Shown here: one piece after another, positions 1 through 64,000 of the stretch | How the letters are laid out: each line of letters starts with the position of its first letter | How positions within the stretch are numbered: the stretch's first letter is position 1 | NCBI RefSeq assembly: GCF_026017845.1 | Contig: NZ_CP100416.1 | Coordinates: forward strand, 1,455,945 to 1,519,944 | Length of the DNA stretch: 64,000 nucleotides | Direction: 5' to 3' | DNA from: Amycolatopsis mediterranei | GTDB taxonomy: Bacteria > Actinomycetota > Actinomycetes > Mycobacteriales > Pseudonocardiaceae | The notes under the pieces: generated by a model | What the model saw: the letters and a program-made list of their open reading frames with translations, nothing else | Databases searched by the model: none | What the model was told of the DNA's origin: nothing | Position numbers and translations under genes: made by a program

Positions 1-1
1 G

Positions 2-2155
2 GCGGCCCACTTCCCGGATGGACAGATATTCCTGGAGCTACACGGGCACAGTCCGTCGCAAGTCCCAGTTACTCCTGCTGACGCGCTTGCCTCACTACTG
101 TTTCTCCGAGGTGTGTCGACATTGGGCATCCCGGCCGACCTCGATGACCGCGCACGGTTGTGGCGCGAGAAGCTGACAGGAAAGAAGATTCTGCTCCTGC
201 TCGACGACGCCGTTGACGGCGAGCAGATCCAGCCACTCCTGCCCGGCGGGGCCGGCTGCCTTGTGCTGATCACCAGCCGGCACCGATTCGAATCGATCGC
301 CGACGCCGGCCGCGTCTCACTGCAAACGCTTCCGGCAGCGGAAGCTGCTGCGATGTTCGATCGATTCACCTCCCCAGAGCAGCACGAACCAGGCGCTGTA
401 GCTGAGCTGATGACGTTGTGCGGAAACCTGCCACTGGCTATCTCACTCACCGCCGGCCGGTTGCGCAGCCACCCCAGTTGGACGCTCCGGCAGCTGGCCG
501 ACGACCTCAATCACTCCCAAAACCGCCTCAAGACGCTTCGCGCCGACAACCGGAGCGTGGCTGCCGCGTTCGAACTCTCCTACCGCGACCTGGACCCGGA
601 CCAGCAGCGGCTGTTCCGGCGTCTGAGCCTGCACCCTGGCAGCCACATCGACGCCGCGGCCGCCGCGGCTCTCGACGGCAACGACGTCGACGCCACCCGC
701 GAGCGACTCGAGGTGTTGTACCTCAACAACCTGCTAGATGAACCATCGCCCGGTCGTTACCGTCTGCACGACCTGACACAGGCCTACAGTCAGTCACTCA
801 CCGACCCGAAGACGGACAAAGGAGCCTTCGAGCGTCTCCTCGATTACTACCTCGAGACTGTCCGGGCGGCTAGCCAGTTCGCCGCTAGTCCTTCACCACG
901 GCTGGACCTTGGGCCGAGGCTACCGATGCCGACCCGCAAGTTCGACACTGAAGGCGAGGCGATCGCCTGGCTGACCGCGGAGCGGCCAACGATCGGTGCC
1001 TGCATCAACGCCGCCGCTGCCAGCAACCGTGTGCGGCGTGCAGCCGAGTTAGCAGCCGCGCTGTATCCGTTCCTCGAGCAGCATGGGTACTGGCACGACG
1101 CCTACCGCCTCCAGCGCGCCGTGCTCACGGCGGCGCAAGAGGCAGGCGATCTCGTCGTCGAGGCGGCAACCCGCGCGGACCTCGGCAGAGTGCTGCGCCT
1201 GCTGGGCAACTACCACGATGCTGCAGCTACTTTGGCGTGTGCTCGAGACCTGTACCTTGAACTCGGCAACCGGCTCGGTGAAGCTGACGTGCTCAACGAA
1301 GCAGGGCGCGTCCAACAGGAGGTCTCCAACTTCATCGGCGCTACCGCGTACCTGGATCGCGCCCACCAGCTGTATGAAGAGCTCCACAACCCACTCGGCG
1401 TGGCCGCCACGTTCGCGCAGCTCGCCCGTGTTCAGTATCGGTCGTGCGACCTTGAAGCGGCGAGAACGAATGCTGAGCGTAGTCTTGACCTCTATCGCCT
1501 GCTAGGCAATGAACCCGGTGAAATGAGCGCCCTGCTCACCGTCGGGTGTGCGCAGGGCATGTCCGGCGCCTACGCGTGCGCAGTCGCCGCCTTCACACAG
1601 GCGCTGTCGCTGTCGAGAAAACTCGGCGATCGATTCGCCGAGGCAAGGGCTTTGAACAACCTCGGCCGGATGCACTTTGACTGCGGCAACTACGGAACGG
1701 CCGACAGCTACTACAGCCGTGCCCAGATCATCTACAGCCAACTGGACTACCGGGCTCGCGTGGCGGTTACCTTGACCAATCTCGGACGGCTGCACCACGC
1801 CGCCGGCAACCACCGGTTGGCGTTCACGTACATGACCCGGGCAGCGGACTTGTTCGGCGACGACCAGGGCTGGCACTCAGAGAACCTGAACAATCTCGGC
1901 AGTCTCGCCTTGGAATGGCCCGATGCCGGTGACCCCGCAGAGCTCCATGGCCGAGCGCTTGACTTGGCACGTGCGGTCGGCGTCCGGCTACAGGTGGGTC
2001 GGGCACTCGAAGGACTCGGGCGAAGTGCGTTGAAAGCCGCTGACGGGGCCCGGGGAATCGAGTACCTTCGTCAAGCACTGGCGCTATACCGGGAGTTGGC
2101 CGTTCCCGAAGCGGCCGCCGTCAGAGCGACCCTGGACGAGTTGGCGAACATGTAG
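2..2155 (+). CDS. STAND (NB-ARC) ATPase with TPR repeats, 5'-truncated by window edge
   Basis: The frame is open from base 2, so the N-terminus, including the P-loop, lies upstream. The visible part starts inside the NB-ARC domain: FPDGQIFLEL, then the Walker B-like KKILLLLDDA, the sensor stretch CLVLITSRHR and the GLPL-type motif GNLPLAISL. A winged-helix region follows, and then about 400 residues of TPR repeats. This is the core of AfsR/SARP-type and other STAND signalling ATPases; whether a DNA-binding domain comes first cannot be seen. An internal GTG at 113 cuts the NB-ARC domain and is not a plausible start. Composition is visibly less GC-rich than the neighbours, and Leu is encoded once by the rare codon TTA (1049-1051), suggesting bldA-type dependence. 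Family call is firm; the target is unknown. Confidence 0.85.
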   Translation, partial: AAHFPDGQIFLELHGHSPSQVPVTPADALASLLFLRGVSTLGIPADLDDRARLWREKLTGKKILLLLDDAVDGEQIQPLLPGGAGCLVLITSRHRFESIADAGRVSLQTLPAAEAAAMFDRFTSPEQHEPGAVAELMTLCGNLPLAISLTAGRLRSHPSWTLRQLADDLNHSQNRLKTLRADNRSVAAAFELSYRDLDPDQQRLFRRLSLHPGSHIDAAAAAALDGNDVDATRERLEVLYLNNLLDEPSPGRYRLHDLTQAYSQSLTDPKTDKGAFERLLDYYLETVRAASQFAASPSPRLDLGPRLPMPTRKFDTEGEAIAWLTAERPTIGACINAAAASNRVRRAAELAAALYPFLEQHGYWHDAYRLQRAVLTAAQEAGDLVVEAATRADLGRVLRLLGNYHDAAATLACARDLYLELGNRLGEADVLNEAGRVQQEVSNFIGATAYLDRAHQLYEELHNPLGVAATFAQLARVQYRSCDLEAARTNAERSLDLYRLLGNEPGEMSALLTVGCAQGMSGAYACAVAAFTQALSLSRKLGDRFAEARALNNLGRMHFDCGNYGTADSYYSRAQIIYSQLDYRARVAVTLTNLGRLHHAAGNHRLAFTYMTRAADLFGDDQGWHSENLNNLGSLALEWPDAGDPAELHGRALDLARAVGVRLQVGRALEGLGRSALKAADGARGIEYLRQALALYRELAVPEAAAVRATLDELANM

Positions 2156-2167
2156 GCTGGGTCCGCC

Positions 2168-2215
2168 GAGGCTGCCGGCTCAGGTGGGCGCTCCCGTGCG
2201 GCGGCCAGCAGCCTC
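2168..2215. terminator. Possible weak hairpin between converging genes
   Basis: An 8-bp inverted repeat (GAGGCTGC at 2168-2175, GCAGCCTC at 2208-2215) encloses a GC-rich 32-base loop between the stop codons of two convergent genes. It could end transcription from either side. There is no U tract, and the long loop makes this uncertain. Confidence 0.3.
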
Positions 2216-2228
2216 ACTCCCCGGTCTG

Positions 2229-3017
2229 TCAAGCGTCGCGACGGCGCAACACCGCCGCGCCCGCCAGCAACGCCGCCGCTGCCCAAGCCGCGCAGATCGC
2301 CAATCCCACCCAAGGTGCGTACGGGGCGGCCGTCATCGTGATCGGGTTGGGCTTCCCCGCCTCGACCATGGCGTTCACCCCCGCGATGCCCGGGAAGTAC
2401 GGCATGGCCTCCGGCAGGCCCAGCGACGCCACGATCAGCGGCAGCGGGACCAGCAGCACGATCACCGACACCAGCGTCCCGGCCGTGCTGCGCAATGCCC
2501 AGCCGATTCCCGCGCACAACAGGCCCAGCAGTGCGAAGTACCCGCCCATGCCCGATGCCGTCGTGAAGGCCGCCTCCGGTGACGTCGGCAAGCCGTGGCC
2601 GTTCATCACCGCTGTTGCCAGGGCCATTCCCGCGCACGACAGCAGCACTCCGTACACGAACAGCGCCGGCGCCAGCACCGCCGCCTTCGCCAGGACCACC
2701 CGGGGCCGGACCGGTGTCCAGAGCAACGTCGAGCGGATGCCGCCTCCCGCGTATTCGCTCGTCACGGCCAGCGTTGCCAGCGCGATCACCGCGAACTGGG
2801 CCAAGTAGAACCCGCCGCCGAGGGCGATCGTGGGGGCGGCCTGCGGTTCGTCGCCGCCGATGCGCTGGGTGATCGCCGACAGCGTTCCGTAGCCCAGCAT
2901 CAGGGCCGCTCCCGTCACCAGGCACCACCACGTCGCCCGGACCGACCAGAACTTCGTCCACTCCGCGGCCACCGCCCCCGGGAGCCCGCCGCCGCGTATT
3001 TCGACCGATGCCGTCAT
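2229..3017 (-). CDS. ABC-2 type transporter permease
   Basis: The 262-residue protein has about six hydrophobic segments, starting near residue 30 (WWCLVTGAALMLGYG), and ends in a short basic tail (LRRRDA), the usual form of a daunorubicin/bacitracin-type export permease. Its ATG lies at 3017-3015 and overlaps the stop codon of the ATP-binding gene (ATGA), so the pair is translationally coupled and should form one exporter. The substrate cannot be read from the sequence; peptide, lipid or antibiotic export is usual for this family. Confidence 0.85.
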   Translation of the reverse strand: MTASVEIRGGGLPGAVAAEWTKFWSVRATWWCLVTGAALMLGYGTLSAITQRIGGDEPQAAPTIALGGGFYLAQFAVIALATLAVTSEYAGGGIRSTLLWTPVRPRVVLAKAAVLAPALFVYGVLLSCAGMALATAVMNGHGLPTSPEAAFTTASGMGGYFALLGLLCAGIGWALRSTAGTLVSVIVLLVPLPLIVASLGLPEAMPYFPGIAGVNAMVEAGKPNPITMTAAPYAPWVGLAICAAWAAAALLAGAAVLRRRDA

Positions 3018-3928
3018 GCCGAGACCCCGTATTCCACCGAAGAAGCCGTCAGTTCCATGTACGCCTGCTCGAGCGACGCCGTTCGCTCGGCGAGCCCGTG
3101 CACGCGGATCCCGAGCTCGTGCACGAGGTCGCCGGCGCGGGTGACGTGGATGCCGTCCACCACCAGCTCGCCCGGCTCGCCCTGGCGCGTCAGACCGCCT
3201 TCGGCGCGCAACCGTGCGTCCAAAATGGAGCGGTCGCCGTCGGCCGGGATGCGGACCGAGACCGTTGTGCGGGAATGGCCCGCGATGAACTCCGCCACCG
3301 GGGCGTCGGCCAGCAGCCGGCCCTTGCCGATCACCACCAGGTGGTCGGCGGTCAGCTGCATCTCGCTCATCAGGTGGCTCGAGACGAACACCGTCCGCCC
3401 CTCGGCCGCCAGCGAGCGCATCAGCTGCCGCACCCAGCGGACGCCGTCCGGATCGAGGCCGTTGACCGGCTCGTCGAACAGCAGCACCCCCGGGTCGCCG
3501 AGCAGCGCGCCCGCGATGCCGAGCCGCTGACCCATGCCGAGCGAGAACTGCCCGGCCCGCTTGCCGGCGACGTCGGACAGCCCGACAGTCGCCAGCACCT
3601 CCTCGACGCGGCTCGCCGCGATGCCGTTGCTGCGGGCCATGGCCAGCAGGTGCTTCCCGGCGCTGCGGCCGGGGTGCAGTGCTTTGGCGTCGAGCAGCGC
3701 GCCGACCTCGCGCAGCGGGTGGCGCAGCTCGGCGTAGCGCCGGCCGCCGACCAGGGCTTCGCCCGCCTGCGGGTGGTCGAGCCCGACGGTCATCCGCATG
3801 GTCGTCGACTTCCCGGCGCCGTTGGGGCCGAGAAACCCGGTCACCTGCCCCGCGGCGATGTCGCAGGTGAGCGCGTCGACGACGGTCTTTTCCCCGTAGC
3901 GCTTCGTAAGTCCTCTGAGGGTGATCAT
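3014..3928 (-). CDS. ABC transporter ATP-binding protein (drug-exporter type)
   Basis: The 304-residue protein starts MITLRGLTKRYGEKTV and contains Walker A GPNGAGKST (near residue 36), the signature FSLGMGQR, Walker B VLLFDEPVNGLDPDG and the switch histidine in VSSHLMSE. The C-terminal 90 residues form the extra domain common in DrrA/CcmA-like exporter ATPases. It is the first gene of a two-gene unit with the permease, sharing an ATGA overlap. It powers export at the membrane; no substrate clue is visible. Confidence 0.92.
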   Translation of the reverse strand: MITLRGLTKRYGEKTVVDALTCDIAAGQVTGFLGPNGAGKSTTMRMTVGLDHPQAGEALVGGRRYAELRHPLREVGALLDAKALHPGRSAGKHLLAMARSNGIAASRVEEVLATVGLSDVAGKRAGQFSLGMGQRLGIAGALLGDPGVLLFDEPVNGLDPDGVRWVRQLMRSLAAEGRTVFVSSHLMSEMQLTADHLVVIGKGRLLADAPVAEFIAGHSRTTVSVRIPADGDRSILDARLRAEGGLTRQGEPGELVVDGIHVTRAGDLVHELGIRVHGLAERTASLEQAYMELTASSVEYGVSA

Positions 3929-3999
3929 GCCTCGAAGTCTGCGGTCCGCGGGGGTGCGCGGGCATCGGACGACGGTCGCGCGCCGCCCCCCGACTTTCG

Positions 4000-6393
4000 T
4001 CAGGAGCGGCGGCGGGTGTGGCGGGTCGGGACGGCGCCGGCCGGGTCCTCCGGCCAGGGGTGCTTCGGGTAGCGGCCGCGCAGGTCGGCGCGCACGGCCG
4101 GGTAGCCGGACGTCCAGAAGGACGCGAGGTCGGCGGTGATCGCCGCGGGCCGGCCGGCGGGGGAGAGCAGGTGCAGCACCACCGGGACGCCGGCGATCAC
4201 CGGGGTTTCGGTCCAGCCGAAGGTTTCCTGCAGCTTCACGGCGAGCACCGGCTGGTCACCGCGGTAGTCGACGCGGATGTGCGACCCCGACGGCACTTCG
4301 AGGCGATCCGGGGCGAGGTCGTCGAGTTTCGCCGCCTCCGGCCAGGGGAGGAGGGCCTTCAGGGCGGTGCCCGCGTTGATGTTCGCCAGGTCCGCCTTCC
4401 GGCGGGCGGTGCCGAGGTCCAGCCAGCTGTCCACATCGGACAGGAGGGCGGCGTCGTCGACCGGCGGCCAGGGTGGGCCGAGGACGCGGTGCAGGAAGGC
4501 CATCCGCTCGCGCAGGCGGGTCGCGTCCTGGCTCCACTTGAGCAGGCCGAGTCCCTCGGATTTCAGGCCGGCGACCAGGGCGCCGCGGACGTCGGCGTTC
4601 TTGAGCGGCTTCTCGGACAGGACGATGGCGCCGAGCTTGCGGACCCGCCGGGCGACGACATCGCCGTCCCAGGTGACTTCGTCCACTTCGGACACTGCGC
4701 CGGTGCGGACGGCGAGGGTTTCGTCGGCGGCCGCGGCGAGGCGGATGGTGCCGTGGACGCGGCCGGGATCGCGGGTGGCTTCGGCGATCGCCAGCCATTC
4801 GGCGTCGAGGCCGCTGCCGGGCGGGAGTTCGGCGGCGGTGCCGCCGGCCATGAGGTAGACGGGCGCGTCACCCGGACGCCGCTTGGCGAGCCGTTCGGGA
4901 TGCGCGAGGGCGACGACCAGCGCGGGATCGGCCGGGGCCGGACGCTCGGCCCGCCGTTCCGGGACCAAGCCCTCCAGCCGCCGCGCTTCACGCTTCCAGC
5001 GCCGCGCCCCTTCGTCGGTCGCCGAGCGGAGGCGGCGCAGCTCCGCGTGCACGTCCGTCAGCGTTGCGCCCGCGTCCAGCAGCGCCACCACCTCCGCCGC
5101 GTTGCGGGCGCCGACTTCGGAAGATCCGTCCAGGAGCGCGCGGGCCAGCCGCGGGTGCAGGCCCAGCTCGGCCATCCGCCGTCCGCGCTGGGTCACCGTG
5201 CCGTCCGGGGACGTCGCGCCGAGCGTCACCAGCAGCGCCCGGCCCGCCGCCAGCGCGCCTTCGCCCGGTGGGTCCCACCAGGCGAGCCCGCTGCCGTCGG
5301 GGGTCGACCAGCACGCCAGCTCCAGGGCCAGCCGGGCCAGCTCGGCCGTGCGGATTTCCGGCTCGGGGTACGCCGGCAGCGTCGCCTGCTCGTGCTCGGC
5401 CCAGCAGCGGTACGCCCGCCCGGGCGCCTCGCGGCCCGCGCGGCCGGACCGCTGCGTGGCCACCGCCGCCGACACCCGGACCGTCGCCAGCCCCGGCAGC
5501 CCGCGCCGGTGGTCGACGCGCGGCACGCGCGCCAGGCCCGAGTCCACCACCGCGCGCACACCCGGCACCGTCAGGCTCGACTCCGCCACCGCCGTCGCCA
5601 GCACCACCCGCCGCCGGTCACGCGGGCGCAGCGCGTCGTCCTGGTGTGCCGCCGACAACCGGCCGTGCAGCGGGAGAACGTCCACATCGGACAATCGCAA
5701 CAGTCCCGCCGTCCGGGCGATTTCGCCCGCGCCGGGCAGGAAAGCCAGCACATCGCCGTCGCCCTCGGACAACGCCGTTCGCACCGCCCGCGCGACACAC
5801 ACCTCGACGCGCTCACCGCGCGCGGGCGGGAGGTAGGAGAACTCCACCGGGTACGTCCGCGCCGTGGCCGTCACCACCGGGGCGTCGCCGAGCAGGGCCG
5901 CGAGCCGCCCGGACGCGACCGTCGCCGACGTCGCCAGCAGCCGCAGGTCTTCGCGCAGCCCGGCGCGGACGTCCAGGAGCAGCGCGAGCAGCAGGTCGGC
6001 GTCCAGGTGCCGCTCGTGGCACTCGTCGAGCAGCACCGTCGAGACGCCGGGCAGTTCCGGATCGCCCTGCACGCGCCGCACCAGCAGCCCCGACGTCACG
6101 ACCTCGATGCGGGTCCGCGCGCTCACCTTCCGGTCACCGCGCACGGCGTAACCCACCGTCTCGCCGACCGGTTCACCCAGCAGCGCGGCCATCCGCGCCG
6201 CCGCCGCGCGCGCCGCCAGCCGCCGCGGCTCGGCGACCACGACCCGGCCTTCGGCCGCCGCCGCCAAGGCGAGCGGGACCAGCGTCGTCTTCCCCGTGCC
6301 GGGCGGCGCCACGAGCACCGCCGCGCCGCGTTCGTCGAGCGCGGCGACGACGTCGGGCAGCACGGACCGGACCGGCAGATCGGGGAGCTTCAC
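4000..6393 (-). CDS. hrpB: ATP-dependent helicase HrpB
   Basis: The 797-residue protein begins at a GTG (6393) that overlaps the stop of the upstream lipoprotein gene (GTGA). Motif I is APPGTGKTTLVP, motif II is LLDECHERHLDADL (DEAH-type), motif III is SAT, and motif VI is QRSGRAGRE. The long C-terminal HrpB-specific region ends with the usual YPKHPWPEDPAG. Length matches the family (about 800). HrpB is a DEAH-box RNA helicase whose physiological substrate is poorly known. Coupling to a binding-protein gene seems to be a matter of shared transcription rather than shared function. Confidence 0.95.
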   Translation of the reverse strand: MKLPDLPVRSVLPDVVAALDERGAAVLVAPPGTGKTTLVPLALAAAAEGRVVVAEPRRLAARAAAARMAALLGEPVGETVGYAVRGDRKVSARTRIEVVTSGLLVRRVQGDPELPGVSTVLLDECHERHLDADLLLALLLDVRAGLREDLRLLATSATVASGRLAALLGDAPVVTATARTYPVEFSYLPPARGERVEVCVARAVRTALSEGDGDVLAFLPGAGEIARTAGLLRLSDVDVLPLHGRLSAAHQDDALRPRDRRRVVLATAVAESSLTVPGVRAVVDSGLARVPRVDHRRGLPGLATVRVSAAVATQRSGRAGREAPGRAYRCWAEHEQATLPAYPEPEIRTAELARLALELACWSTPDGSGLAWWDPPGEGALAAGRALLVTLGATSPDGTVTQRGRRMAELGLHPRLARALLDGSSEVGARNAAEVVALLDAGATLTDVHAELRRLRSATDEGARRWKREARRLEGLVPERRAERPAPADPALVVALAHPERLAKRRPGDAPVYLMAGGTAAELPPGSGLDAEWLAIAEATRDPGRVHGTIRLAAAADETLAVRTGAVSEVDEVTWDGDVVARRVRKLGAIVLSEKPLKNADVRGALVAGLKSEGLGLLKWSQDATRLRERMAFLHRVLGPPWPPVDDAALLSDVDSWLDLGTARRKADLANINAGTALKALLPWPEAAKLDDLAPDRLEVPSGSHIRVDYRGDQPVLAVKLQETFGWTETPVIAGVPVVLHLLSPAGRPAAITADLASFWTSGYPAVRADLRGRYPKHPWPEDPAGAVPTRHTRRRS

Positions 6394-7220
6394 TTCTGGG
6401 TGACCTCGGGGGGTGGGGGCAGCTGGTAACCGGACGGGCCGATGTTCGCGTTGAGCGAGCGCAGCCATTCGCCGGAGGAGATCATCTTCCGGATCGCGTC
6501 GTCGACCGCGGCCACCCCCTGGGTGTCGTCCTTGCGCAGGCCGACGCCGTAGCTCTCCTTCGAAAACGGCTTCCCGACGATCTTCAGCAGCTCCGGGTCC
6601 CGCGCGACGTAGCCGGCCAGGATCACCGCGTCCGTGGTCACCGCGTCGATCTGCCCGGCGAGCAGGGCGGTTACGCAGTCGGAGTACCGCGGGTACTCGA
6701 CCAGCTGGACGGCCTGGGCGTACTTGTCCTTCACCTGCTGCGCCGGCGTCGACCCGGTGACCGAGCACAGGCGGCGGCCGTTGAGCGCCTCCGGCCCGGC
6801 GATGTCGGCCGACGTCCGCCGCACCAGCAGGTCCTGGCCGGTGGTGAAGTACGGGCCGGCGAACGACACGACCTGCTTGCGCTTGTCGGTGATCGAGTAG
6901 CTCGCCACGACCAGGTCGACGGCGCCCGAGGTGAGGTCCGTCTCCCGCGTCGCCGACGTCGTCTCGCGCCACGTGATGTCCTTCGCGGAGACGCCGAGCT
7001 CACTCGCGACGAAAGTCGCGACATCGACGTCGAACCCGACGAACCGGCCGTCGACGGTGTGCTCGGAAAGCCCCGGGGCGTCGAACCGGATGCCGATGGT
7101 CAGGTGATCCGTGGCACTCGCCCGGGTGACGAGCGAGTCCGTCGGCGAAACCTTCGCCGGCCCGCACGCCGATGCGGTGACCAGCAGCAACACCGAGCCG
7201 AGGAGCGTGCGCCACCGCAT
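6390..7220 (-). CDS. Amino-acid-type ABC solute-binding lipoprotein
   Basis: The 276-residue protein has a lipoprotein signal (MRWRTLLGSVLLLVTASACG, lipobox Cys near residue 19) and a class 3 solute-binding fold: LTIGIRFDAPG at the start of lobe 1, FVGFDVDVATFVA, and the hinge region with DLVVASYSIT. This resembles glutamate/glutamine binding proteins (GluB type). Start ATG at 7220 has a GGAGGG ribosome site in front. No permease or ATPase genes are adjacent, so it is an orphan receptor here; the next downstream gene is hrpB. Confidence 0.88.
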   Translation of the reverse strand: MRWRTLLGSVLLLVTASACGPAKVSPTDSLVTRASATDHLTIGIRFDAPGLSEHTVDGRFVGFDVDVATFVASELGVSAKDITWRETTSATRETDLTSGAVDLVVASYSITDKRKQVVSFAGPYFTTGQDLLVRRTSADIAGPEALNGRRLCSVTGSTPAQQVKDKYAQAVQLVEYPRYSDCVTALLAGQIDAVTTDAVILAGYVARDPELLKIVGKPFSKESYGVGLRKDDTQGVAAVDDAIRKMISSGEWLRSLNANIGPSGYQLPPPPEVTQK

Positions 7221-7274
7221 CCGGCCGCTCCCTCCACCGCTGTCCTGCCTCACGAAGTTCTCAGGTCCCCCCGT

Positions 7275-7280
7275 TAGCCT
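7275..7280 (+). promoter_or_regulatory. -10 hexamer TAGCCT for a leaderless transcript
   Basis: TAGCCT fits the actinobacterial -10 pattern TAnnnT and ends six bases before the GTG at 7287. No Shine-Dalgarno sequence lies between them. Transcription would start at or next to the start codon. Several other genes in the window show the same arrangement. Confidence 0.55.
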
Positions 7281-7286
7281 AAGTGC

Positions 7287-7814
7287 GTGGTGCGACCGTC
7301 CCAACCCGTGCTGAACACCGTCGGCACGCTCGCCCGGCTCGGGCTCGCGGCCGTCTGGCTCGTTTCCGGTGCGCTCAAGCTGGCGGATCCCGGTCAGACG
7401 CTGATCGCCGTGCAGGCGTACCAGGTGCTGCCGGACGCACTCGAAAACGTGGTGGCCATCGCGCTGCCGCTCGTGGAACTCGTGCTCGGGCTGCTGCTGC
7501 TCGCGGGCCTGGCCACCCGGTGGGCGGCCGCGGCCGCGCTGGGACTGCTGCTCGTGCTCATCGCCGGCATCGCCCAATCGTGGGCGCGCGGCCTGAGCAT
7601 CGACTGCGGGTGCTTCGGCGGCGGCGGCCAGGTGGCGGCGGGGCAGACCGAGTACCCGCAGGAGATCCTCCGTGACACGGGGTTCGCGCTGCTCGCCGGC
7701 TGGCTGCTGGCGCGTCCGCGCACGTGGCTGTCGCTCGACGGCTGGCTGGGGCGAGGTCGCGGGAACTCGGGCGAGCCCGGGCACGACTACTCGGGTATCG
7801 CGGAAGGGAACTGA
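7287..7814 (+). CDS. MauE/DoxX family membrane protein
   Basis: The 175-residue protein has four predicted membrane helices (residues about 12-30, 50-72, 78-100 and 128-146) and the extracytoplasmic Cys pair in DCGCFGGGG. This is the MauE/DoxX redox-associated fold; MauE assists disulfide formation in methylamine dehydrogenase maturation. The next gene, six bases downstream, encodes a membrane-anchored DsbA-like thiol oxidoreductase, so this protein probably reoxidises it. The start is GTG 7287, apparently leaderless. The pairing supports a disulfide-relay role, but electron-acceptor use is an inference. Confidence 0.85.
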   Translation: MVRPSQPVLNTVGTLARLGLAAVWLVSGALKLADPGQTLIAVQAYQVLPDALENVVAIALPLVELVLGLLLLAGLATRWAAAAALGLLLVLIAGIAQSWARGLSIDCGCFGGGGQVAAGQTEYPQEILRDTGFALLAGWLLARPRTWLSLDGWLGRGRGNSGEPGHDYSGIAEGN

Positions 7815-7820
7815 TACACA

Positions 7821-8627
7821 GTGGGTGGAGCTGAGCGGACCGCTCGGAAGCGTCGTCAGGCGGCGCAGGCCGGTTCGAACGTGGTCGCGCAGGCCAGGGG
7901 AGCGTCCGGCGACCGGCGGAAGTGGATCATCGGGGTCGGGGCGGTGGTGGTCGTCGTCGTGCTCGTGATCGGCGGCGTCATCTGGACGATCGCGGACCGG
8001 AACCAGACCGAGGGCCAGGTGATCAACTCCGGCGCGTCGACGAGCGCGCTGGCGGGCGATGTCACCCAGAAGCGTGACGGCGTGGTCGCCATCGTGGGCA
8101 AGACCGGCGCCAAGGCCTCGATCGACGTCTACGCCGACTTCCTCTGCCCGATCTGCGGCGAGTTCGAGAAGCAGTACAAGGGCCAGGTCGAGCAGGCGAT
8201 CAACGACGGCAAGCTGCAGGTGCGCTACCACATGGTGCCGCTGCTCAACGAGCGGTCCAGCCCGCCGGGCTACTCGCTCGACTCGGCGAACGCGGCGCTG
8301 GCCGCCGCCAACGCCGGCAAGTTCCTGCAGTTCCACGACGCGCTGTTCGCCAACCAGCCCCAAGAGGGCAAGCGCGGCTACGACAAGGCACAGCTGATCG
8401 AGCTCGGCAAGAACGTCGGCATCACCGACCCGGCGTTCGCCCAGACCGTCAACGCCGGTACCTACGACCAGCAGCTGAACGCCGCGTTCCAGCAGATCGA
8501 GAACGACCCGAAGCTGGCGCAGGACTTCGGCGGCGGGCAGTCCGGGTTCGGCACGCCGACGGTCACCGCGAACGGCTCGATCGTGTCCTGGCAGGACCCG
8601 GACTGGCTCAAGAAGGTCCTCGGCTGA
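7821..8627 (+). CDS. Membrane-anchored DsbA-like thiol oxidoreductase
   Basis: The 268-residue protein has a basic N-terminus, one membrane anchor (residues about 34-56) and an extracytoplasmic thioredoxin/DsbA domain. The active site is CPIC in YADFLCPICGEFEK, and the cis-Pro loop is GTPTV near residue 250. It resembles the mycobacterial DsbA-like protein paired with VKOR; here a MauE/DoxX protein lies immediately upstream. Its role is oxidation or isomerisation of cysteines in exported proteins. The start GTG at 7821 follows the preceding stop by six bases, implying co-transcription. Confidence 0.9.
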   Translation: MGGAERTARKRRQAAQAGSNVVAQARGASGDRRKWIIGVGAVVVVVVLVIGGVIWTIADRNQTEGQVINSGASTSALAGDVTQKRDGVVAIVGKTGAKASIDVYADFLCPICGEFEKQYKGQVEQAINDGKLQVRYHMVPLLNERSSPPGYSLDSANAALAAANAGKFLQFHDALFANQPQEGKRGYDKAQLIELGKNVGITDPAFAQTVNAGTYDQQLNAAFQQIENDPKLAQDFGGGQSGFGTPTVTANGSIVSWQDPDWLKKVLG

Positions 8628-8665
8628 CGCCGGGCAATTCGCCCACCCGGGTACGGACCGTCGAC

Positions 8666-8671
8666 TAGGCT
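8666..8671 (+). promoter_or_regulatory. -10 hexamer TAGGCT ahead of a structured leader
   Basis: TAGGCT (TAnnnT) would place the transcription start near 8678-8680, leaving an untranslated leader of roughly 117 bases before the GTG at 8796. No good -35 box is visible. Confidence 0.4.
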
Positions 8672-8678
8672 GGCTCCC

Positions 8679-8795
8679 GCACGACATCTCTTCGGGGGTC
8701 CGGGTGGCGGAGCCCCTGGCCCGGGCGAAGCCCGGATGTCACAGGGAACCGGGGGTGCCGCGCGTACGTCGCACCTCCGGTGACAGGGAGGGCCA
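8679..8795 (+). other. Structured 5' leader of the EspC-like/NlpC operon
   Basis: Two hairpins lie between the putative start site and the ribosome site. The first is a perfect 6-bp stem with a GAA loop (8721-8735). The second pairs 8749-8758 with 8771-8780 (10 bp with one G-U, 12-base loop), then continues after a 7-base one-sided bulge (8742-8748) as TGTCA 8737-8741 with TGACA 8781-8785. It ends directly before the GGGAGGG Shine-Dalgarno region (8786-8792). The layout suggests a cis-acting RNA controlling translation. I could not match it to a known riboswitch class. Confidence 0.45.
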
Positions 8796-9125
8796 GTGGA
8801 CGGTTCGGGGTTTCACGTCGATGAGGGCGCGTACACGCGGTACGCGCGCGAAGTCGACCCGCTCGGTGAAGACGTCAAGGGTGCGGCCGAGAAGCACGTC
8901 GGCCCGCACGTGACGCTCGGCGGCCACGGCTTTTCCGAAATGGGCGGCGAGTCCGGCTTCTCCGGCGCCTACAGCGGCCGGATGCGGGCGTTGCAGGAGA
9001 AGCTGCACCGCGTCGGCGGCAGCTGGCGGCAGGTCGGCGAGGCCGCCCGGCAGACCGATCGCAACTACGCGGCGGTCGAGGGTGAGCACGGCGACGTCCT
9101 CCGGAGACTCGGTGGCGAGGCGTGA
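8796..9125 (+). CDS. EspC/WXG100-like small secreted-type protein
   Basis: The 109-residue helical protein has two helices and the stretch SWRQVGEAARQTDRNY, which matches the C-terminal helix of EspC-type (DUF2580-like) substrates linked to type VII secretion. GTG 8796 has GGGAGGG upstream. Its stop overlaps the NlpC/P60 gene start (GTGA). It probably acts as partner or targeting component for the following hydrolase. No ESX core genes (EccC, EccD) occur in the window, so secretion by that route is an inference. Confidence 0.7.
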   Translation: MDGSGFHVDEGAYTRYAREVDPLGEDVKGAAEKHVGPHVTLGGHGFSEMGGESGFSGAYSGRMRALQEKLHRVGGSWRQVGEAARQTDRNYAAVEGEHGDVLRRLGGEA

Positions 9126-10240
9126 CCGAGCACACCGATCACCTGGTCCGGCACGGCCTCGACACGACGAACCAGTTCGCGCACAAGCTGCGCCACGACC
9201 CCGTCGCCATCACCGGCGCGCGGGACGCGCACGTCGCACTGCGGACGTCGGTGGGCCGCACTCGTGACGTCGCTTCGGAGCAGCGCGTTTCGCTGGCTTC
9301 GGCCAGCTCCGGCTCGACGACCGACCGCGCCACGGCGACGTCGCAGAGCCTGGAGAAGGAGGTCCAGGACCTCCTCGACGAGAGCGCCGAGATCGAGAAG
9401 GCCGTCGCGGAGGCGGCCGAGACGCTGCACGTCGGCGAGATCAAGAACGACCAGGTCCGCGACCAGATCATCAAAGAGATCTCCGCGTCGATGAAGGCGC
9501 TCGAAGCGGTGAAGACCATCCAGCCGCCCGAGAGCCGCGGCGCCGCTTCGCGCGACATCCTGCTGAAGCTGCAGACCAAGATCAGCCAGCTGACGGGCCA
9601 GGCCGCGGCGTTCAGCGAGCAGACGATCAACGACCTGACCGCCATCGGCACCCGGCTCGGCGGCGACCAGTCGACGTCGGCTTCTTCGGCCGCTTCCCCG
9701 ACCAAGGTCGGGTCGTCGTTCAACAGCAACAGCGGGTACTCCGGCGGTTCGGACGGCGGCGGGGGAGGTGGTGGCGGCGGTGGCGGCGGTGGCGCCGTCC
9801 ACAAGCCGCGGCTGCCGGTCGCGATCCCGCCGCAGCCCGGCAGCGGCGTCGCGATCAACCTGCCCGGCGGCAAGCAGGTGATGGCGCCGAACGAAACCGC
9901 GGCGAAGGCCGTGCGCAACGCGCTTTCCCAGCTCGGCGTGCCGTACGTGTGGGGCGGCACCGCCCGCGGGGTCGGCCTCGACTGCAGCGGGCTGACCATG
10001 ACGTCGTACCAGGACGCCGGCTTGCAGCTGCCGCGGACGGCGGCGCAGCAGACGGTCGGGGCCGAGGTGCCCTCGATCGACCAGCTGCTGCCCGGCGACC
10101 TGGTGGTGTGGTCCGGGCACGTGGCGATGGTGATCGGCGACGGCCAGATGATCGAGGCGGGCGACCCGGTGCAGATCAGCAAGATCCGCACCACGAACGC
10201 CGGACAGTCGTTCATCGGCTTCTACCGGCCGACGGGGTGA
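9122..10240 (+). CDS. NlpC/P60 cell-wall hydrolase with helical N-terminal domain
   Basis: The 372-residue protein has a helical N-terminal half (residues 1-200, coiled-coil-like), a low-complexity Gly-rich linker (about 215-233) and a C-terminal NlpC/P60 peptidase domain: catalytic Cys in LDCSGLTM, His in WSGHVAMVIG, and the P-R-T-A substrate loop in LPRTAAQQ. This family cuts D-Glu-diaminopimelate bonds in peptidoglycan. No classical signal peptide is present, which with the EspC-like upstream gene suggests type VII export. GTG 9122 overlaps the preceding stop. Confidence 0.85.
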   Translation: MTEHTDHLVRHGLDTTNQFAHKLRHDPVAITGARDAHVALRTSVGRTRDVASEQRVSLASASSGSTTDRATATSQSLEKEVQDLLDESAEIEKAVAEAAETLHVGEIKNDQVRDQIIKEISASMKALEAVKTIQPPESRGAASRDILLKLQTKISQLTGQAAAFSEQTINDLTAIGTRLGGDQSTSASSAASPTKVGSSFNSNSGYSGGSDGGGGGGGGGGGGGAVHKPRLPVAIPPQPGSGVAINLPGGKQVMAPNETAAKAVRNALSQLGVPYVWGGTARGVGLDCSGLTMTSYQDAGLQLPRTAAQQTVGAEVPSIDQLLPGDLVVWSGHVAMVIGDGQMIEAGDPVQISKIRTTNAGQSFIGFYRPTG

Positions 10241-10243
10241 GCG

Positions 10244-10627
10244 GTGGCTGAATTCGACATCGACCTGGCGTCCGCGCGGATCGCCGAGCAGGCGGAACGC
10301 GCGGGCGCGGACGTTTCCGCGCGCCTGGCCCGCTCCGGCCCGGTGGTGGGCAAGGCGGAGGCCGACGGCATCGAGGTCCAGGTGGCGCCCGGCGGGTTGC
10401 TGACCGGCTTGTCGATTCACCGATCGGCGCTGCGGCACGGATCCGCGGTGCTCGCCGACCGGATCTTCGAGCTGGCCCAGCGCGCGACCCGCCGCGCGGG
10501 CGACCGGATGTACCACGCGCTCTCGCCCGTCGTCGACCGCGAACAGCTGGAAACCCTGGGCTACGAACCGATCCCGGACGACGACCCGGACGCCGAGACG
10601 TACTCGTACGGAGGAGGGCCGAGGTGA
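10244..10627 (+). CDS. YbaB-like protein of the EspC/NlpC operon (first copy)
   Basis: The 127-residue protein starts three bases after the NlpC/P60 stop. Its central part (GIEVQVAPGGLLTGLSIHRSA, then a long helix) has the beta-strand/helix pattern of YbaB/EbfC-type proteins, here with an acidic tail. Such genes sit beside EspC-like genes in many actinomycetes. Nucleoid binding is known for true EbfC, but this divergent form may instead act as a chaperone or scaffold. Its stop overlaps the next start (GTGA). Confidence 0.6.
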   Translation: MAEFDIDLASARIAEQAERAGADVSARLARSGPVVGKAEADGIEVQVAPGGLLTGLSIHRSALRHGSAVLADRIFELAQRATRRAGDRMYHALSPVVDREQLETLGYEPIPDDDPDAETYSYGGGPR

Positions 10628-11118
10628 TCACGACCCGTCAGCTGATCGCCCAGGCCCGGGCCCGCGAGGAGGCGATGGCCCGGGTGGAGGAGCTGCTCGC
10701 GTCGGCTTCCGGTACGGCCCACGACCTCGACGGCCAGGTCGAGGTGACGGTCGACGCCCGCGGGAAGCTCCTGCGGCTGTGGCTGGCCCCTTCGGCGGTG
10801 GAGCTGGGCGAGCGGCTGGGGCCGTTGGTGGTGGAGATCGCCCAGGCGGCGATGCGCGAGGCCACCCAGGACGGCTACAACAAGGTGGCCTTGCTGCTCG
10901 GCGAAGACATGACGGCCATGATCGAGCAGATGACCGGCGTGCCGGCGCCGGCCCGGGCGGAGGACGACGACCCGGGCATGACGGTCGAGGAGTTCCAGCG
11001 GCAGCGGGCCGAGCGGCTGGGGGCTGCGCCGCCCGAACCCGAGCCCGCTTCGAGCGTCGAGGACGAGGACGCGTACTGGGAGTCCTTCGATCCGGCTTCG
11101 CTGCGCTCGGACCGCTAA
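10624..11118 (+). CDS. YbaB/EbfC-like protein (second copy)
   Basis: The 164-residue protein has an N-terminal helix, the strand pair GQVEVTVDARGKLLRLWL, and a second helix, giving a YbaB/EbfC-like fold, then an acidic Pro/Glu-rich tail ending near ESFDPASLRSDR. GTG 10624 overlaps the previous stop. Its TAA (11116-11118) overlaps the TAG of the converging pobA-like gene (complement of 11115-11117). The final member of the four-gene operon; function uncertain. Confidence 0.62.
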   Translation: MITTRQLIAQARAREEAMARVEELLASASGTAHDLDGQVEVTVDARGKLLRLWLAPSAVELGERLGPLVVEIAQAAMREATQDGYNKVALLLGEDMTAMIEQMTGVPAPARAEDDDPGMTVEEFQRQRAERLGAAPPEPEPASSVEDEDAYWESFDPASLRSDR

Positions 11119-12257
11119 GCGACCCCGGCCATGAACTCGGCGAAGAGGCGGCCCGCCGCGGCCGAGGTGAACTGGCGTTCCAGCTCCGCACGAGCGACCC
11201 GCTTGCGGAACTCTCCCGCGTAGGAGGCGTCACCGGCGTCGTGCATGATGTCGGTGATCCACGCCGCGAAGGCCTGGTAGTTCCAGACGTGGCTCAGGCA
11301 CGTTTCGGAATAGCTGTCGAGCAGGCTCGGATCGTTCTCCTTCGCCTGCCGGATGACGCCGCGCGCGAAGACCTCGGCGTCGAACAGAGCGAGGTGGATT
11401 CCCTTGGCGCTCATCGGCGGAACGATGTGCGCCGCGTCCCCGAGCAGGTGGAGCTTGCCGCTCTGCATCGGACTGTGGACCACGTTCCGCAGCGGCACCA
11501 GCCGCTTGTCGGCGATCCGGCCGGACGCGACCGGCCGGCCGAACCGGGCTTCCAGCTCGCTCCAGACGCGCTCGTCCGGCCACTGCGCGAGGTCGTCGTC
11601 GAGCGCGCACTGGAGGTAGGTGCGGCTGGCGTGCGGGCCGCGGGGGAGCATCCCCGCGAGGCCGCGGGAATGGATCGCCATGCCCGACGGGTTCGCGGGC
11701 ACCTCGGCCAGGACGCTCAGCCAGGCGTAGCCGTATTCGCGCGAGTACCGGGTGAGGACGCCGGCGGGGAACGCGGTCCGGCTGACCCCGCGGTCGCCGT
11801 CGCAGCCGGCGATGAAGCCGGCAGTGACGACGTTGTCCCCGTAGCGCACGACGGGGTGCTCGAGGTTTTCCAGAGTGATGCTGTCGGCCTCGAACCGGAG
11901 GTCGCCGCCGGCGCGGAGGAAGGCGTCCGTGAGGTTCCGGACGAGGACCTGCTGGGGAAGGAAGACGCTGTCGTTGTCGTCGGCGGAGAAGTCGATCGGC
12001 AGCTCCTCGCCGTCGAGGAAGAAACCGGCGTCGACCTCGGTCGGGGCGTCGTGCGCCAGCACCTCTTCGAGCCCCCACTCGCGGAACATGCGGACGCCGC
12101 GGCTGTCGATGGTCCCGGCTCGTTGCCGCTGCTCGACGTGCTCCCGGCCGTACTTCTCGAGGATGACGCAGTCGATCCCGTTGCGCAGCAGGATGTTCCC
12201 GAGGGTGAGCCCGGCGACCCCGGCCCCGACGATGACGACGGTGGTGTGTTCGGTCAT
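11115..12257 (-). CDS. pobA: 4-hydroxybenzoate 3-monooxygenase-like flavoprotein
   Basis: The 380-residue protein has the FAD-binding Rossmann motif GAGVAGLTLG at its N-terminus, the DG motif in CDGDRGVSR, and the GD motif GDAAHIVPP, all typical for class A flavoprotein aromatic hydroxylases. The sequence from REHVEQRQRAG onward and the length match PobA, which converts 4-hydroxybenzoate to protocatechuate. The ATG at 12257 is chosen over an upstream GTG because the Rossmann strand starts six residues later. An AraC-family regulator gene lies upstream on the same strand, as in several pob loci. No protocatechuate ring-cleavage genes are nearby; the precise substrate is therefore not certain. 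Confidence 0.82.
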   Translation of the reverse strand: MTEHTTVVIVGAGVAGLTLGNILLRNGIDCVILEKYGREHVEQRQRAGTIDSRGVRMFREWGLEEVLAHDAPTEVDAGFFLDGEELPIDFSADDNDSVFLPQQVLVRNLTDAFLRAGGDLRFEADSITLENLEHPVVRYGDNVVTAGFIAGCDGDRGVSRTAFPAGVLTRYSREYGYAWLSVLAEVPANPSGMAIHSRGLAGMLPRGPHASRTYLQCALDDDLAQWPDERVWSELEARFGRPVASGRIADKRLVPLRNVVHSPMQSGKLHLLGDAAHIVPPMSAKGIHLALFDAEVFARGVIRQAKENDPSLLDSYSETCLSHVWNYQAFAAWITDIMHDAGDASYAGEFRKRVARAELERQFTSAAAGRLFAEFMAGVA

Positions 12258-12306
12258 GGCTCCACTGTGGCTCCGGCGGCGGCCACCACCCACCGGGGAA
12301 CGGACA

Positions 12307-12325
12307 GCGGGTACCGGAAACCCGC
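12307..12325 (-). terminator. Hairpin after the AraC regulator gene
   Basis: A perfect 6-bp stem (GCGGGT 12307-12312, ACCCGC 12320-12325) with a 7-base loop sits five bases beyond the AraC stop codon. It may separate araC transcription from the pobA-like gene. Confidence 0.45.
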
Positions 12326-12329
12326 CAAT

Positions 12330-13100
12330 TCACCGCGGCCGGTTCAGCCCGGCCTGGTACCGGCCGGGTGTCCGGCCGACGACCTCGGTGAAGGCGTCGA
12401 TGAAGCTCGACGGGTTGGACCACCCGCACGCCATCGCGGTGTCGGTCACGGACCGGCCTTCGGTCAGGTGGACCAGGGCGTGGTGGATGCGCAGGATGGT
12501 CCGCCAGCGGAGGAAGCTCATGCCGAGCTCCGCCTGGAACAGGCGGTTGAGGGTGCGTTCGCTCGCCCCGGCCGCCCGGCCCAGTTCGGCCAGGGTCGTG
12601 GTCCGCGCGGGCTCGGCGTGCAGGAGGTCGGTGGCGGTGCGCAGCCGGTCGTCGCGGGGTTCGGGCAGGTGCAGGGCCTGTTCCGGCGGGCAAGCGAGCT
12701 CGTCGATCACGACGGCGCGCAGCCGCCGGTGCGCGCCGGGCTTGCTCTCCCGCGGGTCGGTCAGCGCCAGGAGGGCCTCTCGCAGGAGCGGGCTCACCGC
12801 GAACACGCCGGGGTGGGCGAGGAGCTCGCCGCACAGGCCGGCCGGGATGACGACGAGCCGGAAGTCGGTCCGGCCGTAGCAGCGGTGGGAGTGGTCGAAC
12901 CCGGGCGGCGTCCACGTGACCCGGTCGGCGGGGGCGACCCAGGTCCCGAGCGCGGTGGTCGTGGCGAAGCCGCCGGCGGCCGCGTACACCAGCTGGCCGT
13001 CGGCGTGGCGGTGGGTGCCGAGGTGGAAGCCGTGCGGCAGCCGGCCTTTCCCCTCCGGTGTCGCCCCGGGAGGAGGAGTGAGGTGGCGGGTTTCCGGCAT
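12330..13100 (-). CDS. AraC family transcriptional regulator
   Basis: The 256-residue protein has an N-terminal cupin-type sensor region (HADGQLVYAAAGG) and a C-terminal double helix-turn-helix: LAELGRAAGASERTLNRLF and the second helix with MACGWSNPSSFIDAF, ending in RTPGRYQ. It probably controls the downstream PobA-like gene. A TAGGCT element lies eight bases before the ATG, suggesting leaderless expression. Effector unknown. Confidence 0.88.
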   Translation of the reverse strand: MPETRHLTPPPGATPEGKGRLPHGFHLGTHRHADGQLVYAAAGGFATTTALGTWVAPADRVTWTPPGFDHSHRCYGRTDFRLVVIPAGLCGELLAHPGVFAVSPLLREALLALTDPRESKPGAHRRLRAVVIDELACPPEQALHLPEPRDDRLRTATDLLHAEPARTTTLAELGRAAGASERTLNRLFQAELGMSFLRWRTILRIHHALVHLTEGRSVTDTAMACGWSNPSSFIDAFTEVVGRTPGRYQAGLNRPR

Positions 13101-13137
13101 CGATCCCGAGCCTACCGGGGAAGCGACGCGGTGGCCC

Positions 13138-13629
13138 TCATCCCCATTGGGCCGTCGAGTTCGCGCCGTCCAGGGATTCGCGGATGATGTCCGCGTGGCC
13201 GGCGTGCTGGGCCGTCTCGTGGATCAGGTGCAGCACGATCCGGCGGGCCGACCAGAACTGCGGTTCCGGGGGTGACCACGGTGTGGCCGGCAGCTGCACC
13301 TCGATGTCCAGTGAAGGCAGCGAAGCCACGTACTCGTCCGTCGCGGCGGCGGCCTCCGCGTAAGCCGCGAGCCAGTGGGACAGCGTTTCGCTCATCGTGT
13401 ACTGGTACGTGTCCAGCATGCCGTCCGGCAGCGAGCCGTCGGCCGTCCGCAGGACTTGCAGCCACAGGCGCTCGCCCGTGGCCAGGTGGCGGATCAAGCC
13501 GCCCAGGGTCAGCTCGCTGACCGTCGTGCGCTTGGCCGCGTCGGCGTCCGTGAGGTCGCGCACCGGGATCAGCAAGCGTTTGCGGGCTTCGGCCAAGAGG
13601 CCCAGGAGGTCTTCGTGTTCGCGCGTCAT
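13138..13629 (-). CDS. DinB family (DUF664-like) protein
   Basis: The 163-residue four-helix protein has His residues in the DinB metal-site arrangement: GGLIRHLATGERLW, and HETAQHAGHADIIRES near the C-terminus. This group includes mycothiol- or bacillithiol-dependent transferases, but many members have no assigned role. A TACGGT element six bases before the ATG suggests leaderless transcription. It lies upstream of the AraC gene on the same strand with a 37-base gap. Confidence 0.82.
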   Translation of the reverse strand: MTREHEDLLGLLAEARKRLLIPVRDLTDADAAKRTTVSELTLGGLIRHLATGERLWLQVLRTADGSLPDGMLDTYQYTMSETLSHWLAAYAEAAAATDEYVASLPSLDIEVQLPATPWSPPEPQFWSARRIVLHLIHETAQHAGHADIIRESLDGANSTAQWG

Positions 13630-13708
13630 GACGACACCGTAAGACCGAATTAGGCCAGTTCCCGGCCGGAACCGGCGGTCCCGCTGAGCGGAAACCGAGT
13701 TCGGGCAG

Positions 13709-13720
13709 AGGTCTGGACCA
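13709..13720 (+). promoter_or_regulatory. DasR (dre)-like site upstream of the GH3 gene
   Basis: AGGTCTGGACCA resembles the core of the dre operator (consensus ACTGGTCTAGACCACT), matching about 12 of 16 positions over 13707-13722. It lies about 65 bases before the GH3 start. DasR represses chitin/GlcNAc and secreted hydrolase genes in actinomycetes. Assignment is by similarity only. Confidence 0.5.
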
Positions 13721-13783
13721 ACCCCTAACGGCTATGTATTAATTCAAGGCGTGAATTTTGGTCTCTCGACGAGGAGGACCCGG

Positions 13784-15616
<1,833 letters not shown>

Positions 15617-15644
15617 TCCCGTTCCCCACCGGAAAGGTCCGCCC

Positions 15645-16916
15645 ATGAGATCCCGCCGTCCGCTGCTCCGGATCCTGGCCTTCTTCGCCGCCTGCCTGGG
15701 GTTGAGCCTGGGCGCTCCGCCCGTGCACGCCGCGACCCCGTTCAAGGTTCTGGCGTTCTACAGCGGCACGTACGACGCCGCGCACATCAGCTTCGAGAAG
15801 GAAGCGAACGTCTGGTTCCCGCAGCAGGCGGCGGCCAACGGCTTCACCTACACCGCGACGACCAACTGGAACCAGCTCACCACCCTCACCCCGGACCAGT
15901 ACCAGGTGGTGCTGTTCCTCGACGACCAGCCGCAGTCGCAGGCGCAGTTCCAGGGCTTCCAGCGGTACATGCAGGCCGGCGGCGCGTTCTTCGGCTTCCA
16001 CGTCACCGCCTACAACGACAGCTCGACGCCGTCGTACGCGAACTGGTTCCACAACGACTTCCTCGGCACCGGCCGGTTCACGTCGAACACGTGGGGCCCG
16101 ACGCCGGAGACCCTGAAGATCGAGAACCGCACGCACCCGTCGACGGTGAACCTGCCGGCGACGATCCGGTCGTCGACGTCGGAGTGGTACGCGTGGCAGA
16201 ACGACCTGCGCCAGAACGGCAACATCACCATCCTGGCGTCGATGGACTCCGCCACCTTCCCGATCGGCACCGACCCGAACCAGACCTGGTACAGCGGCTA
16301 CTACCCGATCGCGTGGACGAACAAGAACTACAAGATGCTCTACGCCAACTTCGGCCACAACGCGATGAACTACGAGACGAACACCGCGCTGTCCTCGACG
16401 TTCGAGAGTGCCGACCAGAACCGGTTCGTGCTCGACGGCCTGAAGTGGCTCGGCGGCGGCTCGACCGGGCCGACCGACCCGGGCACGATCGACCCCGCGG
16501 CCTTCTACGCGGTGACGAACAAGGCGTCCGGCAAGTGCGTCGACGCCCGCGCGGCCGGCAGCGCCAACGGCACGGTGATCCAGCAGTACACCTGCAACGG
16601 CACCGCGGCCCAGCAGTACCAGTTCGCCCCGACCAGCGGCGGCTACGACCGGATCAACAACCGGACGAACCCGGCCGAGGTCATCGACGTCACCGACGTC
16701 TCGACCGCGGACAACGCCGGGCTGCAGCTGTGGTCCTACAGCGGCGGCGGCAACCAGCAGTGGCAGCCGGTGTCCGAGGGCGGCGGCTACTACCACTTCG
16801 TCGCCCGCCACAGCGGCAAGTGCCTGACCGTGCCGGGCTCGTCCACCGCGGACAGCGTCCAGCTGGTCCAGGCGGCCTGCAGCGGCAGCGCCGCTCAGTC
16901 GTTCAAGGTCGCCTAG
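15645..16916 (+). CDS. Secreted ThuA-domain protein with ricin-type lectin domain
   Basis: The 423-residue protein has a signal peptide (ending PPVHAATP), a ThuA-like glutamine-amidotransferase-fold domain (residues about 33-265; GGAFFGFHVTAY, NFGHNAMNYE) and a C-terminal ricin-B beta-trefoil with QxW-type repeats (residues about 290-423; SGKCVDAR, QQWQPV, SGKCLTV). The lectin domain should bind glycans. ThuA proteins are linked to trehalose and sugar metabolism, but the chemistry of secreted forms is unclear. It is probably co-transcribed with the GH3 gene, and a ribosome site (GGAAAGG) precedes the ATG. Confidence 0.88.
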   Translation: MRSRRPLLRILAFFAACLGLSLGAPPVHAATPFKVLAFYSGTYDAAHISFEKEANVWFPQQAAANGFTYTATTNWNQLTTLTPDQYQVVLFLDDQPQSQAQFQGFQRYMQAGGAFFGFHVTAYNDSSTPSYANWFHNDFLGTGRFTSNTWGPTPETLKIENRTHPSTVNLPATIRSSTSEWYAWQNDLRQNGNITILASMDSATFPIGTDPNQTWYSGYYPIAWTNKNYKMLYANFGHNAMNYETNTALSSTFESADQNRFVLDGLKWLGGGSTGPTDPGTIDPAAFYAVTNKASGKCVDARAAGSANGTVIQQYTCNGTAAQQYQFAPTSGGYDRINNRTNPAEVIDVTDVSTADNAGLQLWSYSGGGNQQWQPVSEGGGYYHFVARHSGKCLTVPGSSTADSVQLVQAACSGSAAQSFKVA

Positions 16917-16921
16917 CCGGG

Positions 16922-16957
16922 CCGTGCGGGGCCACCTGCCGAGGTGGCCCCGCACGG
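16922..16957. terminator. Perfect 16-bp bidirectional terminator hairpin
   Basis: 16922-16937 and 16942-16957 are exact reverse complements with a 4-base GCCG loop. The hairpin fills the gap between the converging ThuA-ricin and parC genes and ends one base before the parC stop codon. It has no U tract, as is common in actinomycetes. Confidence 0.85.
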
Positions 16958-16958
16958 A

Positions 16959-19445
16959 TCAGCCGCGTTCGACGAGGTGGCCCACCACGTCCGGGCCGGG
17001 GTGGGCGTGGCCAGAGCCGTCGCGGCGGACGTCGATCTCCGGCAGTTCCACCGGGTCGCCGTTGCGCGCCGCGGCCGCCGGGCGCGGGCCGATCCACGCC
17101 ACCCGCAACGCCGTTTCGCCCTTGAGGAACCGCTGGGCGCGGACGCCGCCGGTCGCGCGGCCCTTCGCCGGGTACTCGCTGAACGGCGTCACCTTCACGC
17201 TCAGGCCCGTCGCGGTGATCACCATCGGCTCGCCGTGCTCGTCGTCGTCCGTGCGGACCGCGCCGAAGAACACCACCGAAGCGTCGCCGCTCAGGTTCAT
17301 GCCCGCCATGCCGCCGCCCTTCAGGCCCTGCGGGCGGACCAGGGACGCCGCGTACTTCAGCAGTGATGCCTCCGACGACACGAACGCCAGCGTCTCCGAG
17401 CCGTCCGTCAGCCAGGTCGCGCCGACGACCTCGTCGCCGTCCTTCAACGAGATCACCTCGAACTCGTCCGAGCGGACCGGCCACTCCGGCGAACAGATCT
17501 TCACGACGCCGGCCCGGGTGCCGAGCGCCAGGCCCGGCGAGCCCGCCGCCTGCTCGCCCAGCGGCGCGATCCCGACGACCGTCTCGCCCTTCTCCAGCGG
17601 CACCAGTTCCTTCGCCGCCATGCCGCCGCGCAGCGACACCGTGCCCGCCTGCTCGGGCAGCACCGGCAGCGGCAGCACGTCGGTCTTGAACGCCCGGCCG
17701 CGGCTGGTCACCAGCAGGATCTGCCCGCGCGCGGTCGTGTGGACCAGGGCCGCCACCGCGTCGTGCTTCACGCGGCCGTTGCGGCGACGGGTCTCGGTCG
17801 CTTCCTCGGACTCGGCCGCGGTGCGCGCCACCAGCCCGGTCGCCGACAGGATCACCTGGCACGGGTCGTCCGCGACTTCGAGGGGCCCGGACGGCTTCGA
17901 CGCGGCCAGGACCTCCTTCAGGTCGCCGTCGATCAGCGCGGTGCGGCGCTCGGTCGGGAAGTCCTTCGCGATCTTCGCCAGCTCCGCCGAGACGAGCTTC
18001 TTGAGCACCGACTCGTCGTCGAGGATCTTGGACAGCTCGGCGATCTCCTCGCGCAGCCGCTCCTGCTCCGACTCCAGCTCCAGCCGGTCGTACTTGGTCA
18101 GCCGGCGCAGCGGCGTGTCCAGGATGTACGTCGCCTGGATCTCCGACAGCTTGAAGCGCGTCATCAGGCCGTCCTTCGCGGCCTGCGCGTTCTCGCTTTC
18201 GCGGATGAGCCGGATCACCTTGTCGATGTTCAGCAGCGCGATCAGCAGGCCGTCGACCAGGTGCAGGCGCTCTTCACGTTTGCGGCGCCGGTACTTCGTG
18301 CGCCGCGTGACGACGTCGTAGCGGTGGCGGAGGAAGACCTCCAGGAGTTCCTTCAGGCCCAGGGTCTGCGGCTGGCCGTCGACGAGGACCAGGTTGTTGA
18401 TGCCGAACGACTGCTCCAGCGGGGTCAGCCGGTAGAGGTCGGCGAGCAGCGCCTGCGGGTTGACGCCGACCTTGCACTCGATGACCAGCCGCGTGCCGTT
18501 CTCGCGGTCGGTGAGGTCCTTGACGTCGGCGATGCCGGTGAGCCGCTTGGACTTGTTGACCTCGTCGGTGATCTTCTCGATCACCTTCTCCGGCCCGACG
18601 CCGTAGGGCAGCTCGGTGACGGTGATCGCCTGCCGCCCGCGGCTGCCCTCCAGGGGCCCGGTCTCGCAGTTCGCCCGCATCCGGACGACGCCGCGGCCGG
18701 TCTCGTACGCGCGGCGGACCTCGTCGAGGCCCAGGAGGCTGCCGCCGGTCGGCAGGTCGGGGCCGGGCACGAACTCCATCAGCTTGTCGAGCGTCGCCGA
18801 GGGGTGTGTGATCAGCCACCGCGCCGCGGCGATGACCTCGCCGAGGTTGTGCGGGATCATGTTGGTCGCCATCCCGACCGCGATCCCGGAGGTGCCGTTG
18901 ACCAGCAGGTTCGGGAACGCCGCCGGCAGCACGGACGGCTCTTCGAGCGAACCGTCGTAGTTCGGCCGGAAGTCGACGGTGTCCTCGCCGAGCTCGCCGA
19001 CCAGCTGCATCGCTTCGGGCGACATCCGGGCTTCCGTGTATCGGCTCGCGGCCGGTCCGTCGTCTGGGCTACCGAAGTTGCCGTGGCCGTCGATCAGCGG
19101 GACGTTCAGCGAGAAGTCCTGCGCCAGCCGCACCATCGCGTCGTAGATCGCGACGTCGCCGTGCGGGTGGTACTTGCCCATCACGTCGCCGACCACGCGT
19201 GACGACTTCACGTACGCGTGCGTCGGGCGGTAGCCGTTCTCGTTCATCGAGTACAGGATCCGGCGGTGCACCGGCTTGAGCCCGTCCCGTGCGTCCGGCA
19301 GGGCGCGCGAGTGGATGACCGAGTACGCGTACTCCAGGTACGAGTCTTCGATCTCCGTCTTCAGCGGGTTCTCGAAGACCTGCGCCCCGGCGGCGTCGAA
19401 CGCGCTCGGATCGACCTTGGTGGTGGTGCCCTTGCGGCGTGCCAC
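16959..19445 (-). CDS. parC: DNA topoisomerase IV-type subunit A
   Basis: The 828-residue protein has the GyrA/ParC breakage-reunion domain: [35 protein letters not shown], and the catalytic Tyr in [10 protein letters not shown] (near residue 130). The C-terminal domain has degenerate beta-pinwheel blades ([25 protein letters not shown]) and no obvious GyrA-box (QRRGGKG). With the upstream parE gene it forms a decatenating type II enzyme; actinomycetes such as Streptomyces carry such a pair besides gyrase. GTG 19445 has an AAGGAG ribosome site and lies 29 bases after parE. Confidence 0.9.
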
Positions 19446-19474
19446 GGCAGAACTCCTTGGTAGCTACGAAAAAC

Positions 19475-21526
19475 TCAGGCGTCGATGGCTTCGCGGTCGA
19501 CCCGGTCGGAGGAGGCGACCAGCCAGTTCCGCCGGGGCTCGACCTTCTCGCCCATCAACAGTTCCAGCGCGCCCTCGGCGGCTTCGGCGTCGTCCATGGT
19601 GATGCGGCGCACCGAGCGTGTCGCCGGGTTCATCGTGGTCTCCCACAGCTCGTCGGCGTCCATCTCGCCGAGCCCCTTGAACCGCGGCACCGGCGTGACG
19701 ATGCTCTTGCCCGCCTTCTCCAGCTCGGCGAACTTCGTCTCCATCTCCCGCTGGGTGAAGGTGAAGTGCGTCTCCGGGTTGCGGCCCTTCGTGACCAGCT
19801 TGTGCAGCGGCGGCATCGCCGCGTACAGCCGGCCATCCTCGATCACCGGGCGCATGTACTTCGCGAACAGCGTGATCAGCAGCGTGCGGATGTGCGAACC
19901 GTCGACGTCGGCGTCGGCCATCAGGATCACCCGGCCGTAGCGCATGGTCGTCAGGTCGAACGTGCGGCCGGTGCCCGCGCCCAGGACCTGCACGATCGAG
20001 GCGATCTCGGCGTTCTTCAGTGTGTCGCCCAGCGAGGCCTTCTGCACGTTCAGGATCTTGCCACGCAGCGGGAGCAGCGCCTGGTACTCCGAGACGCGCG
20101 CCATCCGCGCCGACCCCAGCGCGCTGTCGCCCTCGACCAGGAACAGCTCGCTGCGGGCGACGCCGGTGGTGCGGCAGTCGACCAGCTTCGGCGGCATCGC
20201 CGCGCCTTCGAGCGCGGTCTTGCGCCGGGCGGCGTCCTTCTGCTGCTTCTGGGTGAGCCGGACGCGGGAGGCGTCGACCACCTTCTGCAGCACGACCTTG
20301 GCCTCGGACTTGGTTTTGCGATCCTCGGTCCAGGCCTTCACGTGCTTGTCGACGATGGCCTGCAGGACGCGGGTGATCCCGGCGGTGGACAGCTCGTCCT
20401 TGGTCTGCGAGGTGAACTGCGGCTCCGGCAGCCGGACGTGCACCACGGCCGTCATGCCCTCGAGGACGTCCTCGAGCGTCGGCATGTCCTCCTTGGGCTT
20501 GAGCAGCCCGCGGGTCTTGGAGATGGCCTCCTGCAGCGCCTTCGTGACCGCGCGGTCGAAGCCGCGGCGGTGGGTGCCGCCGTGGACGTTGCGGATCGTG
20601 TTGGTGAAGCATTCGACCGTGCGCTCGTAGCCGGTGCCCCAGCGCATCGCCACCTCGACCTCGGCGTGGCGCTCCACATTGGACTGCATGACCCCGGCGG
20701 CGTCGGCCGCGTTCTCCTTGTACGTGCCTTCGCCGGTGATCAGCAGCGTGCCGCAGACCGGCTTCTCGCCCGACGGCGTCAGGAAGTCGACCATGTCGAC
20801 GAGGCCGTGCGGGAAGTGGAACGTCTCTTCGTTGATCGTGTCTTCGATCGCGGTGCGCAGCACGTACGTGACGCCCGGGACGAGGAACGCGGTGTTGCGC
20901 AGCTTGGCCCGCACGCCCTCGACATCGAGCGCCGCGCCGGACTCGAAGTAGCGCGCGTCGTACCAGTAGCGGATCGACGTGCCGCTGCGCTCGCCGCGCT
21001 TCATCTTGCCGGTGAGGTTCAGCCCGGACCGGCGGGTGAACTTCGCCTTCGGGCCGGGCGCGTCGAACGTGCCGGGGACGCCGTGCTTGAACGACATCTG
21101 GTGGACCTTGCCGTCCTGCTTCACCGTGACGTCGAAGCGGTGCGACAGCGCGTTGACCGCCGAAGCGCCGACGCCGTGCAGGCCGCCGGAGGTCTTGTAG
21201 CCCGAGCCGCCGAACTTGCCGCCGGCGTGCAGGCGCGTCAGCACCAGCTCGACGCCGGACAAACCGGACTTGGCGTGGGTGCCGGTCGGGATGCCGCGGC
21301 CGTCGTCGTCCACCTGGACGCTGCCGTCGGCGTGCAGCGTGACGACGATCTTCGTCGCGTGGCCGGCGACCCCTTCGTCGGTGGAGTTGTCCACCACCTC
21401 GGAGAAGAGGTGGTTGATGCCCCGGCTGTCGGTGGAGCCGATGTACATCCCGGGTCGTTTGCGGACGGCTTCGAGACCCTCGAGATGCGTCAGGTCGTCG
21501 GCCCCGTACAAGGTCTCGGCAGTCAC
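19475..21526 (-). CDS. parE: DNA topoisomerase IV-type subunit B
   Basis: The 683-residue protein is taken from the GTG at 21526, where MTAETLYGADDLTHLEGLEA matches the family N-terminus; the frame is open further upstream but that part lacks family features. GHKL ATPase motifs are EVVDNSTDEG, DDGRGIPTG and GVGASAVNALS. The TOPRIM domain shows EGDSALGSARMAR and MADADVDGSHIRTLL. It supplies ATP hydrolysis for strand passage with ParC. GGGAGAA precedes the start. An unusual nested inverted repeat lies upstream (21552-21627). Confidence 0.92.
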   Translation of the reverse strand: MTAETLYGADDLTHLEGLEAVRKRPGMYIGSTDSRGINHLFSEVVDNSTDEGVAGHATKIVVTLHADGSVQVDDDGRGIPTGTHAKSGLSGVELVLTRLHAGGKFGGSGYKTSGGLHGVGASAVNALSHRFDVTVKQDGKVHQMSFKHGVPGTFDAPGPKAKFTRRSGLNLTGKMKRGERSGTSIRYWYDARYFESGAALDVEGVRAKLRNTAFLVPGVTYVLRTAIEDTINEETFHFPHGLVDMVDFLTPSGEKPVCGTLLITGEGTYKENAADAAGVMQSNVERHAEVEVAMRWGTGYERTVECFTNTIRNVHGGTHRRGFDRAVTKALQEAISKTRGLLKPKEDMPTLEDVLEGMTAVVHVRLPEPQFTSQTKDELSTAGITRVLQAIVDKHVKAWTEDRKTKSEAKVVLQKVVDASRVRLTQKQQKDAARRKTALEGAAMPPKLVDCRTTGVARSELFLVEGDSALGSARMARVSEYQALLPLRGKILNVQKASLGDTLKNAEIASIVQVLGAGTGRTFDLTTMRYGRVILMADADVDGSHIRTLLITLFAKYMRPVIEDGRLYAAMPPLHKLVTKGRNPETHFTFTQREMETKFAELEKAGKSIVTPVPRFKGLGEMDADELWETTMNPATRSVRRITMDDAEAAEGALELLMGEKVEPRRNWLVASSDRVDREAIDA

Positions 21527-21551
21527 AGGGTCGTTCTCCCGGATCGTGGCT

Positions 21552-21627
21552 CGCGAAAGTGCTGGTGGTGGTGCGGACTCGCCTGCACCGTAGTGCAGGA
21601 TATCCGCCCACCCCGACAACTTTCGCG
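21552..21627. repeat. Nested inverted repeat upstream of parE
   Basis: Outer arms CGCGAAAGT (21552-21560) and ACTTTCGCG (21619-21627) are exact reverse complements. Inside, CCTGCAC (21582-21588) and GTGCAGG (21593-21599) form a second exact pair. Both pairs share almost the same centre (about 21590). The element lies between the PLD-like gene stop and the parE start and could be an operator or a supercoiling-sensitive cruciform. Confidence 0.5.
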
Positions 21628-21660
21628 GGCTGTCGTCCCCGGAGTGGCGTGCGCCGCTCG

Positions 21661-23163
21661 CTAGCGGGGGTCGTAGCCCAGGTCGGGCCACAGGCCCAGC
21701 AGGGCTTCGATCTTCCGCGGGACCTGGAAGCTGTTCCGGAAGTTCGGCTTCTCGCCGATGGTGGCGAGGGCCTTGCGGAGGTCGCCGAAGGCCGGTTTGG
21801 CGGCCGACTGCCGGGTCAGGACGTAGCAGTACGTGCGGCGGGGGTAGGCGAACTCGTCGATGTACGCCTGCAGGACGAGACCGGGGGCCTCGATCCGCGA
21901 CCCGACGAGGGGACGGCCCTGCTTCTGGCTGTAGACGGGGATCACGTGCACACCCGCGCGGAGCGTGCGCGGCGGGTCCTGGCCCTGGCCGTCGTCGGCC
22001 CAGAGCAGCTCGACGCGGAACGGTGATTCGCCGTCCTCGCCGGGGTGGGTGTATTCGCGCTGCAGCTCTTCGAGCCGGTACGCGGCCTCGGCGTTCGGTT
22101 CGCCGCCTTCGACGAGGCTGACCAGGTACAGCTCGGCCGGGCGCGGCCAGGACGGCCGGGGCACGTCGGTGACTTCGGGGGTGGCTTCCGGGGTTTCGCC
22201 GGCTTCCGGCTCGGCCGCCACCGGTTCCGCGGTCGTGGCGGCCCCCGCCGGGGAGCCGGCGGTAGCGGTGCCGGGCCGGTCCGCGGGTGCGCCCGCTTGC
22301 GCGGCCTCCGCGGGGCGCTCCGGAGTGCCTGGGGCGGCGGGCGGCTCATCCGCGCCCGGCTGCGCCGGGGAGGAAGAAGGGGTGGCCAGGGGCCGCTCCG
22401 GGGAACCGGGCGTGGCCACCGCCGGGCGGACCGGCGAGGGAGCGGGATCGGCCGGGCGCACGGGGGCGCCGGCGGCGGGTGTGCCGGGCGCGGCCGCGGG
22501 GCGGACCGGGGAGGGCGCCGGCGCGGCCGGGCGGACCGACGAGGGGGGCGGTGTCGTGGCCGCGGGGCGGACCGGCGTCACCTGGCGGCTCGTCACGACC
22601 GGCCGGGCGGCCGCGGCGGTCCGGGTCGCCGCGGGGCGGGCCGTGACCAGCTTGCCGGCGCCGTACTGCTCCAGCAGCGGCTCCAGGTCGCCGGCGGTCA
22701 GCGAGGGGCCCGCGAGGTCGCACCACTCGAGCCAGGCCTCCTGGGCCTCCTCGACGGTGTGCCGCTCGTGGGAGAGCGTGACGGCCTCGAACAGCTGCCG
22801 CGGGCCGGCCGCGGTGACGTCGGCCGAGCCGACCACGACGAACGACGGGTCGTCCTCCGCGATCACCAGCTTCGCGTTCAGCCCCCGCAGCGAGTGCACG
22901 ATCACGCCCGCCTTGACCCAGTGCAGCAGCGCGTGCGGGCTCGTCGCGCCGGACAGCACGGTGTCCAGGCTCGCGTCCGTGATCAGCGTGTCGCCGGGTT
23001 GCAACGGCAGCAGGGCCGCCGCGCCGGGACCGACGTGGCCGAAGGCGGCCACCAGGTTCCGGCGCGGGGCGAGCAAGGGGGTGATCGAGGCCCAGATGTC
23101 GCGACCGGCGAGTAGTCGTACCGAACGTTCTGCCAAACCCAGCCGAGCGAGCTCCGCGTCCAT
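21661..23163 (-). CDS. Phospholipase-D-like protein with degenerate HKD motif and Pro/Ala-rich linker
   Basis: The 500-residue protein has an N-terminal PLD-like region (residues 1-175). Its motif reads LNAKLVIAEDD followed by VVVGSADVT, so the catalytic His of HxK is replaced by Asn. Residues about 180-330 are a disordered Pro/Ala/Arg/Thr-rich linker with repeated PVRPA-type units. A conserved-looking C-terminal domain follows (YLVSLVEGGEPNAE to LGLWPDLGYDPR), which I do not recognise. The His loss suggests binding rather than catalysis. TAAGGT seven bases before the ATG suggests leaderless transcription. Confidence 0.7.
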   Translation of the reverse strand: MDAELARLGLAERSVRLLAGRDIWASITPLLAPRRNLVAAFGHVGPGAAALLPLQPGDTLITDASLDTVLSGATSPHALLHWVKAGVIVHSLRGLNAKLVIAEDDPSFVVVGSADVTAAGPRQLFEAVTLSHERHTVEEAQEAWLEWCDLAGPSLTAGDLEPLLEQYGAGKLVTARPAATRTAAAARPVVTSRQVTPVRPAATTPPPSSVRPAAPAPSPVRPAAAPGTPAAGAPVRPADPAPSPVRPAVATPGSPERPLATPSSSPAQPGADEPPAAPGTPERPAEAAQAGAPADRPGTATAGSPAGAATTAEPVAAEPEAGETPEATPEVTDVPRPSWPRPAELYLVSLVEGGEPNAEAAYRLEELQREYTHPGEDGESPFRVELLWADDGQGQDPPRTLRAGVHVIPVYSQKQGRPLVGSRIEAPGLVLQAYIDEFAYPRRTYCYVLTRQSAAKPAFGDLRKALATIGEKPNFRNSFQVPRKIEALLGLWPDLGYDPR

Positions 23164-23270
23164 GCCCCCGACCTTAGCCGGTGCCTCTGGAGCACCTGAC
23201 GGCCGGAATATCTCTTGCTTGGAAGTAGTTGAACGCGCATGTAAGATGGTGCTCGCGAAGGGAGCAGGTC

Positions 23271-24380
23271 ATGCAGTTCGGAATCTTCACGGTGGGCGAC
23301 GTCACGACCGATCCCACGAACGGAACCACGCCGACGGAGCACGAGCGGATCAAGGCGATGGTCCGCATCGCGCTCAAGGCGGAGGAGGTCGGCCTCGACG
23401 TCTTCGCGACCGGCGAGCACCACAACCCGCCGTTCGTCCCGTCGTCGCCCACGACGATGCTGGGCCACATCGCGGCGCAGACGTCCAAGCTGATCCTGTC
23501 GACGTCGACGACGCTGATCACCACGAACGACCCGGTGAAGATCGCCGAGGACTTCGCGATGCTGCAGCACCTCGCCGACGGCCGCGTCGACCTCATGATG
23601 GGCCGCGGCAACACGGGCCCGGTCTACCCCTGGTTCGGCCAGGACATCCGCCAGGGCATTCCCCTTGCCATCGAGAACTACGCGCTGCTGCGCCGGCTCT
23701 GGCGCGAGGACGTCGTCGACTGGTCCGGCAAGTTCCGCACCCCGCTGCAGGGCTTCACGTCGACACCGCGGCCCCTGGACGGCGTCCCGCCGTTCGTCTG
23801 GCACGGGTCCATCCGCAGCCCGGAGATCGCCGAGCAGGCGGCGTACTACGGCGACGGCTTCTTCGCCAACCACATCTTCTGGCCGACGTCGCACTTCCAG
23901 CAGCTGATCTCGTTCTACCGCCAGCGCTTCGAGCACTACGGCCACGGATCGGCGGACCAGGCGATCGTCGGCCTGGGCGGCCAGGCGTTCATCCGCCCGA
24001 AGTCCCAGGACGCGTGGAACGAGTTCCGGCCGTACTTCGACAACGCACCGGTGTACGGGCACGGCCCCTCCCTGGAGGAGTTCACGGAGCAGACGCCGCT
24101 GACGGTGGGCAGCCCGCAGGAGGTCATCGACAAGACGCTGACCTTCCGTGAGAACTTCGGCGACTACCAGCGCCAGCTGTTCCTGATGGACCACGCGGGC
24201 CTGCCGCTGAAGACGGTGCTGGAGCAGCTCGACCTGCTCGGCGAGCACGTGATCCCGGTGCTGCGCAAGGAGCTGGACGCCCGGCGCCCGGCCCACGTCC
24301 CGGACGCGCCGACGCACGCGTCCCTGAAGGCGGCTGCGGCTGCGGCTTCGAATGCGGCATCGGTGGAGGCTTCGGTATGA
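23271..24380 (+). CDS. LLM-class flavin-dependent oxidoreductase (CE1758 type)
   Basis: The 369-residue protein begins at the ATG 23271 with GGGAGCAGG upstream; an earlier in-frame ATG at 23229 lacks a ribosome site. The TIM-barrel bacterial luciferase-like fold is indicated by MQFGIFTVGDV, EVGLDVFATGEHHNPP and DGRVDLMMGRGNTG. Such monooxygenases use reduced FMN. Its stop overlaps the next gene (ATGA), which encodes a matching FMN reductase, the two-component arrangement seen for the CE1758/CE1759 pair of corynebacteria. The substrate is unknown. Confidence 0.9.
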   Translation: MQFGIFTVGDVTTDPTNGTTPTEHERIKAMVRIALKAEEVGLDVFATGEHHNPPFVPSSPTTMLGHIAAQTSKLILSTSTTLITTNDPVKIAEDFAMLQHLADGRVDLMMGRGNTGPVYPWFGQDIRQGIPLAIENYALLRRLWREDVVDWSGKFRTPLQGFTSTPRPLDGVPPFVWHGSIRSPEIAEQAAYYGDGFFANHIFWPTSHFQQLISFYRQRFEHYGHGSADQAIVGLGGQAFIRPKSQDAWNEFRPYFDNAPVYGHGPSLEEFTEQTPLTVGSPQEVIDKTLTFRENFGDYQRQLFLMDHAGLPLKTVLEQLDLLGEHVIPVLRKELDARRPAHVPDAPTHASLKAAAAAASNAASVEASV

Positions 24381-24964
24381 AACTCGCAGTGGTGACGGCC
24401 GGACTGTCGGTGCCCTCATCGACCCGCCTGCTGGCCGACCGCCTGGCCGCGGCGACCGTCGCCGCGGCCGGGGAGCCGGTCGCGGTGTCCGTGGTGGAGT
24501 TGCGGGACATCGCGTTGGACATCACCAAGAACCTCCTGACGGGTTTCCCGAGCCCCCAGCTGCGCACGGCGATCGAGACGGTGACCGGCGCGGACGCGCT
24601 GATCGCGGTGACGCCGGTGTTCACGGCGGCCTACAGCGGGTTGTTCAAGTCGTTCTTCGACGTGCTGGACGCGGATTCGCTGGTGGACAAGCCGGTGCTG
24701 CTCGCGGCCACGGGCGGGACGGAACGGCATTCCCTGGTGCTGGACTACCAGTTGCGGCCGTTGTTCGGGTATTTGAAGGCGGACGCGGTCGCTACCGGCG
24801 TGTACGCGGCTTCGTCCGACTGGGGCAGTGGTGAGGCCTCAGGGGCGTTGCAGCGGCGGATCGAGAAGGCGGGGGCGGAGCTGGCTTCGCTGGCCGGGGG
24901 ACGGCCTGCTGCGCCGGGGGAGCCGGAGTTCGTTCCGTTCGAGCAGTTGCTGGCGGCCGACTGA
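24377..24964 (+). CDS. NAD(P)H-dependent FMN reductase (CE1759 type)
   Basis: The 195-residue flavodoxin-like protein starts KLAVVTAGLSVPSSTRLLAD, the phosphate-binding loop of the NADPH-dependent FMN reductase family, and has TPVFTAAYSGLFKSFFD near the middle. It supplies reduced flavin to the upstream LLM monooxygenase, to which it is coupled by an ATGA overlap. Length and order fit the known duo. It converges with the DHFR-like gene. Confidence 0.9.
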   Translation: MKLAVVTAGLSVPSSTRLLADRLAAATVAAAGEPVAVSVVELRDIALDITKNLLTGFPSPQLRTAIETVTGADALIAVTPVFTAAYSGLFKSFFDVLDADSLVDKPVLLAATGGTERHSLVLDYQLRPLFGYLKADAVATGVYAASSDWGSGEASGALQRRIEKAGAELASLAGGRPAAPGEPEFVPFEQLLAAD

Positions 24965-25026
24965 AGTTGCCGGGGGTCCGCGGCGGCCGCCGAGTCGGTC
25001 GCCGGCCCGGACTGGCGTGGGGTGTC

Positions 25027-25635
25027 CTATCGGGATCGACGGTAGCGAACGTGGTACCGCAAATGGGTAACTCCTTGTCCCGCAACGACTTCCGCCTGCT
25101 CCAGTTCGGCGTCCCCGCTGTCGGCGTCCTCGAAGTACCGCACGCCGGTCCCGAGGAGCACCGGGACCAGGTCGATCCGCACCTCGTCGAGCAGGCCGAG
25201 GCGCAGGCACTGCTGGGCGATCGACGGCCCGGAAACGCCCACCGTCCCGTCGCCGGCCGCCTTGGCCTGTTCGATCGCGCTCGTGACGTCCGCGCAAAAG
25301 GTGAAGGGCGCCAAGTTGCCGGCGGGCCAGCCGGCCGGGGGTGGGCGGTGGGTCACGACGAACGCCGCGCCGCCGCCCGGGGGCCGGCCGCCCCAGCCGT
25401 GGGTGTACTCGAACACCCGGCGGCCGCAGACGAAGGCGCTGTGGCGCACCGAATCGAGGAACGTGCTCAGGTACTCCGCGCTGGCGGGTGCGACGCGGAA
25501 CGTGATCGGGTAGCCGGCCATCGGGACTTCGACGTCTCCGGCCTGGTACCAGTCGAAGAGCGGTCCGACGCTGTCGTCGGGCCGTGCCACGAACCCGTCG
25601 AGCGACATGCAGAAGCTCGCCACCACGCCCGGCAT
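25027..25635 (-). CDS. Dihydrofolate-reductase-like (RibD C-terminal domain) protein
   Basis: The 202-residue protein starts MPGVVASFCMSLDGFVARPD, the hallmark of the RibD_C/DHFR-like family in actinomycetes, and ends with LLDEVRIDLVPVLLGTGVRYF. The ATG at 25635 has GGAAGG upstream; an in-frame ATG at 25701 lacks support and would translate the operator-like palindrome. These proteins bind NADPH, but substrates are mostly unknown; many lie next to ArsR or MarR regulators. No regulator is adjacent here. Confidence 0.85.
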   Translation of the reverse strand: MPGVVASFCMSLDGFVARPDDSVGPLFDWYQAGDVEVPMAGYPITFRVAPASAEYLSTFLDSVRHSAFVCGRRVFEYTHGWGGRPPGGGAAFVVTHRPPPAGWPAGNLAPFTFCADVTSAIEQAKAAGDGTVGVSGPSIAQQCLRLGLLDEVRIDLVPVLLGTGVRYFEDADSGDAELEQAEVVAGQGVTHLRYHVRYRRSR

Positions 25636-25650
25636 GAGCCGCACCTTCCG

Positions 25651-25682
25651 ATCAACCAGATGGTTTATCAACCAATGAGTTG
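25651..25682 (-). promoter_or_regulatory. Operator-like palindromes upstream of the DHFR-like gene
   Basis: 25651-25668 is an imperfect 18-bp palindrome with perfect core AACCA-N2-TGGTT. It is followed by a second element, CAAC-N6-GTTG, at 25669-25682. The first lies 15 bases before the start codon and overlaps the expected promoter region, which fits repression by an unlinked regulator. Confidence 0.55.
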
Positions 25683-25789
25683 AATATAGGGACGCCGCCA
25701 CCGCTCGTCAAGGAGCTGCCGAAAGTAGGGGGCCGCCCCGGCCGTCCGGCAGCAGCGACCGCCGCCCCGTGCTGCCTACCTTCACCGCC

Positions 25790-27235
25790 ATGACAAGGCT
25801 CCTCCTCGTGCTGGCCGCCCTCCTCCTGACCACGGCCACCCCGGCCGGCGCGGCGCCGCCCCGGGACATCGACGGTTACGTCCGGGCCTACCTGGACCAC
25901 ACCGGCCTGCCCGGCGCCACGGTGGCGGTCACCCACGGCAAGGACGTCGTCCGCGTCGCCGGCTACGGGCACGACGCCGCGGGCACGCCCCTCACGGCGT
26001 CGACCCGGCTGCCGATCGCGTCGGTGAGCAAGTCCATGACGGCCTTTGCGGTCCTGCAGCTCGCCGAAGCGGGCCGGCTGGGGCTGGACCAGCCGGTGAC
26101 GCGGTACCTGCCGGGCTTCCGGCTCGCCGACCCGCGCGGCGCGAAGATCACCGTCCGGATGCTGCTGGACCAGACGTCCGGGATGGCCGACTCGGCGTTC
26201 CCCGACCTGACGCTGCCGCAGCCGCACACCCTCGCCGAGGCCGTCACCCGGCTGCAGGACGCCCAGCTCGCCGACGAGCCGGGCACGCGGTTCCACTACC
26301 ACAACCCGAACTACGAGGTCGCCGCCCGGATCGTCGAGGTCGTCGCCGGGCAGCCGTTCGCCCCCTACCTGCGGGCGAGGCTGTTCCAGCCGCTCGGGAT
26401 GACGTCGAGCACCACCGTGGACGAGCCGCCCGCGGACCTCTCGCCGGGGTACGTGCGGGCGTTCGGGTTCGCGATCCCGGTGGCCGAACGGGACTGGTTC
26501 ACCGGGGGCAGCCACGGCGTGCTGACCACCGCCGAGGACCTGGCGCGGTGGCTGATCGCGCAGCGTGACGGCGGCGGTGTCCTGTCGCCGTCGTCGGTCG
26601 CGCTGGCGCACACGCCGGCACCCGGGCGCGACTACGCCTTCGGCTGGCGGGCTTATCCGCCGGGACAGCTGTCCCACTCCGGCGACTGGTTCAGCCACAC
26701 CGCCGCCCAGATCCTGCTGCCGGACGGCCACGGCATCGCCGTGACGGCCACCACCGGCCTGGCGCTGGACAACGACGCGGAGACGCTGGCGCAGGGCCTG
26801 GCCACCCTGGTCGAAGGTGGTTCGCCGGAGCTCGCGCTGCCCGCGGGGGTGATCGCGGACCGGGTGCTCGCCTCGCTGATCCTGCTTTCGGTGCTGCTCG
26901 CCGCCCTCGGCGTCCGCCACGCGCGCCGGTGGGCCGCGCGGCGGACGAGCCCGTGGCGGGCGGGGCTGCGGCTGCTGCCCTGCCTGGTGCCCGGCGTGGC
27001 CCTGGTGCTGCTGCCGGAGCTGATGGGGGTGGTCTTCGCCGGACGGCGGGGCACGTTCGGGCAGGTGCTGTACGTCTGGCCGGGCGTCGTCGGCTGGCTG
27101 GGTTCGGCGACGCTCGGCGCGTTAGTCGTGGCCGCCGCGCGGGTACGGGCTCTCGTGAGTGGCAGACAGCGGCCGCGACGGGAAGAATCGGCCGAAACGA
27201 CAGGAGTGGTCGCGTGGGGCTCGGAAAGCGGATGA
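25790..27235 (+). CDS. Serine hydrolase (class C beta-lactamase-like) with C-terminal membrane segments
   Basis: The 481-residue protein has a signal peptide (MTRLLLVLAALLLTTATPAG) and a penicillin-binding-protein-like domain: catalytic SVSK (SxxK), YHN as the YxN box and HSG in place of KTG. After residue 360, three hydrophobic segments anchor the C-terminus. This architecture occurs in membrane-linked esterases and D-aminopeptidase-like proteins; beta-lactam hydrolysis is possible but unproven. ATG 25790 is seven bases after TACCTT, so the mRNA is likely leaderless. Leu-445 is encoded by TTA (27122-27124). The 3' end overlaps the next gene by 22 bases. Confidence 0.85.
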   Translation: MTRLLLVLAALLLTTATPAGAAPPRDIDGYVRAYLDHTGLPGATVAVTHGKDVVRVAGYGHDAAGTPLTASTRLPIASVSKSMTAFAVLQLAEAGRLGLDQPVTRYLPGFRLADPRGAKITVRMLLDQTSGMADSAFPDLTLPQPHTLAEAVTRLQDAQLADEPGTRFHYHNPNYEVAARIVEVVAGQPFAPYLRARLFQPLGMTSSTTVDEPPADLSPGYVRAFGFAIPVAERDWFTGGSHGVLTTAEDLARWLIAQRDGGGVLSPSSVALAHTPAPGRDYAFGWRAYPPGQLSHSGDWFSHTAAQILLPDGHGIAVTATTGLALDNDAETLAQGLATLVEGGSPELALPAGVIADRVLASLILLSVLLAALGVRHARRWAARRTSPWRAGLRLLPCLVPGVALVLLPELMGVVFAGRRGTFGQVLYVWPGVVGWLGSATLGALVVAAARVRALVSGRQRPRREESAETTGVVAWGSESG

Positions 27236-27642
27236 AGCGGGTCCTGGTCGTGGTGGCCGGTGCGATCCTGCTGGTGGTCGGGGTGCTGCTGCTGGTGCTG
27301 CCCGGCCCCGGGCTGCTGCTGGTGCTCGCCGGGTTGCTGCTGCTGGCCTCGGAGTTCCCGGCGCTCGAGCGGTACGTCGACCCGGTGCGCGACCGCGCGA
27401 TGAAGGCGGCCGAGGACAGCGTGTCGTCGCCGCTGCGCATCGCCGGCTCGGTGCTGGCCGGGCTGGCGCTGCTGGCGGCGGGGATCGTCTGGGGCACGGT
27501 GAAGTCGCTGCCGTTCAGCGGCTGGAGCACCGGGTCGAGCCTGATCCTGTCGTCGGTCATCCTGTTCGCGCTGCTGGGCTGGAGCTACCGCCGGGTCAAG
27601 TCGCGCCGGGAGTCCGGGACGAAGGCGTCGACGGATCGGTAG
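27214..27642 (+). CDS. PGPGW-family small membrane protein
   Basis: The 142-residue protein has three membrane helices and the loop LVLPGPGLLLVLAGLLLLA, which resembles the PGPGW motif of this small actinobacterial/proteobacterial family (here PGPGL). I take GTG 27214 because AGGAG at 27202-27206 is well spaced; ATG 27232 is an alternative. It starts inside the end of the serine hydrolase gene, so the two are probably co-transcribed. Function unknown. Confidence 0.75.
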   Translation: MGLGKRMKRVLVVVAGAILLVVGVLLLVLPGPGLLLVLAGLLLLASEFPALERYVDPVRDRAMKAAEDSVSSPLRIAGSVLAGLALLAAGIVWGTVKSLPFSGWSTGSSLILSSVILFALLGWSYRRVKSRRESGTKASTDR

Positions 27643-27652
27643 CCTCGGCGCC

Positions 27653-28303
27653 ATGAGCGCCGGATTCCAGCGCGCCCGCCGTCCCGAGCAGATCGAGGCG
27701 CGCCGGCGGGTCATCCTCGCCGTCGCGCGGGAGCTGCTCGCCGAGCGGCCGGTCGCCGAAATCAGCCTGCGGGAGCTCAGCTGCCGGGTGGGGCTGGCGA
27801 AGTCCAATGTGCTCCGGTACTTCGACAGCCGCGAAGCGATCTTCCTGGAGGTCCTCGACAGCGCGTGGACGGCGTGGCTCGACGACCTGGCCGAAGCACT
27901 CGGCGAGCCGGGGCCGGCGGAGCCCGGCTTCGCCCGGGAGGAGCGGATCGCCGGCACGATCGCGGCGACGCTCGCCGGGCAGCCGGTGCTGTGCGAGCTG
28001 CTGAGTTCGATGGCGCCGGTGCTGGAGCGCAACATCCCGGCGGAGTTCGCCCGCAGCTTCAGCCGCCGCGCCGCCGCGAACACCGAGCGGCTGGGCGAGC
28101 TGGTGCGGGTCCGGGTGCCGGAGCTGCCGTCGGAAGCGGCCCGGCACTTCGCCCACGGGGTGGTGGTCCTGGTGTCGGGCTCCTGGCCCGCGGCCCACCC
28201 GACGGCGGCCGTGGCGGCCGCCGGGCCGGCGGAGCCGCCCGCGTTCGGGCTGGCGGAAGGGCTCACGAACCTACTGGCCGGGCTGCTCGCGCGGCAGGGG
28301 TGA
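27653..28303 (+). CDS. TetR family transcriptional regulator
   Basis: The 216-residue protein has an N-terminal TetR helix-turn-helix (ISLRELSCRVGLAKSNVLRYFDSREAIF region, about residues 38-65) and a ligand-binding C-terminal domain with EFARSFSRRAAANTERLGEL. TAGCCT lies seven bases before the ATG, with no ribosome site, so it is likely leaderless. Targets may be the genes just upstream; no palindrome was found there. Confidence 0.88.
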   Translation: MSAGFQRARRPEQIEARRRVILAVARELLAERPVAEISLRELSCRVGLAKSNVLRYFDSREAIFLEVLDSAWTAWLDDLAEALGEPGPAEPGFAREERIAGTIAATLAGQPVLCELLSSMAPVLERNIPAEFARSFSRRAAANTERLGELVRVRVPELPSEAARHFAHGVVVLVSGSWPAAHPTAAVAAAGPAEPPAFGLAEGLTNLLAGLLARQG

Positions 28304-28403
28304 GGACGACCGTGACGGCTACCGCCACGGGCGGCCGTCAGACCGCGTGCGCTCGCGGCCGGGTCGACGCACGTCCACGAGCCGGCGTGTTGCCCGCGGA
28401 AAG

Positions 28404-28442
28404 CGGAATGGCCGCACCGGAAATCCCGGTGCGGCCATTCCG
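28404..28442. terminator. Perfect 17-bp bidirectional terminator hairpin
   Basis: 28404-28420 pairs exactly with 28426-28442 around a 5-base loop. It lies between the TetR gene (stop 28303) and the converging GH2 gene, nine bases beyond the GH2 stop codon. The 100 bases between the TetR stop and this hairpin hold nothing I recognise. Confidence 0.85.
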
Positions 28443-28451
28443 GACCGATCG

Positions 28452-30947
28452 CTACTTGCCGCTGCCGTACAACGCGCTCACGTCCGCGTCGGACAGCGCC
28501 CGGTCGTAGACGTGGACCTGGTCGACCGCCCCGTTGAGGTAGTCGACCGGGCCGCCGCCGTACTTGCCGCGGCCGATCACCGTGTGGCCCGTCGACGCTT
28601 CGCCGAGGCAGACGCTCTTCGTGGCCGCCAATTGGCCGTCGACGTACAGCTTCAGCGTGCCCGCGGCCGCGTCGCGGACGCCGACGACGTGGTACCAGCG
28701 GTTCGGCTCCGGAGCCGTGGGCGCCAAGGCCCGCGTGCCGACGAAGCTCATCGCCAGCCGGTGGTCCGCGCCCGAGTACTGCAGGAAGAACGCGCTGTTG
28801 CTGTCGCCGTCCTGGCTCACGATCGTCTGGAAGCCGTCACCCACGGCGTTGAACTTCACCCACGCCGCCGCGCTGTAGCTGCCTTCGGTGTTCAGCAGCG
28901 CGGCACCCGTGTCGGCGTACTGGCCCGACCCGTTCACCGCCAGCGCCGAGCCGGTCTTGCCCGCGGTCCAGGACGCGCCGCCCGCGAGCGTCGCGTCGTG
29001 GCTGCCGACGACGTCCTTCGCCACCGTGCCGGCGTTTTCGTCGAAGGGGTACGCGGCGATGCCGTCGATGCCGGGCGTTCCGGCCGGCACCGAGGGACCG
29101 GAAACCGGCGCCCCGGTGGCGCCCTTGATCACCGCGAGGTTCGCCGCGCGGACCGCCGCGAAGTCCATCTTCTTCACCTGCCGGTCGTAGGTGAAGAAGC
29201 CGTTGACCTCCTTCTCGACGTCGGTGGTCTGCGTGTAGACACCCGCCGACACCCCGCACCGCTGGGCGACCAGCAGCAGGCGCTGCTGGAGCTCGCCGTA
29301 GCGCCGGGTCAGCGTTGCGCTGTCGGGCTCCATTTCGTAGGCGAAGCTGCCCGCCGGGTCGAACTGGTGGCCGTCGACCTTCAGGCCGAGGCCGCCGTAC
29401 TCGCCGTCGACCGCCGCGCGCGGGCCGCTCTGCATCGGCGTGCCCGGGCCGGTGTAGCTGTGGTCGTCGTAGATGTCACCGCGGCCGCTGTCCGGTTCGG
29501 ACCGGCAGCAGTTGACGCCGGATTCGGCGTTGACCAACCGGGAGGGGTCCCAGGACTTGACGAGATCGGCGATGCGGCCGACCTCGTAGTCGCCCCAGCC
29601 TTCGTTGAACGGCACCCACGTGACGATCGACGGGAAGCTGCGGTGCTGGTCGATCATCCGGTGCAGCTCGGACTCGAAGTTGACGCGCGAAGCCGCGGAG
29701 GGCTCGATGTCGTCCTTCATCGCCGGCATGTCCTGCCAGACCATCAGTCCGAGCTTGTCGGCGTAGTAGTACCAGCGGTCCGGCTCGACCTTGATGTGCT
29801 TGCGCACCATGTTGAAGCCGAGCGCCTTCTCCTGCTCCAGGTCGAACTTCAGCGCCGCGTCGGTCGGCGCGGTGTAGATGCCGTCCGGCCAGAAACCCTG
29901 GTCGAGCGGGCCGACCTGCATGACGAACTTGCCGTTGAGCAGCATCCGCTGCTTGCCGTCGGCGGTCTTGCCGACGCTGATCGACCGGATGCCGAAGTAC
30001 GAACCGACTTCGTCCCCGCCGGACAGCTTGACGCGCAGGTCGTAGAGGAACGGGTCGTCCGGCGACCACAGGTGCGGCCGGTCCACCTTGAGCTTCAACG
30101 GCTTGTTCGCGTCACCGGACACGCGCCCGACCGGGCGGCCGTGGTCGTAGGCGACGGCTTCGACGCGCTGCTTCACCGGCCCGCCGACCACTGCGTTCAC
30201 CGTGACCGAACCCGAAGCGGCGTCGGGCGTCACGTCCAGGCGGTCGATGCGCGCGGAGGCCACCGGCTCCATCCAGACGGTCTGCCAGATGCCCGACGTC
30301 GGCGTGTAGAAGATGCCGTCACCGGGTTGGCGCTGCTTGCCGATCGGCTGCCCGCCCTGGTCGTTCGGGTCGGCGACGCCGACGACGACCTCCTGGGTCT
30401 TCTTGGTGGTCAGCGCATCGGTGACGTCCACCGACCACGCGTCGTACCCGCCGGTGTGGCGGCCGACGGTCTTGCCGTTGACGATGACCGTCGTGTCGTA
30501 GTCGACGGCCTGGAAGTGCAGCAGCAGCCGTTGTCCCTTGCCGACCTGCCAGTCCTTCGGGACCTCGAACGTGCGCCGGTACCACATGTTCGTCTCGTGG
30601 CGCATGATCCCGGACAGCGCGGACTCGACCGGGTAGGGCACGAGAATGCGCTCTCCCAGTGTCTTGCCGACCGGCGCGGCTTCCCCGGGGGTCGCCTTGG
30701 CGAACTCCCAGACGCCGTTGAGGTTCTGCCACTTGTCGCGGGTCAGCTGGGGCCGGGGGTAGTCGGGGAGGGCGTTGGCGGGGGAGACGTCCTTGGTCCA
30801 CGGCGTGGACAGCGGCGGGGTGAGCCGCTGCCACTGGGGTTCGGCGGCCGAGGCCGCGGCCGGCACGGTGCCGAGGCCGGCCACCGCGACCGCGAACGCG
30901 GCGGCCGCGGTGAGCCATCTCCGGGATTTTCGGGCGGGGCGGAACAT
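28452..30947 (-). CDS. Secreted GH2 beta-glycosidase with C-terminal LamG domain
   Basis: The 831-residue protein has a signal peptide (ending ASAAEP), the GH2 sugar-binding, Ig-like and barrel domains (residues about 60-610) and a C-terminal LamG/concanavalin-like domain (about 620-831). Putative acid/base Glu is in WVPFNEGWGD (near 450) and the nucleophile Glu in VDGEYGGLG (near 514). AGGAGG precedes the ATG. It is the last gene of the sugar ABC operon, so it should release the sugar that the importer takes up. Given the YtfQRT-YjfF-like transporter and GH2 galactofuranosidases known in Streptomyces, beta-galactofuranosidase is plausible; beta-galactosidase or glucuronidase cannot be excluded. 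Confidence 0.88.
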   Translation of the reverse strand: MFRPARKSRRWLTAAAAFAVAVAGLGTVPAAASAAEPQWQRLTPPLSTPWTKDVSPANALPDYPRPQLTRDKWQNLNGVWEFAKATPGEAAPVGKTLGERILVPYPVESALSGIMRHETNMWYRRTFEVPKDWQVGKGQRLLLHFQAVDYDTTVIVNGKTVGRHTGGYDAWSVDVTDALTTKKTQEVVVGVADPNDQGGQPIGKQRQPGDGIFYTPTSGIWQTVWMEPVASARIDRLDVTPDAASGSVTVNAVVGGPVKQRVEAVAYDHGRPVGRVSGDANKPLKLKVDRPHLWSPDDPFLYDLRVKLSGGDEVGSYFGIRSISVGKTADGKQRMLLNGKFVMQVGPLDQGFWPDGIYTAPTDAALKFDLEQEKALGFNMVRKHIKVEPDRWYYYADKLGLMVWQDMPAMKDDIEPSAASRVNFESELHRMIDQHRSFPSIVTWVPFNEGWGDYEVGRIADLVKSWDPSRLVNAESGVNCCRSEPDSGRGDIYDDHSYTGPGTPMQSGPRAAVDGEYGGLGLKVDGHQFDPAGSFAYEMEPDSATLTRRYGELQQRLLLVAQRCGVSAGVYTQTTDVEKEVNGFFTYDRQVKKMDFAAVRAANLAVIKGATGAPVSGPSVPAGTPGIDGIAAYPFDENAGTVAKDVVGSHDATLAGGASWTAGKTGSALAVNGSGQYADTGAALLNTEGSYSAAAWVKFNAVGDGFQTIVSQDGDSNSAFFLQYSGADHRLAMSFVGTRALAPTAPEPNRWYHVVGVRDAAAGTLKLYVDGQLAATKSVCLGEASTGHTVIGRGKYGGGPVDYLNGAVDQVHVYDRALSDADVSALYGSGK

Positions 30948-30977
30948 GCGGTGAACCTCCTGGTAGGGGACGCGGGT

Positions 30978-31961
30978 TCAGCGGGTACGGGAGCGCGCGA
31001 GCAGGCGCTGGATCACCACGACGACGAGCAGGAAGGCCCCGCTCACCACCGTCTGGTAGTTGGAGTCGAGGGTGCCGATCTGGTTGATGACGTTCTGGAT
31101 CAGCGTCCGCAGCAGCACGCCGACGAGCGTGCCGACGATCGTCCCGGCGCCGCCGGTCAGCAGCGTGCCGCCGATGACGACGACGGAAATCGCGTCGAGT
31201 TCGGTGCCGACGCCGATCACCGTGACGCCGGACTGCAGGTAGGCGGCGGTGAGGATGCCCGCGACGCCGGCGAGCGCGCCGCTGAGCGTGTAGAGGCTGA
31301 TCTTGGTGCGGGCCACCGGCAGCCCCATCAGCAGCGCCGACTGCTCGGCACCGCCGATGGCGAACACGGACTGCCCGAACCGGGTGCGGCGCAGGAGCAG
31401 CCCGCCGAGGGCGAACAGGACGAGCGTCAGGTAGACCGGGACGCCGATGCCGAAGATCGTGCCCTGACCGAGCCAGAGGAACGCCGAGCCGGCGTCCACT
31501 TTGTACGTCGTCGCGCCCTCGGAGGTCAGCGCGAGCAGCAGGCCCCTGGCGAACAGCAGCGACGCCAGGGTGACGATGAACGGTGCCATCCCGGTGCGGG
31601 CGATGAGCAGGCCGTTGACGAACCCGATCAGCGAACACACCGCCAGGGGCAGCAGGATCGCCACGACCAGCCCGTACTGGGCGCCGTACGCGGCGAGGAC
31701 GCCGCCGAGCGCGTAGTTCGAGCCGACCGAGAGGTCGATGCCGCCGGAGATGATCACGAACGTCATGCCGAGCGCGATCACCGCGAGGAACGAGCTCTGC
31801 AGCGCGAGGTCGCGCAGGTTGTCGGGCGAGCCGAAGCGCGGGAAGGCGAACCACGCGGCGGCGATGCCGAGCACGAGGACGACGGCCGCGCCCTGGCGTT
31901 GCAGGACTCCGGCGAGGGCGGCGTTGCGCTCGGTGACCGGCGTGGCGGACTGGGCGGTCAT
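30978..31961 (-). CDS. Sugar ABC permease (second, YjfF/RbsC-like)
   Basis: The 327-residue protein has about eight to ten membrane helices and the BPD_transp_2 signature (ISGGIDLSVGSNYALGG; GLPVARTKISLYTLSGALAG). It overlaps the preceding permease gene by ATGA. Two different permeases with one dual ATPase match the YtfT/YjfF arrangement. It forms half of the membrane channel. Confidence 0.9.
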   Translation of the reverse strand: MTAQSATPVTERNAALAGVLQRQGAAVVLVLGIAAAWFAFPRFGSPDNLRDLALQSSFLAVIALGMTFVIISGGIDLSVGSNYALGGVLAAYGAQYGLVVAILLPLAVCSLIGFVNGLLIARTGMAPFIVTLASLLFARGLLLALTSEGATTYKVDAGSAFLWLGQGTIFGIGVPVYLTLVLFALGGLLLRRTRFGQSVFAIGGAEQSALLMGLPVARTKISLYTLSGALAGVAGILTAAYLQSGVTVIGVGTELDAISVVVIGGTLLTGGAGTIVGTLVGVLLRTLIQNVINQIGTLDSNYQTVVSGAFLLVVVVIQRLLARSRTR

Positions 31962-32917
31962 CGGCTGCTCCGCTCGCGGGCGACGTAGACGGCGACGACG
32001 ATGATGGCCGCCTGGACCATCTGCGCGGTCGAGTCCGGCAGGTTGTGCTTGATCAGGGTGGCGTGCACCAGCTGCATGAGCAGCGCGCCGAACACGGTGC
32101 CGAGCACGCGGACCCGGCCGCCGCTCAGCGGCGTGCCGCCGACGACGACCGCGGTGATCGCGGACAGCTCCATCAGCAGGCCCAGGTCGTTCGGGTCGCT
32201 GGCGGCGAGCCTCGACGTCGCCAGCACGCCGGCCACCGCGGCCAGTGCCCCGGAGATGACGTAGACGCCGACGAGCACGCGTTTCACCGGCAGCCCGGCC
32301 AGGGTGCTGGCCGCGCGGTTGCCGCCGACGGCGACCAGGTGCCGCCCGAACGTCGTGCGCTGCACGACCAGCCCGGCCAGCACCGCGAGCACCGCCGCCA
32401 CGATGACCATGATCGGGACGCCGAGGACGTCGCCGGTGCCCAGTTCCAGGAAGTCGCGGTTGTGCAGCTGGACGAGCTGGCCGTGGGCGATGACCAGGGC
32501 CAGCCCGCGGCCGCCGACCAGCAGCGCCAGGGTCGCGATGATCGGCTGGATGCCCAGGTACGCCACCAGGTAGCCGCTGAACAGGCCGGACACGATCCCG
32601 GCGAGGACGGCCACGACGATCGCCGTCAGCGAGCCCGCGCCGAGGTAGAGCGGGATGAGCGCGGCGGCGATCGACATCACCGAGCCGACCGAGAGGTCGA
32701 TGCCCTCGGTGCCGATCACCAGCGCCATGCCGAGCGCGACGATGCAGACCGGCGCCGCCTGCACCAGCTGGGTGCGGAAGTTGGCCGCGGACAGGAAGTT
32801 CTCGGTGAACACCACGTTGAACAGCAGCAGCACGACGACGGCCAGGTAGACGCCGTAGTCCTGCAGCCACGCGGTGACCTTCGCGCGCTCAAGGGTGGCG
32901 GTGGACATCGTTGTCAC
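31958..32917 (-). CDS. Sugar ABC permease (first, YtfT/RbsC-like)
   Basis: The 319-residue protein is of the same family (IGTEGIDLSVGSVMS; GLPVKRVLVGVYVISGALAA). The GTG at 32917 overlaps the end of the ATPase gene by 29 bases; the in-frame ATG at 32908 with GGGGGTG upstream is an equally possible start. It pairs with the downstream permease. Confidence 0.9.
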   Translation of the reverse strand: MTTMSTATLERAKVTAWLQDYGVYLAVVVLLLFNVVFTENFLSAANFRTQLVQAAPVCIVALGMALVIGTEGIDLSVGSVMSIAAALIPLYLGAGSLTAIVVAVLAGIVSGLFSGYLVAYLGIQPIIATLALLVGGRGLALVIAHGQLVQLHNRDFLELGTGDVLGVPIMVIVAAVLAVLAGLVVQRTTFGRHLVAVGGNRAASTLAGLPVKRVLVGVYVISGALAAVAGVLATSRLAASDPNDLGLLMELSAITAVVVGGTPLSGGRVRVLGTVFGALLMQLVHATLIKHNLPDSTAQMVQAAIIVVAVYVARERSSR

Positions 32918-34466
32918 CCCCGGTGCTCTCCGCGGCGATCGCCGTCAGGACGTTCTCCTCGGTGATGCGGTCGCCGGTCAGCTCCCCGACGGCCGAGCCG
33001 TCGCGCAGCACGACCACGCGGTCGGAGCCGTCGATCAGTTCCTCCAGTTCGGACGAGATGAGCAGCACGCCGAGCCCCTCCTGGGCGAGTTCGTCGATCA
33101 GCGCCTGGACCTCGGCCTTGGCGCCGACGTCGATGCCGCGGGTGGGCTCGTCGAGCAGGAGGATCTTCGGGCCGGTGGCCAGCCAGCGGGCCAGCAGCAC
33201 CTTCTGCTGGTTGCCGCCGGACAGCTCCGACACCTTCTGCTCGGGGCCGGCCGCCTTGATCCGCAGGCGCTCCATGAAGATCTTGACGATCTTGTCCTGT
33301 TTGGCCTTGCTGACCAGGCCGAACGGCGAGAGCGTCGGGAGCGCGGCCAGGACGATGTTCTCCCGGACCGACAGGTTCGGGATGATCCCGTCGGTCTTGC
33401 GGTCCTCGGCCAGCAACGCGATCCCGGCCCGCACGGCTTGGGCGATCTTGCCCCTCTTCAGCGGTTTCCCGGCCAGCAGCACGCTGCCGCCGTCGAGGGG
33501 GAACGCGCCGACGATGGCCCGCGCGGTCTCGCTGCGGCCGGAGCCGAGCAGCCCGGCCAGGCCGACGACCTCGCCGGGCCGGATGCTCACCGAGACGTCG
33601 TGCAGCTTCCGCAGGCCGGAGAGGCCTTCGGCCTTGAGCAGCGGCTCGCGCTCGACGTCGTGCTCCTCGCCGAACGCCGTGACGCCCTCTTCGCGGATCT
33701 GGCGGATCTCGCGGCCGAGCATCAGCGACACGAGCTCGATGCGCGGCAGCGGCTTCAGCGGTCCACTGTGGACGACCCGGCCGTCGCGCAGGACGGTGAC
33801 GCTGTCACACACCCGGTACAGCTCGTCCATCCGGTGGCTGACGTAGACGATCGCGATGCCTTCGGCGTGCAGCCGGTTCAGCACCTCGAAGAGCGTCTCC
33901 ACCTCGCGCGGCTCGAGCGACGACGTCGGCTCGTCCATGATGACGACCTTGGCGTCGGTCGAGACCGCGCGGGCGAGCGCGACCATCTGCTGCGCGCCGA
34001 CGCCCAGGGTGTGCAGCGGGCGCTTGACGTCGTCGTCGATGCCGTAGCCCTTGAGCAGCTCGCGGGCCTCGGCGTACATCTTCGACCAGTCGACGAGCCC
34101 CGTGCGAGTGCGCGGCTCGCGGCCGAGGAAGACGTTGCCGGCGATGCTCATCAGCGGGACGAGGTTGACCTCCTGGTAGATCGTGGAGATCCCGGCGCGC
34201 TGCGCGTCGATCGGCCGCTTGAACGTCACCGGCTCGCCGAGGTGGCGCACTTCGCCTTCGTCGGGCTGGTAGACGCCGGTGAGCACCTTGATCAGCGTGG
34301 ACTTGCCGGCGCCGTTCTCGCCGACCAGCGCGTGCACTTCGCCCGGCCGCAGCACGAAGCCGACGTCGTCGAGCGCGAGGGTGCCGGGGAACCGCTTGGT
34401 CACCCCGGTCACCTCGAGCACCGGTGCGGTCGTCATGGCGACGTCCTCTTCGGTGGCTGCCGTCAT
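32889..34466 (-). CDS. Sugar ABC importer dual ATP-binding protein (RbsA/MglA/YtfR type)
   Basis: The 525-residue protein carries two ABC domains. The first has Walker A GENGAGKST, LGVGAQQMVALARA and VVIMDEPTSSLE. The second has the altered P-loop GLLGSGRSE, then SGGNQQKVLLARWL and LLLDEPTRGIDVG. This pattern is diagnostic for the CUT2 family. The ATG overlaps the binding-protein stop (ATGA). It energises uptake by the two permeases. Confidence 0.94.
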   Translation of the reverse strand: MTAATEEDVAMTTAPVLEVTGVTKRFPGTLALDDVGFVLRPGEVHALVGENGAGKSTLIKVLTGVYQPDEGEVRHLGEPVTFKRPIDAQRAGISTIYQEVNLVPLMSIAGNVFLGREPRTRTGLVDWSKMYAEARELLKGYGIDDDVKRPLHTLGVGAQQMVALARAVSTDAKVVIMDEPTSSLEPREVETLFEVLNRLHAEGIAIVYVSHRMDELYRVCDSVTVLRDGRVVHSGPLKPLPRIELVSLMLGREIRQIREEGVTAFGEEHDVEREPLLKAEGLSGLRKLHDVSVSIRPGEVVGLAGLLGSGRSETARAIVGAFPLDGGSVLLAGKPLKRGKIAQAVRAGIALLAEDRKTDGIIPNLSVRENIVLAALPTLSPFGLVSKAKQDKIVKIFMERLRIKAAGPEQKVSELSGGNQQKVLLARWLATGPKILLLDEPTRGIDVGAKAEVQALIDELAQEGLGVLLISSELEELIDGSDRVVVLRDGSAVGELTGDRITEENVLTAIAAESTGGDNDVHRHP

Positions 34467-35542
34467 TTGTAGGAGTTCCCGACCTTCTGCGCAGCGTTGG
34501 TCTCGTCGTACTGGTCGTCGGTGATCACGATGCTCGCCGGGATCGGCTCGCCGTTCTCGAACTTCTGCAGCGTCTGGAAGGCCAGCGGGCCGAAGCGCGG
34601 GTTGGACTCGATCACGGCGTTGTAGCTGCCGTCGACGATGAGCTGCACGGCGTTGCGCGTGCCGTCGATGGAGACGATCTTGACGTCCTTGCCCGGCGTC
34701 TTGCCTGCCGTCTTGAGCGCGTTGACCGCGCCGACGCCCATTTCGTCGTTCTCGGCGTAGACGGCGGTGATGTCCGGGTGGCTCTGGATCAGCTGCTCCA
34801 TCACGGATTGGCCCTTGGACCGGTCGAACTCGCCGGTCTGCTCGGCGACCACGGACAGGCCGGACGTCTTCGCGAGCTCGTCCTTGAAGCCCTTGGTGCG
34901 GTCGGTGGTGACGTTGTTGCCGGACGAGCCGAGCAGGATCGCGACCTTGCCGGTGCCGCCGGTGACCCGCGCGGTCTCCTCGGCGGCGCGCTTGCCCTGC
35001 TCGACGAAGTTCGAGCCGATGAAGGTCAGGTAGTCGGTGCAGGGCTGCGAGGTCACCTTGCGGTCGATGGTGATGACCGGGACCTTCTTGGCCTTCGCCG
35101 CGTCGAAGGCCGGCTGGAGGCCGTCAGAGTTCAGCGGGGCGACGACCAGCAGCTGGGCGCCGCGGTCGAGCATGGACTTGATGTCGCTGATCTGCCGGTT
35201 CAGGTCGCTCTGGGCGTTGGTGACGAGCAGCTTGTCGCTCGCGATGCCGAGCTTCGCGGCTTCGTCGCGGATGGACTGCGTCTCGGTGATCCGGAAGGGA
35301 TTGGCCTCCTTTTCGGACTGTGAGAAACCGACCACCGCCGTCTTCAGGTCGACCTTGGGGTAACCGGTTTTCTGCAGCGTGCAGCCGTCGGCGGACGGCG
35401 CGGCGGACTGGGCGCTGGCGGCCGGCCCACCGCCGCTCGACGGGGCTGCGGGGGATTCTTCCCTGCTGGTGCAGGAGGTGAGGGTCAGCGCGGCGGCGGC
35501 TGCGGTGACCAGGACCAGTCGGGGACGGGAGGACAAGAGCAC
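34463..35542 (-). CDS. Sugar-binding lipoprotein of the CUT2 importer (YtfQ-like)
   Basis: The 359-residue protein has a lipoprotein signal with lipobox LTSC (Cys near residue 24), a short Ser/Ala/Pro linker, and a periplasmic-binding-protein type I fold: VVGFSQSEKEANPFRITETQ, DIKSMLDRGAQLLVVAPL, VPVITIDRKV, VYAENDEMGVGA. The NPFR.TE..S pattern is close to YtfQ, the galactofuranose receptor. It is the first gene of the operon, facing the LacI gene across a 153-base promoter region. Confidence 0.9.
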   Translation of the reverse strand: MLLSSRPRLVLVTAAAAALTLTSCTSREESPAAPSSGGGPAASAQSAAPSADGCTLQKTGYPKVDLKTAVVGFSQSEKEANPFRITETQSIRDEAAKLGIASDKLLVTNAQSDLNRQISDIKSMLDRGAQLLVVAPLNSDGLQPAFDAAKAKKVPVITIDRKVTSQPCTDYLTFIGSNFVEQGKRAAEETARVTGGTGKVAILLGSSGNNVTTDRTKGFKDELAKTSGLSVVAEQTGEFDRSKGQSVMEQLIQSHPDITAVYAENDEMGVGAVNALKTAGKTPGKDVKIVSIDGTRNAVQLIVDGSYNAVIESNPRFGPLAFQTLQKFENGEPIPASIVITDDQYDETNAAQKVGNSYK

Positions 35543-35621
35543 GGTGACTCCTCGGGCAGCGTCGTTGGTGGCCCGCTCGCCGGGGTGATCGGGGTCACCG
35601 CGGGAGCCTTGAGGTACTTTT

Positions 35622-35644
35622 TACATCGTTGGAACAACGTTGTA
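35622..35644. promoter_or_regulatory. LacI-type operator and overlapping divergent promoters
   Basis: Arms TACATCGTTG (35622-35631) and CAACGTTGTA (35635-35644) are inverted repeats with one mismatch around a 3-base centre. TTGTAA (35640-35645) and TACACT (35662-35667), 16 bases apart, make a promoter for lacI that overlaps the right arm. On the other strand TTTACA, 17 bases from TAAAAA, could serve the transporter operon across the palindrome. Confidence 0.7.
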
Positions 35645-35695
35645 AACCGGCGGCGGCTCGCTACACTTCGTGCTCACTCTCTGAAGGGACCGCCC

Positions 35696-36700
35696 GTGAC
35701 CGTGACGCTCAAGGACGTCGCCACGCTTGCCGGAGTTTCGGTGAAGACGGTGTCGAACGTCGTGAACGGCTACGCCTTCGTCAAGCCGGAGAACCGCCGG
35801 CGGGTCGAGGAAGCCCTGGCGGCGACCGGGTACCGGCCCAACGTCGGGGCCCGCAACCTCCGCCGCGGCCGCACCGGGTTCCTGGCGCTGATGGTGCCGG
35901 AGCTGTCGATCCCGTACTTCGGCGAGCTGGCCGGCCTGGTGATCACCGCGGCCCAGAAGCGTGGCTGGAGCGTCCTGATCGAGCAGACGCAGGGGACGCG
36001 GTCACGGGAGCGGGAGACGCTTTCGTCGCTGGGGCCCCACCTGGTCGACGGCGCCCTGGTGCACCCGGAAGCACTGGAAGCGCCGGACTTCCCGGCCGAT
36101 CCGGGCGGGATCCCGCTGGTCATGCTGGGTGAGCACGCGGTGGACGTGCCGATCGACCACGTCGCGATCGACAACGTCCTGGCGGCGCGCACGGCGGTTT
36201 CGCACCTGGCCTCCTTGGGCCGCAAGCGCATCGCGGCGATCGGGCGGAACCCGGAGCGCGGGACGTCGTCGCAGCGGCTGGCCGGCTACCGTTCGGCGCT
36301 CGCGGAGGCCGGTTTGTCCTATTCGGACGCTTTGGTGGCCCCGGCGGAGAAGTGGCACCGGTCGGTGGGGTCGGCGGCGATGAAGTCGTTGCTGGCGCTG
36401 CCTTCGCCGCCGGACGCGGTGTTCTGCTTCAACGACCTGCTGGCCGTCGGCGCGCTGCGCGCGGTGGCCGAGCTGGGGCTGCGGGTGCCCCAGGACGTGG
36501 CGATCGTGGGGTTCGACAACAACGAAGAGAGCGCATTCTCGCTGCCGTCGCTGACGACGATCGCGCCGGACAAGACGGCGCTGGCCGAGGCGGCGGTGGA
36601 CCTCGTGCACCGGCGCATCACGGGGGACAAGACGTCACCGCCGCAGGACATCCAGACGCCGTTCGCGCTGGAGATCCGCGAAAGCACCGGCGGCCGCTGA
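35696..36700 (+). CDS. LacI family repressor of the sugar operon
   Basis: The 334-residue protein starts MTVTLKDVATLAGVSVKTVS, with the LacI helix-turn-helix and hinge helix (NLRRGRTGFLALMVPE), then a sugar-binding domain (SIPYFGELAGLV, PDAVFCFNDLLAVGAL, VGFDNNEESAFSLPSLTTI). GTG 35696 is preferred because GAAGGGA at 35683-35689 precedes it. Divergence from the CUT2 operon and the palindrome between them make it the likely local repressor, relieved by the imported sugar. Confidence 0.92.
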   Translation: MTVTLKDVATLAGVSVKTVSNVVNGYAFVKPENRRRVEEALAATGYRPNVGARNLRRGRTGFLALMVPELSIPYFGELAGLVITAAQKRGWSVLIEQTQGTRSRERETLSSLGPHLVDGALVHPEALEAPDFPADPGGIPLVMLGEHAVDVPIDHVAIDNVLAARTAVSHLASLGRKRIAAIGRNPERGTSSQRLAGYRSALAEAGLSYSDALVAPAEKWHRSVGSAAMKSLLALPSPPDAVFCFNDLLAVGALRAVAELGLRVPQDVAIVGFDNNEESAFSLPSLTTIAPDKTALAEAAVDLVHRRITGDKTSPPQDIQTPFALEIRESTGGR

Positions 36701-36713
36701 CGCCGGTCAGCGG
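36694..36713. terminator. Hairpin overlapping both stop codons
   Basis: CCGCTGA (36694-36700) and TCAGCGG (36707-36713) form a perfect 7-bp stem with a 6-base loop. The left arm ends with the lacI TGA and the right arm begins with the complement of the TGA of the converging AAA ATPase gene. Confidence 0.6.
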
Positions 36714-37864
36714 GCGGGCCAGTGCCACGACGGCCGGTCCAGCCGCCCTTGGCCGGCCACCTTCGTCTCGCCGTACTCCTTCTCCAGCTCGACCGTGCTC
36801 ACCTCGGCCACCTCCGCCAGTGCGCGGATCAGGGGCCGGGCGTGGGACACCACCACCAGCTGGGTCTCCTTCGCCGCCGTCGCGATCAAGGTCGCCAAGG
36901 CCGGGAGGAGGTCCGGGTGGAGGCTCGTCTCCGGCTCGTTCAGCACCAGCAGCTCCGGCGGGTGCGGGGTCAGCAGGGCCGCGATCCACAGGAGGAACCG
37001 CAGCGTCCCGTCCGACAGCTCCGCCGCCGACAACGCGCGCAGCAACCCGTGCTGGCGGAACTGGACCGACAGCAGGCCGTCCTGGGAGTGCACCTCCAAG
37101 GCCGAGCCGGGGAACGCCGCGTCGAGCACTTCCGCGAGCTCCTCGGTGCGGCCCACCTCGATGATCGTCTGCAGGGCCGCCGCGAGGTCGGCGCCGTCGT
37201 GGGCCAGCACCGGGGTGCGGGTGCCGATGCGGGACTGGCGCGCCGGGGCGTCCGCGTCCGTGCGGAAGTGGTCGTAGAACCGCCACGACCGGATGCGCTC
37301 GCGCAGCACCACCAGCTCCGGGCACGCGCGCGGGTCCGCGAACTCGCTCAGCATGCTGTCGGTCAGCCGGATCTTGAACCGCTCGTCACCCCACGCCCCG
37401 GAAGCCACGCGGGTGCGCACCGACGGGCCCCCGCGGTCCGCCAGCAGCGCCGACGGCCGCAGGACCGGCCCCGACCACACCGCTTCCCGCTTGAACTCCG
37501 GGTCGAGGTTGAACAGCGTGTTCTTGCCCGGCACGGGTAATCCCAGGTCGAGCGCGTAGCCGAACTCGCCGCCCGCGAAGCCGAGCCGCAGCCCGACGGC
37601 CTTCGTGTGCACCTTGCCCTGAACCCGCGTAGTGCCCCGTCGCACGCCGTTTTCCGGGCCGGCCCACAGCGTGGACGGCAGCCCGCCCTCCCGGGCCAGC
37701 GCCGCCACGGCGCCGTTGCGCGACGCGTCGGCCAGCAGCCGCAGCGCCCGGTACAGGCTCGACTTGCCGCTGCCGTTCGGCCCGGTGACGACGGTCAGGC
37801 CGGACAGCGGCAGCACCAGGTCACGCAGCGAGCGGTAGTTCTCGACGGCCAGCGTGGTGAGCAT
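36707..37864 (-). CDS. AAA family ATPase (RecF/OLD-like, orphan)
   Basis: The 385-residue protein has Walker A GPNGSGKSS near residue 29, an ABC-like signature LSDGTLRFLLW and Walker B LLVLNEPETSLHPDL, with the D-loop following; this is the SMC/RecF/OLD ATPase fold. There is no TOPRIM nuclease or adjacent helicase, so it does not look like a Gabija or OLD defence system. Leu-109 is TTA (complement of 37538-37540). TAGGTT lies seven bases before the ATG, so it is probably leaderless. Role unknown, possibly DNA repair or nucleic-acid sensing. Confidence 0.82.
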   Translation of the reverse strand: MLTTLAVENYRSLRDLVLPLSGLTVVTGPNGSGKSSLYRALRLLADASRNGAVAALAREGGLPSTLWAGPENGVRRGTTRVQGKVHTKAVGLRLGFAGGEFGYALDLGLPVPGKNTLFNLDPEFKREAVWSGPVLRPSALLADRGGPSVRTRVASGAWGDERFKIRLTDSMLSEFADPRACPELVVLRERIRSWRFYDHFRTDADAPARQSRIGTRTPVLAHDGADLAAALQTIIEVGRTEELAEVLDAAFPGSALEVHSQDGLLSVQFRQHGLLRALSAAELSDGTLRFLLWIAALLTPHPPELLVLNEPETSLHPDLLPALATLIATAAKETQLVVVSHARPLIRALAEVAEVSTVELEKEYGETKVAGQGRLDRPSWHWPAR

Positions 37865-37924
37865 GCCGTCGAACCTAGCCGACGTGCCACGGGTCTTCGT
37901 AGTGGTCCGGCAGGCCCGGCCGGC

Positions 37925-38416
37925 TCAGCCGACCGGATCCGCCAGGGGGATTTCGCCCTCGCCGAGCCAGGATCCGCGCCACGCCAGGTCGCCCCTGGTC
38001 AGCGGTTTCCCGCAGGCATCGCACTTCGCGCCCGGCCGGGTGAGCTGCCCGCAGCGGGAGTGGACCAGGGTCATCGGGCCGGGGGTGTGCTCCGACGCCG
38101 TGTGGGCGTCGCCCCACGCGCCGAGGGCGTGCAGCACCGGCAGGGCGTCCGAGCCGGCCTGGGTGAGGCGGTACTCGTGGCGGGTGCGGCCGCCGTCGCG
38201 GTAGGGGAGCTTCGTCAGCAGGCCGCGGTCGACGAGCTTGGCCAGCCGGGTGGTCAGCACGTTGTCGGCGATGCCGAGCTGGGTGCGGAAGTCCTCGAAC
38301 CGGGTGGTGCCCGCGGTGGCGTTGCGCAGGATCAGCAGCGTCCACGGCTCGCCGAGGACGTCGGCGGCGCGGGCGATCGGGCAGGCGGCGTCCGCCCAGG
38401 TGACGCGACGGCTCAT
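37925..38416 (-). CDS. HxlR family transcriptional regulator with C-terminal Cys cluster
   Basis: The 163-residue protein has the HxlR winged helix (CPIARAADVLGEPWTLLILR, with the conserved Cys near residue 12; RFEDFRTQLGIADNVLTTRL). The C-terminal tail has CGQLTRPGAKCDACGK, a possible zinc ribbon. It is divergent from an SDR gene, with two near-identical palindromes between them, so it likely represses both genes and may respond to electrophiles or quinones as other HxlR proteins do. Confidence 0.88.
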   Translation of the reverse strand: MSRRVTWADAACPIARAADVLGEPWTLLILRNATAGTTRFEDFRTQLGIADNVLTTRLAKLVDRGLLTKLPYRDGGRTRHEYRLTQAGSDALPVLHALGAWGDAHTASEHTPGPMTLVHSRCGQLTRPGAKCDACGKPLTRGDLAWRGSWLGEGEIPLADPVG

Positions 38417-38436
38417 CGTGTGATCCCTTCGACCTG

Positions 38437-38453
38437 ACTTGCTACGAGCAAGT
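38437..38453. promoter_or_regulatory. HxlR operator candidate 1
   Basis: ACTTGC-TACGA-GCAAGT is a perfect 6-5-6 inverted repeat, 21 bases before the HxlR start codon. It shares the core CTTGC-N5-GCAAG with a second site. Confidence 0.75.
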
Positions 38454-38479
38454 CTACGTCGTACAGTCCTCCTTAGCTA

Positions 38480-38496
38480 GCTTGCAACGAGCAAGC
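38480..38496. promoter_or_regulatory. HxlR operator candidate 2
   Basis: GCTTGC-AACGA-GCAAGC is a perfect 6-5-6 inverted repeat lying 22 bases before the SDR start. Its centre is 43 bp from that of the first site, close to four DNA turns, so two dimers would bind on the same face. Confidence 0.75.
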
Positions 38497-38517
38497 CAGG
38501 TGCGAGAGGAGTTCGTC

Positions 38518-39222
38518 ATGGAGATCACGGGTGCGGTGGCGCTGGTCACCGGAGCCAACCGGGGCCTGGGCCGCCGGTTCGCCGCGGCGCTGCTGGAGCG
38601 GGGTGCGGCCAAGGTTTACGCCGCCGCGCGGAATCCGGAGTCGATCGACCTGCCGGGCGTCGTCCCGCTGCGCCTCGACGTGACCGACCCGGAGTCCATC
38701 CGGGAAGCGGCGAAGATCGCCGGCGACGTCACGCTGCTGGTGAACAACGCCGGTTCGTCGACCGGGGCGTCCCTGCTCGGCGGGTCCCTCGAGGACATCC
38801 GGCTGGAGATGGACACGCACTACTTCGGCACGCTGGCCGTGACGCGCGAGTTCGCGCCGGTCCTCGAGCGCAACGGCGGCGGCGCGGTGCTCAACGTGCT
38901 GTCGGTGCTTTCCTGGTTCACCGCACCGCAGGTGGCCGCGTACTCCGCGGCCAAGTCGGCGGCCTGGTCGCTGACCAACGCGTTGCGCCTCGAACTGGCG
39001 GCGCAGAAGACGCAGGTGACGGCGCTGCACGTCGGGTACATGGACACCGACATGGCCAAGCACGTCGACGGCCCGAAGATCGACCCGGCGGTCGTGGCGG
39101 GACTGGCCTTGGACGGCGTCGAGGAAGGCCGCTTCGAGGTGCTCGCCGACGACGTCAGCCGGAACGTGCGCGCCGGGCTCTCCGGTGATCTCGCCGGGCT
39201 GTACCCCGCACTGGTTTCCTGA
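38518..39222 (+). CDS. SDR family oxidoreductase
   Basis: The 234-residue protein has the NAD(P)-binding motif TGANRGLGRRFA, the NNAG motif, and the active site YSAAKSAAW (YxxxK). AGAGGAG precedes the ATG. It is short and classical; the substrate is unknown. The twin operators and the HxlR gene across the intergenic region make it the likely regulated enzyme, perhaps reducing a reactive carbonyl that HxlR senses. Confidence 0.9.
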   Translation: MEITGAVALVTGANRGLGRRFAAALLERGAAKVYAAARNPESIDLPGVVPLRLDVTDPESIREAAKIAGDVTLLVNNAGSSTGASLLGGSLEDIRLEMDTHYFGTLAVTREFAPVLERNGGGAVLNVLSVLSWFTAPQVAAYSAAKSAAWSLTNALRLELAAQKTQVTALHVGYMDTDMAKHVDGPKIDPAVVAGLALDGVEEGRFEVLADDVSRNVRAGLSGDLAGLYPALVS

Positions 39223-39268
39223 AGGCGTTTTCCGGACCCCGGAATACAGTGGTGCCTGCCGCGGGCGT

Positions 39269-39907
39269 ATGAATAGGCGGGTGCCGGAACACGTCGAAGC
39301 CGGAATAGGCCGAACGAGAAACCGCTGGGGCGAAGGTGAACGGTTGCGCGGCGAGATCCTGGCCGCGGCCGGCCGGTTGCTCGCCGAGCTCGGCGGCGAG
39401 GACGGGCTGACGATCCGCGGCGTCGCCCGGGCCGTCGGCATCGCCCCGGCGAGCATCTACCAGCATTTCTCCGATCGTGCGGAATTGGTCCGCGGATTGC
39501 TCGATCACGAATACGCTCGACTGCGGGATTCGATGCGCGCGGCGGAGGAGTCACTCGGCGAAACCGACGTCGTCGGCCGGGTCCGGGCGCAGATTCACGC
39601 GTACTGCGGGTTCGCCATGGAGAATCCCGGCCATTATCGCCTGATGCTCGCGAACGGAGCCTCGCGGCCGGACCCGGACGCCCGCGCGGAGGGCCCGCTG
39701 CTGGACGTGATCGACCGGCTGGCCGCGGGCTTCGAGCGCTGCGTCGAGGCCGGTCACCCGCTGCGGGTGACGCCGGGTCGCGCGGCGGCGGTGGTGTTCG
39801 TGGGCGCGCACGGGCGGGTGGCGTTGTTCCACAGCGTGCTCCACCGGACGGGGGCGGAGCTGGTGGAGCCGTTCGTGGACGAGCTGGTGTCGCTGGTCTT
39901 CGCGTGA
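39269..39907 (+). CDS. TetR family transcriptional regulator (TetR_C_33-like)
   Basis: The 212-residue protein has a TetR helix-turn-helix (TIRGVARAVGIAPASIYQHFSDRAELVRG) near residues 45-75 and a C-terminal domain ending FVDELVSLVFA. ATG 39269 is chosen; GTG 39281 is an alternative. The gene follows the SDR gene after 46 bases and may be partly co-transcribed. Target unknown. Confidence 0.85.
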   Translation: MNRRVPEHVEAGIGRTRNRWGEGERLRGEILAAAGRLLAELGGEDGLTIRGVARAVGIAPASIYQHFSDRAELVRGLLDHEYARLRDSMRAAEESLGETDVVGRVRAQIHAYCGFAMENPGHYRLMLANGASRPDPDARAEGPLLDVIDRLAAGFERCVEAGHPLRVTPGRAAAVVFVGAHGRVALFHSVLHRTGAELVEPFVDELVSLVFA

Positions 39908-39934
39908 CGGCCGGTGGCCGTGCGCGCGACGTCG

Positions 39935-40807
39935 TCACAACGCCCGCTGGGCCGCGTCCAGGTTCTCGGCCAGCCAGGCCGAGACGAACCGCTCCCGGTC
40001 CGCGTTCGTGTCCTGCCGCGGCACCATCTCCACCAGCATGATCAAGCCCAGGTACACCCGGTACAACGTCAGCCGGCGGCGGCCAGGGGCGTCGAAGCGG
40101 GCCGTGCCGTACCCCTCCAGCAGGGGTGCGTCCAGGTCGTGGAGCAGCGTCAGCGAAACGAACTCCGCCACCGGGTCGTCCCAGAACGCGCGCTCGGCGT
40201 CGATGATGCCCGACACCCGGTCGCCGTCCACGAGGATGTTGCCCTGCCACAGGTCGAAGTGGACCAGCACCGGCGTCGTGACCAGCTCCAGCAACGGCTC
40301 GTGGCGGCGCACCAGGTGGGCGATCTCCGCCGCCGGGCGCGGGAGCCGCAGGCGATACCGGACGGCGTCCGCGAGGATCGCGTCCACCATCGCCGTGAAC
40401 GCCGAGGGCCACGTCGGGTGCAGCGGGTCCTGGGGGTAGCCGAAGCCGTCGCCGGTCGTCTCGTGCAGGCGCGCCACGATCGCGCCCAGTTCGGCGCGCA
40501 GGTGGGGGCCGGCGCCGGGCGTCCGGTTCCACGGCTCGCCCGGCACCTCCGTCATCAGCAGGAACCCCGGCCCCGCGCCCACCACCGACGGCAGCGGCCC
40601 GGACGCCAGCCGGTAGTACTCCGCTTCCGTCGCGAGCAGGTCGTGTTCGTATGACAGGCCCGGCGCGGACGGCGCGATCTTGAGCACCAGCCGCCGTCCG
40701 TCCGCGAGCCGCAGCCGGACCGCCCGGTTGTACGTTCCGCCGCCGATGTCCTCGGCCGCCACCACCGAAGCCGGGTCGATGCCCGAGGCCGTCAGTTCCC
40801 CGTCCAC
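39935..40807 (-). CDS. Aminoglycoside-phosphotransferase-like kinase (APH fold)
   Basis: The 290-residue protein has the APH kinase motifs: RLVLKIAPS (ATP lysine), catalytic loop LVHFDLWQGNILVDGD and IIDAERAFW as the metal-binding DFG-equivalent. Its GTG start lies 16 bases inside the end of the siderophore-interacting gene. Such kinases phosphorylate aminoglycosides, macrolides, or metabolites; the natural substrate cannot be told. Position after a UvrA paralogue and SIP suggests a protective role. Confidence 0.82.
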   Translation of the reverse strand: MDGELTASGIDPASVVAAEDIGGGTYNRAVRLRLADGRRLVLKIAPSAPGLSYEHDLLATEAEYYRLASGPLPSVVGAGPGFLLMTEVPGEPWNRTPGAGPHLRAELGAIVARLHETTGDGFGYPQDPLHPTWPSAFTAMVDAILADAVRYRLRLPRPAAEIAHLVRRHEPLLELVTTPVLVHFDLWQGNILVDGDRVSGIIDAERAFWDDPVAEFVSLTLLHDLDAPLLEGYGTARFDAPGRRRLTLYRVYLGLIMLVEMVPRQDTNADRERFVSAWLAENLDAAQRAL

Positions 40808-41612
40808 CCGGCCGAGTCTCCCAGCTTTTCCGCCGCGTCGGCCAGGTCGTCCGGGGTCGGGGCGTCATCCTGGGTCAGGCTGCGCCGCCAGTAGCCGGTG
40901 AACTCGATGACGTCCTTGGCCCAGCCGCGCTCGCCGACGAGGTGGCGGCGCAGCGACCGCACCATCCCCGCTTCGCCCGCCAGCCACGCGGCCACCGAGC
41001 CGTCGGGCAGCTTCGCGTCGCGCACGGCTTCGACCAGGCGGCTGCCGTGCCCGGCGCCGTCCCGGTGCAGCCAGTGCACCTCGCCGGGCAGCGGCTGCTC
41101 CTCCGCCACGTCCGCGACCTCGACGAACACCACCGCATTGTCCACTTCGGACAGAATGGTGGCGATGGCGGGGATCGCCGTCTCGTCGCCCGCGCACAGC
41201 AGGGTGTCCGCTGTGGACAGTGGACGGCGGTAGGCCGCGTCCGGGCCGTAGCGGCCGAGGACGTCGCCCGGCGCGGCTCGGCGCGCCCACGCCGTGGCCG
41301 GTCCCGCCGAGCCGGGGTGCAGCACGAAGTCGACGTCGATCGCCGCCCGGCCCGGGTCGCGGCCGCGCACCGTGTAGCTGCGCATCACCGGGCGCTCGTC
41401 CTCGGGGATCGCGAGGTACGCCTGGTACCAACGCAGGACGTCGTCGCCGGCCAACGGCAGCCGCACCGGACGGCCCGGCGGCGGGAACAGGAGCTTGAGC
41501 TGCTGGTCCGGCCACGGCTCGAGCTCGCCGAGACCGTCGCCGGTGAACGTGACGCGGACGGTGCGCGGGGTCACCTGCCGCACCGCCGTCACTTCGAGCA
41601 AGCCGGCCGGCT

Positions 41613-41616
<4 letters not shown>
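40792..41616 (-). CDS. Siderophore-interacting protein (FAD-dependent ferric reductase)
   Basis: The 274-residue protein has an FAD-binding barrel with RSYTVRGRDP (flavin-binding RxYT) and a C-terminal NAD(P)H domain (LLCAGDETAIPAIATIL; AWLAGEAGMVRSLRRHL). This is the SIP/ViuB family that reduces ferric siderophores in the cytoplasm. The GTG start overlaps the UvrA-paralogue stop (GTGA). Co-transcription with a UvrA-type ATPase is unusual. Confidence 0.9.
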
Positions 41617-43886
<2,270 letters not shown>

Positions 43887-43903
43887 ACCGTCCCTCTTGA
43901 TAG

Positions 43904-43950
43904 TTTAGGCTGTAAAGTGATTGTCCATCGTACATTACTTTAGGCTGTAA
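43904..43950. promoter_or_regulatory. Repeated operator-like motif between the UvrA paralogue and TetR genes
   Basis: TTTAGGCTGTAA occurs twice as a direct repeat, at 43904-43915 and 43939-43950, 35 bp apart. The first copy extends to the palindrome TTTA-N5-TAAA (43904-43916). The sites lie 18 bases from the UvrA-paralogue start and 12 from the TetR start, so a TetR dimer here would block both. Confidence 0.7.
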
Positions 43951-43962
43951 GGAGTCGGCAAG

Positions 43963-44757
43963 GTGGTCGTCTTCGCGGGTCAGGGCGACGCCCGCAGGTC
44001 CATGGAACTGCTGTGGGGGCCGCGCGTGGCGGCGCCGCGCACGGGCCCGGGGCCCAAGCCGGGCCTGTCCGTCGAGGCGATCGTCGCGGCGGCGATCGAG
44101 ATCGCGGACGCCGAGGGCATGGCGGCGCTGTCGATGCGCGCGGTCGGGGAGCGCCTCGGCCGCACGGCGATGGCGCTGTACACCTACGTGCCGGGCAAGA
44201 CCGAGCTCGTCGACCTCATGTACGACCGGACGCTGGGCGAGCTGCCGTCGTCGTTCCCGGTCACTTCGGGGTGGCGCGCGGCGGCTTTCTCGCTGGCCGA
44301 CGCGCTGTGGGACCTGCACCTGCGGCACCCGTGGCTGCTGCAGGTCTCGCCCGCGCGGCCGGTGCTGGGGCCGGGGGAGTTCCACGTGCAGGAGACGCTG
44401 CTTTCCGTCCTGGCGTCGACCGGGCTGCCGCTGTCCCGCGTCCGCTGGGTGGTGGCGGCGTTGTTCAACATCGTGCGGGGCTCGGTCCAGGCGGCGGCGG
44501 AGTCCCGCCAGGCGGCCCAGGAGACGGGACAGTCCGAAGAGGACTGGTGGTACGCGCGGTCGGCGTTGCTGGGGGAGCTGGCGCCGGATCTCCCGGCCCG
44601 GTTCCCGACGGTGGCCAAGCTGGGGGAGGAGGGTGCTTTCGAACCTTCCGACGAGCCTTACCTGGAGCGGGAGGCGCGGCTGTCGTTCGAGGCGGGGCTG
44701 GAGCTGCTGCTCGACGGCGTCGAGGCGGCGATCGTCAAGGCTTCCGGGCCTCGATGA
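43963..44757 (+). CDS. TetR family regulator (TetR/AcrR with TetR_C domain)
   Basis: The 264-residue protein has an N-terminal extension, a TetR helix-turn-helix (LSMRAVGERLGRTAMALYTYVPGK) near residues 55-80 and a TetR_C-type domain (WRAAAFSLADALWDLHLRHPWLLQVS). GTG 43963 has AAGGAG at 43949-43954. It probably represses itself and the divergent UvrA-paralogue operon. Its 3' end overlaps the converging methyltransferase gene by 23 bases. Confidence 0.88.
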   Translation: MVVFAGQGDARRSMELLWGPRVAAPRTGPGPKPGLSVEAIVAAAIEIADAEGMAALSMRAVGERLGRTAMALYTYVPGKTELVDLMYDRTLGELPSSFPVTSGWRAAAFSLADALWDLHLRHPWLLQVSPARPVLGPGEFHVQETLLSVLASTGLPLSRVRWVVAALFNIVRGSVQAAAESRQAAQETGQSEEDWWYARSALLGELAPDLPARFPTVAKLGEEGAFEPSDEPYLEREARLSFEAGLELLLDGVEAAIVKASGPR

Positions 44758-45490
44758 GGAACCTCGTCGAGTGGGCGATGAACGGGCCGTCGCGCTCGAT
44801 CCGCTCGTGCAGCTCCCGCAGCTTGTCCCGGTACCGCTCCACCGTGAACCCCGGCACCATCCAGATCACCTTGCGCAGGAAGTAGACCACCGCGCCGATG
44901 TCGGAGAACTCCGTGCGCAGCGACTCCGCCCGCAGGTCGACGACCTCCAGCCCCGTGGCGGACGCGGCGGCGACGGCGTGGTCCGGGTGACGGCTGTTGC
45001 GTGCTTGCTCCGGCTGCGGGCCGAGGAAGAACTCCACCAGCTCGAACACGCTGGCCGGGCCGACCTGCTGCGAAAAGTACGTCCCGCCCGGCCGCAGGAC
45101 GCGGGCGATTTCGGCCCACGAAGTCGTCACCGGGTGGCGGCTGGAGACGAGGTCGAAGGTGTTGTCGCGGAAGGGGAAGCCCGCGGTGGCCACGACGTGG
45201 ACCCCGCGCGGCCGGAGCCGGGCCGATGCCTTCGCGATGTTCGGCGGCCAGGACTCGGTGGCCACCAGAACCGGTGGCAGGGCCGGGCAGCCGTCGAGGA
45301 CTTCGCCGCCGCCGGTTTCCAGGTCGAGCGCCGCCTGCACGCCACTGAGACGGGAACCCAGCAGCCGCTGGTAGCCCCACGAAGGACGGGCTTCGGTGGC
45401 GCGGCCGTCGAGCCAGGAGAAGTCCCAGCCGTCGACGGACACCGCTGCCGCCTCGGCCACCAGGTCGTCGAACACGCCTCCGATGGTCAC
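44735..45490 (-). CDS. SAM-dependent methyltransferase (class I)
   Basis: The 251-residue protein has the Rossmann methyltransferase motifs ALDLETGGGEVL (motif I), VVATAGFPFRDNTFDLVSSR (motif II/III region) and EIARVLRPGGTYFSQQV. It resembles rRNA or small-molecule methyltransferases of the UbiE type. GTG 45490 overlaps the stop of a small SH3-like gene. It is the last gene of a five-gene GTGA-linked operon; the substrate may be a lipid or headgroup, by context only. Confidence 0.82.
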   Translation of the reverse strand: MTIGGVFDDLVAEAAAVSVDGWDFSWLDGRATEARPSWGYQRLLGSRLSGVQAALDLETGGGEVLDGCPALPPVLVATESWPPNIAKASARLRPRGVHVVATAGFPFRDNTFDLVSSRHPVTTSWAEIARVLRPGGTYFSQQVGPASVFELVEFFLGPQPEQARNSRHPDHAVAAASATGLEVVDLRAESLRTEFSDIGAVVYFLRKVIWMVPGFTVERYRDKLRELHERIERDGPFIAHSTRFLIEARKP

Positions 45491-45717
45491 AAACCGGGCG
45501 GTGGCCCGCCACCCGATTTCCGCACCGGCGGCGGGGGCACCGGCTTGGCGAGCGTGACCGACGAGAACGTCACCACGACCGGGCCGCGCCGGGTCTCGAC
45601 CGTGCACGTCGTTTCGTCGCGGGCCACCAGGTCCCCGAGCGCGTCGGTGAAGCCGCCCTCGATGCGGTAGCGCACCACCACGCGCGTGCCCAGCGGCAGT
45701 TCCCGCAGCAGGTTCAC
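45487..45717 (-). CDS. Small SH3-like protein
   Basis: The 76-residue protein (LPLGTRVVVRYRIEGG, ALGDLVARDETTCTVETRRG) is a small beta-barrel resembling the N-terminal SH3-like domain of Rv0428c-type GNAT acetyltransferases. It stands alone here with a Pro-rich tail. It overlaps both neighbours by GTGA. Function unknown; could modulate the downstream methyltransferase. Confidence 0.6.
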   Translation of the reverse strand: MNLLRELPLGTRVVVRYRIEGGFTDALGDLVARDETTCTVETRRGPVVVTFSSVTLAKPVPPPPVRKSGGGPPPGL

Positions 45718-47825
45718 GCCACCACCTCCGAAACCGGGGCCCCGGCCGGCTCGGGGTGGCCCAACTCGGTCAGCCAGCCGCGGAACACCCGGTGCAGGGC
45801 CTCCGCCCCGACGACCTCGCCCGGGAACCGCAGCTCACGCGGGTGCACCACGAAACCGCGCTGCTGCGGGCCGCCCAGGCCGCCGTGCGAGCCCACGTGC
45901 GTCTCGAACGGCGAAGCCTGGTCCGAGTCCGGGTCGTAGCGGCTGTTGATCATCACGTCGGCGCAGTGCGGGAAGGTGTCGACCCGGCGGATCAGGTCCG
46001 CGGCGTGCGGGCCGTACGGCAGCAGCGGGTCCTCGCCGATGACGACGTTCGTCGCCAGCCGGTGCAGGCCGTCGCGGCCCAGCACCACCGGGCCGAACTC
46101 GCCGCTGCGGACCAGCAGGAACCCGACGCCGGGGTGGTCCACCAGGGACGGCAGCAGGTCCGGGAACTCCCGCTCGATCGTCTCCAGCTCGACGCGGCCT
46201 TCGTGCTCGGTGAACGACACCATCGCGAGGTGCCCGGACACGACCGCCACCACGCCGGGTGCCACGCGGGTGACCGCGCCGGGCGAGCCGGACGTCGTGC
46301 GCGGGCGGTCTTCGGCGCACTCCGCGTCCTCCACCCGGGCGCGCAGCCGGCGCGCGATCAGGCCGCCGCTCTTCGTCGCCTCCGCCAGGGCCGCGTTGAT
46401 CTGCCAGCTCTCGGCCTGCCGCCGCTTCCCCGAAGACGCCGCGGCCGGCGGCGGCGAACCACCGCACAGCCGGCCGACGTACGCCTCGATCGTCTCGCCG
46501 AACCGCTGCGAGAACGCCTGGCCCTGGGTCTGGCCGTGGTCCGAGAGCGCCACGACGTGGTAGCGGCGGGGCGCCAGCCGGCTCGCCCGGTGCAGCCGGG
46601 CGATCTGCTGGTCGATCGAGCGCAGCACCGACAGCGTGTCGAACCGCTCGATGCCGGAGTGGTGCGCGACCTCGTCGTAGCCGAGGAAGTCCGCGTAGAC
46701 GACCGGCCGCCCGGCGAGCATGTCGCCGAGGATCGCGGAGACGACGACGTCACGCGCGATCACCGTCGTGCCCGGCCGGGCCAGGGGGTACCAGCCGCCG
46801 CGCGGGATCCGCGGCACCACGCCGGCGCGGCGCTGGCGCACCGACGCGCTGATTTCGCGGAAGACGTCGACGAGCGCGACGGCGAACGTCCGCAGCGCGT
46901 TGACCGGGTTCGCGAAGTAGGCGTAGTAGCCCGCGCCGAGCCGGTCGCGGTGCCGGCGCAGCAGCTTTTTCGGGACCAGCACCGGGATCGAGCTCATCGT
47001 GAGGCTGACGTGGGCGGCGTCGCCGGAGAACAGGTTGCCGCGGCTCGCGCCGTCGCCGGACAGGAGGCCGCGCCCGTCCGAGTGCCGCCGCTCGATTTCG
47101 GCCGCGTCGGCCGGGTGCGCGCACGCCATCACGTGGTCGCGGTCCTTTTCGTACCAGCGGAAACCGAGGATGTCGTGGTTGGAGCCGTGCAGGATGCCGC
47201 AGACGCTCGCCCCGGTCTGCGAGCTCCAGTCGGTGTGCCACCGGGTGAAACTGTGGCTGTCCTCGGCGAGCCACGCGGCGAACGTCGGCATGTCGCCGTC
47301 GCGGATCGCGCGGCGGACGGTGTCGTACCCGAGGCCGTCGATCTGCAGGAAGAGCACCCCGGGAACAGCGGTCTCGCCCGCGGGAGTGGGCCGGCGGCGG
47401 CGCCGGGCGGCGCGGCGGAAGAAGATCTCGTCCTCGTCGACGGCGAGCAGGCTCGAGATGAGCGCGCCGACGGCCGCCATGCCGAGCGTGACGGTCACCG
47501 CGGTCCGGAACCCCGCGACCTCGACGCCGGGCACCGTGCGGAACACGGCCAGGGTCCCGGCCCCGAGCAGCAGGAAGCCGAAGATCCCGAAGGTGAGAAA
47601 CGCCAGTGGGTAGGCGATCCGCATGACCAGCGGCCAGACCACGGCGGCGAGCAGGCCGAGCAGCAGCGCGCAGACCGCCGGCTGCCACCAGTGCGTCATC
47701 CGGAACCCGGGCAGGAGCACGTCGAGCAGGCGCAGCGCGCCGGTCACCGCGATCCACACCCCCACCGCGCGGGCGACCGCCCGGCCGCCGCGCAGCAGCC
47801 GGCCCTTCGGGGCTGTCGCCGTCAC
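45714..47825 (-). CDS. Membrane-anchored alkaline-phosphatase-superfamily phosphodiesterase with phage-holin-like N-terminus
   Basis: The 703-residue protein has four membrane helices in a holin-like (PF04020-type) arrangement (residues about 20-130), then a type I phosphodiesterase/alkaline phosphatase domain: VLFLQIDGLGYDTVRRA (metal Asp), nucleophile Thr in WSSQTGASVCGILHG, DFLGYDEVAHHSG, VALSDHGQTQG and ETHVGSHGGLGG. It should hydrolyse a phosphodiester or phosphoester at the membrane face. The GTG at 47825 overlaps the DedA stop. The fusion is known in actinomycetes but uncharacterised, as far as I am aware. Confidence 0.85.
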   Translation of the reverse strand: MTATAPKGRLLRGGRAVARAVGVWIAVTGALRLLDVLLPGFRMTHWWQPAVCALLLGLLAAVVWPLVMRIAYPLAFLTFGIFGFLLLGAGTLAVFRTVPGVEVAGFRTAVTVTLGMAAVGALISSLLAVDEDEIFFRRAARRRRRPTPAGETAVPGVLFLQIDGLGYDTVRRAIRDGDMPTFAAWLAEDSHSFTRWHTDWSSQTGASVCGILHGSNHDILGFRWYEKDRDHVMACAHPADAAEIERRHSDGRGLLSGDGASRGNLFSGDAAHVSLTMSSIPVLVPKKLLRRHRDRLGAGYYAYFANPVNALRTFAVALVDVFREISASVRQRRAGVVPRIPRGGWYPLARPGTTVIARDVVVSAILGDMLAGRPVVYADFLGYDEVAHHSGIERFDTLSVLRSIDQQIARLHRASRLAPRRYHVVALSDHGQTQGQAFSQRFGETIEAYVGRLCGGSPPPAAASSGKRRQAESWQINAALAEATKSGGLIARRLRARVEDAECAEDRPRTTSGSPGAVTRVAPGVVAVVSGHLAMVSFTEHEGRVELETIEREFPDLLPSLVDHPGVGFLLVRSGEFGPVVLGRDGLHRLATNVVIGEDPLLPYGPHAADLIRRVDTFPHCADVMINSRYDPDSDQASPFETHVGSHGGLGGPQQRGFVVHPRELRFPGEVVGAEALHRVFRGWLTELGHPEPAGAPVSEVVA

Positions 47826-48403
47826 ACCGGCTCCTTGGTCTTGCGCCGCCACCGGGCGATCAGGTTGGCCAGCACGGTCACCAGCAGGACGAGCACCGTC
47901 GCCAGCAGCGTCGCGACGACCGGCGAGTCGAAGATGCCCCCGCTCACGATGCCGAGCACCGCGTACGCGCACGCCCAGAGGACGCACGCGCCGAGCGCGG
48001 CGGGCAGCAGCCGCCGCCACGGGTAGCCCAGCGCGGCCGCGGCGAGCAGCACCGGGATGCGGCCGGCCGGGACGAGCCTGCCGATCACCACGAGCTGCCA
48101 GCCGCGGCGGGCGAACTGCTCGCGGGCCTTCTCGAGCCGTTCGGCGGGCTGGCGGCGGCTGATCCAGCGGAACGCGGCTTCGCTGCCCAGGCGCGGGATC
48201 CCGAACGTCACGACGTCACCGAGGTAGGCGCCGAGGGTGGCGAGGACGATCACCAGCGGCAGGGACAGGTGGCCGGTCGTCGTCGCGACGGCGGCCGCGC
48301 CGCCGACCACCGCGCCGGTCGGGACGATGGGGATGATCGAGCCGAGCAGCACGCCGCCGAACACCGCGGGGTACCCGATGGCGGCGGGGTCGGTCCAGTT
48401 CAC
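47822..48403 (-). CDS. DedA family membrane protein (VTT domain)
   Basis: The 193-residue protein has the VTT/DedA signature: GSIIPIVPTGAVVGGAA, LGAYLGDVVTFGIPRLG and the FARRGWQLVVIGRLVPAGRI loop, with four to five membrane segments. DedA proteins flip undecaprenyl phosphate or phospholipids. GTG 48403 overlaps the metallo-hydrolase stop. It sits between a metallo-hydrolase and a membrane phosphodiesterase, suggesting lipid or polyprenyl-phosphate turnover. Confidence 0.88.
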   Translation of the reverse strand: MNWTDPAAIGYPAVFGGVLLGSIIPIVPTGAVVGGAAAVATTTGHLSLPLVIVLATLGAYLGDVVTFGIPRLGSEAAFRWISRRQPAERLEKAREQFARRGWQLVVIGRLVPAGRIPVLLAAAALGYPWRRLLPAALGACVLWACAYAVLGIVSGGIFDSPVVATLLATVLVLLVTVLANLIARWRRKTKEPV

Positions 48404-49182
48404 GCGCGGTCCTTCGGCGAGGGCAGGGCGACGTCGGCACCGGGCTCGGTGAAGAGCACTTCGGTCTTGCCTTTGACTTCGGCGGCGAACACCCGCGGCG
48501 GGTCGGCGAGCAGCCGTTGCATCCGGGCAGTGCGCCTGATGCCGGGGAGAGCGAGGGTGCCCCAGTGCACCGGGACGGCCGCCCTGGCTTGGACCAGCGC
48601 GGCGGCCTGCGCGGCGCGGGCGGGATCGAGGTGCCCGGGGCCGAGGGTCGGCCCCCAGCCCCAGACGGGCAGCAGGGCGATGTCGACCGGGCCGAGGTCG
48701 CGCATGCCGTCGAAGAGGTCGGTGTCACCCGCGTTGTAGATCGTGTTGCCGTCGCCTTCGATCAGGTGCCCGAGCGCGGGGCTTTGCGGGCCGTGGGTGA
48801 GGCGCGGGCCCCACCGGTGTCCGGAATGGACGGCTTCGGTGGCGGTGATGGTCAGGCTGCCGTCGGTGAGCGTCTCCCCGGGCGCGATCTCCTCGACGTT
48901 TCGGAAGCCCTTCTTGGTGAGCCAGGAACCCGCGCCGCGGGGGACGACGATCCGGGTGTCCGCGCCGAGCAGTTCGAGCGACGGCAGGTGCAGGTGGTCG
49001 CCGTGGAGGTGGGAGAGCAGGACGAGGTCGACGCCGGCGTAGGCGCCGGGGTCTGGGACGGGAACCACCCGGACGAGCCCGCCCACGCGCGCGGTAAGCA
49101 CGGGATCGGTCAGCAGGACCCGGCCGCCGAGGTTCAGGCGGACGGTCGAATGGCCGAGGAACCGCAGGCTGAAGCCGCTCAC
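48400..49182 (-). CDS. MBL-fold metallo-hydrolase (NAPE-PLD/UlaG-like)
   Basis: The 260-residue protein starts MSGFSLRFLGHSTVRLN and has GGRVLLTDPVL, the metal site HLHGDHLH, AVHSGHRWG, YNAGDTDLFDG and VPVHWGT. These place it with NAPE-hydrolysing phospholipase D and L-ascorbate-lactonase-like hydrolases. GTG 49182 is preceded by GATACT six bases upstream and by GGAGGAGG 13 bases upstream, so either a leaderless or a canonical start is possible. It is the first gene of the GTGA-linked operon. Confidence 0.85.
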   Translation of the reverse strand: MSGFSLRFLGHSTVRLNLGGRVLLTDPVLTARVGGLVRVVPVPDPGAYAGVDLVLLSHLHGDHLHLPSLELLGADTRIVVPRGAGSWLTKKGFRNVEEIAPGETLTDGSLTITATEAVHSGHRWGPRLTHGPQSPALGHLIEGDGNTIYNAGDTDLFDGMRDLGPVDIALLPVWGWGPTLGPGHLDPARAAQAAALVQARAAVPVHWGTLALPGIRRTARMQRLLADPPRVFAAEVKGKTEVLFTEPGADVALPSPKDRA

Positions 49183-49242
49183 GCCCCGAGTATCACCTCC
49201 TCCGCCGCCGAATGCCCGGCGGAGTGGCCAGGGCAACGCCGT

Positions 49243-51925
<2,683 letters not shown>

Positions 51926-51984
51926 GCCGGACGCCCTGCGAAAGCTGGGCCGTCCGGGTGATCTGAGCGGTATGTCCGGTTCCC

Positions 51985-51999
51985 TTGGTTATTAACCAA
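51985..51999. promoter_or_regulatory. Palindrome upstream of the protease gene
   Basis: TTGGTTA-T-TAACCAA is a perfect 7-1-7 inverted repeat 78 bases before the protease start, in otherwise GC-rich DNA. TTGGTT is repeated at 52017-52022. It may be a regulator site in the protease promoter. Confidence 0.5.
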
Positions 52000-52077
52000 C
52001 CTTCGTCGGTAGTGCGTTGGTTGCTCGGCAACGAAAGTGTCGGCAACCGGCTTCGAACGCCCCACTGGAGGAAGTTG

Positions 52078-53094
52078 ATGACTCCCCGGAAGACCGCTCT
52101 CAAGACCCTCGCCGTCTTGTCGGCCGCCGCGCTGACCAGCGGCGTTTGCGCCTCGGCGGCCACCGCGTCCCCGCTGGCCTTCGCCGAACTGCAGGCCCAC
52201 GCGATCACCAACGCCACCCAGGTGGCCGACGCGCTCGGTGCCGCGTCCGGCGGCGTTTACCTGGAGAACGGCAAGGCCGTCGTGAACGTCGTCGACGACG
52301 CCGCCATGCAGCAGGTGCAGGCCGCCGGTCTCACCGCGAAGAAGGTCAAGCACACCTTCGCCGCGCTGACCGGTGTCAAGAACCGGCTGGACGCGGTGAA
52401 GAACGTCCCGCAGACCGCCTGGGGCATCGACACCAAGACCAATCAGGTCGTGGTGAAGGTCTACGACGCGGCCAGCAAGGAGACCGCCGGCAAGGTCGCC
52501 GCGGCCGCCGCGCAGTACGGCGACAGCGTCCGCGTCGAGCACCGCACCGGCAAGCTGTCGCTCTACATCGCCGACGGCGACGCGATCCAGAACAGCCAGG
52601 GCCGTTGCTCGCTCGGCTTCAACGTGACGCGCGGCGGCTCGCCGTTCCTGCTCACCGCGGGCCACTGCACCAACCTCGGCGGCACCTGGTCCGGCGGCGA
52701 CGTCTCCGGCGCGCAGGTCGTCGAGAGCGACTGCCCCGGCGCCGACTCCGGCCTGCTGACCCGCCCCAACGGCACCGGGCCGGGCGAGATCAACACCGGC
52801 CGGCCGATCACCAGCGCGGCGACGCCGACCGTCGGCGAGCAGATGCAGAAGCAGGGCTCGACCACCGGTGGCGGCAGTGGTGAGGTCACCTCGGTCGACG
52901 AGTCGGTCAACTTCGACGTCGGCGTGCTCAACCACGAGTTCGGCACCACCGCGCACACCGACCACGGCGACTCCGGCGGCCCGGCCTACGACGGCTCCAC
53001 GGGCCTGGGCACGCTGTCCGGCGGCGACACCGTGACCAGCTACTTCTACCCGCTCACCCTCGAGCTGCAGGCCTACGGCCTCGAGCTCGCCTGA
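52078..53094 (+). CDS. Secreted S1 family serine protease (streptogrisin/alpha-lytic type)
   Basis: The 338-residue protein has a signal peptide (TPRKTALKTLAVLSAAALTS), an alpha-lytic-type propeptide (to about residue 172) and a chymotrypsin-like domain: His in LTAGHCTN, Asp in GADSGLLTR and Ser in HGDSGGPAYD. Autocleavage of the prodomain is expected. TGGAGGAAG precedes the ATG. It is an exported degradative protease, probably expressed during development or starvation. A strong hairpin follows the stop. Confidence 0.93.
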   Translation: MTPRKTALKTLAVLSAAALTSGVCASAATASPLAFAELQAHAITNATQVADALGAASGGVYLENGKAVVNVVDDAAMQQVQAAGLTAKKVKHTFAALTGVKNRLDAVKNVPQTAWGIDTKTNQVVVKVYDAASKETAGKVAAAAAQYGDSVRVEHRTGKLSLYIADGDAIQNSQGRCSLGFNVTRGGSPFLLTAGHCTNLGGTWSGGDVSGAQVVESDCPGADSGLLTRPNGTGPGEINTGRPITSAATPTVGEQMQKQGSTTGGGSGEVTSVDESVNFDVGVLNHEFGTTAHTDHGDSGGPAYDGSTGLGTLSGGDTVTSYFYPLTLELQAYGLELA

Positions 53095-53100
53095 GCCGGG

Positions 53101-53146
53101 GCGAGGGCCCGCTCACCGCCGTCGGGGGAGGTGAGCGGGCCCTCGC
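53101..53146. terminator. Perfect 17-bp bidirectional terminator hairpin
   Basis: 53101-53117 and 53130-53146 are exact reverse complements around a 12-base loop. The hairpin lies between the protease stop and the converging methyltransferase stop (53151), ending four bases before it. Confidence 0.85.
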
Positions 53147-53150
53147 TCCT

Positions 53151-53774
53151 TCACGCCTCGAGCCGCCTCGCGCGGTAGACGGCGTCGGTGTGGTGGCCCT
53201 CGCCGCGCGTCTCGCACGTTTCGACCACCCACGGCCACGGGTCGCGGAGGTAGGTCGTGATCTCCTCGGGTTCGAAGTACAGCTCCTCCGGCGGCTTCTG
53301 GCCGTCGAATTCCCGCATGGCCTTCGGCGAGTGCCCGACGACCAGCAGCGAACCGCCGGGCCGGATCGCCGCCGCGGCCGCCGTGAAGACGGCGCGGCGC
53401 AGGTCCGGCGGCAGGTGCATGTACTGCGCCGAGATCAGGTCGTAGCTCTCCTCCGGCTGCCATTCGAGGATGTTGCGGTGCAGCCAGTTCACCGTCACAC
53501 CCGCCTTGGCGGCGGCTTCTTCCGCGCGGGCGAGCGCGGTGGTCGAGATGTCGACGCCGTCGACCGTCCAGCCCTGCTCGGCCAGCCAGATCGCGTCGCC
53601 GCCCTCACCGCTGCCGAGGTCGAGCGCGCGCCCGGGTTTCAGGCCTTCGACCTCGGTGCGCAGGTTGACGTTGGCGTTCCCGCTCCAGATCCGGTGCTCG
53701 TCACGCTGGTACATCGCTTCCCAGAAGTCCTGCTTGAGCATCGCGTCGACGGTCATCGGGTGGTCGTGGGGCAT
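53151..53774 (-). CDS. SAM-dependent methyltransferase (TehB-like)
   Basis: The 207-residue protein has motif I ALDLGSGEGGDAIWLAEQG, VDGVDISTTAL and SYDLISAQYMHLPPDLR, typical of class I methyltransferases related to TehB/thiopurine types. ATG 53774 has AGGAGGAAC upstream. It converges with the protease gene. Substrate unknown. Confidence 0.88.
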   Translation of the reverse strand: MPHDHPMTVDAMLKQDFWEAMYQRDEHRIWSGNANVNLRTEVEGLKPGRALDLGSGEGGDAIWLAEQGWTVDGVDISTTALARAEEAAAKAGVTVNWLHRNILEWQPEESYDLISAQYMHLPPDLRRAVFTAAAAAIRPGGSLLVVGHSPKAMREFDGQKPPEELYFEPEEITTYLRDPWPWVVETCETRGEGHHTDAVYRARRLEA

Positions 53775-53786
53775 GGTTCCTCCTCA

Positions 53787-53818
53787 GGGACGTCCTCCGA
53801 GCATGCGGACAACGTCCC
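53787..53818 (-). terminator. Possible hairpin downstream of the secreted lectin gene
   Basis: GGGACGT (53787-53793) and ACGTCCC (53812-53818) form a 7-bp stem enclosing a small inner pair (TCCG/CGGA). It lies between the methyltransferase start and the stop of the next minus-strand gene, so it could end that gene's transcript. Confidence 0.4.
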
Positions 53819-53851
53819 CGAGAAGGCAAACCTCGTTGCCGATCCAGCAAC

Positions 53852-55429
53852 TCAGGCGGTGCCGTACACCTGCATTTCGTACAGCGAGTAGCCGTACGAC
53901 GTGCCGCGCGTGACACCGTTCATCCGCACGTACCGGCCGGTGCCGGCCAGGCCGGTGAGGTCGTCCGTGCCGCCGTTGCCGGTCGTGGTGCTGTAGATCG
54001 TCGTCCAGGTGGTGCCGTCGGCCGACGTCTGGACGCTGTACGCCTTCCCGTAGGCGGCTTCCCAGCTCAGCTTGACGTGCGTGACGGACTTCGCCGCGCC
54101 GAGGTCGACGCGCAGCCACTCCGCGTTGCTCCCTTCCTTGGACGCCCACCGCGTGCTCGTCAGGTTGCCGTCGAAGGCCGCGCTCGCGGGGTACGACGAC
54201 GATTCGGTGGACGACGCCGTCGCCGTTTTACCTTGTGACAGCAGCGTTTCCGGGCCGCCGGTGCCGGTCACCGTGACACCCAGCGAAGCCGTCTTCGTCC
54301 CGCCGGTGAGCGTGATCGTCGCGGAGCCGGGGGACGCGGTGGTGGCCGCGGCGACCGTGACGGTCGAGGTCCCGCCGGCCGGCACCGACTCGGGGGAGAA
54401 GGACACGGTCACGCCCGCGGGGGCGCCGCTCGCGGAGAGCGTCACGGCGTCGGCGGAGGTCACGGTGGCCGTCGCCGAAGCGCCGGGCGCGACCGACACC
54501 GACGACGGTGTCACGCTCAGGCCCGCGGTGCCCGCCGCGGTGAACGTCCAGCGGGCGGCGGTGCCGGAGCAGCTGCCCGCGGTGAGCGTGGTGCCCGACG
54601 CGCGGAAGCACTTCTTGCTCGTCTGGATGTCCGAAATGGTGCCGTCGGGGTTGATCGACCACTGCTGGGCCGGGCCGCCGGTGCAGGTCTGCAGCACGAT
54701 CGAGCTGCCGGAGATGCCGGCGCACTTGTCGTCGATCACGAGGAACGCGCCGTGGAAGGTGAACCGCTGCTCGGCACCGGCGGTGCAGGCGGCCACTTTC
54801 AGCGTGGTGCCGCTGCTCGGGGCGGCCAGGCAGGTGCCGGTGGAGTTGTTGCGGTACTGGCCGACCGTGGTGTTCGGCTCCGCACCGCCCCAGCACGCAC
54901 CGGTGCTGGTGTTGAAGATCGGCGTGGCGTCGTAGGGCTCGTTCGACGGCGGATCGACGACGACCGGCTCCATCACCGGCGTGTTGTCGGCGTTGTAGTG
55001 CGTCAGCGCGTCTTCGCAGTCGATCGCGTCGAAGGCGCTGCCGCCCTTGCCGCCGAGCCAGAGGTCGATGTGGCGCAGGCCGGGGCCGCCGTTCGGGCCG
55101 TGGCTGTTCCAATCGGCGGAACACTCGTCGCAGCCGTCCTCCATGATGAAGTACTTCTGCACCCGCGGCACCCAGACCTTGGTGCCGGGCTTGAGTTCGT
55201 CGCTGCTGGTGGCGAAGGTGATCGGGTCGGCGTAGGTGCCTTTGCCGCCCGCGGTGCCGTGGATCTGCGGGTAGGAGATGTCCCCGCCGGGCGGGGTGTT
55301 GTCCCACCAGCCGTAGAAGGTGAGGAACGTCGGCTGGGTCGTGGCCGCGCTCGCCGTGCCCGCGCCGATCAGCGCGGTGGTCAAGGCGAGGAACAGGGTC
55401 ACGACGAGCACGAGCGCGCGCCGGGTCAT
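53852..55429 (-). CDS. Secreted expansin-like/ricin-lectin/discoidin mosaic protein
   Basis: The 525-residue protein has a signal peptide (ending GTASAATT), a double-psi-barrel-like domain (residues about 32-150; FLTFYGWWDNTPPG, GTKVWVPRVQKYFIMEDGCDE), a ricin-B lectin domain (about 190-305; QQWSINPDG), a small Ig-like beta domain (about 310-395) and a C-terminal F5/8-type discoidin domain (about 400-525; AFDGNLTSTRWAS, WLRVDLG). It probably binds wall or plant polysaccharides outside the cell; no catalytic residues can be assigned with confidence. Confidence 0.82.
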   Translation of the reverse strand: MTRRALVLVVTLFLALTTALIGAGTASAATTQPTFLTFYGWWDNTPPGGDISYPQIHGTAGGKGTYADPITFATSSDELKPGTKVWVPRVQKYFIMEDGCDECSADWNSHGPNGGPGLRHIDLWLGGKGGSAFDAIDCEDALTHYNADNTPVMEPVVVDPPSNEPYDATPIFNTSTGACWGGAEPNTTVGQYRNNSTGTCLAAPSSGTTLKVAACTAGAEQRFTFHGAFLVIDDKCAGISGSSIVLQTCTGGPAQQWSINPDGTISDIQTSKKCFRASGTTLTAGSCSGTAARWTFTAAGTAGLSVTPSSVSVAPGASATATVTSADAVTLSASGAPAGVTVSFSPESVPAGGTSTVTVAAATTASPGSATITLTGGTKTASLGVTVTGTGGPETLLSQGKTATASSTESSSYPASAAFDGNLTSTRWASKEGSNAEWLRVDLGAAKSVTHVKLSWEAAYGKAYSVQTSADGTTWTTIYSTTTGNGGTDDLTGLAGTGRYVRMNGVTRGTSYGYSLYEMQVYGTA

Positions 55430-55511
55430 GCTGCCTCCGGGAGGACTGGGCGGACGGTGACTGCGGCGTGGGTCCAGGTTCGCCGGGACGGCGGCGGCGC
55501 GTCAAGACCTA

Positions 55512-55528
55512 TTCGTAAATGTTCCTAA
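55512..55528 (-). promoter_or_regulatory. Direct repeats upstream of the secreted lectin gene
   Basis: TTCGTAA (55512-55518) and TTCCTAA (55522-55528) are 10 bp apart, one helical turn, in an AT-rich patch within the 170-base divergent intergenic region. This may be a regulator or sigma-factor site for the minus-strand gene (start 55429). I see nothing else there. Confidence 0.4.
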
Positions 55529-55599
55529 CAAACTGCGGTTGTGTCCCGCTCGGCGGGAAATATCGGTGGGGAAGCGGTTTCCTCGGCGAAGATGGCGCC

Positions 55600-56328
55600 A
55601 TGAGTGAACAGCGGGAAATCGTGGTCACCGGCGGCGGCACCGGCATCGGGCTGGCGATCGCCGCCCGGTTCGCGGCGGCGGGCGAGCGGGTGACCGTCAC
55701 CGGGCGGCGCAAGGACGTCCTCGAAGCGGCGGCGGAGGAGATCGGCGCACGGGCGGTGGCCTTCGACGCGAGCGACCCCGCGGCCGTGCAGGCCGCACTG
55801 GCGGAACTGCCGGCGCGGGTGGACGTCCTGGTCAACAACGCCGGCGGCAACACCGACCGGGTCCGGGAGGCGCCCGCGGCCGGTGACCTGAAGGGCCTGG
55901 CCGACGCGTGGCAGGCGAACTTCGAGGCCAACGTGCTCTCCGCCGTGCTCGTCACCGCGGCGCTGAAGCCGCGCTTCGCGGACAACGTGCGCGTGGTGAC
56001 TCTCGGCTCCATCGCGGCGAAGCAGGGCTCAGGCTCGTACGGCGCGGCGAAGGCGGCGATCGAGGCGTGGAACACCGACCTGGCAAGGCAACTGGGCGCC
56101 GCGGGAACGGCCAACGTCGTCGCGCCGGGCGTCGTCCTCGACACGGAGTTCTTCCACGGCACGCTGACCGAGGAATGGCTGAGCTCCCGGATCGCCATCG
56201 CCTTCAACCAGCGCGCCGGCCGTCCGGAGGAAATCGCCGACACCGTGCGGTTCCTGGCCGCGCCGGAAGCCGCGCACCTCACCGGCCAGGTCGTGCACGT
56301 GAACGGCGGCGCGTACGGCGCCCGCTAG
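55600..56328 (+). CDS. SDR family oxidoreductase
   Basis: The 242-residue protein has the motif VVTGGGTGIGLAIA, NNAGGNTD and YGAAKAA (YxxxK), with VVAPGVVLDTEFF after the active site and ETGQVVHVNGG-type C-terminus (LTGQVVHVNGGAYG). It is a classical SDR, likely NAD(P)H-dependent reduction of a keto group. ATG 55600 is chosen; the frame is open to 55519 but there is no start support there. Confidence 0.9.
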   Translation: MSEQREIVVTGGGTGIGLAIAARFAAAGERVTVTGRRKDVLEAAAEEIGARAVAFDASDPAAVQAALAELPARVDVLVNNAGGNTDRVREAPAAGDLKGLADAWQANFEANVLSAVLVTAALKPRFADNVRVVTLGSIAAKQGSGSYGAAKAAIEAWNTDLARQLGAAGTANVVAPGVVLDTEFFHGTLTEEWLSSRIAIAFNQRAGRPEEIADTVRFLAAPEAAHLTGQVVHVNGGAYGAR

Positions 56329-56344
56329 GCCATCCGGGTCGCAA

Positions 56345-56362
56345 GTGGGGCGCCCGCCCCAC
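56345..56362 (+). terminator. Short hairpin after the SDR gene
   Basis: GTGGGGCG (56345-56352) and CGCCCCAC (56355-56362) are exact reverse complements, 17 bases after the SDR stop. In RNA the loop would be at least four bases. Confidence 0.45.
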
Positions 56363-56425
56363 GGCGGCCGCGGTCGTCTCCAAGGTGGAAAGGGACTGAC
56401 CACCGGAAGAGAGAGGTGATCCGCC

Positions 56426-57625
56426 GTGACGGCCGCTCCCGCAACCCCGGCCCTCCCGACGACCCGGCCGGCCGGCTGCCCGTTCGACCCGCCCGGCAGC
56501 TACGCCACCCTCCGGGAAACGGCGCCCACGTCGAAGGTGCGGTGCCCGGCGGGCATGGACGCCTGGCTGGTGACGCGCTACGCCGACGTCCGCGCGGTGC
56601 TCGCCGACCGCACGATGAGCTCGCGCGGCGCGTCTTCGGTGCACGTGAACCCGAACGCCGACCTCGACGAAGAGGTCCACCCCGGCTCGATCATCCAGCT
56701 CGACGGCGCCGCGCATTCGCGGCTGAGGAAGAAGGTGCTCGCGGAGTTCACCGTGCGGCGCGTGGAGGCGTTGCGCGGCTACGTCCGGCAGCTGGTGGAG
56801 AGCCACCTCGACGCGATGCTCGCTCAGGCGGCGCCGGCCGATCTGGTGCGGGACTTCGCGTTGCCGATCCCGTCGCTGGTGATCTGCGAGCTGCTCGGCG
56901 TCCCGTACGCCGACCGGTCGCAGTTCCAGCGGCAGAGCACGACGCTGGTCAGCACGGACGCGACGCGTGAGGAAGGCGAGCAGGCCTACGACGCGCTTTC
57001 GGGTTATCTGGCGGAGTTGTTCACCGAAAAGCAGCGGAATCCGCAGGAAGACCTGTTCAGCAGGCTTTCGGCGGCCGGCGCCGATGATCCGCTCACGATG
57101 GAGGAGCTCGTCGTGCTCGGGCTGAGCCTGCTGGTGGCCGGCCACGAGACGACGGCCAACATGATCGCGTTGAGCACGTTGGTGCTGCTGGAACACCCCG
57201 GCCAGCGTGAGGCGGTGCTCGCCGCGCCGGAGCGGGCGGTCGAAGAGCTGCTGCGGTACCTGTCGGTGGTGCAGTGGGGGGTGCTGCGGTACGCGACCGA
57301 GGACGTCCGGGTCGGGTCCCGGGAGGTCCGGGCGGGGGAGTGGCTCGTGGCCGCGCTGAACTCGGCCAACCGCGACGAGCCGGTGTTCCCGGGTGCGGAC
57401 AAGCTGGACTTCGATCGTGAGCACCCGCGCACCCATGTGGCGTTCGGGTTCGGGGCGCACCAGTGCGTCGGGCAGCAGCTGGCGCGGGTGGAGTTGCAGG
57501 AGGCGTTGACCGGGTTGTTCCGGCGGGTGCCCGACCTGCGCCTGGCCGTGCCGCGGGAGGAGCTGGCGTACAAGCACAACACGCTGGTGTACGGCGTCCG
57601 GGAGCTGCCGGTCGCCTGGGGCTGA
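56426..57625 (+). CDS. Cytochrome P450 (CYP105-like bacterial class I)
   Basis: The 399-residue protein has the I-helix motif AGHETTANM, the ExxR motif in EELLRYLS and the haem-binding loop FGFGAHQCVGQQLAR (Cys near residue 347). GTG 56426 has GAGAGAGG upstream. The N-terminus lacks a membrane anchor, so it is a soluble bacterial P450 needing separate ferredoxin and reductase; neither gene is adjacent. Substrate unknown; secondary metabolism or xenobiotic oxidation is typical. Confidence 0.94.
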   Translation: MTAAPATPALPTTRPAGCPFDPPGSYATLRETAPTSKVRCPAGMDAWLVTRYADVRAVLADRTMSSRGASSVHVNPNADLDEEVHPGSIIQLDGAAHSRLRKKVLAEFTVRRVEALRGYVRQLVESHLDAMLAQAAPADLVRDFALPIPSLVICELLGVPYADRSQFQRQSTTLVSTDATREEGEQAYDALSGYLAELFTEKQRNPQEDLFSRLSAAGADDPLTMEELVVLGLSLLVAGHETTANMIALSTLVLLEHPGQREAVLAAPERAVEELLRYLSVVQWGVLRYATEDVRVGSREVRAGEWLVAALNSANRDEPVFPGADKLDFDREHPRTHVAFGFGAHQCVGQQLARVELQEALTGLFRRVPDLRLAVPREELAYKHNTLVYGVRELPVAWG

Positions 57626-57684
57626 CTGTGCCGGCCCGACTGTGCTGACCCGGAAAATGGGGGGCGTCTTCGCGGCCGGGCGGC

Positions 57685-57690
57685 TACCGT
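57685..57690 (+). promoter_or_regulatory. -10 hexamer TACCGT before the T-box leader
   Basis: TACCGT (TAnnnT) would start the transcript near 57697, just at the first stem of the T-box. No convincing -35 element is visible. Confidence 0.4.
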
Positions 57691-57696
57691 GGCCGG

Positions 57697-57950
57697 CAAC
57701 GCGCTGATGGAGCCGAGTAGTCCCGGGAGCGCACGGGTCGAGAGAGCCGCCGGTAGCTGGGAAGGCGGTCCCGTGCCCGGCGGCGAAGACCCTCCGGAGT
57801 GCGGGGAGGAACGGCGTCCGCGCCCCATGCCCCGCCGGCCGGCCCCCGTCACCGGGCCGCGAAGAGGCCGCCTCACCGGCGGTGAAAGTGCGGTGGCACC
57901 GCGATTCCCCTGATCGCCCGCACTCCCGAGGGATCCGTGTTGGGAGGGTG
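57697..57950 (+). ncRNA. T-box riboswitch (translational type, Asp-specific by prediction)
   Basis: Stem I has base pairs GGAG 57709-57712/CTCC 57792-57795, a specifier loop with AGTA (57716-57719) opposite GAA (57785-57787) followed by specifier GAC (57788-57790), CCGGG/CCCGG and CACGGG/CCCGTG helices, and a distal AGAGAG-containing region (57741-57746). The T-box proper is GCGGTGGCACCGCG (57890-57903); TGGC (57894-57897) would pair with tRNA 3' GCCA, so the discriminator is G, as in tRNA-Asp. AGTGCGG (57887-57893) pairs with CCGCACT (57918-57924); alternatively CTCCC (57923-57927) pairs with the GGGAG ribosome site (57942-57946). Charging of tRNA would thus set translation. Confidence 0.85.
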
Positions 57951-59165
57951 ATGAGTTCTCGTGTTCTGGCCGCCGACCTGCCCCGGTACGTCGGCGCCCG
58001 CGTCCGCGTCGCCGGCTGGGTGCACCGCCGGCGCCGCCTGAAGTCCGTCACATTCGTCGTGGTCCGGGACCGTTCCGGGCTCGCGCAGGTCGTGCTGCGC
58101 GGTGCCGCGCCACCGGAGGAAACCGTGGTGGAGGTGCACGCCACCGTGTCGGCCAACCCGCGCGCACCCGGTGGCGTCGAGCTGACCGAGCCGGTGGTGG
58201 AAACGCTGGCCGAAGCGGTGCCGCCGCCGTTCGACCTCTACCGGCCCGCCGTCACCGCGTCGCTGCCGGCGATCCTCGACCACGCGCCGGTCGCCCTGCG
58301 GCATCCCGCGCTGAAGGAGCGCTTCGCGGTGGCCGCGGCCGCCGTGCGCGGGTTCCGGTCCACTTTGGACAGCCGAGGGTTCACCGAGGTGCACACGCCC
58401 AAGATCGTGGCGTCGGCGACCGAGTCCGGCGGATGCGTCTTCGGCATCGACTACTTCGGCCGCCCCGCCTACCTCGCGCAGTCGCCGCAGTTCTTCAAGC
58501 AGGCCCTCGTCGGCGTGTTCGAACGCGTCTACGAGGTCGGCCCGGTCTTCCGCGCCGAGCCGCACGACACGGCCCGGCACCTCGCGCAGTACACCAGCCT
58601 CGACGTCGAGCTGGGGTTCATCCGGGACCACCACGACGTCATGGCCGTGCTCCGCGAGGTACTGGCCGGGATGTCTGACCCGGCGCTGGTCACCGTGCCC
58701 GAAGAGATCCCGGAGATCCACTTCGCGGCGGCGGTGGACCTGCTGGAGGCGGACCCGCGTGAGCCCGACCTCGCCCCGGCCCACGAACGGGCGCTGTCGG
58801 AGTGGGCGCGGCGCGAGCACGGGTCGGATTTCCTGTTCGTGACCGGTTACCCGATGGCGAAGCGGCCGTTCTACACGCACCCCGACCCGGCGCGGCCCCG
58901 CTACTCGAACAGCTTCGACCTGCTCTTCCGCGGGGTGGAGCTGGTCACCGGCGGCCAGCGCCTGCACCGGCACGCCGACTACCTCGCGGTGCTGGGCGAC
59001 GCCGCGCCGGAGTACGCCGATTACCTGCAGGCGTTCGCGCACGGCATGCCACCCCACGGCGGCTTCGCGATCGGTCTGGAACGCTGGACGGCGCGGCTGC
59101 TCGGCGCCGCGAACGTCCGGGAGGTCACGCTGTTCCCGCGCGACCTGCACCGGCTGACCCCGTGA
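57951..59165 (+). CDS. Aspartyl-tRNA synthetase-like protein, compact archaeal/non-discriminating type
   Basis: The 404-residue class II enzyme has an N-terminal OB-fold anticodon-binding domain (VRVAGWVHRRRRLKSVTFVVVRD), catalytic motif 2 (FRAEPHDTARHLAQYTSLDVE), the AspRS flipping/recognition region (YLAQSPQFFKQ) and motif 3 (GGFAIGLERWTARLLG). It lacks the GAD insertion of the usual 590-residue bacterial AspRS, so it is probably a second AspRS or AspRS/AsnRS-like enzyme. ATG 57951 follows GGGAGGG closely. It is regulated by the T-box upstream; downstream genes follow after 9 and 63 bases. Confidence 0.9.
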   Translation: MSSRVLAADLPRYVGARVRVAGWVHRRRRLKSVTFVVVRDRSGLAQVVLRGAAPPEETVVEVHATVSANPRAPGGVELTEPVVETLAEAVPPPFDLYRPAVTASLPAILDHAPVALRHPALKERFAVAAAAVRGFRSTLDSRGFTEVHTPKIVASATESGGCVFGIDYFGRPAYLAQSPQFFKQALVGVFERVYEVGPVFRAEPHDTARHLAQYTSLDVELGFIRDHHDVMAVLREVLAGMSDPALVTVPEEIPEIHFAAAVDLLEADPREPDLAPAHERALSEWARREHGSDFLFVTGYPMAKRPFYTHPDPARPRYSNSFDLLFRGVELVTGGQRLHRHADYLAVLGDAAPEYADYLQAFAHGMPPHGGFAIGLERWTARLLGAANVREVTLFPRDLHRLTP

Positions 59166-59174
59166 GGAGGGCCC

Positions 59175-60002
59175 ATGACCGCTCGTCGCCTCTGGGCGGC
59201 CGTGGAACCGCTGCACGCCGTCGTCTACTTCGCGCCCGAGACGGCCGAAGCGGCGAAGGCGGCCGGCTTGCGCGGCTACTGGATGGGCTACTTCGCGGGG
59301 CGGCTGGCGCCCCTGGGCCCGATCGGTCCCGGGCCGGCGACGGCGATGCTGTTCGGCTTCGCGCCGGCGATGGTGGCCCGGGCGGTGCCGGACGCGTGGT
59401 CGTTCGCCTCGCCCGCGGCCGTCCTCGGGTCCCGGCTCGAGGCGGTGGGCTCGGCGTTGCGGGCGGTCGCGGACGACGTCTCGGAGCTGAGCGCGCTCCT
59501 GTGGCGGGCGGCGGAGGCGTGTGAGTTCGGCGGCCGCCCGCTCGCGGCGGCGTGGGCGGCGGTGCCGAAGCCGGCGGACCCGCTGTCGCGCCTGTGGCTG
59601 GCGACGACGATCCTGCGCGAGCACCGCGGCGACGGCCACGTCCTGGCGGCGGTCCACGCCGGGCTGGACGGCTTGGAGACGACGCTCACCCACATCGGTG
59701 ACGGTGTGATCGGCCGGCAGGACGTCCAGCCCCACCGCGGCTGGTCGGACCCCCAGTGGGACGCGGCGGTGGACCGGTTGCGGACCCGCGGCATCCTCGA
59801 CGCCGACGGCCGCCTGACCGACGCCGGGCGCGAGCTGCGCCGCGGGCTCGAGGACGACACGGATCGCCTGGCCACGGCCCCGGTCGAGGCCCTGGGCGCG
59901 GACGTCGAGCGGCTGCTGGAGCTGGCGGTGCCGCTGGCACGGGCGGTGCTCGACAGCGGCGTCGTCCCGGTGCCGAACCCGATGGGTGTCACCCGTCCGT
60001 GA
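59175..60002 (+). CDS. SCO6745 family protein
   Basis: The 275-residue protein starts MTARRLWAAVEPLHAVVYFA and has repeated helical segments (AAGLRGYWMGYFAGRLAPLG, WLATTILREHRGDGHVLAAV) and a C-terminal winged-helix-like part (VDRLRTRGILDADGRLTDAG). This matches the actinobacterial SCO6745 family, whose function is unknown. GAGGAGG precedes the ATG. It follows the AspRS-like gene by nine bases, so it is under the T-box transcript. Confidence 0.8.
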   Translation: MTARRLWAAVEPLHAVVYFAPETAEAAKAAGLRGYWMGYFAGRLAPLGPIGPGPATAMLFGFAPAMVARAVPDAWSFASPAAVLGSRLEAVGSALRAVADDVSELSALLWRAAEACEFGGRPLAAAWAAVPKPADPLSRLWLATTILREHRGDGHVLAAVHAGLDGLETTLTHIGDGVIGRQDVQPHRGWSDPQWDAAVDRLRTRGILDADGRLTDAGRELRRGLEDDTDRLATAPVEALGADVERLLELAVPLARAVLDSGVVPVPNPMGVTRP

Positions 60003-60065
60003 GTGTCGATTCCGGCCGGGCCCGCTCGACGCACCGGTGAACGCACCCGGACTTCGGAGGATTCC

Positions 60066-60821
60066 ATGACGTTGCTCGCCGGCAAGAACGCGATCATCTA
60101 CGGCGCCGCGGGGCGGATCGGCACGGCCGTCGCCACCGCGTTCGCCGGGGAAGGCGCCCGGGTGTTCCTCGCCGGCCGGACCCGGGCCCGCCTCGACGCG
60201 CTGGCCGGCGGCATCCGCACGGCCGGCGGCCGGGCCGAGCCGGCGGTGGTCGACGCCCTCGACGAGCGAGCGGTGGACGAGCACGCCGCCGCGGTCGCCG
60301 CCGAGGGCGGGATCGACGTCTCGGTCAACCTCATCGGCCACGGCGACGTCCAGGGCAAGCCGCTGGTGGAGATGGCGCTCGCGGACTACGAACGCCCGGT
60401 GGTGACGGCCGTGCGCACCCAGTTCCTGACCGCCCGCGCGGCGGCCCGGCACATGATCGCGCGGCGGTCCGGGGCGATCCTGTTCTTCGGGGGCGCGGCC
60501 GATCCGGTGCGGGAGTTCGCGGTCGGCGGGCTGCAGGTGGCGTTCCACGCGCTGGAGGCGATGCGCCGCCAGCTCGCGGCCGAGCTGGGCCCACACGGGA
60601 TCCGCACGGTGACGCTCCGGACCGGCGGCATCCCGGAGACCCTCCCGGTGGACTTCCCAGGGAAGTCGGAGTTGGCGGAGAACATCGCGGGCAAGACGAT
60701 GCTGGGCCGCGCGGCGACCTTGGCCGACGTGGGCGCGGTGGCGGCCTTCGTGGCCTCGGACCGAGCGGCTTCGATGACGGCGGCGACGGTGAACGTCAGC
60801 TGCGGCGCTTTGGTCGACTAG
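60066..60821 (+). CDS. SDR-fold protein lacking the YxxxK catalytic motif
   Basis: The 251-residue protein has the NAD(P)-binding motif IIYGAAGRIGTAVA and the fold order of SDRs, with C-terminal VNVSCGALVD. At the active site the usual YxxxK is replaced by the sequence VGGLQVAFHALEAM, so Tyr and Lys are missing. It may bind nucleotide without classic catalysis or use other residues. ATG 60066 has GGAGG at 60056-60060. It lies 63 bases after the SCO6745-family gene. Confidence 0.8.
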   Translation: MTLLAGKNAIIYGAAGRIGTAVATAFAGEGARVFLAGRTRARLDALAGGIRTAGGRAEPAVVDALDERAVDEHAAAVAAEGGIDVSVNLIGHGDVQGKPLVEMALADYERPVVTAVRTQFLTARAAARHMIARRSGAILFFGGAADPVREFAVGGLQVAFHALEAMRRQLAAELGPHGIRTVTLRTGGIPETLPVDFPGKSELAENIAGKTMLGRAATLADVGAVAAFVASDRAASMTAATVNVSCGALVD

Positions 60822-60858
60822 GGCGAGAACCACCGGATCGGCCGGCGCTTCGAGACCC

Positions 60859-61425
60859 TCAGCGGGACCCTTCGCGCTGCTCGACCACCAACCGCTGGTG
60901 CCGGGCCGCCCGTACCCGGTCGCCGCAGGTTGTCGAACACCAGCGGCGGCGGGCGTGCTCGCGGACGTAATACCGGATGCAGCCGTGGGCCTCGCACGGG
61001 CGCACCAGCGGCCCCAGCTCGCCGCTCACCACCTCGATCGCGTCCCGCGCCAAGGCCGCCACCGCCGCGTCGATGCTGCCCGGCCGGGTGCTGTGCCACT
61101 CGCGCACCGGCCCGTCTCCCCAAGTCAGGGACAAGGCCGCCGCGTCCGCCCGGGCCGCGGTGTTCACCGTCTCCAGCGCCGCCGCGTCTGGTGCCCGGTG
61201 CTCCGTCAGCGCCGCCAGCAGCTCGCGGACCGCGCGACGCAAGTCCGTCAGGCGGCCCAGCTCGGCCGCGCCGGGGACGGCCGCCGCGAGTCCGTGCTGC
61301 CGCAGCCAGCCGGCCGCGCCGCCGGGCTCGGCGAGGTCGTCGATCTCGCCGCCCGCCGTCAGCCGCCGCGTGTTGACCAGCGCCAGTGCCGGCGAGCGGT
61401 CCTCGCCCGGTGCCGCCGTGACCAT
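60859..61425 (-). CDS. CGNR zinc-finger transcriptional regulator (ABATE domain)
   Basis: The 188-residue protein has an N-terminal ABATE-type domain (LALVNTRRLTAGGEIDDL) and a C-terminal zinc finger with Cys residues in PCEAHGCIRYYV and RWCSTTCGDRVRAARH (CGDR here replaces CGNR). Such proteins are stress-response regulators in actinomycetes. It is divergent from an alpha/beta hydrolase, with a palindrome over the shared promoter region, so it may control that gene. Confidence 0.88.
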   Translation of the reverse strand: MVTAAPGEDRSPALALVNTRRLTAGGEIDDLAEPGGAAGWLRQHGLAAAVPGAAELGRLTDLRRAVRELLAALTEHRAPDAAALETVNTAARADAAALSLTWGDGPVREWHSTRPGSIDAAVAALARDAIEVVSGELGPLVRPCEAHGCIRYYVREHARRRWCSTTCGDRVRAARHQRLVVEQREGSR

Positions 61426-61465
61426 GTCCGCCTCCCGAAGTCCGTGCCCGCAGTGTCCCCGACGG

Positions 61466-61496
61466 TTGACAGTCTACGCTGTCTCATGGATAAATG
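61466..61496 (+). promoter_or_regulatory. Promoter with overlapping palindrome for the alpha/beta hydrolase
   Basis: TTGACA (61466-61471) and TAAATG (61491-61496) form -35 and -10 elements 19 bases apart. GACAG-N6-CTGTC (61468-61483) is a perfect palindrome that covers the -35 box, so a repressor bound here would block transcription. Confidence 0.6.
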
Positions 61497-61525
61497 AAAA
61501 AGTAACCATGAGAGAGGAGACCGCC

Positions 61526-62395
61526 GTGGTCACCGTTCATCACCGCTACGCCACCGTCGCCGGGCACCGGCTGTTCTACCGGGAAGCCGGGCCCGCCGAG
61601 GCGCCCACGATCGTGCTGCTGCACGGCTTCCCGACGAGCTCGCACATGTTCCGTCACCTCATCCCCGCGCTGGCCGACCGCTACCACGTCGTCGCGCCCG
61701 ACTACCTCGGCGCCGGCGCGTCCGATGCGCCGCCCACCAGCGACTTCGCCTACACCTTCGACGCGCTCGCCGACCTCACGCTCGGCCTGCTCGAGCAGAT
61801 CGGCCTCGGCCGCTTCGCGCTCTACATCCAGGACTTCGGCGCGCCGGTGGGCCTCCGCATCGCGGCCGCGCACCCCGATCGGGTGACCGCGATCGTCACG
61901 CAGAACGGCAACGCCTACGTCGACGGCCTGGGCGCCGGCCTGACGCAGAAGCTCGCCGCCGGCACGCTGAGCGAGGACGACCTGCGCGCCATGGTCACCC
62001 TCGAGGCCACCCGGGCGCAGTACCTCGACGGCGTGCCGGATCCGACGCTGGTCAGCCCGGACGTCTGGATCCACGACCAGGCGCTGCTGGACCGCCCCGG
62101 CGCCGCGGCGATCCAGCAGGCGCTGCTCGCGGACTACCACCACAACATCGGCCTGTACCCGAAGTGCCACGAGTACTTCCGGACCAGCCGGGTGCCGCTG
62201 CTCGCCGTCTGGGGCGGCAACGACGAAATCTTCGTCGCCGACGGCGCCCGCGCCTACGCCCGCGACCTGCCCGACGCCGAAATCCACCTGCTCGACTCCG
62301 GACATTTCGCGCTCGAGACGCACTTGGACGCGATCGCCGGGTACCTCCGGGGTTTCCTCGGCCGGGTGCTGCCCGTTGACCGGGACGCCAGTTGA
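61526..62395 (+). CDS. Alpha/beta hydrolase (epoxide hydrolase/haloalkane dehalogenase-like)
   Basis: The 289-residue protein has the oxyanion motif LLHGFPTSSHMF, the nucleophile Asp in YIQDFGAPVGLR (not Ser), the acid Asp in WGGNDEIFV and the catalytic His in LDSGHFALE. An Asp nucleophile is typical of epoxide hydrolases and haloalkane dehalogenases. I take GTG 61526 because AGGAG at 61515-61519 is well placed; ATG 61508 is an alternative. Probably soluble; natural substrate unknown. Confidence 0.88.
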   Translation: MVTVHHRYATVAGHRLFYREAGPAEAPTIVLLHGFPTSSHMFRHLIPALADRYHVVAPDYLGAGASDAPPTSDFAYTFDALADLTLGLLEQIGLGRFALYIQDFGAPVGLRIAAAHPDRVTAIVTQNGNAYVDGLGAGLTQKLAAGTLSEDDLRAMVTLEATRAQYLDGVPDPTLVSPDVWIHDQALLDRPGAAAIQQALLADYHHNIGLYPKCHEYFRTSRVPLLAVWGGNDEIFVADGARAYARDLPDAEIHLLDSGHFALETHLDAIAGYLRGFLGRVLPVDRDAS

Positions 62396-62463
62396 CCACC
62401 GGGTCGCCGCGCTCGTAGGGTTTTCCCGGACCTCCGCCGTCGTCATCAGCCATGGAGGACGGG

Positions 62464-64000
62464 ATGAGCAGACGGATTCGGGTGGGGGCGATCGCGCTCG
62501 CGCTCGTCGCCGGCACGATGATCACGGCGGGACCGGCGCAGGCCGCGGACCCGTTGCTGTCACAGGGAAAACTCGTGACAGCGTCGTCGTCGGGCGGGTG
62601 CTGCCCGGCGGCGAACGCGGTCGACGGCGACTCGGCGACCCGCTGGGCCAGCGCGGCTGGCGTCGATCCACAGTGGATTTACGTCGACCTCGGCGCGGCG
62701 GTGCACGTCAGCCGCGTCCGGCTGCAGTGGGACGCATCTTGTGCCACCGCCTACGAAATCGACACGTCCGCCGACCACGCCACGTGGACGAAGATCTACG
62801 CGACGACCGCGGGCAAGGGCGGCGTCGAGGACCTGACCGCCCTCGACGGCACCGGCCGGTACGTCCGGGTGTACGGCACGAAACGTTGCCGCACCGACGC
62901 GTCGAAGGGCTACTCGCTGCAGGAATTCGGCGTCTACGGCTCGGGGGGTGACGTCCGGCCGCCGTCGCCGCCCGGCACGCCGACGCTCGACGGGGTCACA
63001 CCCACCAGCGCGACCATCTCCTGGACGGCGGCGACCGACGACGTCGGCGTCACGGGTTACGACGTCTACCGCGACGGCCAGCTCTGCGCGAGCACGACCG
63101 GCGCGCTGACGGCGACCTGTGGCAACCTCGGCCCGAACGGCAGCTACGGCTTCTACGTCAACGCCCGCGACGCGGCCGGGAACGTCTCGCAGGCCAGCGG
63201 CACCCTGATCGTGAAGACGCCGCCGTCCGACGACCACACGCCGCCGTCCGCGCCGTCGAACCTGCACACGACCGCGGTCAACAGCACCTCGATCGGCCTC
63301 GCGTGGACCGCGTCGACCGACGAGGTGGGGGTCGCCGGCTACCGGATCTACGACGGCGGCACGCAGATCGGGACGTCGGACACGACGAGCACCACGCTCG
63401 GCGGGCTGACCCCGAACACGGCCTACCACCTGCAGGTCCGGGCCTTCGACGGCAACGGCAACCTCAGCGAGCCGAGCACGCCGGTCCTGGACGTCACCAC
63501 CACCGGCGGGTCGAGCTGCTCGCCGTCGCAGGGCGTCTGCGGCGCCACGCAGGTCGGCACCGACGACGACGTCGTGTGGGGCCTGGTGACCCTGCCGGAC
63601 GGCACGATCCTCTACAACCAGCGCGACGCGCACGCGATCGTCCACCTGAACCCGAAGACCGGCGCGAAGAAGACGATCGGCACCGTGCCGAACGTGCAGA
63701 GCACCGACGGCGAAGGCGGGCTGACCGGGCTGGAGATCAACCCGGTGTCGTTCGCCTCCGACCACTGGCTCTACATCATGCACACCTCGCCGAACGACAA
63801 CCGGATCGTCCGGATCAAGTACGACCCGGCCGGCGACTCGCTGACCACGAGCACCGAGCAGATCCTGCTGACGGGCATCGCGCGCAACAAGTTCCACAAC
63901 GGCGGCCGGCTGCGGTTCAGCCCCGACGGCCGGTACCTGTTCGCGGGCACCGGGGACGCGCAGAACGGCGACAACGCGTCGAACACCAGCAGTCCCAACG
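62464..64000 (+). CDS. Secreted discoidin-FN3-FN3-GSDH (PQQ-type sugar dehydrogenase) protein, 3'-truncated by window edge
   Basis: The frame runs open to the window end (about 512 residues seen). It has a signal peptide (MSRRIRVGAIALALVAG..AQAAD), an F5/8-type discoidin domain (residues about 30-160; AVDGDSATRWAS, YVDLGAAVHVSRVRL), two fibronectin type III domains (about 165-255 and 260-345) and the start of a six-bladed beta-propeller of the glucose/sorbosone dehydrogenase family (from about 360; TLPDGTILYNQRDAH, NKFHNGGRLRFSPDGRYL). ATG 62464 has GGAGG five bases upstream; ATG 62452 is an in-frame alternative. It likely oxidises or binds sugars outside the cell. Confidence 0.85.
   Translation, partial: MSRRIRVGAIALALVAGTMITAGPAQAADPLLSQGKLVTASSSGGCCPAANAVDGDSATRWASAAGVDPQWIYVDLGAAVHVSRVRLQWDASCATAYEIDTSADHATWTKIYATTAGKGGVEDLTALDGTGRYVRVYGTKRCRTDASKGYSLQEFGVYGSGGDVRPPSPPGTPTLDGVTPTSATISWTAATDDVGVTGYDVYRDGQLCASTTGALTATCGNLGPNGSYGFYVNARDAAGNVSQASGTLIVKTPPSDDHTPPSAPSNLHTTAVNSTSIGLAWTASTDEVGVAGYRIYDGGTQIGTSDTTSTTLGGLTPNTAYHLQVRAFDGNGNLSEPSTPVLDVTTTGGSSCSPSQGVCGATQVGTDDDVVWGLVTLPDGTILYNQRDAHAIVHLNPKTGAKKTIGTVPNVQSTDGEGGLTGLEINPVSFASDHWLYIMHTSPNDNRIVRIKYDPAGDSLTTSTEQILLTGIARNKFHNGGRLRFSPDGRYLFAGTGDAQNGDNASNTSSPN

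Follow-up and report, generated by a model that had tools for sequence, protein, structure and literature searches.

Most T-boxes attenuate transcription. Among the various T-boxes of Actinobacteria, those described are located mainly at ileS, and few long stems are known among the translational T-boxes (PMC1262725, PMC7583486, PMC7778990, PMC2494555; here and below, the literature cited by PMC number is represented by portions of its text). In Clostridium acetobutylicum, redundant AspRS and GatCAB genes are under T-box control (Saad 2012, 2013, cited in PMC4206432), and one of the three aspS genes of this organism was marked for a T-box (PMC2494555). In Bacilli, the hisS-aspS operons carry one T-box, which may sense both tRNA-His and tRNA-Asp (PMC4342826, PMC7927825). 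Resistant second synthetases form another related group, including IleRS2 (mupirocin), SerRS (albomycin) and TrpRS (indolmycin) (PMC9437257). Extra AspRS genes in Actinomycetales have also been noted, and no role was offered for them in the portion of that paper used here (PMC4206432). In a partial search of partly available literature, no description of an actinobacterial aspS T-box was found; the Asp T-box and spare AspRS regulon of actinomycetes is seemingly undescribed.

In the present study, the leader and the gene behind it (aspS2) were analysed in the window, which is the whole stretch of 64,000 nucleotides of Amycolatopsis mediterranei DNA. We are confident that this leader is an Asp-specific T-box with a full-length stem I, most probably translational, which controls an accessory archaeal-type AspRS beside the housekeeping enzyme. 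The features are given below in window coordinates.

57685..57690, + strand: TACCGT, a -10-like hexamer and putative promoter element just 5' of the leader (direct reading)
57695..57950, + strand: whole Asp-specific T-box leader (RF00230 match and covariation in 37 leaders)
57709..57795, + strand: stem I, with base GGAG 57709-57712 / CTCC 57792-57795 (helices 1-4 of the alignment)
57716-57719 and 57785-57787, + strand: AGTA and GAA, the specifier-loop motif inside stem I (direct reading)
57741-57746, + strand: AGAGAG of the distal stem I (direct reading)
57788..57790, + strand: specifier GAC (Asp), complementary to anticodon GTC (directly after GAA; cmscan register)
57867..57883, + strand: stem III hairpin (helix 7, 4 of 7 pairs changed on both sides)
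57887..57924, + strand: antisequestrator, with A1 57887-57893 / 57918-57924 and A2 57901-57905 / 57913-57917
57892..57903, + strand: T-box core GGTGGCACCGCG, with the tRNA-acceptor bulge TGGC at 57894-57897 (direct reading)
57923..57927, + strand: CTCCC, anti-Shine-Dalgarno (direct reading)
57942..57947, + strand: ribosome-binding site GGGAGG, with GGGAG at 57942-57946 (direct reading)
57951-57953, + strand: ATG start codon of aspS2 (direct reading)
57951..59165, + strand: aspS2, archaeal-type aspartyl-tRNA synthetase of 404 aa (P0001; profile, domain and structure matches)

The leader elements named in the first-pass annotation (core, AGTA/GAA, GAC, TGGC, CTCCC and GGGAG) were all found at or beside the places it gave, and its T-box call was borne out by a covariance match over the full model and by covarying helices. 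In the covariance-model search, RF00230 matched 57695-57924 over the whole model (1-219) with 46.4 bits, at an E-value of 3.1e-9 in a 401-base stretch and of 1.9e-8 in the search of the whole genome. This score lies below the Rfam gathering score of 93, which was reached in 0 of 80 genomes of the genus, and no family reached its gathering score in the Rfam scan of the window. In the cmscan register at the GAC specifier, one model position is deleted before the specifier. Near the place equivalent to the -10-like hexamer, TANNNT was seen by eye in several of 18 relatives inspected.

The covariation alignment held 37 leaders, among them that of the window, out of 72 with GAAGAC. A consensus structure of 52 pairs was obtained with RNAalifold, and 19 of these were changed on both sides. 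For the 48 pairs named by hand, 97.9% of cells were paired, as against 92.7% in shuffled alignments and 45.5-50.9% in slid versions, the last comparison being biased in favour of the tested structure because it was drawn from the same alignment; 18 of these pairs and 95 cells were changed on both sides. None of the five covariation measures was matched by the shuffles (0/500). All cells (100%) of the antisequestrator (helices 8 and 9) were paired, and 4 of its 12 pairs were changed on both sides; the innermost pair of stem III is non-standard in the window. Helix 1, at the base of stem I, never varies and is thus uninformative either way. The folding energy of the window leader alone gave no signal in comparison with shuffles (z = 0.36), hence single-sequence energy is not evidence here, the evidence being the covariance match and the covariation. 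A chance resemblance within GC-rich DNA would agree with this energy and with an RF00230 score under the cut-off, but is hardly conceivable and was rejected in view of the E-value of 3e-9 across the whole model, covariation that no shuffle equalled, and the presence of the leader at the same place in 79 of 80 relatives. The segment 57695-57950 is a full-length T-box leader.

These relatives were the best 80 of 283 obtained by a scan of a contig collection, so that the set leans to close relatives; the nearest among them are Amycolatopsis (97% identity, L003). The T-box core was found upstream in 79 of the 80 with ACAG variants counted, the sole exception being a MAG (L025) in which no core was seen upstream. 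All 79 carry an Asp leader: 71 have GAAGAC before the core, and eight, as judged by eye, have an ultrashort stem I with GAC plus a purine in the loop (L055, L057, L060, L065, L073, L074, L081, L082). In one GAAGAC relative (L080), stem I is shortened, and both AGTA and AGAGAG are missing. The expected conservation of GAC and TGGC was thus observed, GAC in 79 of 80 relatives and the bulge with T in place of the fourth base C (UGGU) in 11 of 77 aligned rows; UGGU could pair with a discriminator G by wobble. The tRNA-Asp(GTC) of the genome, of which one gene was seen among 30 tRNA loci examined (of 51 matches), has the discriminator G73, complementary to the fourth base of UGGC, and the specifier codon GAC is cognate to the gene behind the leader. 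Both the specifier and the fit of the bulge therefore agree with the Asp specificity first proposed. As for the suggestion that an Asp-specific T-box of full length is unusual, the leader itself was confirmed, but it is no isolated oddity; it belongs to a regulon that recurs in actinomycetes.

From the arrangement of these elements, we infer a switch with the following steps. When the charging of tRNA-Asp falls, uncharged tRNA-Asp would pair with the GAC specifier through its anticodon and with the UGGC bulge through its GCCA end, by which the antisequestrator would be stabilised. The overlapping anti-SD CUCCC would then be withheld from the ribosome site, and aspS2 would be translated. The acceptor end of a charged tRNA is unable to fit into a T-box, and with charged tRNA-Asp the ribosome site would stay sequestered. 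The benefit of the spare enzyme would be to restore the charging of tRNA-Asp whenever the housekeeping AspRS is inhibited or cannot keep pace.

The CTCCC shares C57923-T57924 with the antisequestrator, thus the two pairings are mutually exclusive there. In the window, the free fold left the ribosome site unpaired with a probability of 0.01, and forcing the antisequestrator raised this value to 0.32, a partial exposure. Over 69 of the 80 leaders (11 were left out, among them the window, which was modelled apart with L003, L004 and L039), the mean SD accessibility was 0.37 in the ON fold versus 0.27 in the OFF fold; it was higher in the ON fold in 46 of 69, and the ON value was above 0.5 in 21 of 69. 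Five or more Watson-Crick pairs between anti-SD and SD were counted in 38 of the 80 leaders, four in 22 and three or fewer in 20. Since a helix of five or more pairs is seen in just 38, the OFF fold is not uniform. Both the accessibility and the pair count lend translational control modest support. A swap test gave no support for covariation of this helix (rank 0.52). The alternative pairing of CTCCC with GGGAG, read earlier from the window, is present in the window itself and is neither uniform among the leaders nor backed by covariation. A second candidate helix, of the A2 loop CCCUU with AAGGG downstream, also had no support in the swap test (rank 0.49) and was rejected. Concerted changes of the switch helices were seen by eye in some lineages and were not counted as evidence. 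In the ultrashort leaders, the anchor cut several short in the swap tests and shifted some in the pair count, hence helix lengths there are unreliable. In the Nocardioides-type ultrashort leaders, the SD is covered by a ACCUCCAG/CUGGAGGU match, as seen by eye (L057, L073 and L081 were in the accessibility model).

It is unlikely, in our judgement, that the leader attenuates transcription rather than translation. Transcriptional T-boxes typically have a long stem I that carries distal motifs (PMC7583486), and the support for SD pairing is uneven across the leaders; but no U-run was seen by eye after the hairpins of the window, the SD is hidden in the free fold of the window, and the ACCUCCAG/CUGGAGGU match lies over the SD in the Nocardioides-type ultrashort leaders. 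Translational control is the better reading because of SD sequestration, the absent U-run and the ileS precedent.

The aspS2 protein passed the NF003483 profile (aspartate--tRNA(Asn) ligase; 484 bits, cut-off 353) and missed the narrower TIGR00458 (300.1 bits, cut-off 368.4). It has an OB-fold (PF01336) and a class II core (PF00152), and its closest solved structure is 1n9w, Thermus AspRS 2, over the full length. A search for a standard aspS elsewhere in the genome found a bacterial-type aspS on the same contig (2983590-2985326, 691.5 bits), 1.5 Mb from aspS2, and the 404-aa archaeal-type enzyme is therefore, as first described, a second, compact and non-housekeeping AspRS. The bacterial-type aspS had no RF00230 match in the whole-genome search at E 0.001, and the roughly 600 bases upstream of it contained no core motif. 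Across the 10.6 Mb genome, two RF00230 matches were obtained at this threshold, the aspS2 leader and one at 3262112-3262277 (G000:C1:3262112-3262277; L002 1501-1666). The latter has 37.9 bits, also under the Rfam cut-off, and shows by eye an ultrashort stem I with AUC. It precedes an ileS frame (best NCBIfam match ileS, 505.8 bits against a cut-off of 621.4; the examined frame ends at 480 residues), and the initial remark that actinobacterial T-boxes are mostly translational and upstream of ileS also agrees with the portions of the literature used here.

In the genus of the window, NF003483 matched at E 1e-80 or better in 42 of 80 genomes, 41 of them over the cut-off, and aspS2 is thus patchy. 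In 38 of these 42, comparison of the coordinates by hand placed an RF00230 match on the strand of the gene, no more than about 450 bases upstream of it. One genome (G021) has a leader which was missed by RF00230 at E 0.001, so that the absence of an Rfam match is weak evidence. No leader was seen in G003, G027 and G053, which have both aspS2 and the bacterial-type AspRS. In G030 and G075, the aspS2 behind the leader is diverged or frameshifted, and in G053, G063, G064 and G066 the gene has frame breaks or a stop; such breaks, stops and divergence may be due to sequencing error. Six aspS2 copies among the loci collected from the genus (L131-L135 and L140) look frameshifted, stopped or diverged; except for L131, each has a T-box upstream.

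The class was sampled evenly with 296 genomes from 106 genera; the archaeal-type AspRS was found in 28 of these genomes and 16 of these genera, with the T-box core upstream in 18 of the 28 loci. Twelve of these leaders have GAAGAC, five have an ultrashort stem with a TGAC loop (by eye), and one (L146) reads GGAG-CAGACA-CUCC; the bacterial-type AspRS is also present in all 18 of their genomes. Ten genomes lack the leader. Nine of them, all of the family f33, had no bacterial-type match at E 1e-60, and the tenth (G086) has one. The nine f33 enzymes (L160-L165, L167-L169) form a deep separate clade with no T-box, and the pair of anticodon-domain residues that is H/P in the T-box clade is E/K in eight and D/K in one of the rows without leader. 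Since the nine genomes with a sole AspRS belong to one family and one deep clade, they represent the replacement in one lineage and not nine independent cases, and the association of the leader with the bacterial-type AspRS is confounded by kinship. The Rfam search of 16 class-sample loci (L167 and L169 left out) found the leader in L142, L147, L148, L156 and L158, in L147 and L158 in part. No Rfam match was obtained in L146, L151 and L154 even at E 1, hence the assignment of these loci, like that of the ultrashort leaders at large, depends on motifs seen by eye.

On a maximum-likelihood tree built quickly from 110 AspRS rows (SH-aLRT only), the ultrashort leaders fall in two places (2 changes), Catellatospora within the long-leader Micromonosporaceae and a clade of Nocardioides, Myceligenerans, Oerskovia and others. 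The leader of L146, ultrashort on inspection, is sister to the long-leader L145 and marks a third place. The AspRS of L156 clusters with those of f33, to which it is 50-54% identical, as against 38% to the protein of the window. It has a long GAC leader upstream, and on a Streptomyces plasmid (L173, 4217-5802) an AspRS 38.7% identical to that of the window sits behind a GAAGAC T-box of 80.6 bits. At least two types of AspRS are found behind GAC leaders, and the occurrence of similar leaders before these different enzymes indicates that the kept unit is Asp sensing together with an AspRS.

With tblastn, 18 PLSDB records with such an AspRS were obtained, two of them chromosome-sized (11.85 and 2.6 Mb). 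Among the six of these records examined, an RF00230 match precedes the AspRS on the Paraclostridium, Streptomyces and Streptantibioticus plasmids. The Paraclostridium leader has 118.3 bits, over the cut-off, with the register GAA-A-GAC. A second partial T-box core was observed on this plasmid at 4407-4437 (L172 4097-4437), and its T-box is possibly a tandem leader. The Rhodococcus plasmid has an ultrashort leader by eye and no Rfam match at E 0.1, and no leader was seen with RF00230 or by eye before the AspRS of the Rhizobium leguminosarum and Macrococcus plasmids.

The AspRS2 of Thermus and Deinococcus makes Asp-tRNA-Asn for GatCAB. The aspS2 product could likewise be a non-discriminating enzyme, with the leader tuning the asparagine route, as the family name of NF003483 (aspartate--tRNA(Asn) ligase) would suggest. 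The protein has H25 and P73 in the anticodon-binding domain, which we take to be marks of non-discriminating AspRS, and this pair is kept in 79 of 82 long-leader rows and 13 of 13 ultrashort rows. In addition, GatB is present in the genome, and the AsnRS profile search of the genome gave no match over the cut-off. The best AsnRS match was a frame of 344 residues (G000:C1:5511519-5512463; L087, L091) covering only model positions 132-454, and the AsnRS which PMC4206432 reports for A. mediterranei could be such an AsnRS-like gene. Nevertheless, the specifier is GAC and not AAC in 79 of 80 relatives, the AspRS of L156 has N and K at the places of H25 and P73 behind the same kind of leader, and the gene is absent from about half of the genus. 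On this evidence, we regard a leader that serves the asparagine route as improbable; an accessory AspRS governed by the charging of tRNA-Asp is preferred.

For the accessory AspRS, induction would be expected under AspRS inhibition or Asp shortage, and a role in inhibitor tolerance is conceivable. A special case would be self-immunity, in which a neighbouring antibiotic cluster makes an AspRS inhibitor and the T-box is on during production. There is precedent for it in the resistant second synthetases (albomycin, mupirocin, indolmycin; PMC9437257), P450-like, SCO6745-family and SDR-like genes flank aspS2, and the AspRS of the Macrococcus plasmid comes after an MFS transporter and a frame weakly matching M3 peptidases, below the cut-off. 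We give self-immunity little credence, since no neighbour within about 6 kb is widely common across genera. The widest neighbour clusters held 26, 24 and 24 of 81 loci, all of them from Nonomuraea apart from one Thermoactinospora at most; among the clusters that include the window, the widest (SDR-like) had 11 of 81 loci, namely 10 Amycolatopsis with the window included and one Umezawaea. ORF calling in the neighbourhoods was a rough GC-frame filter, which picked up aspS2 itself at 77 of 81 loci. A general tolerance agrees better with this picture than immunity to a single product does. It was also observed that, in the window (59175-60821), the SCO6745-family gene starts 9 bases after aspS2 with the SDR-like gene directly next, and co-transcription of the three genes is possible. 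On the Macrococcus plasmid (L175 1169-5736), methyltransferase and MFS-transporter genes and the weak M3-peptidase-like frame are followed by the AspRS; this locus could be for production of, or immunity to, a peptide compound.

A wider reading is put forward tentatively, as a joint proposal that we consider possible and somewhat less probable than its contrary. The leader and the spare AspRS would constitute a portable tRNA-Asp-sensing tolerance module, kept or lost as the threat comes and goes, which recurs in actinomycetes and, with related leaders, on Actinomycetota and Clostridia plasmids, and in which at least two types of AspRS occur. Such a spread would point to natural AspRS inhibitors, abundant in soil and so far undiscovered, with a target of the microcin C kind, and stem I would have shrunk to ultrashort about three times independently in one regulon. 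The recurrence of the leader with a spare AspRS in many actinomycetes and on some plasmids is what one would expect of an inducible backup. Provided that the tolerance reading is true, the module may serve as a marker for undiscovered AspRS-targeting natural products.

The present findings add an Asp-sensing regulon to the actinobacterial T-boxes, which are known mainly from ileS, and this regulon lies under the Rfam cut-off in every genome of the genus searched (0/80 over). The extra AspRS genes of Actinomycetales thereby gain a testable role as an inducible spare. Furthermore, long, intermediate and ultrashort stem I occur on related genes, a natural series in which the role of stem I is directly comparable.

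In comparison with the known systems, the leader is like the translational T-boxes of ileS in its core, antisequestrator, presumed SD-hiding logic and actinobacterial host; those have an Ile specifier, a housekeeping gene and mostly a short or ultrashort stem I, whereas here the specifier is Asp, the gene is a spare AspRS and stem I is mostly long (PMC1262725, PMC7583486). With C. acetobutylicum it shares a T-box on an extra AspRS gene, but that system is from a Firmicute and linked to asparagine supply, while here an Asp specifier and a presumed SD-based switch are found. The Bacilli hisS-aspS leaders also place an AspRS gene under T-box control with possible Asp sensing; they belong to a housekeeping operon and are transcriptional, in contrast to the separate spare AspRS with a GAC specifier. 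The resistance synthetases are similar in being spares beside a housekeeping synthetase, patchy and with relatives sometimes plasmid-borne, but differ in that the AspRS here is without a known inhibitor or resistance and T-box induction is a proposal. Finally, Thermus thermophilus AspRS2 (1n9w, 3kfu) is the closest solved relative and likewise a second AspRS beside a bacterial one; it is tied to Asn formation (PMC4206432), whereas the actinomycete gene stands behind an Asp T-box.
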